Positions 1 to 42,846 of a DNA stretch of 42,846 nucleotides are shown piece by piece; positions within the stretch are counted from its first letter, which is position 1; the number at the start of each line of letters is the position of its first letter. A model generated the notes under the pieces. That model saw only the letters and a list, made by a program, of their open reading frames with translations, was not told where the DNA came from and did not search any database. Position numbers and translations under genes: made by a program. The stretch comes from Candidatus Saccharimonadota bacterium. Its GTDB lineage: Bacteria; Patescibacteriota; Saccharimonadia; Saccharimonadales; UBA10212. Where the stretch lies: positions 1-42,846 of the forward strand of contig JACPKG010000021.1 of the NCBI GenBank assembly GCA_016187175.1. The letters are read 5' to 3'.

Positions 1-508
1 GCATTTTATAAGCGCTTTCGCCGCGTACCATGAAAATAATTTCCTTAAAGCCGCCGCCTTCAGCCGGGCTTTCGTTTAGCAGCTCGATTTTATAGTTGTG
101 CGTCTCGCACCAACGTGCGTACATACGGTATAGCTCACCGGCGAACAAGCTGGCTTCGTCACCGCCGGCTGCTGCCCGGATTTCAATAATGGCATCACGT
201 TCATCGTTGGCATCTTTAGGCAGCAGGGCTTCAGCCAATTTTTCTTCAACTTCTCTCAGTTTTTCTTCTAATTTTTTAATTTCATCGCCGGCCAGCTGTG
301 CTAGCTCTTCGTCAGCAATCATCTTTTTGGCCTCTTCTAACTCGACTTTCAGAGTTTTTTTCTGGTCAAACAGGCCAATCAGTATTTCTAGTTGACTCTG
401 GCGACGAGCTAAGGCCGGGTAGTCTTTGGAACTAAAAATGCCAGGATCACGCAAGCGAGCCTGCAAGTCCTGGTATTCGCGTCTTAATTGCTGTTCTTTA
501 GTTTCCAT
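1..508 (-). CDS. prfA: Peptide chain release factor 1, N-terminal part (runs off window start)
   Basis: Minus-strand translation METKEQQLRREYQDLQARLRDPGIFSS...IEIRAAAGGDEASLFAGELYRMYARW...GGFKEIIFMVRGESAYKM matches RF1; the track's + ORF 96..395 is antisense to it. Confidence 0.93.
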   Translation of the reverse strand, partial: METKEQQLRREYQDLQARLRDPGIFSSKDYPALARRQSQLEILIGLFDQKKTLKVELEEAKKMIADEELAQLAGDEIKKLEEKLREVEEKLAEALLPKDANDERDAIIEIRAAAGGDEASLFAGELYRMYARWCETHNYKIELLNESPAEGGGFKEIIFMVRGESAYKM

Positions 509-575
509 GGCTTACTCCAGTATATAAAAAACGTCCAAAAACAGATATGTTCAGACGTTCTTTAGCTAGTCTTAG

Positions 576-932
576 TTATTGTTCAGCGTCTTGTGGCTCT
601 TTAGTTACTGTGCCAATTTTCTGAGCTTCGGTTTTGACTTGTTTCTTGGTCTTTGGTGCTTTAGCGGCTTTGGCCGCTTTGGCTTTTTGGGCCGCTTCGG
701 CTCGGGCTTTAAACTTGTCTACCCGGCCCTCAATGTCAACAATACGCTCCTCGCCAGTGAAGTAGGGGTGGGAACTGGAGGAAATATGGACCTTGACCAA
801 AGGATATTCAATACCATCTAAGGTAATAGTTTCTTCGGTAGCGACGGTCGAGCGGGTCAAAATGGTTGCATTGTCGTTGGAGTCTTGAAAAACAACCGCG
901 CGATAATTTTTTGGATGAATATTATTTTTCAT
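576..932 (-). CDS. rpmE: 50S ribosomal protein L31 (type B-like) with Lys/Ala-rich tail; ORF extends to 974, start likely MKNNIHPKNYR at 932
   Basis: MKNNIHPKNYRAVVFQDSNDNATILTRSTV... SSSHPYFTGEERIVDIEGRVDKF is typical L31. Confidence 0.9.
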   Translation of the reverse strand: MKNNIHPKNYRAVVFQDSNDNATILTRSTVATEETITLDGIEYPLVKVHISSSSHPYFTGEERIVDIEGRVDKFKARAEAAQKAKAAKAAKAPKTKKQVKTEAQKIGTVTKEPQDAEQ

Positions 933-1015
933 TATCCCTTGCTCTTGCCCCGCCCAGAAATTGTGCGGAGTCATAACTTGGTTAGTATAACGATTTTACC
1001 CTTGTGGGTCAATAC

Positions 1016-1321
1016 TCAAGCGGCTCTTTGAGAAGATATAGTCATCGAGGCCATTTTATCGATTACTGACTGACGCCACCTCAAATAAGTGTCCAGGCCT
1101 TCTTCAGTTATCATGCTGCCAATGAAAGTATTGGGGTTAAACTTAGTTCCGAAAAAAAGAGAACTCGGTTGTTGATAATAACGACGTTCAAAGTAATCTT
1201 GAACAGCTTCAGCCAACAGCTCGTCAATGCTGTATTTACCGGCAATTCGATGATCCAGGCCAGCTTTTGCAGCACAAGTGCTCAGCGCGTCTAGTAATCC
1301 GCCCCCGGTAATCTTTCGCAT
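1016..1321 (-). CDS. Hypothetical protein, 101 aa
   Basis: Intact ORF between rpmE and rpsB; no family recognised. Confidence 0.5.
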   Translation of the reverse strand: MRKITGGGLLDALSTCAAKAGLDHRIAGKYSIDELLAEAVQDYFERRYYQQPSSLFFGTKFNPNTFIGSMITEEGLDTYLRWRQSVIDKMASMTISSQRAA

Positions 1322-1409
1322 AAATCAATAATACTTTAATATAAATTACTAGATCAATCAACTTTATAGTATATAATATTGCAAAAGATGGTTAACAAAG
1401 GTACAATCA

Positions 1410-1507
1410 ATGAGTCAAATTAAGCAGCGAGGTAAATAATCCTCCCAACCAGTTCCGTGCAGGATTGGCAGGGTAACGCCTCGCGGAGAGCTAAGGATTA
1501 TAACCAT
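1410..1507 (+). promoter_or_regulatory. Structured rpsB leader (candidate autoregulatory 5' UTR, includes an 8-codon ORF 1410..1439)
   Basis: GCGAGG (1427-1432) complementary to CCTCGC (1479-1484); AATCCT (1438-1443) complementary to AGGATT (1461-1466) and to the SD-region AGGATT near 1495. Confidence 0.35.
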
Positions 1508-2392
1508 ATGGCAGTAGCCAATGTAGATCCCGTTAGAAGTAAGTCGCCTAAGGCGACTGCCGGTTCGCAAAGTACGAACCGGACTTCTAACGGGATAGAT
1601 ATTAAAGAATTGTTAGAGGCCGGCGCGCATTTTGGTCACCAGACTAGCCGCTGGCATCCTAAAATGGCGCCTTATATACACAGTAAGCGCGACGGCAGCC
1701 ACATTATTGATCTAACCAAAACTGTCGAGGCGCTGCATCACGCCCTGGAGTTTCTGGTCAAAACCGCATCAGAGGGCAAGCAGATTCTACTGGTCAGCAC
1801 TAAACGCCAGGCCAAGGAAAAAGTTAAAGAACTGGCCGAAGCTACCGGCATGCCATACGTTACACAGCGCTGGCTAGGCGGCATGCTGACTAACTACAAC
1901 ACTATAAGTGGACGCATCAAGTACCTGGTTGATCTAGAAAATAAAATGATCAGCGGTGAGCTGGAGAATCGCTACTCTAAATTGGAGGTCCAACGTTTTG
2001 CCGAGCAGATAGAAGTCATGAACCACTTATACAGCGGCATTAAGGAAATGCCTGCCAAACCCGGCGCCGTTTTTGTGTTGGATATGCTTCACGATATTAT
2101 TGCTGTTAAGGAAGCTCGTAAACTGGGTATTCCAGTCGTTGGGCTGAGCGATACTAACGTCGACCCTTCACTAGCGGACTATCCTATTCCGTGTAATGAC
2201 GACGCCACCAAAACGATCAACTTGGTGCTTAGCTATGTTCAACAGGCTATCGAAGAAGGTAAGTCCAAAATCAAGCGGCCAGCGGCTGTAACCGTTAGAC
2301 CATCAGAAAAAACCCAGTCGACAGCCAAAAAGAGTACAATTAAGGAACAGGCTATAGAGCCGAAAGATGAAGTCGAACCAGTTAAAATATGA
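1508..2392 (+). CDS. rpsB: 30S ribosomal protein S2 with in-frame palindromic insertion at N-terminus
   Basis: IKELLEAGAHFGHQTSRWHPKMAPYIHSKRDG... typical S2; start at MAVANVD preceded by TAAGGA rather than upstream 1457. Confidence 0.95.
   Translation: MAVANVDPVRSKSPKATAGSQSTNRTSNGIDIKELLEAGAHFGHQTSRWHPKMAPYIHSKRDGSHIIDLTKTVEALHHALEFLVKTASEGKQILLVSTKRQAKEKVKELAEATGMPYVTQRWLGGMLTNYNTISGRIKYLVDLENKMISGELENRYSKLEVQRFAEQIEVMNHLYSGIKEMPAKPGAVFVLDMLHDIIAVKEARKLGIPVVGLSDTNVDPSLADYPIPCNDDATKTINLVLSYVQQAIEEGKSKIKRPAAVTVRPSEKTQSTAKKSTIKEQAIEPKDEVEPVKI
1528..1595. repeat. Palindromic MITE-like element E1 (TCCCGTTAGAAGT...ACTTCTAACGGGA), 68 bp, 4-bp flanking direct repeat TAGA
   Basis: Perfect 13-bp terminal inverted repeat enclosing two hairpins (AGTCGCCT-A-AGGCGACT; CCGGTTCG-caaagta-CGAACCGG); TAGA at 1524-1527 and 1596-1599. 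Confidence 0.85.
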
Positions 2393-2853
2393 CAAAAATT
2401 TCCATTGAGGCGATCCGACGGCTAAGGGAGATAACAGGTGTTGGTCTAACCGATGCCAAGCAAGCCTTGGTGGCAACCGATGGCGATTTTAATGAGGCGC
2501 TTAAGGCTATGCGTAAGCAAGGAATGACTAAAGCCGACAAAAGGAGCGAGCGCAAAGCAAGATCAGGGCTTATCGGCGGCTACGTGCACGATGGCCGCAT
2601 CGGCGTATTAGTTGAAGTTAATTGCGAGACCGATTTTGTTGCCAAAACCGATGAATTTAAAGAACTGGTTAAGGATTTATGTCTGCATATTGCGGCTAGT
2701 GAACCACAAAATGTTGAAGAGTTACTACAGCAACCTTTTGTAAAGAACCCAGACCAAACAGCTGGAGACTACATAAAAGAACACGTTGCTAAACTAGGAG
2801 AAAATATTGTCGTTAAGCGCTTTAGCCGTCTCGAGCTAGGAGAAACCGCCTAA
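2389..2853 (+). CDS. tsf: Elongation factor Ts (short form, 154 aa)
   Basis: ISIEAIRRLREITGVGLTDAKQALVATDGDFNEALKAMRKQG...VEVNCETDFVAKTDEF; ATGA overlap with rpsB. Confidence 0.95.
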   Translation: MTKISIEAIRRLREITGVGLTDAKQALVATDGDFNEALKAMRKQGMTKADKRSERKARSGLIGGYVHDGRIGVLVEVNCETDFVAKTDEFKELVKDLCLHIAASEPQNVEELLQQPFVKNPDQTAGDYIKEHVAKLGENIVVKRFSRLELGETA

Positions 2854-2919
2854 TCCTTAAAACTGCTTGATTTGTTAAGTAATTTTAGTTACTTGAGTCT
2901 GGTAAAATTATGTTATGAA

Positions 2920-3027
2920 TCCCGTTAGACCTCAACCTGCAACTTTCACGCTCGATTTGTGTGGGAGCCGCTTTAATTTGCCAACGGTAAACGTTTTTTA
3001 TAAGTCAAGGGTGAGGTTCTAACGGGA
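2920..3027. repeat. Palindromic MITE-like element E2 (TCCCGTTAGA...TCTAACGGGA), 108 bp, 4-bp flanking direct repeat TGAA
   Basis: Same 10-bp terminal inverted repeat as E1; TGAA at 2916-2919 and 3028-3031; its last base supplies the A of the frr ATG. Confidence 0.82.
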
Positions 3028-3590
3028 TGAACCCTAGTCAGATAGTTGAGGAAACCAAAAGAAAAATTGATGCTGCAACCGTTCACTTACAAGACGAGCT
3101 GAAAAAGCTGCGGACGGGCCGGGCGCATCCCAACATGTTGGACTTCGTGACAGTCGAAGCTTATGGGCAAGCAATGCCGCTTAAGGCAGTCGCGGGCATA
3201 ACAGTCCCTGAGGCCCAGCTGCTTCAGGTTGCGCCTTTTGACCCAGGCAATTTACATGCCATAGCTGAAGCTATACGCAACGATCAATCACTGGGGCTAA
3301 CACCGACCGATGATGGCCGAGTGGTACGTATAGCATTGCCGCCGATGACGCAAGAAAACCGGCTAGCCATGGTTAGGATTGTCGGCCAGAAAGTGGAAGA
3401 TTGCTTCGTGGCTGTACGCCAGGCCCGCCACGACGCCCTCCATAAAGCTGAACAAGCCGAAAAAGACAAGCAGATGGGCAGGGACGAACTGGAGCGTTTC
3501 AAAAAACAGGTTGATGAACTGGTCCTCAGACAAAAGGCCGAAGTCGAGAATCTTGCCAAAGCCAAAGAGCAAGAAATCCTGACAGTCTAA
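3027..3590 (+). CDS. frr: Ribosome recycling factor
   Basis: LKKLRTGRAHPNMLDFVTVEAYGQAMPLKAVAGITVPEAQLLQVAPFD... typical RRF. Confidence 0.95.
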   Translation: MNPSQIVEETKRKIDAATVHLQDELKKLRTGRAHPNMLDFVTVEAYGQAMPLKAVAGITVPEAQLLQVAPFDPGNLHAIAEAIRNDQSLGLTPTDDGRVVRIALPPMTQENRLAMVRIVGQKVEDCFVAVRQARHDALHKAEQAEKDKQMGRDELERFKKQVDELVLRQKAEVENLAKAKEQEILTV

Positions 3591-3595
3591 AACTA

Positions 3596-3654
3596 GGTTA
3601 CAGTGAACAGGCTACAAGTTACAGCAGCGATCTGTAACTGACAGTTTGTAACCT
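3596..3654. repeat. Mosaic intergenic hairpin (GTTACAG theme)
   Basis: AGGTTACAgtgaacaggctacaAGTTACAGcagcgatCTGTAACTgacagtTTGTAACCT. Confidence 0.6.
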
Positions 3655-3670
3655 CTGACCTAAAAACAGC

Positions 3671-3676
3671 TATACT
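3671..3676 (+). promoter_or_regulatory. -10-like TATACT, 6 nt before rseP ATG (leaderless)
   Basis: TATACT-attctt-ATG. Confidence 0.5.
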
Positions 3677-3682
3677 ATTCTT

Positions 3683-4852
3683 ATGCAGATTCTTCTGGCT
3701 GTTTTAGGTTTTGTACTTTTTGTTGGTTTGATTTTAATCCATGAGTGGGGGCATTATATCGCCGCCCGTCGCAATAGTGTTGGGGTCGAAGAATTCGGCC
3801 TTGGTCTGCCGCCACGAGCCTGGGGCAAAAAGCTGAAATCTGGCATGATCTTAAGTCTCAATTGGCTGCCGCTGGGCGGTTTTGTAAAACTCAAAGGCGA
3901 GCATGATAGCGACACCCGCCCGGGCAGCCTGGGCGCGGCCAGTCTGTCTGCTAAAAGCCAAATTATGCTAGCTGGCGTAGCCCTGAACTTGCTGGCCGGT
4001 CTGCTGCTCTTAACTCTTGTAGCCTTGATTGGCATGCCCAAACTGATTGATAACCAGTTTCAAATCACTAGCGATGCCAAAATAATCCATCAAAAATTAG
4101 TTGTGGGTAGCGTCAGCCCAGATTCTCCAGCGCAGAAAGCCGGCCTGGCTAGCCGTGACATCATCGAAAAGATCTCCAAGGGAGAGCAGGTCTATATCAT
4201 TAATAGCCCGCAGGATTTACAAACCACTACAACTAGCCTTGCCGGTCAGAGTGTGCAAATTGCAGTTAAGAGGGGCGGCAAGAGTCAAATCAAAACAACA
4301 ACACTCCTAACTAAAGAAGAGGTTGAAGCCAGCCAGAAGGCCGGTGACCGCAAAGCCTACCTGGGTGTCAGTTATGACGCTGTAGAAATTTATCGCTCTA
4401 GTTGGAGCGCGCCGCTTGTGGCTCTTGGCTTCACTAAGCAACTGTTTGTTTTAACTATGGAAGGTTTAGGCAAGACAATCGCCGGACTCAGTTCATATAT
4501 CGCCGGACTAGTCAGTGGTAACCAGGAGGCCACAGACAAAAGCTACGTTAAGGCTACCAGTGATGTGGGTGGGCCGGTGGCCATCGCTATGATCCTTTGG
4601 AGTGGCGGCAGCTTTGGGCTAAACTTCTTACTATTTATTGTGGCTATTATATCGCTAACTTTGGCACTAATTAATTTTATGCCGCTGCCAGCGCTTGATG
4701 GCGGTCGCTTAACCATGACACTGGTTAGCAGAGGTATCTTTCGCCGGCCATTGGACAGAAAAACTGAAGAACGGCTAGTCGGATTCAGTATGGCGTTGTT
4801 GCTTGTGCTTTTTGCGCTAATAACCATAGTCGATGTCAAACGCTTCTTCTAA
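3683..4852 (+). CDS. rseP: Site-2 protease family (M50) membrane metalloprotease, RseP-like, with PDZ region
   Basis: VLIHEWGHYIAARRNSVGVEEFGLGLPPR (HExxH-type HEWGH), C-terminal NFMPLPALDGGRL. Confidence 0.9.
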   Translation: MQILLAVLGFVLFVGLILIHEWGHYIAARRNSVGVEEFGLGLPPRAWGKKLKSGMILSLNWLPLGGFVKLKGEHDSDTRPGSLGAASLSAKSQIMLAGVALNLLAGLLLLTLVALIGMPKLIDNQFQITSDAKIIHQKLVVGSVSPDSPAQKAGLASRDIIEKISKGEQVYIINSPQDLQTTTTSLAGQSVQIAVKRGGKSQIKTTTLLTKEEVEASQKAGDRKAYLGVSYDAVEIYRSSWSAPLVALGFTKQLFVLTMEGLGKTIAGLSSYIAGLVSGNQEATDKSYVKATSDVGGPVAIAMILWSGGSFGLNFLLFIVAIISLTLALINFMPLPALDGGRLTMTLVSRGIFRRPLDRKTEERLVGFSMALLLVLFALITIVDVKRFF

Positions 4853-5669
4853 GCAAAATCCTCAAAACCGTAGAAGCTACTTTTTTCGACGATCGTCGAA
4901 AAAAGTAGGAGAATATAGCAGCATTCCGAAACAAGAAGTGGATAGTAATATCCAAAAAGGTTTTGGAGGACCAGCGAGGATTATTCTGGCAGCTTTTGGT
5001 ATTTTTATCCTCAGCCAGGTCGGCGCAATTCTTGTAGTCGAACTAGCCGTAAATTTCATTCCCTTGAGCTTTCAAACAGCTATTGATCAATCAGCTGCCC
5101 TGCAATTTGTATACATATTACTGGCAGAAGCATTGGTTATAGGAGGTGTGTTTTGGCTTTTGAGACGCCGGGGAATCAGGCAGAGCGCTATTGGACTGGG
5201 GCGACGGCCGCTCTGGCGCGATTTAGGATGGGCAGCTGTAGGCTATGCGATATTCTTCGTTGCCTTAGTTATATCAACGATTATATTGACGCTTTTAATA
5301 CCCGGCTTTGATACTGAACAACCGCAAGATGTAGGCTTCAATTTCTTGTCAACAAGCACGGATCAAATTATAGCGTTTGTGGCCTTAGTGATCTTACCGC
5401 CATTAGGCGAAGAGACTTTGATGAGAGGTTATCTTTACTCAGCGCTCAGGTCACGCTGGCGTTTTTTACCGGCCATGGTGGTTACCAGTCTGCTATTTGG
5501 CGTAGCCCACCTGACCACAGGTACCGAAGGCGCCCTGTGGGCTGCCGGTATGGCTACCTTTATTTTATCTCTTGTTTTAGTCTACGTGCGCGAGATTACC
5601 GGTGCGCTCTATGCACCAATGATGATTCATGCTTTTAATAACTTGGTTGCTTTCTTCTTCAGCACCTAG
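4833..5669 (+). CDS. CPBP family intramembrane metalloprotease
   Basis: LPPLGEETLMRGYLYSALRSRW ... LLFGVAHL ... MMIHAFNNL motifs. Confidence 0.85.
   Translation: MSNASSKQNPQNRRSYFFRRSSKKVGEYSSIPKQEVDSNIQKGFGGPARIILAAFGIFILSQVGAILVVELAVNFIPLSFQTAIDQSAALQFVYILLAEALVIGGVFWLLRRRGIRQSAIGLGRRPLWRDLGWAAVGYAIFFVALVISTIILTLLIPGFDTEQPQDVGFNFLSTSTDQIIAFVALVILPPLGEETLMRGYLYSALRSRWRFLPAMVVTSLLFGVAHLTTGTEGALWAAGMATFILSLVLVYVREITGALYAPMMIHAFNNLVAFFFST
4877..4908. repeat. 32-bp perfect palindrome CTACTTTTTTCGACGATCGTCGAAAAAAGTAG inside CPBP gene N-terminus
   Basis: Sequence equals its own reverse complement; shares CTACT ends and ACGATCGT centre with 38805..38836. Confidence 0.85.
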
Positions 5670-5704
5670 CTCCTTGTTCGGCCCTCATGTAGAATAAGGG
5701 TCAG

Positions 5705-6973
5705 ATGCGTCGCTCACAGATTTTTCTAAGAACCAGAAAAGAAGCGCCGGCTGACGAAGAGGCTAAAAACGCCCAACTTTTGATACGCGCTGGCTATATC
5801 CACAAGGAAATGGCAGGGGTCTATGACTACTTGCCGTTGGGTTTGATCACACTCGGTAAAATCATGGACATTATCCGGCAAGTAATGAACGAAATTGGGG
5901 GGCAAGAACTGTTTTTAAGCGCTCTCCAGCCAAAAGAGAATTGGGCCCGTAGTGGTCGTTGGCATGATGATGTGATTGATGTCTGGTTCAAAACTCGGAC
6001 ACACGGTGGCCAGGGCTTCCACATGGGTCCAGAGCTGGGTCTGTCCAATACCCACGAAGAAGCCATCACAGCCATCATGAAAAATTTTGTACACTCTTAT
6101 AAAGACTTGCCAGTTTATGCTTATCAGTTCCAGACCAAGTTTCGCAATGAGCCCAGAAGTAAAAGCGGGCTGTTGCGCTGCCGCGAGTTCATCATGAAAG
6201 ACCTTTACTCTTTCTCTAGAAATGATCAGGAGCATCAAGAATTCTATGAAAAAGTCCAGGCCGCATATTTCAAGATATTTGAACGCCTAGGCCTTGGCAA
6301 AGAGACTTATCTGACGTTTGCCAGCGGTGGCAGTTTTAGCCAATTTAGTCACGAGTTTCAAACCATAACCGATGTCGGCGAGGACACGCTTTTAGTTCAC
6401 GAGAGTAAAAAGCTGGCCATTAACAAAGAGATCTATAGCGGCAAAGTGCTTAAGGAACTTCAGATTAGTAAAGAAGAACTAATCGAGAAAAAGGGTGTGG
6501 AGGTAGGCAATATTTTTCCGCTTGGCACACGTTTTTCAGAACCACTAGGCCTCAATTATACCGACGAAGCAGGTAAGCTTCGTCCCGTCATAATGGGTTG
6601 CTATGGCATCGGTCCGGGCCGGGTAATGGGTACAATTGTTGAACATTTTGCTGACGATAAAGGACTAGTTTGGCCGGAAAATGTAGCGCCGTTTAGAGTT
6701 TATTTAGCCCGTCTTGGCAACTCTAAGACAGTGGTTCAAGCAGCTGATGAAGCTTATGCACTCTTGACACAAAACGCTATTGGAGTATTATATGACGACC
6801 GTAGTGTGCGGCCGGGCGAAATGTTCGCTGATGCCGATTTACTCGGACTACCCAAGAGGGTAGTAATAAGCGAAAGAACACTTCAAAACAGCTCATTCGA
6901 ATTAAAATCCCGTGAATCTGACGATACCCAGCTGATCAAGTTAGACCAGCTGGTCCAGGCTTTAGGGGATTGA
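5705..6973 (+). CDS. proS: Prolyl-tRNA synthetase (short form)
   Basis: MRRSQIFLRTRKEAPADEEAKNAQLLIRAGYIHKEMAGVYDYLPLG ... FRNEPRSKSGLLRCREFIMKDLYSF. Confidence 0.95.
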   Translation: MRRSQIFLRTRKEAPADEEAKNAQLLIRAGYIHKEMAGVYDYLPLGLITLGKIMDIIRQVMNEIGGQELFLSALQPKENWARSGRWHDDVIDVWFKTRTHGGQGFHMGPELGLSNTHEEAITAIMKNFVHSYKDLPVYAYQFQTKFRNEPRSKSGLLRCREFIMKDLYSFSRNDQEHQEFYEKVQAAYFKIFERLGLGKETYLTFASGGSFSQFSHEFQTITDVGEDTLLVHESKKLAINKEIYSGKVLKELQISKEELIEKKGVEVGNIFPLGTRFSEPLGLNYTDEAGKLRPVIMGCYGIGPGRVMGTIVEHFADDKGLVWPENVAPFRVYLARLGNSKTVVQAADEAYALLTQNAIGVLYDDRSVRPGEMFADADLLGLPKRVVISERTLQNSSFELKSRESDDTQLIKLDQLVQALGD

Positions 6974-7041
6974 TATCATTAAAGCTTAGCTACAATCAGA
7001 GACGTTACTTTTTAAAAGAAAGGTGTCTTTTTTAGACTCTC

Positions 7042-7503
7042 ATGAAAAAGTTATTCAATTTAACTCAGAACGGGCTAGACGAGATCAAGCAGGAACTTAA
7101 ACACCTGCTGGACCAACGCCACTTAATTGCTGATCGCATTAAACAGGCGCGAGAACTGGGTGATTTATCGGAGAACGCCGAATACCAAACTGCCAGAGAG
7201 GAACAAGACAGACTGGAAGCTCGCATTAGCGAGCTAGAACACGTGGTCCAAAATAGCAAACTTATTAAGAAACCAAAGACTAATGGCCAGGTTAAGCTTG
7301 GTTCGAACGTCAAACTCAAGAGCGCCGATGGCAAGAACAAAGAATTCCAGGTTGTCGGTACTATGGAAGCTGACCCGCTAAACGACAAGATCAGCGACGA
7401 GTCACCTATTGGTAGGATGCTGATAGGTAAAAGAGTTGGCGATAAAGTAGAGATTAAAACAGCGACCGAAAATACCACCTTTAAAATCACCTTCATCAAC
7501 TAG
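7042..7503 (+). CDS. greA: Transcription elongation factor GreA
   Basis: LTQNGLDEIKQELKHLLDQR...IKQARELGDLSENAEYQTAREEQ...SPIGRMLIGKRVGD. Confidence 0.95.
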   Translation: MKKLFNLTQNGLDEIKQELKHLLDQRHLIADRIKQARELGDLSENAEYQTAREEQDRLEARISELEHVVQNSKLIKKPKTNGQVKLGSNVKLKSADGKNKEFQVVGTMEADPLNDKISDESPIGRMLIGKRVGDKVEIKTATENTTFKITFIN

Positions 7504-7587
7504 ACGTTAGACATTTGATGATGGACATTTGATGTAGCTGCAGCGGAATTAGTTTTATTCTAACTTCTATCATCTATAATCTAACTT
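7503..7587. repeat. Mosaic intergenic inverted repeat (GTTAGACATTTGATGATGGACATTTG theme)
   Basis: Left GTTAGACATTTGATGATGGACATTTG vs reverse complement of right arm GTTAGATTATAGATGATAGAAGTTAG. Confidence 0.45.
7575..7580 (+). promoter_or_regulatory. -10-like TATAAT, 7 nt before lysS ATG (leaderless)
   Basis: TATAAT-ctaactt-ATG. Confidence 0.55.
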
Positions 7588-9105
7588 ATGCAGTGGCTTA
7601 ATAAAATTGTTGATGAAGTAACTTCGCAGCATCCCACGGACGAGATTTTGGTGTCTTCTGGCGCTTCGCCGTCAGGTACATACCATATTGGTCACCTCCG
7701 TGAAATCATAATCTGTGATGCTATTGTCAGACAGCTTCAAGAAAAGGGCAGGCCAACCAGGCACCTACATTTTGTTGATGATCTTGATAGTTTACGTAAA
7801 GTCCCGGTCAATGTGCCCGTCAGCTACGAAAAATATTTAGGACAATCGCTTTGCGACATACCGGCGCCTGAGGTACCTAAAAAGTCCTACGCCAGTTACT
7901 TTTTTGATGACTTTTTGCAGACTGCCAAAAAGCTGGGTATTGACATAGAGGTAGTGTATAGCCACAAAAAATACCGCACAGGCTTTTTTGCTGAAGCGAT
8001 CGAGAAAACTTTAACTCAGGCGGGTAAAGCCAAAAAAATACTTGAAGAAGTTTCCGGACGGCAGTTGGGTGAAGAGTGGTCACCGATACAAGTTAACGAA
8101 GATGGTTATCTAAAAAAACGGATCTTCGAATCGATTGATACGAAGACCAAGACCATTACTTATATTGATAAGGAAGGTACAAAAAAAACCACTGGTTACC
8201 AAAAAGGTGAAGTCAAGCTGGATTGGCGGCTTGATTGGCCAGCGCGTTGGTGGCTGCTTGGTGTCAAGGTTGAACCTTTCGGCCGCGACCATGCGTCTGC
8301 CGGCGGCAGTTATGATACAGGTAAAGTTATAGTTAAAGAAATCTTTGGCGGCGAACCGCCGCTGCCTGTGCCTTATGATTTTGTTAATCGTGCCGGTGAC
8401 ACCAAAAAAATGAGCGCCAGCCAAGGTACCGGTATAGAGGCGGCGGAAGTTATAGAGGTTTTGCCGCCGGAAATCATTCGCTTCTTTATGTTAAGTTTTT
8501 CGCCAGACAAACGCCTCTATTTTGACCCAGAAAAAGACGTAGCCCAACTTATTGACAACTTTGCCGAGCTCCTAGAAAAACAGCCAGATTCACAGCTTGT
8601 CAAAGTTTCACAAGCTGGCACTAGGCTGGTTGTAGGTAGCGTGCCGTTTTCGCACCTTGTTGGTAGCTATCAAGCTAGCCTGCGCGACTTAGATAAGACG
8701 CTTGATGTCATCAAACGTACTGAACACGCTCAAATGGCTGGCAAGCAGGCGGAGATTATCAAAAAAGAGCTGGCTTACATTGATAGCTGGCTCGATAAAT
8801 GGGCGCCTGATGACGTTAAATTTAAACTTCGCGAACAAATTGATAGCTCGGAGTTTAGCGCCGCAGAGAAGAATTTTTTGATGACTTTGGGTAAGAAAGT
8901 TGCCGGCGCACCAGAGGCTGCCGATGGCGAGTGGTTCCATAAAGCCGTTTATGAGCTACAAACTGAAGGCGGCCTGGAGACAAAACTAATGTTCGGAACT
9001 CTTTACAAAGCTCTAATCGGCCAAACCAGCGGCCCGCGGGCCGGCTGGTTCTTGTCAATCCTGCCGCGAGAGTGGTTGATAAAGAGGCTCAAGCTCGAGG
9101 CTTGA
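7588..9105 (+). CDS. lysS: Lysyl-tRNA synthetase, class I (archaeal-type)
   Basis: SGASPSGTYHIGHLREII (HIGH) and KKMSASQG (KMSKS-like); DASAGGSYDTGK; class I LysRS. Confidence 0.9.
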   Translation: MQWLNKIVDEVTSQHPTDEILVSSGASPSGTYHIGHLREIIICDAIVRQLQEKGRPTRHLHFVDDLDSLRKVPVNVPVSYEKYLGQSLCDIPAPEVPKKSYASYFFDDFLQTAKKLGIDIEVVYSHKKYRTGFFAEAIEKTLTQAGKAKKILEEVSGRQLGEEWSPIQVNEDGYLKKRIFESIDTKTKTITYIDKEGTKKTTGYQKGEVKLDWRLDWPARWWLLGVKVEPFGRDHASAGGSYDTGKVIVKEIFGGEPPLPVPYDFVNRAGDTKKMSASQGTGIEAAEVIEVLPPEIIRFFMLSFSPDKRLYFDPEKDVAQLIDNFAELLEKQPDSQLVKVSQAGTRLVVGSVPFSHLVGSYQASLRDLDKTLDVIKRTEHAQMAGKQAEIIKKELAYIDSWLDKWAPDDVKFKLREQIDSSEFSAAEKNFLMTLGKKVAGAPEAADGEWFHKAVYELQTEGGLETKLMFGTLYKALIGQTSGPRAGWFLSILPREWLIKRLKLEA

Positions 9106-9213
9106 TATTTGTCTTCATATAAACTATGTTATAGCGAGTGTGCGCTTTATTTTATCAGCCTAATTTAAAGAAGAAAGCCATCAAGCTATAGTCGTGGCCT
9201 GATTTGCTATTAA

Positions 9214-9253
9214 CAAAAATCCGCTCCGGGCTACGACAAGGAGCGGTTTTTTT
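9214..9253 (+). terminator. Rho-independent terminator-like hairpin in leader of 9278 gene
   Basis: AAAAATCCGCTCC-gggctacgacaa-GGAGCGGTTTTTTT. Confidence 0.75.
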
Positions 9254-9277
9254 AATTAAGGATAGAGAGAAAAGCAA

Positions 9278-9940
9278 ATGAAAACAATTGAACTTATAAG
9301 CCCGCCACTGCAGCCGCTAGAGTCGGACAATCAAATTGTTGATTTACAACCAGAAGCAATACAGTCATTTATAGAATATATACAAGCTAGGGACTTGACT
9401 GTAGTCAGCGTCCGATATGTTCCTGGATTCAACTCAAGGCAAGACTTATCAGTTACCAGTTTAGTGAGGAGAGGAGAAATGGACCCTGTCGTGCTTCAGG
9501 CGATGGGCGCCCTAGCCGGACCAATAATTCGAGCTGATGCTCAGGGTAATCTTGTGCAGCTGCCAGGCGTGGCTTTTTACGCCAGAAGTAACGGGCCAAT
9601 GAACAACGAGGAATTCCAGACGAGCTTCTTGCACCACCCCACTTCTGATAATGAAATAACTCAACTGATACCTACCGAGCTCCAAGATTTTGAGCTCGCC
9701 CGGCGGCGACTGGGATATCGGATGATAGCCGGTTGCGATATGTTTAACGGTAGGCTAATCCCAAATCTTAACTTTTCAGTTAAAAGTCTTATCCGGCAGA
9801 TGGGAAAAAGTCCGGAGGTGGCTGCCAGAGAAGGTCTATGGGCGGGACCCCTTGTAGCTCAACTTGATGGTGGTCACCGCATCAGTCAACGTGAGGGGCT
9901 CGGCTTATACGCTAGGACAAAAGACAATAATCGCAGATGA
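9278..9940 (+). CDS. Hypothetical protein
   Basis: Intact ORF, 2 nt before the next gene start; no family recognised. Confidence 0.7.
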   Translation: MKTIELISPPLQPLESDNQIVDLQPEAIQSFIEYIQARDLTVVSVRYVPGFNSRQDLSVTSLVRRGEMDPVVLQAMGALAGPIIRADAQGNLVQLPGVAFYARSNGPMNNEEFQTSFLHHPTSDNEITQLIPTELQDFELARRRLGYRMIAGCDMFNGRLIPNLNFSVKSLIRQMGKSPEVAAREGLWAGPLVAQLDGGHRISQREGLGLYARTKDNNRR

Positions 9941-9941
9941 A

Positions 9942-11120
9942 ATGAAAAACAGGGCCTTGTTAAATCAAAAGACAGCCAGCGAACTGATAACCTTGTACCG
10001 TTCGCCTCTTTACGTGTACGATCTGGCCAAGTTAAAAGAGCGAGTTAAAGAGCTGCTGGACTACTGTAAAACGATAGATTGTACAGTGCGCTACGCCATT
10101 AAAGCCAACCCGCATCCGCGGATAATCAAATTGTTTGATGAACTTGGTCTGCATTTTGACGCCAGCTCAGATTATGAAGCTGATGAGGCTGTTTCTGCTG
10201 GGGTCGATCCGGTTAAAATCAGCCTCAGCTCCCAGCAGCCGCCGGGCGACATGAACAAGACGCTTCGTAGCGGTATTAAATTCGTAGCGACCTCGCTTCA
10301 TCAGCTGGACTTGGTTAGCAAAGCCGCCCGGAAGGAGAATATCGCTGTCAGATTAAATCCCGGCCTGGGTGCCGGTCACAACCGACGGACCACTACTGGC
10401 GGGGTAATCTCCAGTTTTGGCGTCTGGCATGAGTACATACCCAAGGTTTTAGACTGGCAATTACAGACAGGCATTAATATTAACCGTGTCCATATCCATA
10501 TCGGTTCCGGCGGCGATAGCCAAATCTGGCGCCAGGCGATCCAGAAATCATTGGAACTAGTGAATCAGATGCCATCAGTTGAAATATTAAATATGGGTGG
10601 CGGCTACAGCATCGCGCGCGTCGCAGGTGAAGAGTCGGCAGATATGAGTCAGATTATGACTGTTTTCAAGTATGAACTTGCCAACTTTGCCAAGCAGACC
10701 GGCCGCCACCTACGCCTTGAAATCGAACCGGGAACTTGGCTGGTAGGAAACGCCGGTTTTTTGCTTTGCAAGATAGTCGACATCGTTGATACCGGCAAAA
10801 GAGGCTTTAATTTTATTAAGCTCGACAGCGGAATGAATGATCTGTTACGTCCAGCCATGTACGGCGCCCAACATCCCATAGAAGTTTTGAATAACTCCAA
10901 AAGCACTAAAGACTATGTGGTGGTGGGGCATAACTGCGAAACCGGCGATATTATGACTCCGGCTCCCGGCGACCCCGAAGGCATCAAACCGCGCAATTTG
11001 CCCGAAGGGGCAATCGGTGATCTGGTAGTTATAGGTGGCGCAGGTGCCTACGGTGCCAGTATGCGGGTTGTTGGCTACAATAGTTTCCCATCCGCCACCG
11101 AAGTTTTCATTAATGAATAA
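9942..11120 (+). CDS. Diaminopimelate/ornithine decarboxylase-family PLP enzyme (fold type III)
   Basis: VRYAIKANPHPRIIKLFDELGLHFDASSDYE ... VHIHIGSGG ... LNMGGGYSI ... GHNCETGDIM ... GAGAYGASMRVVGYNSFPSATEVF; internal start chosen to remove overlap with upstream gene. Confidence 0.85.
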   Translation: MKNRALLNQKTASELITLYRSPLYVYDLAKLKERVKELLDYCKTIDCTVRYAIKANPHPRIIKLFDELGLHFDASSDYEADEAVSAGVDPVKISLSSQQPPGDMNKTLRSGIKFVATSLHQLDLVSKAARKENIAVRLNPGLGAGHNRRTTTGGVISSFGVWHEYIPKVLDWQLQTGININRVHIHIGSGGDSQIWRQAIQKSLELVNQMPSVEILNMGGGYSIARVAGEESADMSQIMTVFKYELANFAKQTGRHLRLEIEPGTWLVGNAGFLLCKIVDIVDTGKRGFNFIKLDSGMNDLLRPAMYGAQHPIEVLNNSKSTKDYVVVGHNCETGDIMTPAPGDPEGIKPRNLPEGAIGDLVVIGGAGAYGASMRVVGYNSFPSATEVFINE

Positions 11121-11183
11121 ATAAGCAACATCGTGACTGGCCCAAAAAGGGGGAGGGGAGGCTGTTTACCGGGGCGAAACTAC

Positions 11184-11206
11184 TGTGATAGGTCTAACCT
11201 ATCACA
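11184..11206. repeat. 23-bp palindrome TGTGATAGGTctaACCTATCACA (copy 1, intergenic)
   Basis: 10-bp perfect arms; same palindrome at 31828..31850. Confidence 0.85.
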
Positions 11207-11248
11207 ACTCTCGGATCATCAGGCAATCCGTTTATTACGAAGCATCGC

Positions 11249-11254
11249 TATAAT
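11249..11254 (+). promoter_or_regulatory. -10-like TATAAT, 7 nt before ATG 11262 (leaderless)
   Basis: TATAAT-aggaaca-ATG. Confidence 0.55.
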
Positions 11255-11261
11255 AGGAACA

Positions 11262-11708
11262 ATGACTAAAAAGAAGACTATCGTAATTTGCTCTAGCGGT
11301 TCATTCTATAAACACGTCAATCAGATAGCTGATGAACTTAAATCGATGGGCTGGAAAGTTGTGGTCCCGGCCACGGCTAAAAGTATGAAGAAGACCGGTA
11401 ACTATGATATTGACAGCCTAAAGAGCTGGTATAAAGATCCTAATGATTTCAAGATTAAAGCCAAAAAGATGCGGGATCATTTTGGAGAAGTTGCGGCGGC
11501 GGATGCCGTCCTGATCATCAACGATGAAAAGAATGGCCAAAAAAGTTATATAGGACCGAACGGCTTGATGGAAATGGGGCTGGCCTTTTATTTAGGTCAG
11601 CCTATTTATATCCTTAACAATGTCCCCGCTGACTTGCCAATTTATGAGGAAGTATATGGAATGAACTGTGTTATCTTGGAAGGCGGTATAGAAAAAATAA
11701 AATTATGA
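11262..11708 (+). CDS. Nucleoside 2-deoxyribosyltransferase-like fold protein
   Basis: MTKKKTIVICSSGSFYKHVNQIADELKSMGWKVVVP...ADAVLIINDEKNGQKSYIGPNGLMEMGLAFYLGQPIYIL; internal start preferred over 11133. Confidence 0.6.
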   Translation: MTKKKTIVICSSGSFYKHVNQIADELKSMGWKVVVPATAKSMKKTGNYDIDSLKSWYKDPNDFKIKAKKMRDHFGEVAAADAVLIINDEKNGQKSYIGPNGLMEMGLAFYLGQPIYILNNVPADLPIYEEVYGMNCVILEGGIEKIKL

Positions 11709-12193
11709 GTCAATCAACAGCGACCTTTGCAGCTGGATGTTTTTGGGGAGTGCAGTATTATTTTGACCAAGTCCCTGGAGTTATTGCAACAGAAGTTGGC
11801 TACACCGGCGGTACCACCGAAAACCCCAGCTACGAACAAGTCTGTGCTCATGGCACTGGCCGTGCCGAAGCCGTCAAAGTTTCTTTTGACCAACAAAAAG
11901 TTAGCTATGAAACATTACTGAAACATTTTTTCAGAATGCATGATCCAACGCAGCTGAATAGGCAGGGCCCAGATATTGGCGATCAGTACCGCTCAGCCAT
12001 CTTTTATGCCGACGATGGACAGAAAGCCTCTGCCCAAAAAATTATCGATGAGCTAAACGAAGCTAAATTTAAGAGTAAGATCGTCACGACATTAAAGCCG
12101 GTAGGTAAATGGTGGCCGGCCGAAGACTACCATCAGAAGTATACCGAAAAAACCGGTAGGGGTGCTTGCCACATTGACTATGCGCCAGTTTGA
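11705..12193 (+). CDS. msrA: Peptide-methionine (S)-S-oxide reductase
   Basis: TFAAGCFWGVQYYFDQVPGVIATEVGYTGG ... FRMHDPTQLNRQGPDIGDQYRSAIFY. Confidence 0.95.
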   Translation: MSQSTATFAAGCFWGVQYYFDQVPGVIATEVGYTGGTTENPSYEQVCAHGTGRAEAVKVSFDQQKVSYETLLKHFFRMHDPTQLNRQGPDIGDQYRSAIFYADDGQKASAQKIIDELNEAKFKSKIVTTLKPVGKWWPAEDYHQKYTEKTGRGACHIDYAPV

Positions 12194-12204
12194 AAATTAC
12201 TTAT

Positions 12205-13035
12205 TCATCTATCGCTATCAGTGCTTGTATCACTACTGGTGGTCATCGAATCCGAGGCGTTTTGGACGGCCTCAATCAGCGCATTGACACCTGATTCGCT
12301 GCCGGCAGATGGGGTAGAGGCTTCTTTGACGGGCGAAGGAGCTTTAATAGTAATAGTAACTTTGACGAAAGAGAATAACATGTCGCTGGAGCCGCTTTTA
12401 TCCTGATTGTACCAACGCTGCATCAGATAGTCCTTGGTGTCAAACCAGATATATTGGGTAGAGTCAGGACTAGTGCTGTCAACCACCTGGTATTTGTAGC
12501 AGCTTAGTTTGCCACAACCATCTTTGCCTAGGTTTTTGTAGCTGATGGTATTTTTGCTGGTGAGGTCGCTGGTGTTTAGCTTGATATCGCTAGTAGGCGA
12601 ACTGTCCTGTGTCGGCTGGGAGCTGTATTTAGTCCAGCTGCCGTCAGTCTCGTCTTTGATGTAAGAATCATTGGCGAGGGATATGAAGGCTCCAGTTTCT
12701 TTGCCGCTGGCGTCTTTAGTAACCATAGAGAAGTTATCTTTATCATTTTCCATCTCAATCTTACTGGTGGAACCTTTATCATCCGTGCTGGTAATGGTGA
12801 CCTTATAAGAATCCTTTAGATCAAGGTTAGCTACAAACTTGCAAAAAGTTTGATCGTTAATCTCTTTGTTGCAGTCGGCTTCAGCAGCCTTGTTAGTCGC
12901 TACTGAGCTTTTTTGACTTGAGACATTTTTATTCGCTACCTTCCAGCCAACAAAGCCGACCGCGCCTAAAACAACCACTACTAATACGACCAGCAGCGGG
13001 TTCAATAGGCCACGGCTATCTCTATTCGCCCCCAT
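12205..13035 (-). CDS. Membrane-anchored extracytoplasmic hypothetical protein
   Basis: N-terminal TM (LLVVLVVVVLGAVGFVGWKV) plus Ser/Thr/Asp-rich exported domain. Confidence 0.7.
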   Translation of the reverse strand: MGANRDSRGLLNPLLVVLVVVVLGAVGFVGWKVANKNVSSQKSSVATNKAAEADCNKEINDQTFCKFVANLDLKDSYKVTITSTDDKGSTSKIEMENDKDNFSMVTKDASGKETGAFISLANDSYIKDETDGSWTKYSSQPTQDSSPTSDIKLNTSDLTSKNTISYKNLGKDGCGKLSCYKYQVVDSTSPDSTQYIWFDTKDYLMQRWYNQDKSGSSDMLFSFVKVTITIKAPSPVKEASTPSAGSESGVNALIEAVQNASDSMTTSSDTSTDSDR

Positions 13036-13097
13036 TTTGATGCCCCTTACTTTAAATACCTATGCTTTTTTAAGCGTACTTGGGGCAGGCTATATAG

Positions 13098-13718
13098 TCA
13101 ACGGCTAGTCGGGGCGCTAAACAGGCCGGTTAGAGTGTGCTGAGCCAGGATGTGGTTCGCCATAGCCTTTTGCAGCTGTTCACGGCTAGTCTCCATATCT
13201 AGGTTCTTTGGGGACTCGTCCAGCGCATAGAGCTCAAACATATAACGGTGCGTACCAGTACCACTGGGCGGACAGGGTCCCATATATTTACTCTGGCTGG
13301 CACTGTTTAAACCTTGAATTACCCCGGAGGGTACGTTACCCGTAGCGATTGTTTTGGTCGAGGGGGGAATGTCCCACATTAACCAATGAACAAAATCGCC
13401 GCTTACGGCATCGGGGTCGTGCATAATCAAAGCCAAGCTAGCAGCTGCGCCGGGCACATTAGTAATATTCAGTGGTGGATTAACATTTTGGCCCTGACAG
13501 GTGTAGGAGTCAGGTATATTGCCTCCTTCTTCGAAGGCCGGGCTGGTAAGTTGGAGACTGGTTTTTGTTTGATGGTTATTAACTGTGGTCATAAGTTTTT
13601 TGTCCTCCTTAATGTTGATAATTGCCAAAATTAAACCTAAAGCCAAAACCACCAGCCCAGTCAGCACTATCCCCGCGTGCTTCTTATACATTGAAGGCAT
13701 TATAATGCTGGTGACCAA
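13098..13718 (-). CDS. YbhB/YbcL (PEBP/Raf kinase inhibitor-like) family protein with N-terminal TM
   Basis: LTSPAFEEGGNIPDSYTCQGQNVNPPLNI ... LIMHDPDAVSGDFVHWLMWDIPP ... YMGPCPPSGTGTHRYMFELYAL. Confidence 0.9.
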   Translation of the reverse strand: MVTSIIMPSMYKKHAGIVLTGLVVLALGLILAIINIKEDKKLMTTVNNHQTKTSLQLTSPAFEEGGNIPDSYTCQGQNVNPPLNITNVPGAAASLALIMHDPDAVSGDFVHWLMWDIPPSTKTIATGNVPSGVIQGLNSASQSKYMGPCPPSGTGTHRYMFELYALDESPKNLDMETSREQLQKAMANHILAQHTLTGLFSAPTSR

Positions 13719-13722
13719 AGAG

Positions 13723-14400
13723 TCAGTAAGGTTTTTTACGGGCCTGCTTCCTCCTCCTTTTTGTATAGATAATTAGTCGGCCCTTTATTTGCTGCAAAAT
13801 ACCTCTTTTCTCTAGCTGTTTGACTAGTGTTGTAGTGGTTTCACGGGTAACACCGGATAGGTCGGCAATTTCTTGATGAGAAAGTTTAATTTTTAGTCGG
13901 TAAGCGTTGGGTCGGATCTGTTCGCCGAACTTAGTGATTAAGTACGGAAGCAACATTAGTACCTTATTAATGGCTTTCTTGCTTTTCATCACCTCTAGTT
14001 GCTTCATAATCGCTGCGTTTGAAGCAGACATATAGGCCATGTAAGTGCTCATATTTTCCGTACTTGCTTCTACAGTGTTCTTGAAACTATCTACCGGCAA
14101 ATATTGGAGTTTAACGTCGGTTAGAGCCTGGTAGAAATACTTTACTTTGTAATTATGCCAATCCATCGTTGTAGAGAAGTCGATTGGGAAAATATCGCCC
14201 GGCCCCAGCAGAAATATGGTCCTCATATCGCCAGAATTAAGTATCGTGTAGGCTTTTACATAGCCTTCTTTGATTAGATATATTTGGGCCAGCTCGTCGC
14301 CTGCGTAGTAAATTAGTTGGTTTTTGGGATAATTTTTGACAGAGGCATTTATAAACAGTTTTTCAATGCGAGCTTGATAGGCTGACGATCCGCGTGCCAT
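13723..14400 (-). CDS. Crp/Fnr family transcriptional regulator
   Basis: Cyclic-nucleotide-binding-like N-domain and HTH KIKLSHQEIADLSGVTRETTTTLVKQLEKRGIL. Confidence 0.88.
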   Translation of the reverse strand: MARGSSAYQARIEKLFINASVKNYPKNQLIYYAGDELAQIYLIKEGYVKAYTILNSGDMRTIFLLGPGDIFPIDFSTTMDWHNYKVKYFYQALTDVKLQYLPVDSFKNTVEASTENMSTYMAYMSASNAAIMKQLEVMKSKKAINKVLMLLPYLITKFGEQIRPNAYRLKIKLSHQEIADLSGVTRETTTTLVKQLEKRGILQQIKGRLIIYTKRRRKQARKKPY

Positions 14401-14532
14401 ACACCACTAGTATTTCATAGATTCAGCCTTCTGTCATTCGGCCCCTGTTGCCTGACTAGGCTGTGGAAATATCTATTGAAAGTTTGCACGAGCAGGCCTA
14501 TTATGAATTCATTACTAACTAAGGGAGGATCT

Positions 14533-14841
14533 ATGGATCTTACTAAGGTCAATAAGCAAGCGGTGGACCAGCTTGTCAGCCTTTTCGTGTGGCTGGCGGA
14601 GCTGTTATTGCTGGTCCGCGTTGTATTGCGGTTCTTCAACGGCAACCCGGATGCTACATTCGTGCATTGGGTATACACCAATACGCAAGTGTTGCTTGAG
14701 CCATTGCGCAACGTCTTCACAAGCGTAGACGTGGTCAACCGCGGCTGGGTAGTAGATTACGTCGCTCTAGCAGCTATGGCCTTCTGGGCTGTCGTAGGCT
14801 ACCTGATGGTTGGCTTGGTCAGCCGCTGGGTCAGAAAATAA
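14533..14841 (+). CDS. YggT-like small integral membrane protein
   Basis: Start MDLTKVNKQ preceded by AAGGGAGG; LLLLVRVVLRFFNGNPDATFVHWVYTNTQVLLEPLRNVF. Confidence 0.7.
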   Translation: MDLTKVNKQAVDQLVSLFVWLAELLLLVRVVLRFFNGNPDATFVHWVYTNTQVLLEPLRNVFTSVDVVNRGWVVDYVALAAMAFWAVVGYLMVGLVSRWVRK

Positions 14842-14905
14842 CTTCAAAACTTAAACTGCCCGACGGGGCAGGATAGTAATAAACACCAAACCGAAAATTA
14901 ACTAT

Positions 14906-14934
14906 AAGCGTCCGCCGAGGCGGACGCTTTTTGA
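14906..14934 (+). terminator. Rho-independent terminator
   Basis: AAGCGTCCGCC-gag-GCGGACGCTTTTT. Confidence 0.85.
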
Positions 14935-14964
14935 TTCTTCTTCAAAAGGCTGTACAATTGTTTT

Positions 14965-15060
14965 ATGCAAAATCCATTCAAAAGTACCGGCCTTTTGATC
15001 CTTCTTATAGCCGCGGCTTTGGCCATCGTTGCTTGGCTGGCTGTCATCCTAGCCGGCTAA
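14965..15060 (+). CDS. 31-aa single-TM small protein (not in ORF track)
   Basis: MQNPFKSTGLLILLIAAALAIVAWLAVILAG*; TACAAT 6 nt upstream of ATG. Confidence 0.5.
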   Translation: MQNPFKSTGLLILLIAAALAIVAWLAVILAG

Positions 15061-15165
15061 ATTTACTCACGCACCAGAAAGCCTCGAGCTTTAATTCGTG
15101 GAGCGCTTCACTTGTTATGATAAAAAGAATATACTTAGACTTAAGTTAAAACATAAGGACTTTGG

Positions 15166-15810
15166 GTGATGGATGAAAAGCCTTTTAACAATCAGTATCA
15201 ACAGCCGCCTACGCCGACCATGCCGCCGCAACCCCTGCATCAGCCGGTAGCCTACCCGCAGCCATGGCAGCCGGCAGCCCCATTGCCAGCTCCGCCGTCG
15301 CCGCAATCTCCAGCGCCGGTGGCAACAAAACTTTCAGGACCTGCTCCTGACGAGCCGGTAGCGGTCATCAGGGTTTTAAGTGTTAGGGGCGTCGAGTACG
15401 CCATGATGACTATTGCTCTGTGGTTTGCGGCCACGGGGCTGGTCTGGGTAGTGCTCAATGTTGTGAATGACAGCGCTAACTTCAATTTTCTGGTAGTCCC
15501 TTTATCTGTTCTGATAACTTCGGTACCAATCTTCACTCTGTTGTTTATCCGCCTAAAACGGGCCGAACTGGCTAATCCGTCACTGCGGCTAGAACCTTCT
15601 AAACGCCGGCTGTCACAGCTAACCCAAATTCTGGCGTTTTTGGCCTGTCTGATCAACATTACGGTTTTTGTCTACAGTGTCCTGCAAAAAATCAATGGCA
15701 CGACTGGTTACTCCATCGGTAAGTCTATCCTTAGTCTGTTGGTGGTGTTGGTCGTGGCTGGCGGTACACTGACATATTACTGGTTTGATGAACACCGAAT
15801 TAGGAGCTAG
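15166..15810 (+). CDS. Pro-rich N-terminus multi-TM membrane protein
   Basis: YQQPPTPTMPPQPLHQPVAYPQPWQPAAPLPAPPSPQSPAP followed by four hydrophobic segments. Confidence 0.7.
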   Translation: MMDEKPFNNQYQQPPTPTMPPQPLHQPVAYPQPWQPAAPLPAPPSPQSPAPVATKLSGPAPDEPVAVIRVLSVRGVEYAMMTIALWFAATGLVWVVLNVVNDSANFNFLVVPLSVLITSVPIFTLLFIRLKRAELANPSLRLEPSKRRLSQLTQILAFLACLINITVFVYSVLQKINGTTGYSIGKSILSLLVVLVVAGGTLTYYWFDEHRIRS

Positions 15811-15821
15811 GACTTTAAAAA

Positions 15822-16316
15822 ATGAAAAAATACTATTTTGGCCTGGCGGCCCTTTTTGTATTAACAGTTGTGTTTGTGGTCATTACCTTAGCCCAAGGTA
15901 AAAGCAGCAAGCGCGACGAGCAAACCAGCAAAAAGGTCGAGTCAATATCAACAAAACTGATGGATTATGTCTACCAACAAAATTCAGTACCGAGCTCGCT
16001 GAATGAGGCAGGCATTCAAGACGTGCCGTCTACGATAACTTATGCAAAACTCGATAGCGAACGATTTAAATTCTGTGCTTATTTTGACCGGGCCAGTAGT
16101 TCATTTGATGCTGGGCCCCTGGCTTTTTTAACTGGCTTGGTGTTTAGGGTGCCGACTTCGGAAGCTTCCCCGGAAGAAGAAACACCATACCTGGATAGTT
16201 ACAGTCTGGCTTATGCCCACAAAAAAGGCCAGAACTGCCAGACAGTTAAAAACGTCGTTACGCCAGCTAGCTACGACAATTACGACTTTTCCAACGACCC
16301 CTCGGTCATTAACTAG
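15822..16316 (+). CDS. Hypothetical exported/anchored protein
   Basis: N-terminal TM YYFGLAALFVLTVVFVVITLAQG; follows 15166 gene closely. Confidence 0.65.
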   Translation: MKKYYFGLAALFVLTVVFVVITLAQGKSSKRDEQTSKKVESISTKLMDYVYQQNSVPSSLNEAGIQDVPSTITYAKLDSERFKFCAYFDRASSSFDAGPLAFLTGLVFRVPTSEASPEEETPYLDSYSLAYAHKKGQNCQTVKNVVTPASYDNYDFSNDPSVIN

Positions 16317-16354
16317 ATAAACTGCTGATTTTTAGCGCCTGATACAATAAGCTG

Positions 16355-17122
16355 ATGGTGTATGAAAAATGGCGCAACCCCCCCTATAAACCTGGCCAAA
16401 AGACGGCCTATAAAATCAGCCGCAGCAAAATCGACGTGTTCGTACAATGTCCGAGATGTTTTTGGCTGGACGGGCGGCTGAAAATTAGCCGTCCATCAAT
16501 TCCGGCCTTCACCCTCAATTCGGCCGTTGACCATCTGTTGAAACTGGAATTTGACGCCATCCGCGAAACCGGCGAGCAGCATCCCTTGCAACAAGAGTAC
16601 GGCATCGACGCTAAACCGATAAAACACGACAAATTAAACGTCTGGCGCGAGAATTATAAGGGCGTCGAAGCTCTCCACCAACCGACAAACTTACGAGTTA
16701 CCGGCGCCATTGATGATTTATGGCAAGATTCCACAGGCAAGTATATCGTGGTGGACTATAAATCTACTTCCAGAAACACTAAAATCGAGAAGCTCGACGA
16801 TAGCCGCTGGAACGACCAGTACCGGCGGCAGCTGGAAATTTACCAATGGCTGCTGCGAGCCAATGGTTTGCCTGTCAGCGACACCGGCTATTTCGTTTAC
16901 TGCAATGCCATCAAAAGCAGGCAGGGCTTTGACGCTAAACTGGAGTTCGAAATTACGCTGGTAGCCCACACCGGCAAAGACGGCTGGATAGAAACACGGT
17001 TGGGAGAGATTAAAAATTGCTTGGAAGGTGATATCCCCAGAGAAGCTGCCGACTGTGAACACTGCGCTTATGCCAAATCCCGCACCGTACTAACCCTCAA
17101 TGCTCTCCAAAAGAAAAACTAG
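16355..17122 (+). CDS. PD-(D/E)XK nuclease superfamily protein, Cas4/RecB-like (no CRISPR context)
   Basis: KISRSKIDVFVQCPRCFWLDG ... VTGAIDDLWQD..YIVVDYKST ... QLEIYQWLL ... C-terminal DCEHCAYAKSR cysteines. Confidence 0.75.
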   Translation: MVYEKWRNPPYKPGQKTAYKISRSKIDVFVQCPRCFWLDGRLKISRPSIPAFTLNSAVDHLLKLEFDAIRETGEQHPLQQEYGIDAKPIKHDKLNVWRENYKGVEALHQPTNLRVTGAIDDLWQDSTGKYIVVDYKSTSRNTKIEKLDDSRWNDQYRRQLEIYQWLLRANGLPVSDTGYFVYCNAIKSRQGFDAKLEFEITLVAHTGKDGWIETRLGEIKNCLEGDIPREAADCEHCAYAKSRTVLTLNALQKKN

Positions 17123-17655
17123 AGCTCGTTGGATTTTAGAAATTTATCTGCAGTTTCAAGATCGATACTCATATGTTCAAAAGCAAGCTTACCCATTGGT
17201 AGATTATCGGGCGAGAAGAACCGATAGCTTGCTACGTCGTCAGCTGGTCGGAGCTGGGCGTTTCGTGGCATCCTGGCAATAAAAACTGCTGCAAGTGTTG
17301 GATAATCGATACCTTGGTATTTATACAATTCGGTCACTGAGCCAATATAATGCAGCGTTTCCTTGTTGATTATTATACCTAATTCTTCTTTTACTTCTCG
17401 TGCGGTATTTTCTTCAAAAGTCTCATTTTCTTCCACGAAGCCCCCCGGCAGGTCCCAGTAGCCTTTTGCCGGCTCCACAGCTCTTTCTACCAGTAAATAT
17501 TCATCCTGGTTATTAACCAAAACTACAGCTGTGCAGGGCTTAGGGTTTATATAGAAACTTAGCTCGCAGCTAGCGCACTTAAGATGAGTTGTTAGATTCT
17601 CGAAGTTATTGCCGCAGCGCGGACAATATTTAAATGCCCGGATTTGTTTCATCAA
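17119..17655 (-). CDS. NUDIX hydrolase with N-terminal zinc ribbon
   Basis: YCPRCGNNF..CASCELSF; Nudix box GGFVEENETFEENTAREVKEELGI. Confidence 0.92.
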   Translation of the reverse strand: MMKQIRAFKYCPRCGNNFENLTTHLKCASCELSFYINPKPCTAVVLVNNQDEYLLVERAVEPAKGYWDLPGGFVEENETFEENTAREVKEELGIIINKETLHYIGSVTELYKYQGIDYPTLAAVFIARMPRNAQLRPADDVASYRFFSPDNLPMGKLAFEHMSIDLETADKFLKSNEL

Positions 17656-17700
17656 CTAATTTTACTCCTTGTTTGAACTATATGTTACGAAATAGGGACT

Positions 17701-17725
17701 ATTTACAGGGTTCAACCCTGTAAAT
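17701..17725. repeat. Palindrome ATTTACAGGGTTcAACCCTGTAAAT, RAYT-flanking copy 1
   Basis: 25-bp palindrome immediately 3' of the RAYT gene, followed by degenerate TGTAAATG. Confidence 0.85.
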
Positions 17726-17750
17726 GTACTGTAAATGTAAAAGTTATGTT

Positions 17751-18365
17751 CTAATAGTTAGCCAGTTCGGATTTAATCTCGCCGATCCATTTCTTATGGT
17801 CTTCGTAATCTTCGATAAATTTTTTGTAGTCCGTCCGGCCATCAAAAAGTTCGAGAATATTACCGGGTTTCAGCCACTCTGCTTTTTGATGTCTTAAATA
17901 GAAGGGCAGGCTAGAAAAATTCCAGGTTTTATAATCCTTCGGATTCAAATGTATATAGCGCGAAATATGCACCAAGTAATTATCTCGGTCAATCATCAAG
18001 GCCTTAAATCGACTTTGAAAAACCGGGCCAAGGAGCTCATATTTTTTATTGAAGTACATGCCGTATGTTGTAATCACTGACTTAAATAATTTAGTCATCG
18101 CATCTGGTGTTCGCTGATAAATCAGTGCGTGAAAATGATTTGGCATTAGGCAGAAAGCCAGTAAATCAATTTCCGGCTGAAGCCAAGGATACTCTCGATT
18201 TTGCTTGTCTCTGGAGGGCTCATTACTCAAATATCGCTTAAAAAGATTTAAAAAGACCGTATAATCATCATTGTCACGAAAGACTTCGTTATTACTATGG
18301 CCTCGTCCATAGACATGGTAATAGCTATCTTCAAGATAGATTTTATCTACATTTCTCCCAGCCAT
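17751..18365 (-). mobile_element. REP-associated tyrosine transposase (RAYT; Y1/HUH, IS200-like)
   Basis: YYHVYGRGHSNNEVF ... AFCLMPNHFHALIYQ (HUH) ... SRFKALMIDRDNYLVHISRYIHLNPK. Confidence 0.93.
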
Positions 18366-18390
18366 AGCAGCATATTAACACACATTTTTT

Positions 18391-18419
18391 CTATTTACAG
18401 GGTTCAACCCTGTAAATAG
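18391..18419. repeat. Palindrome CTATTTACAGGGTTcAACCCTGTAAATAG, RAYT-flanking copy 2
   Basis: 29-bp palindrome immediately 5' of the RAYT gene, same core as 17701..17725. Confidence 0.88.
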
Positions 18420-18442
18420 TTAACGAAGGTTAAAATGGGGGT

Positions 18443-19750
18443 ATGTTAGATATTCGGTTTATTCGGGAAAATGCCCAGCTTGTCGAGGAAAAGGCTGAGC
18501 AAAAAGGCTTTAAAGTCGATATAAAACACCTGCTTCAGCTGGACGATGATCGGCGTAAGCTGCTGACCGAGATTGAAACGGTGCGCGCCGAGCGTAACAA
18601 ACTTGCCGAGCAACTAAGGGACAAAAAACCCGCTCAAAAAGAGGTCATACAGGGTCAGGGACTCAAGAAAAAGCTCAAAAAATTGGAGCTAGAGCTCGAG
18701 CCCGTCGAAAAAGACTACGAAACTCTACTTAAAGCGGTGCCTAACATGCCGGCCGATGATGTGCCAGTCGGCGCTACTGAAGCTGACAACGTCATAGCAA
18801 AAGAGTGGGGCCAAAAACCAAAATTTGGCTTTCAGCCCAAAACTCACTGGGAAATTGCCGAGACCCGCGGACTGATAGATAAGGACAGAGCGGCTAAGAT
18901 CGCTGGTAGTCGTTTTGCCTATATCCAAGGTGATCTGGTAAAACTGCAGTTCGCACTCATTCAGTTTGTCTTGGATGTTTTGACTAACGAAGATACGATC
19001 AAAAAAGTTACTCAGGAGGCAGGTTTAAAAAACGTATCTTCAGAGCCATTTACACCTGTTCTACCGCCAGCCATGATTCGCACCGATGTCTTTGACGCGA
19101 TGGACAGACTAGAACCTCAAGAAGAACGCTATCAAGTCGGACCTTTAGAAGATAACTTATGGCTGCAGGGCAGCGCTGAGCACACGCTGGGTCCTATATA
19201 TATGAACGAAATTTTGCCGGCCGAAATGTTGCCAATCCGTTTTCTGGGTTATGTGACCAGTTTCCGACGTGAAGCTGGAAGTTATGGGAAAGATATTGAA
19301 GGCATCATACGTATGCACCAATTCGACAAGCTGGAGATGGAAAGTTTTACTACCGCTGAAGATGGTATGAAGGAGCATCTATTCATGGTGGCGATTCAAG
19401 AATATCTGATGCAGCAACTAAAAATTCCTTACCATGTTTTGCATAAGTGTACAGCCGATATTGGCAAACCGAATGCCAGAGGGATAGACATTGAAGCTTG
19501 GCTGCCTGGCCATAATAAGTATTTAGAAACTCATACAGCCGACTACATGACAGATTATCAAGCCCGCCGCCTACAAACCCGAATCAAAAATGACAAAGGC
19601 AGGGTAGAACTGGTCCACACCAACGACGCAACGGCATTCGCTATGGGCCGCACAATGGTAGCGATCATCGAAAATTATCAGAGAGAAAATGGTAGCTTCG
19701 AAGTTCCAGAGGCCCTGCGGTCTTATATGCACGGGCAAAAAACCATCTAA
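18443..19750 (+). CDS. serS: Seryl-tRNA synthetase
   Basis: MLDIRFIRENAQLVEEKAEQKGFKVDIKHLLQLDDDRR ... TSFRREAGSYGKDIEGIIRMHQFDKLE. Confidence 0.96.
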   Translation: MLDIRFIRENAQLVEEKAEQKGFKVDIKHLLQLDDDRRKLLTEIETVRAERNKLAEQLRDKKPAQKEVIQGQGLKKKLKKLELELEPVEKDYETLLKAVPNMPADDVPVGATEADNVIAKEWGQKPKFGFQPKTHWEIAETRGLIDKDRAAKIAGSRFAYIQGDLVKLQFALIQFVLDVLTNEDTIKKVTQEAGLKNVSSEPFTPVLPPAMIRTDVFDAMDRLEPQEERYQVGPLEDNLWLQGSAEHTLGPIYMNEILPAEMLPIRFLGYVTSFRREAGSYGKDIEGIIRMHQFDKLEMESFTTAEDGMKEHLFMVAIQEYLMQQLKIPYHVLHKCTADIGKPNARGIDIEAWLPGHNKYLETHTADYMTDYQARRLQTRIKNDKGRVELVHTNDATAFAMGRTMVAIIENYQRENGSFEVPEALRSYMHGQKTI

Positions 19751-19888
19751 TAATACTTTTTTACAATCGTCCTATACGACCACAAGCAATAGTAGGGAAT
19801 GCTTGACCTGTTAAGTACTTTCGGCTCTCGAGGTGATAATTTGAACATCAGGTTGGTTTTTAGTATTGGGTTGCGCTAAAATAGAGCA

Positions 19889-19966
19889 AGCTGAAAGCTT
19901 AAAGCCAGAAGCTGAAAGCAATAAAAATCTTGGTCGGGCTTTGAGCTAGGGACTTTTAGCTTTAAG
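19889..19966. repeat. Mosaic intergenic inverted repeat (AGCTGAAAGC theme)
   Basis: AGCTGAAAGCTTAAAGCCAGAAGCTGAAAGC ... GGGCTTTGAGCTAGGGACTTTTAGCTTTAAG. Confidence 0.5.
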
Positions 19967-19987
19967 TTATTTTTGGAGGTTGTTTTT

Positions 19988-22621
19988 TTGTTGAGACTAA
20001 AACTAAACACTAAGCTATTGAAACGTATGCTGGGCGATCCCCAAGCTGCGACTATTAAACGTCTGAGAAAACGCGTTAATGAGGTTAATACTTTTACTGA
20101 GAAGTATCAAAAAATGTCCGATGTCCAGCTAAAGCGTCAGACGGCCGAGTTTAAAGACCGCTTACAAAAAGGCGAAGGCTTGGATAAGATTTTGCCAGAG
20201 GCTTTTGCCGCCGTACGCGAAGCCGCTACCCGAACACTAAAGCAACGCCACTTCGATGTCCAGTTGATCGGAGGCATGGTGCTGCACGAAAGCGGCGTGG
20301 CCGAAATGAAGACAGGTGAAGGCAAAACCTTAGTTGCCACGTTGCCGGTTTATCTGAATGCTTTGGAAGGCAAGGGTGTACACGTGGTAACAGTCAACGA
20401 CTACCTGGCTCAGCGTGACGCCGGCTGGATGGGACAGATTTATGATTTCCTGGGTATGAGCGTGGGTGTGATTATTCCGGAAGAGTCCTACATTTACGAC
20501 CCAAGCTACGAGAATAAAGAGCACTTTGATGAACGCTTTAGACATCTGCGACCAGCCAACCGTCAGGAGGCCTATCAGGCTGACGTAACCTACGGCACCA
20601 ACAACGAATTCGGCTTTGATTATCTGCGTGACCATATGGTGCGCGAAGTGCAACAGCTGCGCCAACGCGACCTGCATTATGCCATCGTTGACGAAGTCGA
20701 CTCCATTTTGATTGACGAAGCCCGCACGCCATTAATTATCAGCGCGCCGTCGGTTACCAGCGGTACAGCTTACGACCAGTTTGCTCGCGTAGTGCGTCAG
20801 CTTAAAGAGCAAGACCATTTTGAAAAAGACGAAAAGCGCCGCAGCGTTGTCCTAACGGATGCTGGAGTTGAGTTTGTCGAAAAGATTCTGGGCATCGAAA
20901 ATCTTTATTCCACCGATAATCTGCGTACCATTTACCATCTGGAACAAGCGCTGAAAGCTCAAGTTTTATTTCACCGTGACAAAGATTATGTGGTGACCCA
21001 AGAGGGCGAGATAGTAATTGTTGATGACTTTACCGGACGCCTGCTGCGCGGCCGGCGTTACAATGAAGGTTTGCACCAGGCGATTGAAGCTAAAGAAGGC
21101 GTGGAAGTCCAAGAAGAATCAATGACCTTAGCCACCATTTCTTTCCAAAACTACTTCCGTCTTTATAAAAAACTGTCTGGTATGACCGGAACGGCCATGA
21201 CTGAAAGCGAGGAATTTCACCAGATTTATAAACTTAACGTCGTCGAAGTACCAACCAATCAACCAATGATCCGCCAAGACTTGCCGGACCGTATTTATAA
21301 ATCCGAGGCTGGCAAAATGCGCGCTATCACTCGTGAAGTAGCCGAGCTACAAAAAAAAGGTCAACCCATACTGATTGGCACCGTCAGTGTCGAAAAAAAC
21401 GAATTGCTAAGCTCACTGCTTAAAAAAGCCAACATCCCGCACGAAGTTCTAAATGCCAAGAATAACGAACGAGAAGCGGCCATCGTGGCTAAAGCAGGTC
21501 AAAAAGGCGCCGTTACACTAGCCACTAACATTGCTGGTCGTGGTACGGACATTGTACTAGGCAAGGGTGTGACCGATCTGGATGGACTTTTTGTACTGGG
21601 CTCCGAACGCCATGAATCGCGCCGGATAGATAACCAGCTTCGTGGCCGAGCTGGACGCCAAGGCGATCCTGGCACCACTCAGTTTTATGTGTCTTGCCAA
21701 GACGACTTGATGAGAATTTATGGCGGAGACAAGATAGCAGCGGTCATGGACCGCCTACGGGTAGATGAAGATACCCCCATCCAAAGCCGGATGATCACCA
21801 AAAGCCTTGAGGGTGCTCAAAAAAAAGTGGAGGGCTTTAACTTTGATGCTCGCAAAAACGTTGTTAAATATGACGACGTCATGAACCGTCACCGGAAGGC
21901 TATTTACGCCGTTCGGCACGAAGTTTTACGGGCCGAGGACATTAGCCCTCGGATCAAAAAATTCATTGCCGAGGAGGCCGAATTTCTAGCCAACCACCCC
22001 GACTCGCTAAGTGAAAACTTCGAAGCTATATTAACCGAAGTATTTCCATTGGATGAACCAACTCTAGACAAATTGTTTGACACCGAAGCTACTCAGTTCC
22101 AAGCGGCATTAGAAGATGTTGCCACCGAGCTGTATAGGCAGCAGGAAAAAAGCTTTAGCGCCGATTTAATGCGTAAGGTCGAACGCGATGTTTATCTTCA
22201 GCTACTTGATACACTTTGGATGCAGCATTTGGAAAACATGGACCATCTGCGAGAAGGTATCCACTGGATAAGCGTTGGTCAGCGTGATCCATTAGTAGAA
22301 TATCGCCGTCAGAGCCAACGCATTTTCGATGAGATGCAGTTGACCCTGCGGCATGAAATAGTTCGGGCCATAATGCATGCCCAACCGTTGCCTAAGGAGT
22401 TGGAAGAAGCCGTTGAAACAGACTTGACAAGGGCTGCTCGCGGTGCGGTCGACAACGCTGGCCAAATACTACGCGCTGAACATTACGGTGAATCTGATTT
22501 TAAACCTGCCAAAGATGAGCAGATGGTCCAGGCTAGGCTTCACAACCAGCGTAAAAAAGCCCGCAAGGCCGAGCGCCAACGTAAGCGCAAAGCTACAATC
22601 AAGAAAAAGAAACGGAAATAA
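19988..22621 (+). CDS. secA: Preprotein translocase subunit SecA (TTG start after GGAGG)
   Basis: MKTGEGKTLVATLPVYLNALEGKGVHVVTVNDYLAQRDAGWMG ... NIAGRGTDIVLG; ORF track start 19973 is a TTG that overlaps the SD. Confidence 0.95.
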   Translation: MLRLKLNTKLLKRMLGDPQAATIKRLRKRVNEVNTFTEKYQKMSDVQLKRQTAEFKDRLQKGEGLDKILPEAFAAVREAATRTLKQRHFDVQLIGGMVLHESGVAEMKTGEGKTLVATLPVYLNALEGKGVHVVTVNDYLAQRDAGWMGQIYDFLGMSVGVIIPEESYIYDPSYENKEHFDERFRHLRPANRQEAYQADVTYGTNNEFGFDYLRDHMVREVQQLRQRDLHYAIVDEVDSILIDEARTPLIISAPSVTSGTAYDQFARVVRQLKEQDHFEKDEKRRSVVLTDAGVEFVEKILGIENLYSTDNLRTIYHLEQALKAQVLFHRDKDYVVTQEGEIVIVDDFTGRLLRGRRYNEGLHQAIEAKEGVEVQEESMTLATISFQNYFRLYKKLSGMTGTAMTESEEFHQIYKLNVVEVPTNQPMIRQDLPDRIYKSEAGKMRAITREVAELQKKGQPILIGTVSVEKNELLSSLLKKANIPHEVLNAKNNEREAAIVAKAGQKGAVTLATNIAGRGTDIVLGKGVTDLDGLFVLGSERHESRRIDNQLRGRAGRQGDPGTTQFYVSCQDDLMRIYGGDKIAAVMDRLRVDEDTPIQSRMITKSLEGAQKKVEGFNFDARKNVVKYDDVMNRHRKAIYAVRHEVLRAEDISPRIKKFIAEEAEFLANHPDSLSENFEAILTEVFPLDEPTLDKLFDTEATQFQAALEDVATELYRQQEKSFSADLMRKVERDVYLQLLDTLWMQHLENMDHLREGIHWISVGQRDPLVEYRRQSQRIFDEMQLTLRHEIVRAIMHAQPLPKELEEAVETDLTRAARGAVDNAGQILRAEHYGESDFKPAKDEQMVQARLHNQRKKARKAERQRKRKATIKKKKRK

Positions 22622-22723
22622 ATAGCATGCACAAAAATTCTCGGGAAGAGCAGCCCGATTCGCCAGTCGGCGGACCGGCGCGATGAGAAACCCTGAAAGG
22701 GTGTCTTATAAGGCGGAGCCGTT

Positions 22724-24010
22724 ATGAAGCATAGCGTTGCTGAAGTCCAGTTAAAAAACGGCGCCCGGGGCTTGTTAATTGATGTACCCGGAGCGTCAGT
22801 TACGAGCTATGAACTTAACTTCAGGGCTGGCGAATATCTTGTACCACGCAGTAAGTGGGAGACGCCGCACATTATGGAACACGTAGTTTGGGGAGGAGCT
22901 AATAAAGCTTTCCCAAACCGACAGATTTTTCAGGCCGAAGTGAGTAAAAATGGCGCCTACACCAACGCTTACACCAGTTATTATTCGGTGGCCTATGGAG
23001 GCGAAACGGCCGATTTTGAGTGGGACAGGGTCATGTCGTTGCAGTTTAACGCGTTGACTGATCCGCTATTTTTACCAGTCGAATTTGAGGCCGAGTTTGG
23101 CAACATCCGTGATGAGTTAGTTAGTTACACCAACAACTATTTTAGAGTTTTGGCTAGTGAGATGAGCCAAAAGTTTGGCTTCAAAATTGTCACTGATTTT
23201 GAGCGAGTTAATTTAATGCAAAATGTTACCACAGAAGATCTGGTAGATCATTATAAAAAAACACACTTTATGGGTAATCTACGTTTTATCGTTGCTGGTA
23301 ACCTGCGGGGTCGACGGACAGACGTCAAAAGATTACTAGAGCAACTTGATCTGCCAAGAGGCGGGAGTCGCTTCAAGCTGCCTGAGGAAAAAGCTAAAAA
23401 ACCAAAAACACCGACATTCATAACTAATGAGACAGTGCCTAATATCTACCTTATTATCAGCACTCATTTTAACGATATAATCGAACAAAAAGACGACGAC
23501 GCTATGGGCATCGCTCGGATTTTGCTGACCGAAACACTCTATTCGAGGATTTTTGGCCAGGCGCGCGACCGTGGGCTGGTTTACCATGTCAGTTCCGGCC
23601 ACCATATCTCTTCTAAAGTAACGGAGTGGTGGCTGAGCGCCCAGGTGCTGCCAGAGAATGCACCGCCGCTATGCGACATTGTTTTGACGGAGATAAAAAA
23701 AATCAAAGAAAGCGTTATTGCTGAGGCCGAATTGGACAACGCCAAGCAATACGCGCTGGGTTCCTTCCAGCGCTCATTACAGACTGTCCAGAGTGTGGCT
23801 AGCGCTTACTCACGGTACTTTTTTGACGAACATATTGAAGATCTGCGCTCCATGCCAGCCCGTATCAAAGCTATCACGAAGAAGGATATAGCCAGAGCTA
23901 TGAATAAACTTTTTGACCAGAAGTTAGGCGGAGTCGGCGTACTTGGCGGCACCGACCCTAAAATTGCCGAACATTTAAACGACCAACTTCTACCGCTTTG
24001 GCGGAGTTAA
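22724..24010 (+). CDS. M16 family (insulinase-like) peptidase
   Basis: Processing-peptidase-like fold: FRAGEYLVPRSKWETPHIMEHVVWGG; degenerate HxxEH-like HIMEH; NIRDELVSYTNNYFR. Confidence 0.8.
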   Translation: MKHSVAEVQLKNGARGLLIDVPGASVTSYELNFRAGEYLVPRSKWETPHIMEHVVWGGANKAFPNRQIFQAEVSKNGAYTNAYTSYYSVAYGGETADFEWDRVMSLQFNALTDPLFLPVEFEAEFGNIRDELVSYTNNYFRVLASEMSQKFGFKIVTDFERVNLMQNVTTEDLVDHYKKTHFMGNLRFIVAGNLRGRRTDVKRLLEQLDLPRGGSRFKLPEEKAKKPKTPTFITNETVPNIYLIISTHFNDIIEQKDDDAMGIARILLTETLYSRIFGQARDRGLVYHVSSGHHISSKVTEWWLSAQVLPENAPPLCDIVLTEIKKIKESVIAEAELDNAKQYALGSFQRSLQTVQSVASAYSRYFFDEHIEDLRSMPARIKAITKKDIARAMNKLFDQKLGGVGVLGGTDPKIAEHLNDQLLPLWRS

Positions 24011-24032
24011 TCGATTTCTAGTTTCGATCGTC

Positions 24033-24038
24033 TATACT
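24033..24038 (+). promoter_or_regulatory. -10-like TATACT, 7 nt before prfB ATG (leaderless)
   Basis: TATACT-tgttttt-ATG. Confidence 0.55.
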
Positions 24039-24045
24039 TGTTTTT

Positions 24046-25125
24046 ATGGAAGAGCTGAAAAAGCGGATCGAGGCGCTTCAAAACGAAGTAAAAAAGGCAG
24101 TCGAGAAAATCGGTTTGACGGCCCTTGAAGCCGAATCAAAAGATTTGAAAGAGCGGATGAGCCGGCCCGAATTTTGGCAGGCTACTGACAAGGCCCAAGA
24201 AGTTAGTAAGCGCGAAGCCGATATAACTCGGCGGGCCGACCCATGGCGCAACCTAAAAAAGGACGTCAGTGAGCTAGGTGAGCTGATTGGACTTAACGAT
24301 CTAAGCCTTCAGGCCGAGCTAGAGACTCGAATCTCGAATCTGGAGTCTCGTTACTCTGAACTGAAGCAGGAACTTCAGTTCACGGGTCCGTTTGACGACC
24401 ACGATGCGTTACTAAGTATCCATGCCGGTGCCGGCGGCACTGATGCTCAGGATTGGGCCCAAATGCTGCTAAGGATGTACACCAGGTGGGCCGAAAGACA
24501 TAAGCTAAAAACTAAAAGCCTAGACTTAGCTTCGGGGGAAGAGGCGGGTATTAAAAGTGCGACTATCAAGATATCAGGGGGTGATTTTGTGTATGGCCAA
24601 TTGGTAGGGGAGCACGGCGTACACAGGCTGGTGCGTCTTAGCCCCTTCAATGCTGACCATTTACGCCAGACCAGTTTTGCCAAAGTTGAAGTCATGCCAG
24701 CGATTGAAAAACCGAGCGAAGCCGAGATTGACGAACAGGATTTAAGAATTGATGTTTTTCGTGCCGGCGGCCGTGGTGGCCAATCTGTCAACACCACTGA
24801 CTCAGCCGTACGTGTCACGCACGTTCCGACAGGCATGACAATTACTATCCAAAATGAGCGGAGTCAGTTACAGAACAAAGAAACCGCTTTAAGTGTGCTC
24901 CGTTCCAAACTAACAGTTCTGCAGCTAGAACAACACGCCAAAAACTTATCTGAACTAAAGGGTCCCAGCCAATCGGCAGAGTGGGGGAACCAAATTCGCA
25001 GCTACGTACTGCATCCGTATAAGCAAGTTAAGGACCTGCGCACCGGCTATGAAACTACTGAGCCCGACAAAGTCTTAGACGGCAATCTAGATCCTCTTAT
25101 CAACGCCTGGCAGCAAAAGCAATAG
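24046..25125 (+). CDS. prfB: Peptide chain release factor 2 (no programmed frameshift)
   Basis: SIHAGAGGTDAQDWAQMLLRMYTRWAERH ... FRAGGRGGQSVNTTDSAVRVTHVPTG; contiguous ORF. Confidence 0.95.
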   Translation: MEELKKRIEALQNEVKKAVEKIGLTALEAESKDLKERMSRPEFWQATDKAQEVSKREADITRRADPWRNLKKDVSELGELIGLNDLSLQAELETRISNLESRYSELKQELQFTGPFDDHDALLSIHAGAGGTDAQDWAQMLLRMYTRWAERHKLKTKSLDLASGEEAGIKSATIKISGGDFVYGQLVGEHGVHRLVRLSPFNADHLRQTSFAKVEVMPAIEKPSEAEIDEQDLRIDVFRAGGRGGQSVNTTDSAVRVTHVPTGMTITIQNERSQLQNKETALSVLRSKLTVLQLEQHAKNLSELKGPSQSAEWGNQIRSYVLHPYKQVKDLRTGYETTEPDKVLDGNLDPLINAWQQKQ

Positions 25126-25133
25126 CTGTTTGA

Positions 25134-25139
25134 TATACT
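25134..25139 (+). promoter_or_regulatory. -10-like TATACT, 7 nt before ftsE ATG (leaderless)
   Basis: TATACT-ggtatcg-ATG. Confidence 0.55.
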
Positions 25140-25146
25140 GGTATCG

Positions 25147-25827
25147 ATGATTCTCCTTGATCGGGTGACAAAAACTTACAATCAAAAAGAGCAGGCGCTG
25201 GAGCGAGTAAGTTTACATGTTGAGCCCAAAGAATTTGTCATTATAGTCGGTCAAAGCGGCGCTGGAAAATCTACTTTATTTAAGCTTTTGACTAGAGAAG
25301 AAAAACCAACCAGTGGCAAAATAATCGTCGGTGGTATGGATTATGACAAACTACGCGACAAGGATATACCATTGCTGCGCCGTAAAATCGGCGTGGTTTT
25401 TCAAGACTTTAAGTTGTTGCCGGCTAAAACTGCCTACGAAAACGTAGCTTTTGCGCTGGAAATCGCCGGGCTGCCGACGGTCGAGATAAAACACACCGTG
25501 CCAAAAGTTTTAGAAGTTGTCGGCCTAAGAGATAAAGCCGATAACTACCCGCGCGAACTTTCGGGCGGCGAAAAACAGCGCGTGGCGATTGCCCGGGCTA
25601 TCGTTCGTCAACCCAAAATCTTAATCGCGGACGAACCGACAGGCAACCTCGACATCAAACACGCCTGGGACGTTATTAAGGTGCTAGAAAAGGTTAATAA
25701 GTTCGGTACGACGGTGCTTTTAACCACTCATAACCAGGAAATTGTTAACTATCTTAAGCGGCGGGTAATAACTATCAAGGACGGCAAAATTATTAGCGAT
25801 AAAGCAGTAGGGCAGTACAAACTATGA
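25147..25827 (+). CDS. ftsE: Cell division ATP-binding protein FtsE
   Basis: Walker A GQSGAGKST, signature LSGGEKQRVAIARAIV, followed by ftsX. Confidence 0.95.
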   Translation: MILLDRVTKTYNQKEQALERVSLHVEPKEFVIIVGQSGAGKSTLFKLLTREEKPTSGKIIVGGMDYDKLRDKDIPLLRRKIGVVFQDFKLLPAKTAYENVAFALEIAGLPTVEIKHTVPKVLEVVGLRDKADNYPRELSGGEKQRVAIARAIVRQPKILIADEPTGNLDIKHAWDVIKVLEKVNKFGTTVLLTTHNQEIVNYLKRRVITIKDGKIISDKAVGQYKL

Positions 25828-25860
25828 CTTCGCCATCTCCATTCACGGTTAATCTTTTTG

Positions 25861-25942
25861 AAAGGTCCGATCTTGCAACAAGCAAAGAGATTTTAGGCAA
25901 AAGCACCAGATTTTACCTATCTTTTTGCAAGGTCGGACCTTT
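25861..25942. repeat. GGTCCGACCTT-type palindromic element, copy A (ftsE-ftsX gap)
   Basis: AAAGGTCCGATCTTGCAA...TTGCAAGGTCGGACCTTT with internal GCAAAGAGATTTTAGGCAAAAGCACCAGATTTTACCTATC. Confidence 0.85.
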
Positions 25943-25969
25943 ATCACGATATGGCGGCGGAGACGCTTT

Positions 25970-26944
25970 ATGATTGGCCGCCGCAAAAAAGACCAGTCGG
26001 CGATGAAGCAAGACCACCGTTTTATTACACTTGAACGGATTTTTAAAAACGGCTTTATCAACTTTGGCCGCAACATTTGGCTGGCTATCGCCGCCATTGC
26101 CATGATGGGTATTACGCTGACAATCTTGCTGTTTGCTGTGGTTGCCAACGCAACCTTCAGTCATACCATATCTGAAATTACCAGCCACATCGATGTTTCG
26201 GTTTACTTGAAAGACGACGTTACGGAGCAGCAGCGCAATGAGCTTATAGCGAACTTAAGGAAAATTGATAACGTTCAGGCGGTTGGGTATACGTCTAAAG
26301 AACAAGCTCTTAAAAACTACCGCTCCCAAAATGTCGACAATAAAGAGCTGTTAGCAGCCATTTCTGAAACTGATAATCCACTACCCGCATCATTGGTTAT
26401 TTCGCCCAAAGACCCCAATAGACTGGATACAATTAAAACCTATCTTGATAAGCCAGAAGTCACTGCCTTACAATCTGACCCGACTAGCTACAGCGGTGAC
26501 CGCAAGGCTGCTATCGATAAAATTGCCCAGGCAACAGAGTTTTTCCGCAAGGCCGGTATAGTAGGTATCGCAGTTTTTATTATTATCTCAATGTTGATTA
26601 TCTTTAACACAATCCGCATGACTATATTTAACCGTCGCGACGAAATTACGATCATGCGCCTACTGGGTGCCACTCCGGGTTATATTCGCGGTCCATTTGT
26701 GGTAGAAACAATGCTTTATGGCGTCGTGGCCGCCCTACTTTCACTAGCGGTCTGTTGGGTATTGTTCGCTGTCGCTAGTTCGACTTTGCAGGCCAGCAGC
26801 CTAGGACTTTTAGACATTACATACTCAAGTGATTATTTTCGAAAAAATTTGTGGTTGATTTTAACCACGCAAATTCTGGCTGGTATAATTATAGGTGCCG
26901 CATCTTCCAGCATTGCCGCGCGGCGTTATCTAAGATTGAAATAG
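25970..26944 (+). CDS. ftsX: Cell division permease FtsX
   Basis: ISEITSHIDVSVYLKDDVTEQQRNELIANLRKIDNVQAVGYTSKEQAL ... RDEITIMRLLGATPGYIRGPFVVE; start moved from 25925 (inside repeat) to ATG 25970. Confidence 0.92.
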   Translation: MIGRRKKDQSAMKQDHRFITLERIFKNGFINFGRNIWLAIAAIAMMGITLTILLFAVVANATFSHTISEITSHIDVSVYLKDDVTEQQRNELIANLRKIDNVQAVGYTSKEQALKNYRSQNVDNKELLAAISETDNPLPASLVISPKDPNRLDTIKTYLDKPEVTALQSDPTSYSGDRKAAIDKIAQATEFFRKAGIVGIAVFIIISMLIIFNTIRMTIFNRRDEITIMRLLGATPGYIRGPFVVETMLYGVVAALLSLAVCWVLFAVASSTLQASSLGLLDITYSSDYFRKNLWLILTTQILAGIIIGAASSSIAARRYLRLK

Positions 26945-27012
26945 AAACTAGGAATTAGGAAACAGAAACTAGCAAAGGAGCCTACAAATTGCTAACTCCT
27001 AGTTGCTAGTTA
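26943..27012. repeat. Mosaic intergenic inverted repeat (AACTAGGAATTAG theme)
   Basis: AACTAGGAATTAG vs reverse complement AACTAGGAGTTAG of the right arm, plus further ACTAGC/GCTAGT pairing. Confidence 0.6.
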
Positions 27013-27042
27013 CTTGACGGAGGTGCTATCATTAATCTGTTA

Positions 27043-28188
27043 ATGCTAAAACAAAAAATCAAAAAAAAGACTATTTTTAAGTCGCAACTTAGAGCCCTTG
27101 TTATTGGAACCGTTTTGAGCATAGGTCTTTTTGCGTCTGGTATCGTTGTGGCTGACCAATTCGATGATCAAATCCGCAGCCTGCAACAACAAAATGATTC
27201 TAACCGCCAAAAAGCCAACCAGTTTGCGGCCCAGGCAGCTAGCTACCAAGACGCAGTGGATAAATTATCTACTCAGATTAACAATATCCGCCAAGCCATT
27301 TTGGATAACCAGCACCAGAGCGACCAGCTGCAAGATCAGATCAACCAACAGCAAGATGAACTGGTCTACCAAAAAGGGGTGTTGGGCAAGAATATTAAGA
27401 CTATGTATTTAGAAGGACAAATCTCAACTCTCGAAATTTTAGCCGCTTCTAAAAACCTGAGTGAGTTTGTAGATAAACAGCAGTACCGTAATACCGTGCA
27501 GACCAAAATCAAGACAACCGTCGAGAAGATTACCCAACTGAAACTAGCGCTACAAGAAAAACAACGCCAAATACAGGTATTGATTAAAGAACAAGAGGCT
27601 CAACAAGCCCAACTAGATGCCGATTTTAGACAGCAGAACGACCTACTGTCCTACTCTGAGGGCCAAAAGACAGCCTATAACCAAGTCATTAAAGATAACC
27701 AAGCTAAAATTAATGAACTTCGTCGTCAGCAGGCCATTGCCAACGCGCGTCTATCCGGCGGCGCCATCAGCGGTCAAGCCTGCGACTCTGCGAATGGTGA
27801 TACTTATCCCGAAAAATGGTGCTTGTTGCCGCGGGATGCTGTACTTGACTCTTGGGGGATGTATAACCGAGAGTGTGTTAGTTACACTGCCTGGAAAGTA
27901 TATGAAAGTGGCCGATATATGCCGTACTGGGGAGGGCGCGGTAACGCCAACCAGTGGGATGATAATGCTCGTGCCTCCGGCATACCGGTTGATACCAGCC
28001 CAAGGGTTGGTGATGTAGGTATAAGTAACTATGGTTATTACGGTCACTCTTTTTATGTGGAAGCAGTCTATGATGATGGCTCAGTTTTTATCAGCGACTA
28101 CAACCAGCAATGGGATGGGGCGTACCGCCACTATGTTATAAGTGCTGAACGGATTGCCGCTAATGACCTGCAGTTTATTCATTTTTGA
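27043..28188 (+). CDS. PcsB-like coiled-coil plus CHAP-domain peptidoglycan hydrolase
   Basis: Long Gln-rich coiled coil, then CHAP region NRECVSYTAWKVYESGRYMPYWGGRGNANQWDDNARASG...GHSFYVEAVYDDGSVFISDYN; adjacent to ftsEX. Confidence 0.88.
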   Translation: MLKQKIKKKTIFKSQLRALVIGTVLSIGLFASGIVVADQFDDQIRSLQQQNDSNRQKANQFAAQAASYQDAVDKLSTQINNIRQAILDNQHQSDQLQDQINQQQDELVYQKGVLGKNIKTMYLEGQISTLEILAASKNLSEFVDKQQYRNTVQTKIKTTVEKITQLKLALQEKQRQIQVLIKEQEAQQAQLDADFRQQNDLLSYSEGQKTAYNQVIKDNQAKINELRRQQAIANARLSGGAISGQACDSANGDTYPEKWCLLPRDAVLDSWGMYNRECVSYTAWKVYESGRYMPYWGGRGNANQWDDNARASGIPVDTSPRVGDVGISNYGYYGHSFYVEAVYDDGSVFISDYNQQWDGAYRHYVISAERIAANDLQFIHF

Positions 28189-28287
28189 GTTTGATTAAAC
28201 TCGCTTACCAGGATTTTAGTTTGGGGTGCAGGCCAGTTCTACTGGAATGATATAATTTGAGCATAAGTAGTTTGAGGAAAAAGACCT

Positions 28288-29529
28288 ATGGATTATCAAA
28301 GTCCAAATGCTAGTGAAGCTATGGCCGAGAAGCCCAAGAAGAAATGGCCGCTAGTCAAGATTTTCGTTACGCTTATCCTAACTATTTTAGTTTTTAGCGG
28401 CGGCGTGGCCGTCGGTAGGGGCGACATTAACTTTAAAGGCTTAAGCCTCAGCCGGGGTGCCTCGACTACAACAAAGCTCGACTATGGCTCGGTTGATTAT
28501 CTCTATAGTTTGTTAAAGGCTGACTTTGACGGTAGCCTAAATGACCAAGACTTGCTTGATGGTGTTAAAGGCGGACTGGTGGCGGCTACAGATGATCCTT
28601 ACACCGTTTACTTTAATCCCGAAGAAGCCAAGATATTTAACGAAGAACTAACCGGTACTTTTACCGGTATTGGCGCCGAACTGGGAACTAATAGTGATAA
28701 TAATATTGTGATTGTGGCACCGCTTAGCGGCTACCCAGCCGAAAAAGCCGGTTTGAAACCAAATGACATAATAATGGCCATTAATGGCGAGACAACCGTG
28801 GGAATGAGAGTAGATAAGGCGGTACAGAAAATTAGGGGGCCGGCTGACACAACAGTTAAGCTAACAATTTTGCGCGACCGCGACAAGCCGTTCGATGTCA
28901 GTATAACCCGTCAACAGATTACCATTGCTAGTGTTGAGTCATCTATTGATGGCGTCATCGGCTACCTTAAAATAAGTCAATTCACTAACGATACCCTGAA
29001 ACTCACCAAAGAGGCGATTGCTGATTTTAAGACTAAAAACGTCAAAGCAATTATGCTTGATCTACGCGGCAATCCAGGCGGTTACTTAAAGGGTGCGGTT
29101 GATATTTCTAGTCTGTGGCTGGACAAAGGTCAGATGGTAGTGTCGCAACGACGTGATGGTCGGGTGGTGAGCACCGAATATGCCGTCGGCGGTAACAGCC
29201 TTAAAGGTCTGCCTACGGTGGTTCTGATAAATGGCGGTTCTGCTAGCGCCAGCGAAATTACAGCTGGGGCGCTGCGCGATAATGGCGTCGCACAGGTTGT
29301 GGGTGAAAAAAGTTTTGGCAAGGGTAGCGTACAGCAAGTCCAGAATCTACCCGACGGCGGGGAATTAAAAGTTACCATTGCTCGTTGGTATACTCCAAAA
29401 GGTAGTAACATTGATAAACTGGGCATAACGCCTGACGTAACGATAGGTTTGTCCGACGAAGACCAAAAAGCCGGACGCGATCCTCAAAAAGACCGCGCTA
29501 TTGAAATTTTACGAAGTAAAATTCAATAG
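28288..29529 (+). CDS. S41 family C-terminal processing peptidase (CtpA-like) with PDZ
   Basis: YTVYFNPEEAKIFNEELTGTFTGIGAEL ... LDLRGNPGGYLKGAVDISSLW ... NGGSASASEITAGALRDN ... GEKSFGKGSVQ. Confidence 0.94.
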   Translation: MDYQSPNASEAMAEKPKKKWPLVKIFVTLILTILVFSGGVAVGRGDINFKGLSLSRGASTTTKLDYGSVDYLYSLLKADFDGSLNDQDLLDGVKGGLVAATDDPYTVYFNPEEAKIFNEELTGTFTGIGAELGTNSDNNIVIVAPLSGYPAEKAGLKPNDIIMAINGETTVGMRVDKAVQKIRGPADTTVKLTILRDRDKPFDVSITRQQITIASVESSIDGVIGYLKISQFTNDTLKLTKEAIADFKTKNVKAIMLDLRGNPGGYLKGAVDISSLWLDKGQMVVSQRRDGRVVSTEYAVGGNSLKGLPTVVLINGGSASASEITAGALRDNGVAQVVGEKSFGKGSVQQVQNLPDGGELKVTIARWYTPKGSNIDKLGITPDVTIGLSDEDQKAGRDPQKDRAIEILRSKIQ

Positions 29530-29645
29530 CCGTTCACCGTTCACTGTTTTTCCGTTAACTATACATTCACCGTTAACCGTTACCCATGGTCAACGGATCT
29601 GAGGCTAACGCCAGAGTAAATGGTAAACAGTAAATGGCCAACGCC
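29530..29645. repeat. Mosaic intergenic repeat (CCGTTCACCGTTAACCGTTACC / GTAAATGGTAAACAGTAAATGG theme)
   Basis: Short direct repeats in the left half, partially complementary to the right half. Confidence 0.45.
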
Positions 29646-29701
29646 TGGGCTTTTGTGCTATATTCTAATCAGTTATTAAGCTTTTTAGGCAGGAGAAGAG
29701 C

Positions 29702-31312
29702 GTGGCGCTAAGGGCTAAGCCTCGTACTAAGTTTATATTTGTGACCGGTGGTGTGCTCTCTGGTATTGGCAAGGGTATTACGGCTGCTTCGATCGGCACC
29801 ATTTTAAAGGCCCGCGGTCTTTCAGTTAATATCCAAAAATGTGACCCTTATCTTAATGTGGACGCTGGTACCCTTAATCCTGCCGAGCACGGTGAAGTCT
29901 TTGTTACCTACGACGGTGCCGAAGCTGACCTCGACCTGGGGCATTACGAACGTTTCTTAGATGTTGAGCTGACCCAAAGTAGCAGCTTGATGTCTGGCCG
30001 TATTTTGCAAAGGGTTATTAGTGACGAACGGGCCGGCAAGTATCTCGGTAAAACGGTCCAAATTATTCCGCACGTCACGGATAGTATCCAACAAGACATC
30101 ATCGAAGCTGGCAAGGGCTTTGACGTCCATATCGTCGAAATTGGCGGCACGGTCGGCGACTACGAATCCTTAAGTTTTATTGAAGCTATCCGCGAGCTTT
30201 CGATGCGTCGCTCAGCCGACTGTTTGTTTACTCACGTTGTCTACGTGCCATATCTAAGTACCAGCCGCGAGTTTAAAACCAAACCAGCCCAAAACGCCGT
30301 GCGTGAACTGCGCGGTTTGGGTATTGTACCCGATGTTTTGGCTGTGCGCAGCGAAGAAAAACCGCCACACTCCATCTTGGCAAAGCTAAGCTTGTTTTCG
30401 GGCGTCGAACCTGAAGCCATAGTACTTCTACCCAACGCCCGCACGATTTACGAGGTACCGCTGACTATGGAAGCAGCCGGAATCGCTGAAGTTATCACAT
30501 CCCGCCTAGGTCTGCACAATCACCGGGGCGATTTGGCAGCCTGGAAGAGGGTTGTTAAGAGCGCCTTGACCAATTATCGCAAAACGCTACGTATTGGCGT
30601 CATAGCCAAATACCTGCATAACCAGGACACCTACATGTCGGTTTTTGAGGCTCTGCGGGCCGCCGGTTGGGCCAATGAAGTTAATATTGAAATCGTCTGG
30701 GTTAATGCCGAAGCTTTACCACGTGACAAAAAAGAGCAGGCGGTTTTACCGACACTCGACGGCGTTGTGGTACCTGGCGGTTTTGGTCAACGCGGTCTGG
30801 AGGGTAAAATTTTGGCGGCGCGCTATTGTCTGGCCAATCAAAAATCTTATCTGGGTCTATGTTTAGGTTTGCAGATGGCTATCGTGGCTGCCGCCCGTAG
30901 TGCCGGTATAGCTGAAGCTACCAGTGTTGAACTGGACGAAAACAGTCCGTACAAAGTTATAGATTATATGGCCGACCAAAAAGATAAAGCTAACACTGGC
31001 GGGACTATGCGCCTGGGTGACTACGCCTGTGTGCTGCAGCGTGGCAGTCTGGCCCGCAAGCTTTACGGTCAGGAGAAAATTGTTGAACGCCACCGCCACC
31101 GCTGTGAATGTAGTAACGTCTACCGCGATAATTACGAGTCGTGGGGTATCAGGGCCAGTGGCACCAGTCCGGACGGCCACTTGGTCGAGATCATAGAAGC
31201 TATTGACCACCCATTCTTTATTGCTACTCAGGCTCACCCCGAATTTCGCTCTCGTCCAGCTCGTCCGCACCCACTCTTCATAGGTTTTCTGCGTGCCATC
31301 CTTGCCAAGTAA
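29702..31312 (+). CDS. pyrG: CTP synthase (GTG start)
   Basis: KFIFVTGGVLSGIGKGITAASIGTILKARGLSVNIQKCDPYLNVDAGTLNP ... GLCLGLQMAIV. Confidence 0.97.
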   Translation: MALRAKPRTKFIFVTGGVLSGIGKGITAASIGTILKARGLSVNIQKCDPYLNVDAGTLNPAEHGEVFVTYDGAEADLDLGHYERFLDVELTQSSSLMSGRILQRVISDERAGKYLGKTVQIIPHVTDSIQQDIIEAGKGFDVHIVEIGGTVGDYESLSFIEAIRELSMRRSADCLFTHVVYVPYLSTSREFKTKPAQNAVRELRGLGIVPDVLAVRSEEKPPHSILAKLSLFSGVEPEAIVLLPNARTIYEVPLTMEAAGIAEVITSRLGLHNHRGDLAAWKRVVKSALTNYRKTLRIGVIAKYLHNQDTYMSVFEALRAAGWANEVNIEIVWVNAEALPRDKKEQAVLPTLDGVVVPGGFGQRGLEGKILAARYCLANQKSYLGLCLGLQMAIVAAARSAGIAEATSVELDENSPYKVIDYMADQKDKANTGGTMRLGDYACVLQRGSLARKLYGQEKIVERHRHRCECSNVYRDNYESWGIRASGTSPDGHLVEIIEAIDHPFFIATQAHPEFRSRPARPHPLFIGFLRAILAK

Positions 31313-31345
31313 GTCCTCTTTTAGAGATAACGCTGCGTGGCTATT

Positions 31346-31618
31346 TTATTCGACGGTCACTTCGGTGCGGGGGATAGAGCCGCCGCTAAACTTTTTGAAT
31401 TTTCGGTCGTTGAATTTGACTACGCCGTCTTTGGCGGCATGGATTGTATAGTTGCGGCTCATAGAAGTACCATTACCGGCTCTTTTGGTCATGCCAATTT
31501 GGCGGACAATGACGTCGCCGGTCTTAACGGTTTGGCCGCCAAATGCCTTAACGCCAAGCCGTTGGCCGGGACTATCATGAACGTTTTTGGACGAACCGCC
31601 TGCTTTTGTCTTAGACAT
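31346..31618 (-). CDS. rpmA: 50S ribosomal protein L27
   Basis: MSKTKAGGSSKNVHDSPGQRLGVKAFGGQTVKTGDVIVRQ. Confidence 0.95.
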   Translation of the reverse strand: MSKTKAGGSSKNVHDSPGQRLGVKAFGGQTVKTGDVIVRQIGMTKRAGNGTSMSRNYTIHAAKDGVVKFNDRKFKKFSGGSIPRTEVTVE

Positions 31619-31681
31619 GAAACCTTCTTTCGATGTTTTATGCTAGATGTTCGAAGCTCTTTTCTCCCGAAGCTCTAGCGT

Positions 31682-32947
31682 CTAACCTCGAAACTCTAAT
31701 ATTAGTAATTCACGAGCTACGATCTGGTCTTCGCGGAAATAAACCAAGTCGTCGTTTTTAACATGAACTAAATCCACACGATTATACCCCATATCTGTTA
31801 ATGTATCAAGCAGCGGCAAATGTTTTATGTGATAGGTTAGACCTATCACATTTGATCGCCAGGCGGGAACTGCTAGACAAACTTGCTGGCCGGCTTTAAG
31901 TTGTGGTGCTAAATTTTCCAAAAATTTTTTGATGATGGTATTGACGTCGTTAATAATCTCTCGAAGTTTTTCCGGCGTCGGCCAAGAAGCAAGCGGTCGG
32001 CCAAGATAAACTTCGCTGGCCAAAACGCTAAAACGCGGCCACTGGTAAGCAGTGGCGTCAGCTTGTTCGATGACCACGTGGCCCTCTATTTGCGGATATT
32101 TTTCTACTAGCCACTTAATGTTTGTTTTAGAATATTCAACCATTCGGGGGTCAATGTCTGTGCCAATGACATGGTAGCCCATAAGCAGTGCTTCCTGCAA
32201 AATCACCCCCGTCCCACAAAACGGATCCAAGACACGCAGCGTATAGCGTTGAACGTCTGGCGTTTGGCTTTTATTGTCTGTCCGCTGTATGCTGCCCGCT
32301 GTACGCTCAATCTGGCCTACAGCGAGATTAATAATAATTTGAGCGAGCTTGGGTGGTAGCATACCGACCCGCGCATCGCGTTTTGGTCGGGCTTGGTCGC
32401 GGGCGGCGTAGGCTTCTATATCCTGTACAAAATACGTTTGGGCCAGGTATATTTGCTTGCCATCGCGCACGAGCAGCAACTCCCAGGCGCCGCGCTTGGT
32501 TAGGCTATTGTGTAGAACTTGGGCCGCGTTCAGCTCGAGCGCTTTATTAGGAACGATACGCACCGATCGGCCAGAAGCCCGGATGATTTTTTTTAGCGAC
32601 AAAAGCCCGGCATTAAATTCCTTCAAGCTGACGTCCAGACCGTAAGCACTGACTCCAAGGGTGAACTTCCCCTCGGGAACATTCTGCAAGTGCTTAGGTA
32701 TATTTTGCGCTAAATATTGATAGGCTGATTCCCAATCAGAGGAGGGAAGAACGCTAAACAGCTGGGCGACTTTCAGCGTGCCGCCGAGTCTTTTGAAATT
32801 AATTTCACTGGCCGCGATATTCAGCAATGCAGCATGGGGTAGGCAGGGTTTGACGTGCTGCGCACCGTACAAACTTTCCAGCTCAGCCAAGCTCAGTGTT
32901 GGCTGGCGCCCCAAAACGCATAGACTTTTAGACACGAACTCACTCAT
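31682..32947 (-). CDS. Trm11/UPF0020-like RNA methyltransferase with repeat-derived in-frame insertions
   Basis: RVLDPFCGTGVILQEALLMGYHVIGTDIDPRMVEYSKTNIKWL Rossmann motifs. Confidence 0.8.
   Translation of the reverse strand: MSEFVSKSLCVLGRQPTLSLAELESLYGAQHVKPCLPHAALLNIAASEINFKRLGGTLKVAQLFSVLPSSDWESAYQYLAQNIPKHLQNVPEGKFTLGVSAYGLDVSLKEFNAGLLSLKKIIRASGRSVRIVPNKALELNAAQVLHNSLTKRGAWELLLVRDGKQIYLAQTYFVQDIEAYAARDQARPKRDARVGMLPPKLAQIIINLAVGQIERTAGSIQRTDNKSQTPDVQRYTLRVLDPFCGTGVILQEALLMGYHVIGTDIDPRMVEYSKTNIKWLVEKYPQIEGHVVIEQADATAYQWPRFSVLASEVYLGRPLASWPTPEKLREIINDVNTIIKKFLENLAPQLKAGQQVCLAVPAWRSNVIGLTYHIKHLPLLDTLTDMGYNRVDLVHVKNDDLVYFREDQIVARELLILEFRG
31828..31850. repeat. 23-bp palindrome TGTGATAGGTtagACCTATCACA (copy 2, inside methyltransferase CDS)
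   Basis: Same arms as 11184..11206; encodes NVIGLTYHI on minus strand. Confidence 0.85.
32231..32315. repeat. Mosaic inverted repeat inside methyltransferase CDS
   Basis: Minus strand AGCGTACAGCGGGCAGCATACAGCGGACAG ... CGTTCAACGCTATACGCT; encodes low-complexity RTAGSIQRTDNKSQTPDVQRYT. Confidence 0.5.
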
Positions 32948-32975
32948 ACACTTCTAGTATAATGAAATGCGATAG

Positions 32976-34022
32976 ATGAGTGACCAGAAATATTCCAAGT
33001 GGCGGCTGTATATAACTATTATTACGTTTATAGCCTTAGTTGTTTTGGTGTACGGTCTGCGCCAGCAGATTGCCGATGTTATTAAAGAACTTGGTCGGAT
33101 TAATGTCGTTGCGCTGTTTTTAATTATTCCCTTAAAACTGATTAACTTTGATGTTTATGCACGCCTTTACCGTGGGTTATTTTCAACTTTGGGGAACAAG
33201 GTTGGCCACTGGGCAATGTACAAACTGTCCCTAGAACTCAATTTCGTGAATTATATTTTACCTAGCGGTGGTGTTAGCGGTATTTCTTACTTCACTATCC
33301 GGGCTCGCAGTGAAGGCGTTAGCGCTGCTAAAGCTACATTAGCCCAAATAACCAAGTTATTCTTACTATTCGTCAGCTACCAGCCATTGCTAATTTTAGG
33401 TGTCTTTCTACTAGCCTTACGTGACCATGCTAATAATTTGGTACTGGTTACGGCGACATCTTTAATTACATTGCTGATTGTTGGCACGCTGCTAGGCGTT
33501 TATATTATTGAAAGCCGGCGTCGGATTAATAGTTTCTTGACATTCGTAACTAAGGCCCTTAACCAGGTTATTAGAGTAGTCAGGCCACGCTCGCGCTATA
33601 CGGAGACTATCAATATCGCCCGGGCCCAAGAAGTTTTTGATGAGCTGCACGATAATTATCTAGTGTTTAAGAAAGATTGGAGAACTCTGAAACGGCCTTT
33701 TGTCTATACTATGATAGCCAACGTGACTGAGATTGCAGCTTTGTATGCTGTCTACATAGCTTTTGGTGAATACGTCAATATCGGTGCGGTAATTTTAGCC
33801 TATGCCGTTGCTAATTTTGCTGGTCTTATTTCCGTATTACCGGCTGGTATCGGCATTTACGAAGGCCTGATGACAGCCGTTTTAGTAGCTACTGGCATAC
33901 CGGCTGGGTTGAGTATATCAGTAACTATTATGTTCCGTATTGTGATGATGTTTATCCAACTGCCGCCGGGCTACTATTTTTATCAAAAGGCAGTGCGCCA
34001 AGGCCTGGGCCAAAAAATCTAG
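32976..34022 (+). CDS. Lysylphosphatidylglycerol synthase TM-region/UPF0104-like integral membrane protein
   Basis: Multi-TM; LPSGGVSGISYFTIRARSEGVSAAKATLAQI ... ANFAGLISVLPAGIGIYEGLMTAVLVATGIPAG. Confidence 0.85.
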   Translation: MSDQKYSKWRLYITIITFIALVVLVYGLRQQIADVIKELGRINVVALFLIIPLKLINFDVYARLYRGLFSTLGNKVGHWAMYKLSLELNFVNYILPSGGVSGISYFTIRARSEGVSAAKATLAQITKLFLLFVSYQPLLILGVFLLALRDHANNLVLVTATSLITLLIVGTLLGVYIIESRRRINSFLTFVTKALNQVIRVVRPRSRYTETINIARAQEVFDELHDNYLVFKKDWRTLKRPFVYTMIANVTEIAALYAVYIAFGEYVNIGAVILAYAVANFAGLISVLPAGIGIYEGLMTAVLVATGIPAGLSISVTIMFRIVMMFIQLPPGYYFYQKAVRQGLGQKI

Positions 34023-34024
34023 GG

Positions 34025-35149
34025 ATGAACGACACTGTTTTTACCCCGACCGATTTTGTAGCTGTTTTTAATCAAACAATAGAACATGTTTACCCCGTCG
34101 TAACTATAGAGGGTGAGTTGGCAAATTTTAAAGTCAGTCGTAACGCTTGGGTCTATTTTGATATTAAAGACGACTTAGCGTCCATTAAATTTTTTGGCAG
34201 TGTTTACAGTCTTCCGGGTCCGCTAGAAGATGGACTTAAACTGCGGGTGGTTGGCGCGCCGCGGCTGCATCCTCAGTTCGGCTTTAGTATAACTTTTCAA
34301 TCCATCCAGCCAGTAGGGGAGGGAGCAGTTAAAAAAGCCGCCGATTTGCTGCGCGATAAATTGGAAGCAGAAGGTTTATTTGCACCCGAGCGCAAGCGGC
34401 CATTGCCAGAAATACCTCGCCGGATTGGGCTGGTAACCGCCGAGGCTTCAGCCGCTTGCGCTGATTTTATTAAAATCCTGGGCGAGCGGTGGGGTGGGCT
34501 AGAGATTTTACTAGTTGATGTCTTAGTGCAAGGAGCCGAAGCGCCAATACAGATAACCTCAGCCATGAAGCATTTTGAACAACTTAGCCCGCTGGCCGAC
34601 GTGATAGTGCTGACACGGGGCGGAGGCAGTGCTGAAGACCTGGCGGCTTTTAATGACGAAAGGGTGGTCCGGGCCATTGCCGGCAGCCGCACGCCGACGC
34701 TGGTGGCCATCGGCCATGAAGTTGATGTTAGTTTAGCCGAACTGGCGGCCGACAGGCGCGCCAGCACGCCTACCAATGCGGCCCAAATCGTTGCGCCGGA
34801 CCGCCGACAAGTGATTGCTCAGCTTGGTAATGTTCAAGCGGGCTTGCGGAAATTTTTGATGGATACCATTAGCACGATACAGACTGATTTAGTAGGCGAA
34901 CGAAAATACTTAACAAATCAAGTAATTTCGTCACTTGACCAAGCTAGGCGTAACATGGAAGCCACCCGTAAGCTAATCAACGTTTTTGATCCGCGGGCCG
35001 CTCTTAAGCGAGGCTACGCCATTATTAGTAAGGGCAGGGAACATGTGCGTAGCATCCGCCAGATTGTTAAAGGTGATGATCTAAATATAGAACTCAGCGA
35101 TGGCAAAATAAATGCAACCGCTACCACACTTCACGAGGTCCGACCTTGA
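34025..35149 (+). CDS. xseA: Exodeoxyribonuclease VII large subunit
   Basis: VEGELANFKVSRNAWVYFDIKDDLASIKFF ... VIVLTRGGGSAEDLAAFNDERVVRAIAGSRTPTLVAIGHEVD; stop codon lies within repeat copy B. Confidence 0.95.
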   Translation: MNDTVFTPTDFVAVFNQTIEHVYPVVTIEGELANFKVSRNAWVYFDIKDDLASIKFFGSVYSLPGPLEDGLKLRVVGAPRLHPQFGFSITFQSIQPVGEGAVKKAADLLRDKLEAEGLFAPERKRPLPEIPRRIGLVTAEASAACADFIKILGERWGGLEILLVDVLVQGAEAPIQITSAMKHFEQLSPLADVIVLTRGGGSAEDLAAFNDERVVRAIAGSRTPTLVAIGHEVDVSLAELAADRRASTPTNAAQIVAPDRRQVIAQLGNVQAGLRKFLMDTISTIQTDLVGERKYLTNQVISSLDQARRNMEATRKLINVFDPRAALKRGYAIISKGREHVRSIRQIVKGDDLNIELSDGKINATATTLHEVRP

Positions 35150-35212
35150 GGAAAGCCAAAATCAAAATAAAAACCCCAAGGTTCTACCTATCTTTTTTCA
35201 AGGTCGGACCTC
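35135..35212. repeat. GGTCCGACCTT-type palindromic element, copy B
   Basis: GAGGTCCGACCTTGAGGAAAG ... CTTTTTTCAAGGTCGGACCTC. Confidence 0.85.
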
Positions 35213-35232
35213 TAATGTAATAATAGTAAGCA

Positions 35233-35457
35233 ATGACGACCAAAGAATCGAAGCGGGATTATCAAAAAATGAATGCTGAGTTGTCAGAAATTATTGAGTG
35301 GTTTGAAAGCGATAAAGTTAGCCTAGACGAAGCGATTGAAAAATACGAAGAGGCGTTGACATTGATTGCCGAAATAGAAAAGTACCTAAAAACCGCCGAA
35401 AACAAAATAAAAAAAATCACCCATAACCAAGGTTCATCCTTGGAAAAAGCAAAATGA
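35233..35457 (+). CDS. xseB: Exodeoxyribonuclease VII small subunit
   Basis: YQKMNAELSEIIEWFESDKVSLDEAIEKYEEALTLIAEIEKYLKTAENKIKKI; C-terminal NQGSSLEKAK is repeat-derived. Confidence 0.9.
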   Translation: MTTKESKRDYQKMNAELSEIIEWFESDKVSLDEAIEKYEEALTLIAEIEKYLKTAENKIKKITHNQGSSLEKAK

Positions 35458-35507
35458 AAGATCTGATTTTACAAAAAATCTCTTTGCTTTTGCTAAGGAC
35501 GAACCTT
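35429..35507. repeat. GGTCCGACCTT-type element, copy D (opposite orientation, diverged arms)
   Basis: AAGGTTCATCCTTGGAAAAAGCAAA ... CTTTGCTTTTGCTAAGGACGAACCTT. Confidence 0.75.
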
Positions 35508-35512
35508 TCACG

Positions 35513-36022
35513 ATGAACTGGTACGACTATGTTCTCTGGACCGGCTGGATGCTTGGACTATTGTTAATATTGGCTTACAGCTTTGTACTTTTTTTTGGCG
35601 CACCATATTTGCCAACTATGAAAAAACAGCGTGAAGAAGCTTTGGATCTGCTCGGTCTTACGGCCGGACAGACATTGGTTGACTTAGGTTCAGGTGACGG
35701 TAGATTACTAGCGCTGGCAGCTGAGCGGGGATTTAGGGCGGTCGGTTACGAAATTAACCCGTTTTTATTTGTCTATTCATGGTTGAGGACACGGCGTTAT
35801 GGCTGGCGAGTAAAGATTAGGCTGCAGTCTTTTTGGCAAGCTGATTTATCGCAGGCCGACGGCGTGTTTGTCTTTTTAATAGCTCACCACATGGGACGGT
35901 TGGATAAACTACTGTCTGCCAGAAATTCTAAACAAGCGCTAAAGGTCGTCAGCCATGCCTTTCCAATTCCGGGCAAACAACCTTTCAAAAGATCCGGCTC
36001 CCTGTTCCTGTATATTTATTGA
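35513..36022 (+). CDS. Membrane-anchored class I SAM-dependent methyltransferase-like protein
   Basis: TM then TLVDLGSGDGRLLALAAERGFRAVGYEINPFLF. Confidence 0.8.
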   Translation: MNWYDYVLWTGWMLGLLLILAYSFVLFFGAPYLPTMKKQREEALDLLGLTAGQTLVDLGSGDGRLLALAAERGFRAVGYEINPFLFVYSWLRTRRYGWRVKIRLQSFWQADLSQADGVFVFLIAHHMGRLDKLLSARNSKQALKVVSHAFPIPGKQPFKRSGSLFLYIY

Positions 36023-36070
36023 TGGACTTTTGACTTTATAGACTTGATAGACTGCTGTACCATAAGCTAT

Positions 36071-36739
36071 ATGATACGTAAGGATCAAAATGGCAATGTT
36101 CCCTGGGCTGTTATTATCATGCTTCTTGTGGTTACACTAATCTCCACTACTCTTTTTGCTATCAAGACATGGGATGATAAACAAGAGTATAAGAACAATG
36201 TCGATAAAATTGTTGTTGCTGCAGTAGACAAAGCGAAAGCTGACCAAAACAACCAGTTAGAGAAAGCCTTTGCCGAAAAAGAAAAACTGCCAAACAAAAC
36301 TTATAAAGGTCCGGTAACTTATGGAACAATCACTTTTGATTATCCTAAAACCTGGAGTGCTTATGTTGATGAAGCATCAACCAACCAGCCTATTAACGGT
36401 TATTTCCACCCAGGTGTTATTCCAGGGCTACAGAGTACGGCGGCTTATGCTCTGCGTGTAGAACTAAGCAACCAAGACTACAGCACAGTCCTTAAACAAT
36501 ATGACACCACTATCAAGGACGGCAGCCTGAAGGCCGCAGCCTATGTTCCGCCAAAAATGGCTGGCGTCGCTAATGTTCAACCGGGAACGAAGCTAGACGG
36601 GAAGCTTGACCAAGACACTAATGGTTCAATGGTGATAATCAAAGTGCGTGACAAGACACTAAAAATTTACTCTGAGAGCAATGATTTTTTCAACGACTTC
36701 AACAATCCGATTCTTGCTAGCCTAACTTTCGCCCCTTAA
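36071..36739 (+). CDS. Membrane-anchored hypothetical protein
   Basis: N-terminal TM (VIIMLLVVTLISTTLFAI) and exported domain GTITFDYPKTWSAYVDEAS; start at internal ATG with upstream TACCAT. Confidence 0.65.
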   Translation: MIRKDQNGNVPWAVIIMLLVVTLISTTLFAIKTWDDKQEYKNNVDKIVVAAVDKAKADQNNQLEKAFAEKEKLPNKTYKGPVTYGTITFDYPKTWSAYVDEASTNQPINGYFHPGVIPGLQSTAAYALRVELSNQDYSTVLKQYDTTIKDGSLKAAAYVPPKMAGVANVQPGTKLDGKLDQDTNGSMVIIKVRDKTLKIYSESNDFFNDFNNPILASLTFAP

Positions 36740-36744
36740 CGGAC

Positions 36745-36774
36745 GGGTAACCTACGACCTACAATCTGTAACCC
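36745..36774. repeat. Mosaic intergenic hairpin (GGGTAAC...CTGTAACCC)
   Basis: GGGTAACCTACGACCTACAATCTGTAACCC. Confidence 0.5.
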
Positions 36775-36815
36775 AAAAATCGGTGCTATAATCTAGACAG
36801 CAATTTATTGAGGGT

Positions 36816-37559
36816 ATGAGAAAAAGTAAAACTAGCCACGCGGCAGGGGACTCGTCCCCAGTCTATGCACTTTTAGCGGCACTTAGCGATGATCTGAGCC
36901 TGCCGCTGCTGCAGATTAAAGGTATCGTTGAGTCACTGCAGACTGAAAGTTTTGCCCGACAAGCGGTAAGGGCCCACGCTGACAAAATATTACTGAGCGC
37001 AGATAACGGTTTGCAGTTAATAGAAGCCTATCGGTTGGTACTTAAAGCCAGCCAAGTAAGCGATATGGAGTTTCAACCGGTGGCCATCGGCGCTGTGCTG
37101 GCTGAAGTAGCTCACCGTCTAACGCCTTATGCTAAAAAATACGACACCGAACTTTTAGTTGATGTCCAAAATCGCCTTACGCCAGTGCTTGCCCATCCCC
37201 AGAGCCTGTTAGCCGCACTGCAAGTTTTAAGCGCCAGCATGATCCGTGCCCAGGCGGCCCAGGTCCAACAAAAACACTACAAATTATTGCTTGGCGCACA
37301 CCGCCACGGGAGTGTCATATCTACTGGGGTATTTAGTAGTGTTCATGGGTTGAGCGATAAAACTCTACGGACAGCCCGCAGCTTGGTAGGTAGGGCGAGG
37401 CAGCCATTGCCTAGTATTCCTCCGGGGGCCGCTAGCGGCGTGTTGATTGCGGATATGCTTTGCAGTGCCATGTGGCAACCATTGCGAGCTGCCGCCCATG
37501 GTGGCATGCATGGACTGGCCACTGCTGTACCAGTCAGTAAGCAGTTGCAAATCATCTAA
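36816..37559 (+). CDS. Degenerate sensor-histidine-kinase-like protein
   Basis: LAALSDDLSLPLLQIKGIVESL resembles HisKA with His replaced by Asp; no clear N/G boxes. Confidence 0.55.
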   Translation: MRKSKTSHAAGDSSPVYALLAALSDDLSLPLLQIKGIVESLQTESFARQAVRAHADKILLSADNGLQLIEAYRLVLKASQVSDMEFQPVAIGAVLAEVAHRLTPYAKKYDTELLVDVQNRLTPVLAHPQSLLAALQVLSASMIRAQAAQVQQKHYKLLLGAHRHGSVISTGVFSSVHGLSDKTLRTARSLVGRARQPLPSIPPGAASGVLIADMLCSAMWQPLRAAAHGGMHGLATAVPVSKQLQII

Positions 37560-37568
37560 AAATATTGG

Positions 37569-37648
37569 GAGGTCCGACCTTGGAAAAAGCAAAGAGATTT
37601 TATGCAAAATCACCAGATTTTACCTATCTTTTTCCAAGGTCGGACCTC
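37569..37648. repeat. GGTCCGACCTT-type palindromic element, copy C
   Basis: GAGGTCCGACCTTGGAAAAAG ... CTTTTTCCAAGGTCGGACCTC, 21-bp perfect arms. Confidence 0.9.
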
Positions 37649-37669
37649 TTGCAAAAAGAGTTTGCTTAA

Positions 37670-38044
37670 ATGGCCCGTATTTTATTGATTGAGCCGGACC
37701 GAATCATGGCTGTGAACTTCAAAAAAGTCTTGAAGCGGGCAGGCCACACAGTTGATTGGCATGTGGATGCCCAGACGGCTATTGATAGTACTGACCAGGT
37801 GCTGCCGAACATTATAGTGCTTGATTTATTTATAGCTGGCCACAGTGGTGTTGAGTTCTTGTACGAGTTTCGCAGTTACCCGGAGTGGCAAGACGTACCG
37901 ATCATAATTTATAGCAGCGTGTCTGCCCAGGATATACAGTTAGAAGGCCTGGGCTTTAGTCAACTAGGTATTACTGCTTATCGCTACAAATCAGCGACTG
38001 CAATATCCGAACTTGCCAGGTCTATTGACCAAGTTCTACCATGA
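37670..38044 (+). CDS. Single-domain response regulator receiver protein
   Basis: ARILLIEPDRIMAVNFKKVLKRAGH ... NIIVLDLFIAGHSGVEFL ... IIIYSS ... AYRYKSAT. Confidence 0.88.
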   Translation: MARILLIEPDRIMAVNFKKVLKRAGHTVDWHVDAQTAIDSTDQVLPNIIVLDLFIAGHSGVEFLYEFRSYPEWQDVPIIIYSSVSAQDIQLEGLGFSQLGITAYRYKSATAISELARSIDQVLP

Positions 38045-38745
38045 GTTCGCGCCAATTTGCTACACAAGGTATTATTTTAAACCGGATTGATTACGGCGAA
38101 GCCGATCGCATACTAACCTTTTTAACACCTGATCACGGCAAGGTTGGGGCAATCGCCAAAAGCGTACGTAAAAGCCAAAGCAAACTGGCCGGTGGTATCG
38201 AACTATTTTCCGTCAGCGACTTGACGCTAATAGCAGGTCGCGGTGAAATTAACACTCTTATTTCGTCGCGGCTAGTCCGTCACTACGGCAATATTGTTCA
38301 AGACATCGAACGGACTAATTTGGCTTATGAGCTTTTGCGAATTACCAATAAAGCGACCGAGGATAAGCCCGAGGCTGCTTACTTTGAACTACTAGACAGA
38401 GGTTTGGCTGCGCTTAACGAGCTTGAGATTGACGCCGGCTTGACAGGTCTTTGGTTTAATATGCAACTTCTAAAGCTGGCTGGCCATATGCCTAACCTAC
38501 GCTCAGATTCTTCGGGCGCCAAACTGAGTACCTCCAAATCCTACACTATTAATATGGAAAAGATGCGCTTCGATCCTCAGCCAAAGGGTAATGGTTCTTT
38601 GACAGCTAACCACATAAAATTTTTACGTCTCGGTTTTAGCGCGGGCAGGCCGCAGGTACTTCACCGCGTGACCGAAGCTGACCAAGTAGCGTCCGCTTGC
38701 GGGCCGCTTATCCAGTCCATGCTGAAGTCCTTCCTCCGAGTTTAA
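38041..38745 (+). CDS. recO: DNA repair protein RecO
   Basis: TQGIILNRIDYGEADRILTFLTPDHGKVGAIAKSVRKSQSKLAGGIELFSVSDLTL. Confidence 0.93.
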   Translation: MSSRQFATQGIILNRIDYGEADRILTFLTPDHGKVGAIAKSVRKSQSKLAGGIELFSVSDLTLIAGRGEINTLISSRLVRHYGNIVQDIERTNLAYELLRITNKATEDKPEAAYFELLDRGLAALNELEIDAGLTGLWFNMQLLKLAGHMPNLRSDSSGAKLSTSKSYTINMEKMRFDPQPKGNGSLTANHIKFLRLGFSAGRPQVLHRVTEADQVASACGPLIQSMLKSFLRV

Positions 38746-38804
38746 CAGGCTGTAACTTGTGTTAGTGCCTTGTGGCTCTTGTGATTATTGGCTTTAAAAA
38801 TATT

Positions 38805-38836
38805 CTACTAAAATTAACGATCGTTAATTTTGGTAG
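38805..38836. repeat. 32-bp near-perfect palindrome CTACTAAAATTAACGATCGTTAATTTTGGTAG
   Basis: One mismatch; same ends and centre as 4877..4908, different stem. Confidence 0.85.
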
Positions 38837-38886
38837 GAAATGTAATATACGTTACGAGCTTAAATAGTTTATAATCTGTGGGTAAG

Positions 38887-39057
38887 ATGAGTGAGACGCT
38901 GGACATTGTTGCTCAAATAGGCATTGCTACTTTGGGCGTATTGTCAATCTTGCTGGTGGCTAAAAAAAACAAATGGGGCTTTGTAGTCGGCTTCGCCTCT
39001 CAGCCTTTTTGGTACATTACTGCCTACATTAATAAACAATGGGGAATATTTTTTTGA
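38887..39057 (+). CDS. 56-aa small membrane protein (5' part of a probable split gene)
   Basis: MSETLDIVAQIGIATLGVLSILLVAKKNKWGFVVGFASQPFWYITAYINKQWGIFF*; not in ORF track. Confidence 0.55.
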   Translation: MSETLDIVAQIGIATLGVLSILLVAKKNKWGFVVGFASQPFWYITAYINKQWGIFF

Positions 39058-39149
39058 ACTTTGCTTATAGCGCTACATGGTTAATCGGGATTTATGAGTG
39101 GTTTTATAAACCCAGCAAAAAAACATCAACGGAGTCTACCAAAACATGA
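39054..39149 (+). CDS. 31-aa continuation ORF (TTG overlap, 3' part of probable split gene)
   Basis: TTGAACTTTGCT... LNFAYSATWLIGIYEWFYKPSKKTSTESTKT*; overlaps previous stop at T7 run and glyS ATG. Confidence 0.45.
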   Translation: MNFAYSATWLIGIYEWFYKPSKKTSTESTKT

Positions 39150-40579
39150 GCGTGGCGTTGGAAGATATCGTTAGCTTGTGTAAGCGGCGCGGGTTTATAT
39201 ATCAAGGCAGTGAAATTTATGGCGGCTTGGCCGGCACCTGGGATTATGGGCCACTGGGCGCGCAGCTCAAGCGCAACATAGTTGACCAGTGGCTAAAATT
39301 CTTTGTTGATGGCTGGGACGATATGTACCTTGTCGACACGACGATTATTATGAACCCCAAAGTCTGGGAAGCTAGTGGTCACGTAGACACATTTAGTGAT
39401 CCGCTTGTTGAATGCGAAAACTGTCATAGTGTATTTCGTGTTGACCAGATTGATGTTAATAAGTGCCCATCTTGCGGTAAGGAACATTCATTCGGACAAC
39501 CGAAGCCATTCAATTTACTACTTAGGACCTTTGTGGGTCCAACGTGGGGATCTTTTGAGCCGAAAAACGGCACACATTTAACAGGAAAATTCGAAGAAAA
39601 GGACAGGAACAATCAGATAGTCCTTGAATTCGAGATGAAGGAACTTCAGAGAAATAACAGCGTAATGGTCTATGATAAACAGGGGCGGACTTATCTTCGG
39701 CCGGAGACGGCGCAGGGCATCTTCACTAATTTTAAAAATGTTGTCGATAGTTTCCAACCTGATATGCCCTTTGGCGTAGCCCAAATTGGAAAAGCTTTTC
39801 GTAACGAAATCAGTCCGCGCGACTTTATATTCCGAGTCCGAGAATTCGAAATTATGGAATTTGAATGGTTTATAGATCCTAAAGACTGGGAAAAGAATTT
39901 TGAAAAATGGCGCAAAGATATGAATTCCTGGTTCAAAAAACTGGGGCTCGATAGCTCGAAAATTAAGGAGCATGAAGTTCCGCCGGAAGACCGCGCGCAC
40001 TATTCAAAACGCACCATCGATTTTTATTATGATTTTCCGTCGCTGGGCTTTGACGAAATCGCCGGCCTAGCTTACCGCACCGATTTTGACCTTAAAAACC
40101 ACCAGGAAATGTCTGGCAAGAATTTAGAATACCGGCCAAAGGACGGCGGCAAACCATTCATCCCGCATGTTATCGAACCGACTTTTGGCGTTGACCGTCA
40201 TGTCATGGCAGTTATTTCTAATTCGTATTCTGTTGACGAACAAGCAGGAGAGCAGAGGATTTTTCTGAAGCTGCCAGCTCATTTGGCACCTGTCAAAGTT
40301 GCCGTCTTCCCATTACTGAAAAACAAGCCGGAGCTAGTCAAAAAAGCCAGGGAAGTTTATGTGATGCTCAAAAAAGACATCGGAGCAGTCGAATTTGATG
40401 ACAACGGCAACATCGGCAAGCGCTACCGCCGCCAAGACGAAATAGGGACTCCTTATTGCATCACCATCGACTTCGACACATTAAGGAATGATACAGTCAC
40501 GGTTCGTAATAGAGATACGACCAAACAAGAAAGAGTAAAAATAACAGATCTGGTGGGCAAGTTAGATGCCCGCCAATGA
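39146..40579 (+). CDS. glyS: Glycyl-tRNA synthetase (single-chain, alpha2 type)
   Basis: IVSLCKRRGFIYQGSEIYGGLAGTWDYGPLGAQLKRNI ... RPETAQGIFTNFKNV ... GTPYCITIDFDTLRNDTVTVRNRDTTKQERVKI. Confidence 0.96.
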   Translation: MSVALEDIVSLCKRRGFIYQGSEIYGGLAGTWDYGPLGAQLKRNIVDQWLKFFVDGWDDMYLVDTTIIMNPKVWEASGHVDTFSDPLVECENCHSVFRVDQIDVNKCPSCGKEHSFGQPKPFNLLLRTFVGPTWGSFEPKNGTHLTGKFEEKDRNNQIVLEFEMKELQRNNSVMVYDKQGRTYLRPETAQGIFTNFKNVVDSFQPDMPFGVAQIGKAFRNEISPRDFIFRVREFEIMEFEWFIDPKDWEKNFEKWRKDMNSWFKKLGLDSSKIKEHEVPPEDRAHYSKRTIDFYYDFPSLGFDEIAGLAYRTDFDLKNHQEMSGKNLEYRPKDGGKPFIPHVIEPTFGVDRHVMAVISNSYSVDEQAGEQRIFLKLPAHLAPVKVAVFPLLKNKPELVKKAREVYVMLKKDIGAVEFDDNGNIGKRYRRQDEIGTPYCITIDFDTLRNDTVTVRNRDTTKQERVKITDLVGKLDARQ

Positions 40580-40914
40580 ATCAATACAGAATCACTTACT
40601 ACCGGACAAGCCGTGGCGAAGAACCTTCGCGTTATTTTATCGAAAAGCAAGACAAAGCAACGCGCGCCAAAGTCGCTCGCTATATTAAATTGCTGGAGGC
40701 TTACGGGCCAAATTTAGGCATGCCACATGTCCGTTATCTAAAATCGGGCCTATATGAATTGCGAATACGCGGCCAAAACGAGCTAAGAATATTTTATATA
40801 GCGCTCACTAGCAAACGTACAGTAATGTTTTTGCATGCTTTCAGGAAACGTACCCAGAAGACTCCAGAGAACGAACTGAAAATTGCGCGGAGCAGACGAA
40901 GTGAGTTGACATAA
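40576..40914 (+). CDS. RelE/HigB-like toxin
   Basis: YFIEKQDKATRAKVARYIKLLEAYGPNLGMPHVRYLKSGLYELRIRGQNELRIFYI; followed by HTH antitoxin. Confidence 0.88.
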   Translation: MNQYRITYYRTSRGEEPSRYFIEKQDKATRAKVARYIKLLEAYGPNLGMPHVRYLKSGLYELRIRGQNELRIFYIALTSKRTVMFLHAFRKRTQKTPENELKIARSRRSELT

Positions 40915-40945
40915 CTATAACACATACGTTATACTTATAACTGTT

Positions 40946-41242
40946 ATGAGCGACATAATTATCAAGGGCCGAAAATTTACTAACGCTGCTGATGCAGTTG
41001 CTGAGTGGATGAAGGACCCAGAATTCAAGGCTGAATACGATGCGCTAGAAGAAGAATTCAGCTTAGCCGAGGAGTTTATAAAGGCTCGGCTGGAACGTAA
41101 GATGAGCCAAGCGGAGCTGGCTAAAAAAGCAGGCATGCAACAGGAAGCCATCGCCCGCTTGGAGAGCTTTGATTCCAACCCAACCCGCAAGACTCTCTCT
41201 AAGGTCGCTAAAGCTTTGGATAAAAAAATTAGCCTGGTATGA
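40946..41242 (+). CDS. HigA-like XRE-family antitoxin
   Basis: HTH ARLERKMSQAELAKKAGMQQEAIARLESFDSNPTRKTLSKVAKALDKKI. Confidence 0.88.
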   Translation: MSDIIIKGRKFTNAADAVAEWMKDPEFKAEYDALEEEFSLAEEFIKARLERKMSQAELAKKAGMQQEAIARLESFDSNPTRKTLSKVAKALDKKISLV

Positions 41243-41394
41243 CCATCGACTTCTTGAATATCCATCGTAGTTCACCTCATGCGGACGAAGGCGGGCAAAC
41301 CTTCGATGACGACACCATTACCATTAGGGACAGGGATACTACTCAACAGACTCGAGTCAAGACTAATAACATTAACAAAGAGCTTTCAAGATGA
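41239..41394 (+). pseudogene. Duplicated GlyRS C-terminal remnant, 51-codon ORF overlapping antitoxin stop
   Basis: MTIDFLNIHRSSPHADEGGQTFDDDTITIRDRDTTQQTRVKTNNINKELSR* vs glyS TIDFDTLRNDTVTVRNRDTTKQERVK. Confidence 0.75.
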
Positions 41395-41510
41395 GATCGT
41401 TGAAGGCTCTTTGCAGATACTCAAACTGTTTAAATAGTAATAGTTGAGCAAGCAGGGAATACTTAACCCTCCTGCGCTGAAGCTACGAAGGGCAGGCAAG
41501 CCAAGCTATT

Positions 41511-42224
41511 ATGAAAGCGGAAGACATTAAAGTAGAGCTGGATAAACATGCCAATGCGGGGGCCGCTGCGCATGCGCAACGGTTTTTTAAGACTGGCGAA
41601 CAGCAATACGGGGCAGGCGATAAATTTATCGGCCTGCGCGTCCCGACTATTCGTGCCGTTTGCAAGCAGTTCAAAGACTTGCCGCTGGCTGAAATAGAAA
41701 AGTTGCTCGAGGACCCGATTCATGAACGCCGCTTGGCGGCGCTGATAATCATGACAAATCAAGCGAAGAGAGCGACAGAGACTGAAAAGAAAGAACTCTA
41801 CCAGCTGTACCTGCGCCGCACAGACCGCATAAACAACTGGGATTTAGTAGACATAAGTTGCCGGGATGTAATTGGCGGATATCTAATGGATAAGCCTCGC
41901 CAGCCTCTTTATAAACTCGCTCGCTCCGCAGATATTTGGGAGAGGCGGATTGCCATAGTCAGCACATGGCAATTCATACGCGAAAAGCAATTGGATGACA
42001 CATTTGCAATAGCCGAAATACAGCTCAATGACACGCACGACTTAATCCATAAAGCCATCGGTTGGATGCTGCGTGAAGCCGGCAAACGCAACAGGGCAGC
42101 GTTGCTAGAATTCTTGGATAAACACGCCCACGAAATGCCGCGCACAGCACTTAGATATTCGATTGAGCATTTATCGCCAGACCAACGACAGCATTACATG
42201 CAGCTTAGAACCAAAGTAAAATAA
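41511..42224 (+). CDS. DNA alkylation repair (AlkD-like HEAT-repeat) protein
   Basis: FFKTGEQQYGAGDKFIGLRVPTIRAVCKQFKDLPLAEIEKLLEDPIHERRLAALIIM ... NNWDLVDIS ... WMLREAGKR. Confidence 0.93.
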   Translation: MKAEDIKVELDKHANAGAAAHAQRFFKTGEQQYGAGDKFIGLRVPTIRAVCKQFKDLPLAEIEKLLEDPIHERRLAALIIMTNQAKRATETEKKELYQLYLRRTDRINNWDLVDISCRDVIGGYLMDKPRQPLYKLARSADIWERRIAIVSTWQFIREKQLDDTFAIAEIQLNDTHDLIHKAIGWMLREAGKRNRAALLEFLDKHAHEMPRTALRYSIEHLSPDQRQHYMQLRTKVK

Positions 42225-42228
42225 AATA

Positions 42229-42825
42229 GTGATTAGCGATAAATTTGTAATCTTTGCAGCCCTACTAAATCTATGGGGCAGTCTGGGGTACGCTTATCTA
42301 ACGCTAAAAGGCAAAGTGAAGCCTAATCGTGTGACATTTTCGCTATGGGCACTGGCACCTCTCGTTGCTTTTGGGGCGCAAATCGGAGAGGGCGTAGGAC
42401 TTCAATCACTAATGACATTTATGGTAGGCTTCGGGCCATTAATAGTTTTGACTGCTTCTTTTATGAATAAGAAGGCGTACTGGCGGCTGAAAAAATTTGA
42501 CTATGTATGCGGAGGACTATCATTGCTCGGCTTGGCCCTATGGGCTTTGACGGGCGAAGGTAATATGGCCATTGCTTTTGCTATTTTAGCTGATGGTTTA
42601 GCCGCTTTACCAACAGTCGTCAAATCATACATCGCACCTCAAACCGAAAACTGGTTATTGTACTTCCTGGGGGTAATTAGTGCGGGAATAACTATGCTTA
42701 CAATCGATACCTGGACCTTTGCCTACTGGGGATTCCCGGTCTATATACTATTGATCTGTGCTTTAATTTCTGCACTTGTTAAATTTAAATTAGGCACAAA
42801 GTTTCCGCTAAAATTTGCCACATGA
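42229..42825 (+). CDS. Multi-TM integral membrane protein, GTG start
   Basis: Six or so hydrophobic segments; 4 nt after alkD-like stop. Confidence 0.65.
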   Translation: MISDKFVIFAALLNLWGSLGYAYLTLKGKVKPNRVTFSLWALAPLVAFGAQIGEGVGLQSLMTFMVGFGPLIVLTASFMNKKAYWRLKKFDYVCGGLSLLGLALWALTGEGNMAIAFAILADGLAALPTVVKSYIAPQTENWLLYFLGVISAGITMLTIDTWTFAYWGFPVYILLICALISALVKFKLGTKFPLKFAT

Positions 42826-42846
42826 TAGTTGTAGTTCATGTAAAAC

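Follow-up and report, generated by a model that had tools for sequence, protein, structure and literature searches.

Short elements that sit on and rebuild start codons in Patescibacteria, with a GIY-YIG nuclease as candidate mobiliser

Mobile elements usually harm genes or avoid them. In the 42,846-nt stretch of DNA analysed here (the window), a contig of a Candidatus Saccharimonadota bacterium, a 108-bp repeat, E2, lies on the start codon of frr, and it belongs to a family that strikes essential genes at their most sensitive codon and re-creates that codon in the process. What kind of element inserts at such a place, what moves it, and how would the gene behind it still be translated? In our view E2 is likely to represent the short, non-autonomous form of a mobile element specific for start codons in Patescibacteria, one presumably moved by a GIY-YIG nuclease and rendered nearly harmless by translational coupling. 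The features concerned are as follows.

1528..1595, + strand: E1, a 68-bp relative of E2 within rpsB (gene start 1508), with the same ends and in frame
2903..2908, + strand: TAAAAT, -10-like hexamer of the old frr promoter; the same layout is seen without the element in relatives G001 and G002
2915..2917, + strand: old frr start codon, now start of an upstream ORF (uORF)
2915..3022, + strand: uORF, 35 codons plus TAA, its stop 4 nt upstream of the new ATG
2916..2919, + strand: TGAA, left copy of the 4-bp target duplication
2920..3027, + strand: E2, 108-bp short (non-autonomous) element of subfamily A, aligned without gaps
2920..2929, + strand: left terminal inverted repeat, TCCCGTTAGA
3008..3016, + strand: SD-like AGGGTGAGG, within the 3' arm of the terminal stem
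3018..3027, - strand: right terminal inverted repeat, TCTAACGGGA
3027..3590, + strand: frr (ribosome recycling factor), rebuilt start ATG at 3027-3029
3028..3031, + strand: TGAA, right copy of the target duplication

A preliminary description of this DNA had given the ends of E2, its TGAA duplication, the 35-codon uORF and the rebuilt ATG, and every coordinate proved correct when the sequence was read again. Within the uORF (peptide MNPVRPQPATFTLDLCGSRFNLPTVNVFYKSRVRF; TAA at 3020-3022) the left repeat is read as ..T CCC GTT AGA (PVR), and the right repeat both contains the stop TAA and gives the A of the new start: the last A of E2, followed by the second TGAA, restores ATGAA at frr. From this ATG at 3027 the product begins ATGAACCCT and is recognised as Pfam RRF (E=5.6e-50). 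Over its full 108 bases E2 aligns with eight other full-length copies (72-85% identity), and two additional copies match it across 106 and 103; subfamily A comprises 19 copies, drawn from four genomes that belong to a single bacterial family, in a gap-free alignment.

The comparison with frr of relatives that had been proposed as a check shows E2 to be absent wherever the site could be read: frr was matched in 20 relatives, the start was readable in 11, and in none of these 11 (G001, G002 and nine others) is there an element end upstream of the gene. The two relatives of the same genus are the most telling, both being element-free, with 6-7 nt between a -10 box and the ATG: TAAAAT-ttaaac-ATGAGCCCC in G002 and TATAAT-taagcta-ATGAACCCC in G001. 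Six bases separate TAAAAT from the old ATG in the window, again a leaderless layout. Since the same-genus frr sites are empty and carry the box, E2 is to be seen as having inserted within the window's lineage, at a gene of leaderless layout. The perfect 10-bp ends, the TGAA duplication and the empty sites bear out the earlier proposal of an insertion that restores the frr start, and the proposal that frr would have been leaderless beforehand is supported by the promoter layout of both relatives.

How widespread such insertions are was determined by searching the genome for the ends as exact 10-mers and reading the stretches around the matches; copy counts are lower bounds, because an exact 10-mer search misses diverged copies. 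The 10-mer end occurs at 42 sites in the 664-kb (0.66-Mb) genome, and its reversed-letter control at none. Among the sites listed are 18 facing pairs; in 17 of them NTGRR precedes the left end and the right end rebuilds an ATG, E1 being the exception. The genes downstream encode L36, DnaG, MurJ, GatC, GyrB, an ABC transporter, a sugar-nucleotide epimerase (Pfam) and the frr product, so that invaded starts include gyrB, dnaG, rpmJ and gatC. Elsewhere, 9 of 41 genomes searched (this one included) have ATG-bearing elements, all of them in the window's bacterial family; in the set of 66 copies from these nine genomes, which leaves out E1, the ATG is present in 66/66 and the duplication in 58/66. 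A global scan of one-genome-per-species contigs, made with the ends alone and the flanks unconstrained, found at least 118 loci, mostly in Patescibacteria (Parcubacteria, Kaiserbacteria, Nomurabacteria, Saccharibacteria and others) with a few in bins of other phyla; among the matches listed, 126 of 137 copies end GGGA-TG and 97 of 137 have an exact 4-bp duplication. The terminal inverted repeats, the fixed 4-bp target duplication and the empty sites in relatives are the marks by which a MITE is recognised, and G002 has 94%-identical copies at unrelated sites of its genome, the pattern of interspersed movement. Viral contigs contained no copy at 95-125-bp spacing, hence no sign of a phage vector. 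The window had no Rfam match at the gathering threshold, whether to group I/II introns or to another known RNA family, and searches of the open-access PMC literature found no description of start-codon elements, of GIY-YIG proteins with inverted repeats, of MITEs in CPR bacteria or of the end sequences; the family is apparently a previously undescribed one of tiny mobile elements in Patescibacteria.

Some loci depart from the simple arrangement. At L076, L114, L115, L130 and L145 a single start codon, or its vicinity, carries two or more elements in tandem, and it appears that the rebuilt ATG was hit again. L039 (G000:C22 near 28836) has a cluster with variant ends (CCCCGTTAGAAGT...ACTTCTAATCGGGG) that adjoins a TCTAACGGGA end and may be a sister family that has diverged, and L024 (G000:C11:998-1023) is a subfamily A remnant, 3' end only, before a gene start, in which a short frame reaches its stop at -4. 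The copies L078, L113 and L127, found in bins of Omnitrophota, WOR-3 and Stahlbacteria, are flanked by duplications of TAAA or CCCG, not TGRR, and represent either other target rules or mis-binned contigs.

To classify targets, we reconstructed empty sites by rejoining the flanks and took the ATGRR sites of the same loci as background. Among the matches listed, the empty sites fell at gene starts in 69 cases, in the 'genic' class in 12 and in intergenic DNA in 4, against 655 gene starts, 5234 genic and 745 intergenic sites in the background; for starts relative to intergenic sites (69:4 vs 655:745) the odds ratio is 19.6 (p=1e-17). All four intergenic cases have a second copy directly downstream or within about 140 bp, and 11 of the 12 'genic' sites retain an ORF of 95-457 codons that begins at the rebuilt ATG. 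Selection against gene damage is by itself insufficient to account for the scarcity of intergenic copies. Purines occupy both positions that follow the start codon in 56/56 and 82/88 copies (81/88 in the statistical test), compared with 42% of gene starts, an excess that shows a true sequence preference, RTG-RR; there is little target information beyond it. A -10-like box lies 4-10 nt before the old start at 17 of 69 sites of the global set, among the matches listed, and at 9% of other starts (p=0.0004). This agrees, as expected, with leaderless genes being favoured, the majority of targets being without a box. The copies are insertions, and they are associated with start codons.

Placement on RTG-RR with duplication of TGRR has a consequence for translation at either end of the element. 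The invaded gene keeps its own start, because the element's last A and the duplicated TG rebuild the codon, and the old start reads into the element. The left end is free of stops in the old-ATG frame; of the three frames entering the right end, two terminate, at -4 (TAA) or at +4 (a TGA that overlaps the new ATG), and the third gives an in-frame fusion. Among 65 distinct short copies in the window's bacterial family, 91% keep the old-ATG frame open, compared with 19% of composition shuffles and with 0-28% for the five other frames of the same copies; of 63 copies, 59 terminate it no more than 25 nt from the new start, 42 of these doing so at -4 and 14 at +4. One subfamily is inserted in both orientations, and the inverted copies among those listed are open as well, their frame ending at -4 or +4 in four and at -11 in one. 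The peptide itself does not appear to matter: divergence in subfamily A is flat over the three codon positions (0.29/0.27/0.28), and since these diverge equally it is the openness of the frame that is selected, not the peptide, which fits a role in ribosome passage rather than in making a product. A functional leader peptide for the 108-bp subfamily was rejected on account of the same flat divergence. Globally, among the matches listed, 34% of copies vs 11% of shuffles have an open upstream frame, and coupling would appear not to be general beyond the window's bacterial family.

When the RNA of E2 is folded from the old ATG onward, its two ends pair to form a long stem extending as far as the new AUG (-45.1 kcal/mol, z -2.97). 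Across copies this pairing extends beyond the 10-mer by an average of 4.1 and 3.3 bp, against 1.7 and 1.4 bp for re-dealt partners, and exceeds 500 of 500 shuffles. We infer that the stem of E2 would block direct loading at the new AUG, and that passage of ribosomes from upstream would thereby be useful. Ribosomes loading at the old, often leaderless, AUG would translate the uORF, unwind the terminal stem and then reinitiate at the new AUG, leaving the insertion nearly harmless; reinitiation would also explain an open frame without peptide conservation. The preliminary description had frr pass from leaderless to either coupled or SD-led translation. The uORF layout speaks for the coupled alternative, which is favoured over SD-led initiation because a frame stopping at -4 or +4 is general in the window's family and SD-like letters precede the new ATG in only 25 of 56 copies; at E2 SD-led initiation is less favoured still, as these letters sit inside the terminal stem. 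Translation of frr would thus probably be coupled to that of the uORF.

A candidate for the agent of movement is found in longer copies with the same ends. The 274-bp copy at G000:C13:17287-17560 encodes a GIY-YIG protein in frame with the old ATG, its TGA overlapping the new ATG, and the 277-bp copy L184 is built in the same way. In an even draw of 384 genomes from the phylum, 17 have short copies with the ATG and 10, from 10 bacterial families, have copies of GIY-YIG length (244-291 bp); seven of these 10 also hold short copies (Fisher p=9e-9, perfect ends being needed in both classes). Ten of 11 long copies are GIY-YIG by sequence (L245 excepted), with four frames broken. G001 and G005 contain additional full long copies, G008 has a decayed one, and G013 has another whose right end is intact. 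The Pfam GIY-YIG match is strong (E=9.6e-16, 58.3 bits vs a cut-off of 22.6); nine aligned copies have 32 invariant columns, including Y12, Y23-T-G25, R33 and E69, and the nearest solved chains are the UPF0213 proteins BH0048 and EF2693 (1zg2, 1ywl). Divergence by codon position (0.32/0.27/0.60) shows the signature of an ORF evolving under purifying selection. In the intact copies L184, L246 and L275 the host ATG is the only one in frame before the GIY motif, so that these seem to need the host's start codon.

Long and short copies also resemble each other in structure. Eleven of 13 long copies can form a 9-17-bp helix between the region of the LRKR codons and the sequence immediately internal to the right end, and changes in one arm are compensated in the other from copy to copy; at the same site L250 has only 8 pairs, and L246 pairs elsewhere. 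An ACGG-stem-CCT hairpin terminates many short copies outside the window's family, as it does the long ones; a hairpin with the YCCT end motif occurs in 28 of 125 short copies (shuffled mean 2.3), and a subterminal hairpin in 41 of 125 (shuffled mean 14.8). This common hairpin argues that short and long copies are non-autonomous and autonomous forms of one element. Among longer end pairs in the fetched loci there was no transposase-bearing element, and no long pair resembled one intact element; in this non-exhaustive search GIY-YIG genes were the sole coding partners found with family ends. Other GIY-YIG genes read in the genome (C2, C3 and C4) are without such ends.

These observations point to the GIY-YIG nuclease as the probable mobiliser of the family. 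Copies would be moved by the enzyme of the 274-291-bp copies, whose frame begins at the host gene's start codon, and it would probably act on the folded element, through the terminal stem and subterminal hairpin. No GIY-YIG enzyme is known to join DNA ends. We put forward only tentatively the full form of the idea: that a GIY-YIG protein of about 93 residues, read from the host start, is the sole element protein of a transposon that seeks out translation starts, often leaderless transcription starts, makes a 4-bp duplication, uses a folded DNA or RNA substrate, is buffered by coupling and works without a known transposase. An ordinary MITE would be a rather unlikely explanation, one in which an unseen DDE-type transposase acts in trans with a preference for TGRR, the GIY-YIG gene is a passenger and other insertions have been lost. 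Terminal repeats with a 4-bp duplication are indeed the usual mark of DDE transposition, and in G002 and G006, both rich in short copies, no intact GIY-YIG copy with family ends was found. Loss of harmful insertions would, however, spare intergenic ones, which are the very class that is depleted among the matches listed; no other ORF was found between such ends in the fetched loci; and the GIY-YIG gene evolves under purifying selection and has cis structure in common with the short copies.

The remaining possibilities fare worse. If E2 were a small RNA element resembling an intron, removed by splicing between the TGRR copies so as to restore a leaderless message, the covarying stems and the closed upstream frame of many global copies could be accounted for; an open uORF in the window's family would then be needless, the window has no Rfam match, and we regard such splicing as quite improbable. 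A leader peptide or attenuator selected by the host before certain genes is, in our judgement, very improbable: the constant distance to the gene, the open frame and a stop that overlaps or lies 4 nt before the next start are what it would predict, but it does not accommodate target duplications, empty sites, unrelated downstream genes, flat codon-position divergence or two orientations within one subfamily. As to a chance inverted repeat or an assembly artefact, the draft state of the assembly is all that speaks for it, and the 42 sites against none in the control, with the same layout across many independent assemblies, leave it hardly any chance.

The family offers a natural test of leaderless initiation and of termination-reinitiation in bacteria that are mostly unculturable, and some annotated N-termini and short upstream ORFs of Patescibacteria are likely to be wrong. 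If the GIY-YIG enzyme does move the element, this would be a new route of transposition with a very small enzyme; with an unseen ordinary transposase, the family would be one of known kind with an unusual target.

Bacterial MITEs are similar in their shortness, inverted ends, target duplication and lack of a transposase of their own; the present family differs in that its only coding relative found here is a GIY-YIG nuclease, not a DDE transposase, and in that its target is the start codon. The long copies have their domain in common with UPF0213-type GIY-YIG proteins and with GIY-YIG homing endonucleases. Free-standing homing endonuclease genes, as far as we know, have no inverted ends or target duplications and are copied into homologous alleles, whereas here the ORF fills an element with both and is in frame with the host start. 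Subterminal hairpins recall RAYT/REP and IS200/IS605 elements. Those elements are not known to leave a target duplication; here one is present, no gene of their type was found between the family's ends, and the long copies encode GIY-YIG, not Y1 (HUH), proteins. The window itself holds a Y1_Tnp (RAYT-like) transposase gene (17751-18365, - strand; Pfam PF01797, E=3.4e-06), with no exact element end nearby.

E1 is the member that behaves otherwise. It was assigned to the same family as E2 in the preliminary description, and its identical ends uphold this; flanked by TAGA duplications (1524-1527 and 1596-1599), it is the known exception that lies inside a gene, away from the start codon. With 68 bp plus 4 it lengthens ribosomal protein S2 near the N-terminus by 24 in-frame codons, and the one rpsB start compared, that of the more distant relative G008, is element-free. 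In this E1 is like the Rickettsia palindromic elements (RPEs), repeats of about 150 bp that are found across the genes of a reduced genome and tolerated through in-frame translation (PMC10969869); start codons are not mentioned for RPEs in that review. In-frame insertion inside coding regions is a property of E1, almost every other copy lying at a start codon. RPEs become part of coding regions by fusion, whereas the present family occupies and rebuilds start codons and its frame ends at the new start. The insertion sequences of CPR rRNA genes, which carry LAGLIDADG nucleases (PMC11270868), are alike in bearing a nuclease and in being abundant in the same clade, but are group I/II-intron-like, lie in rRNA genes and use another nuclease fold.
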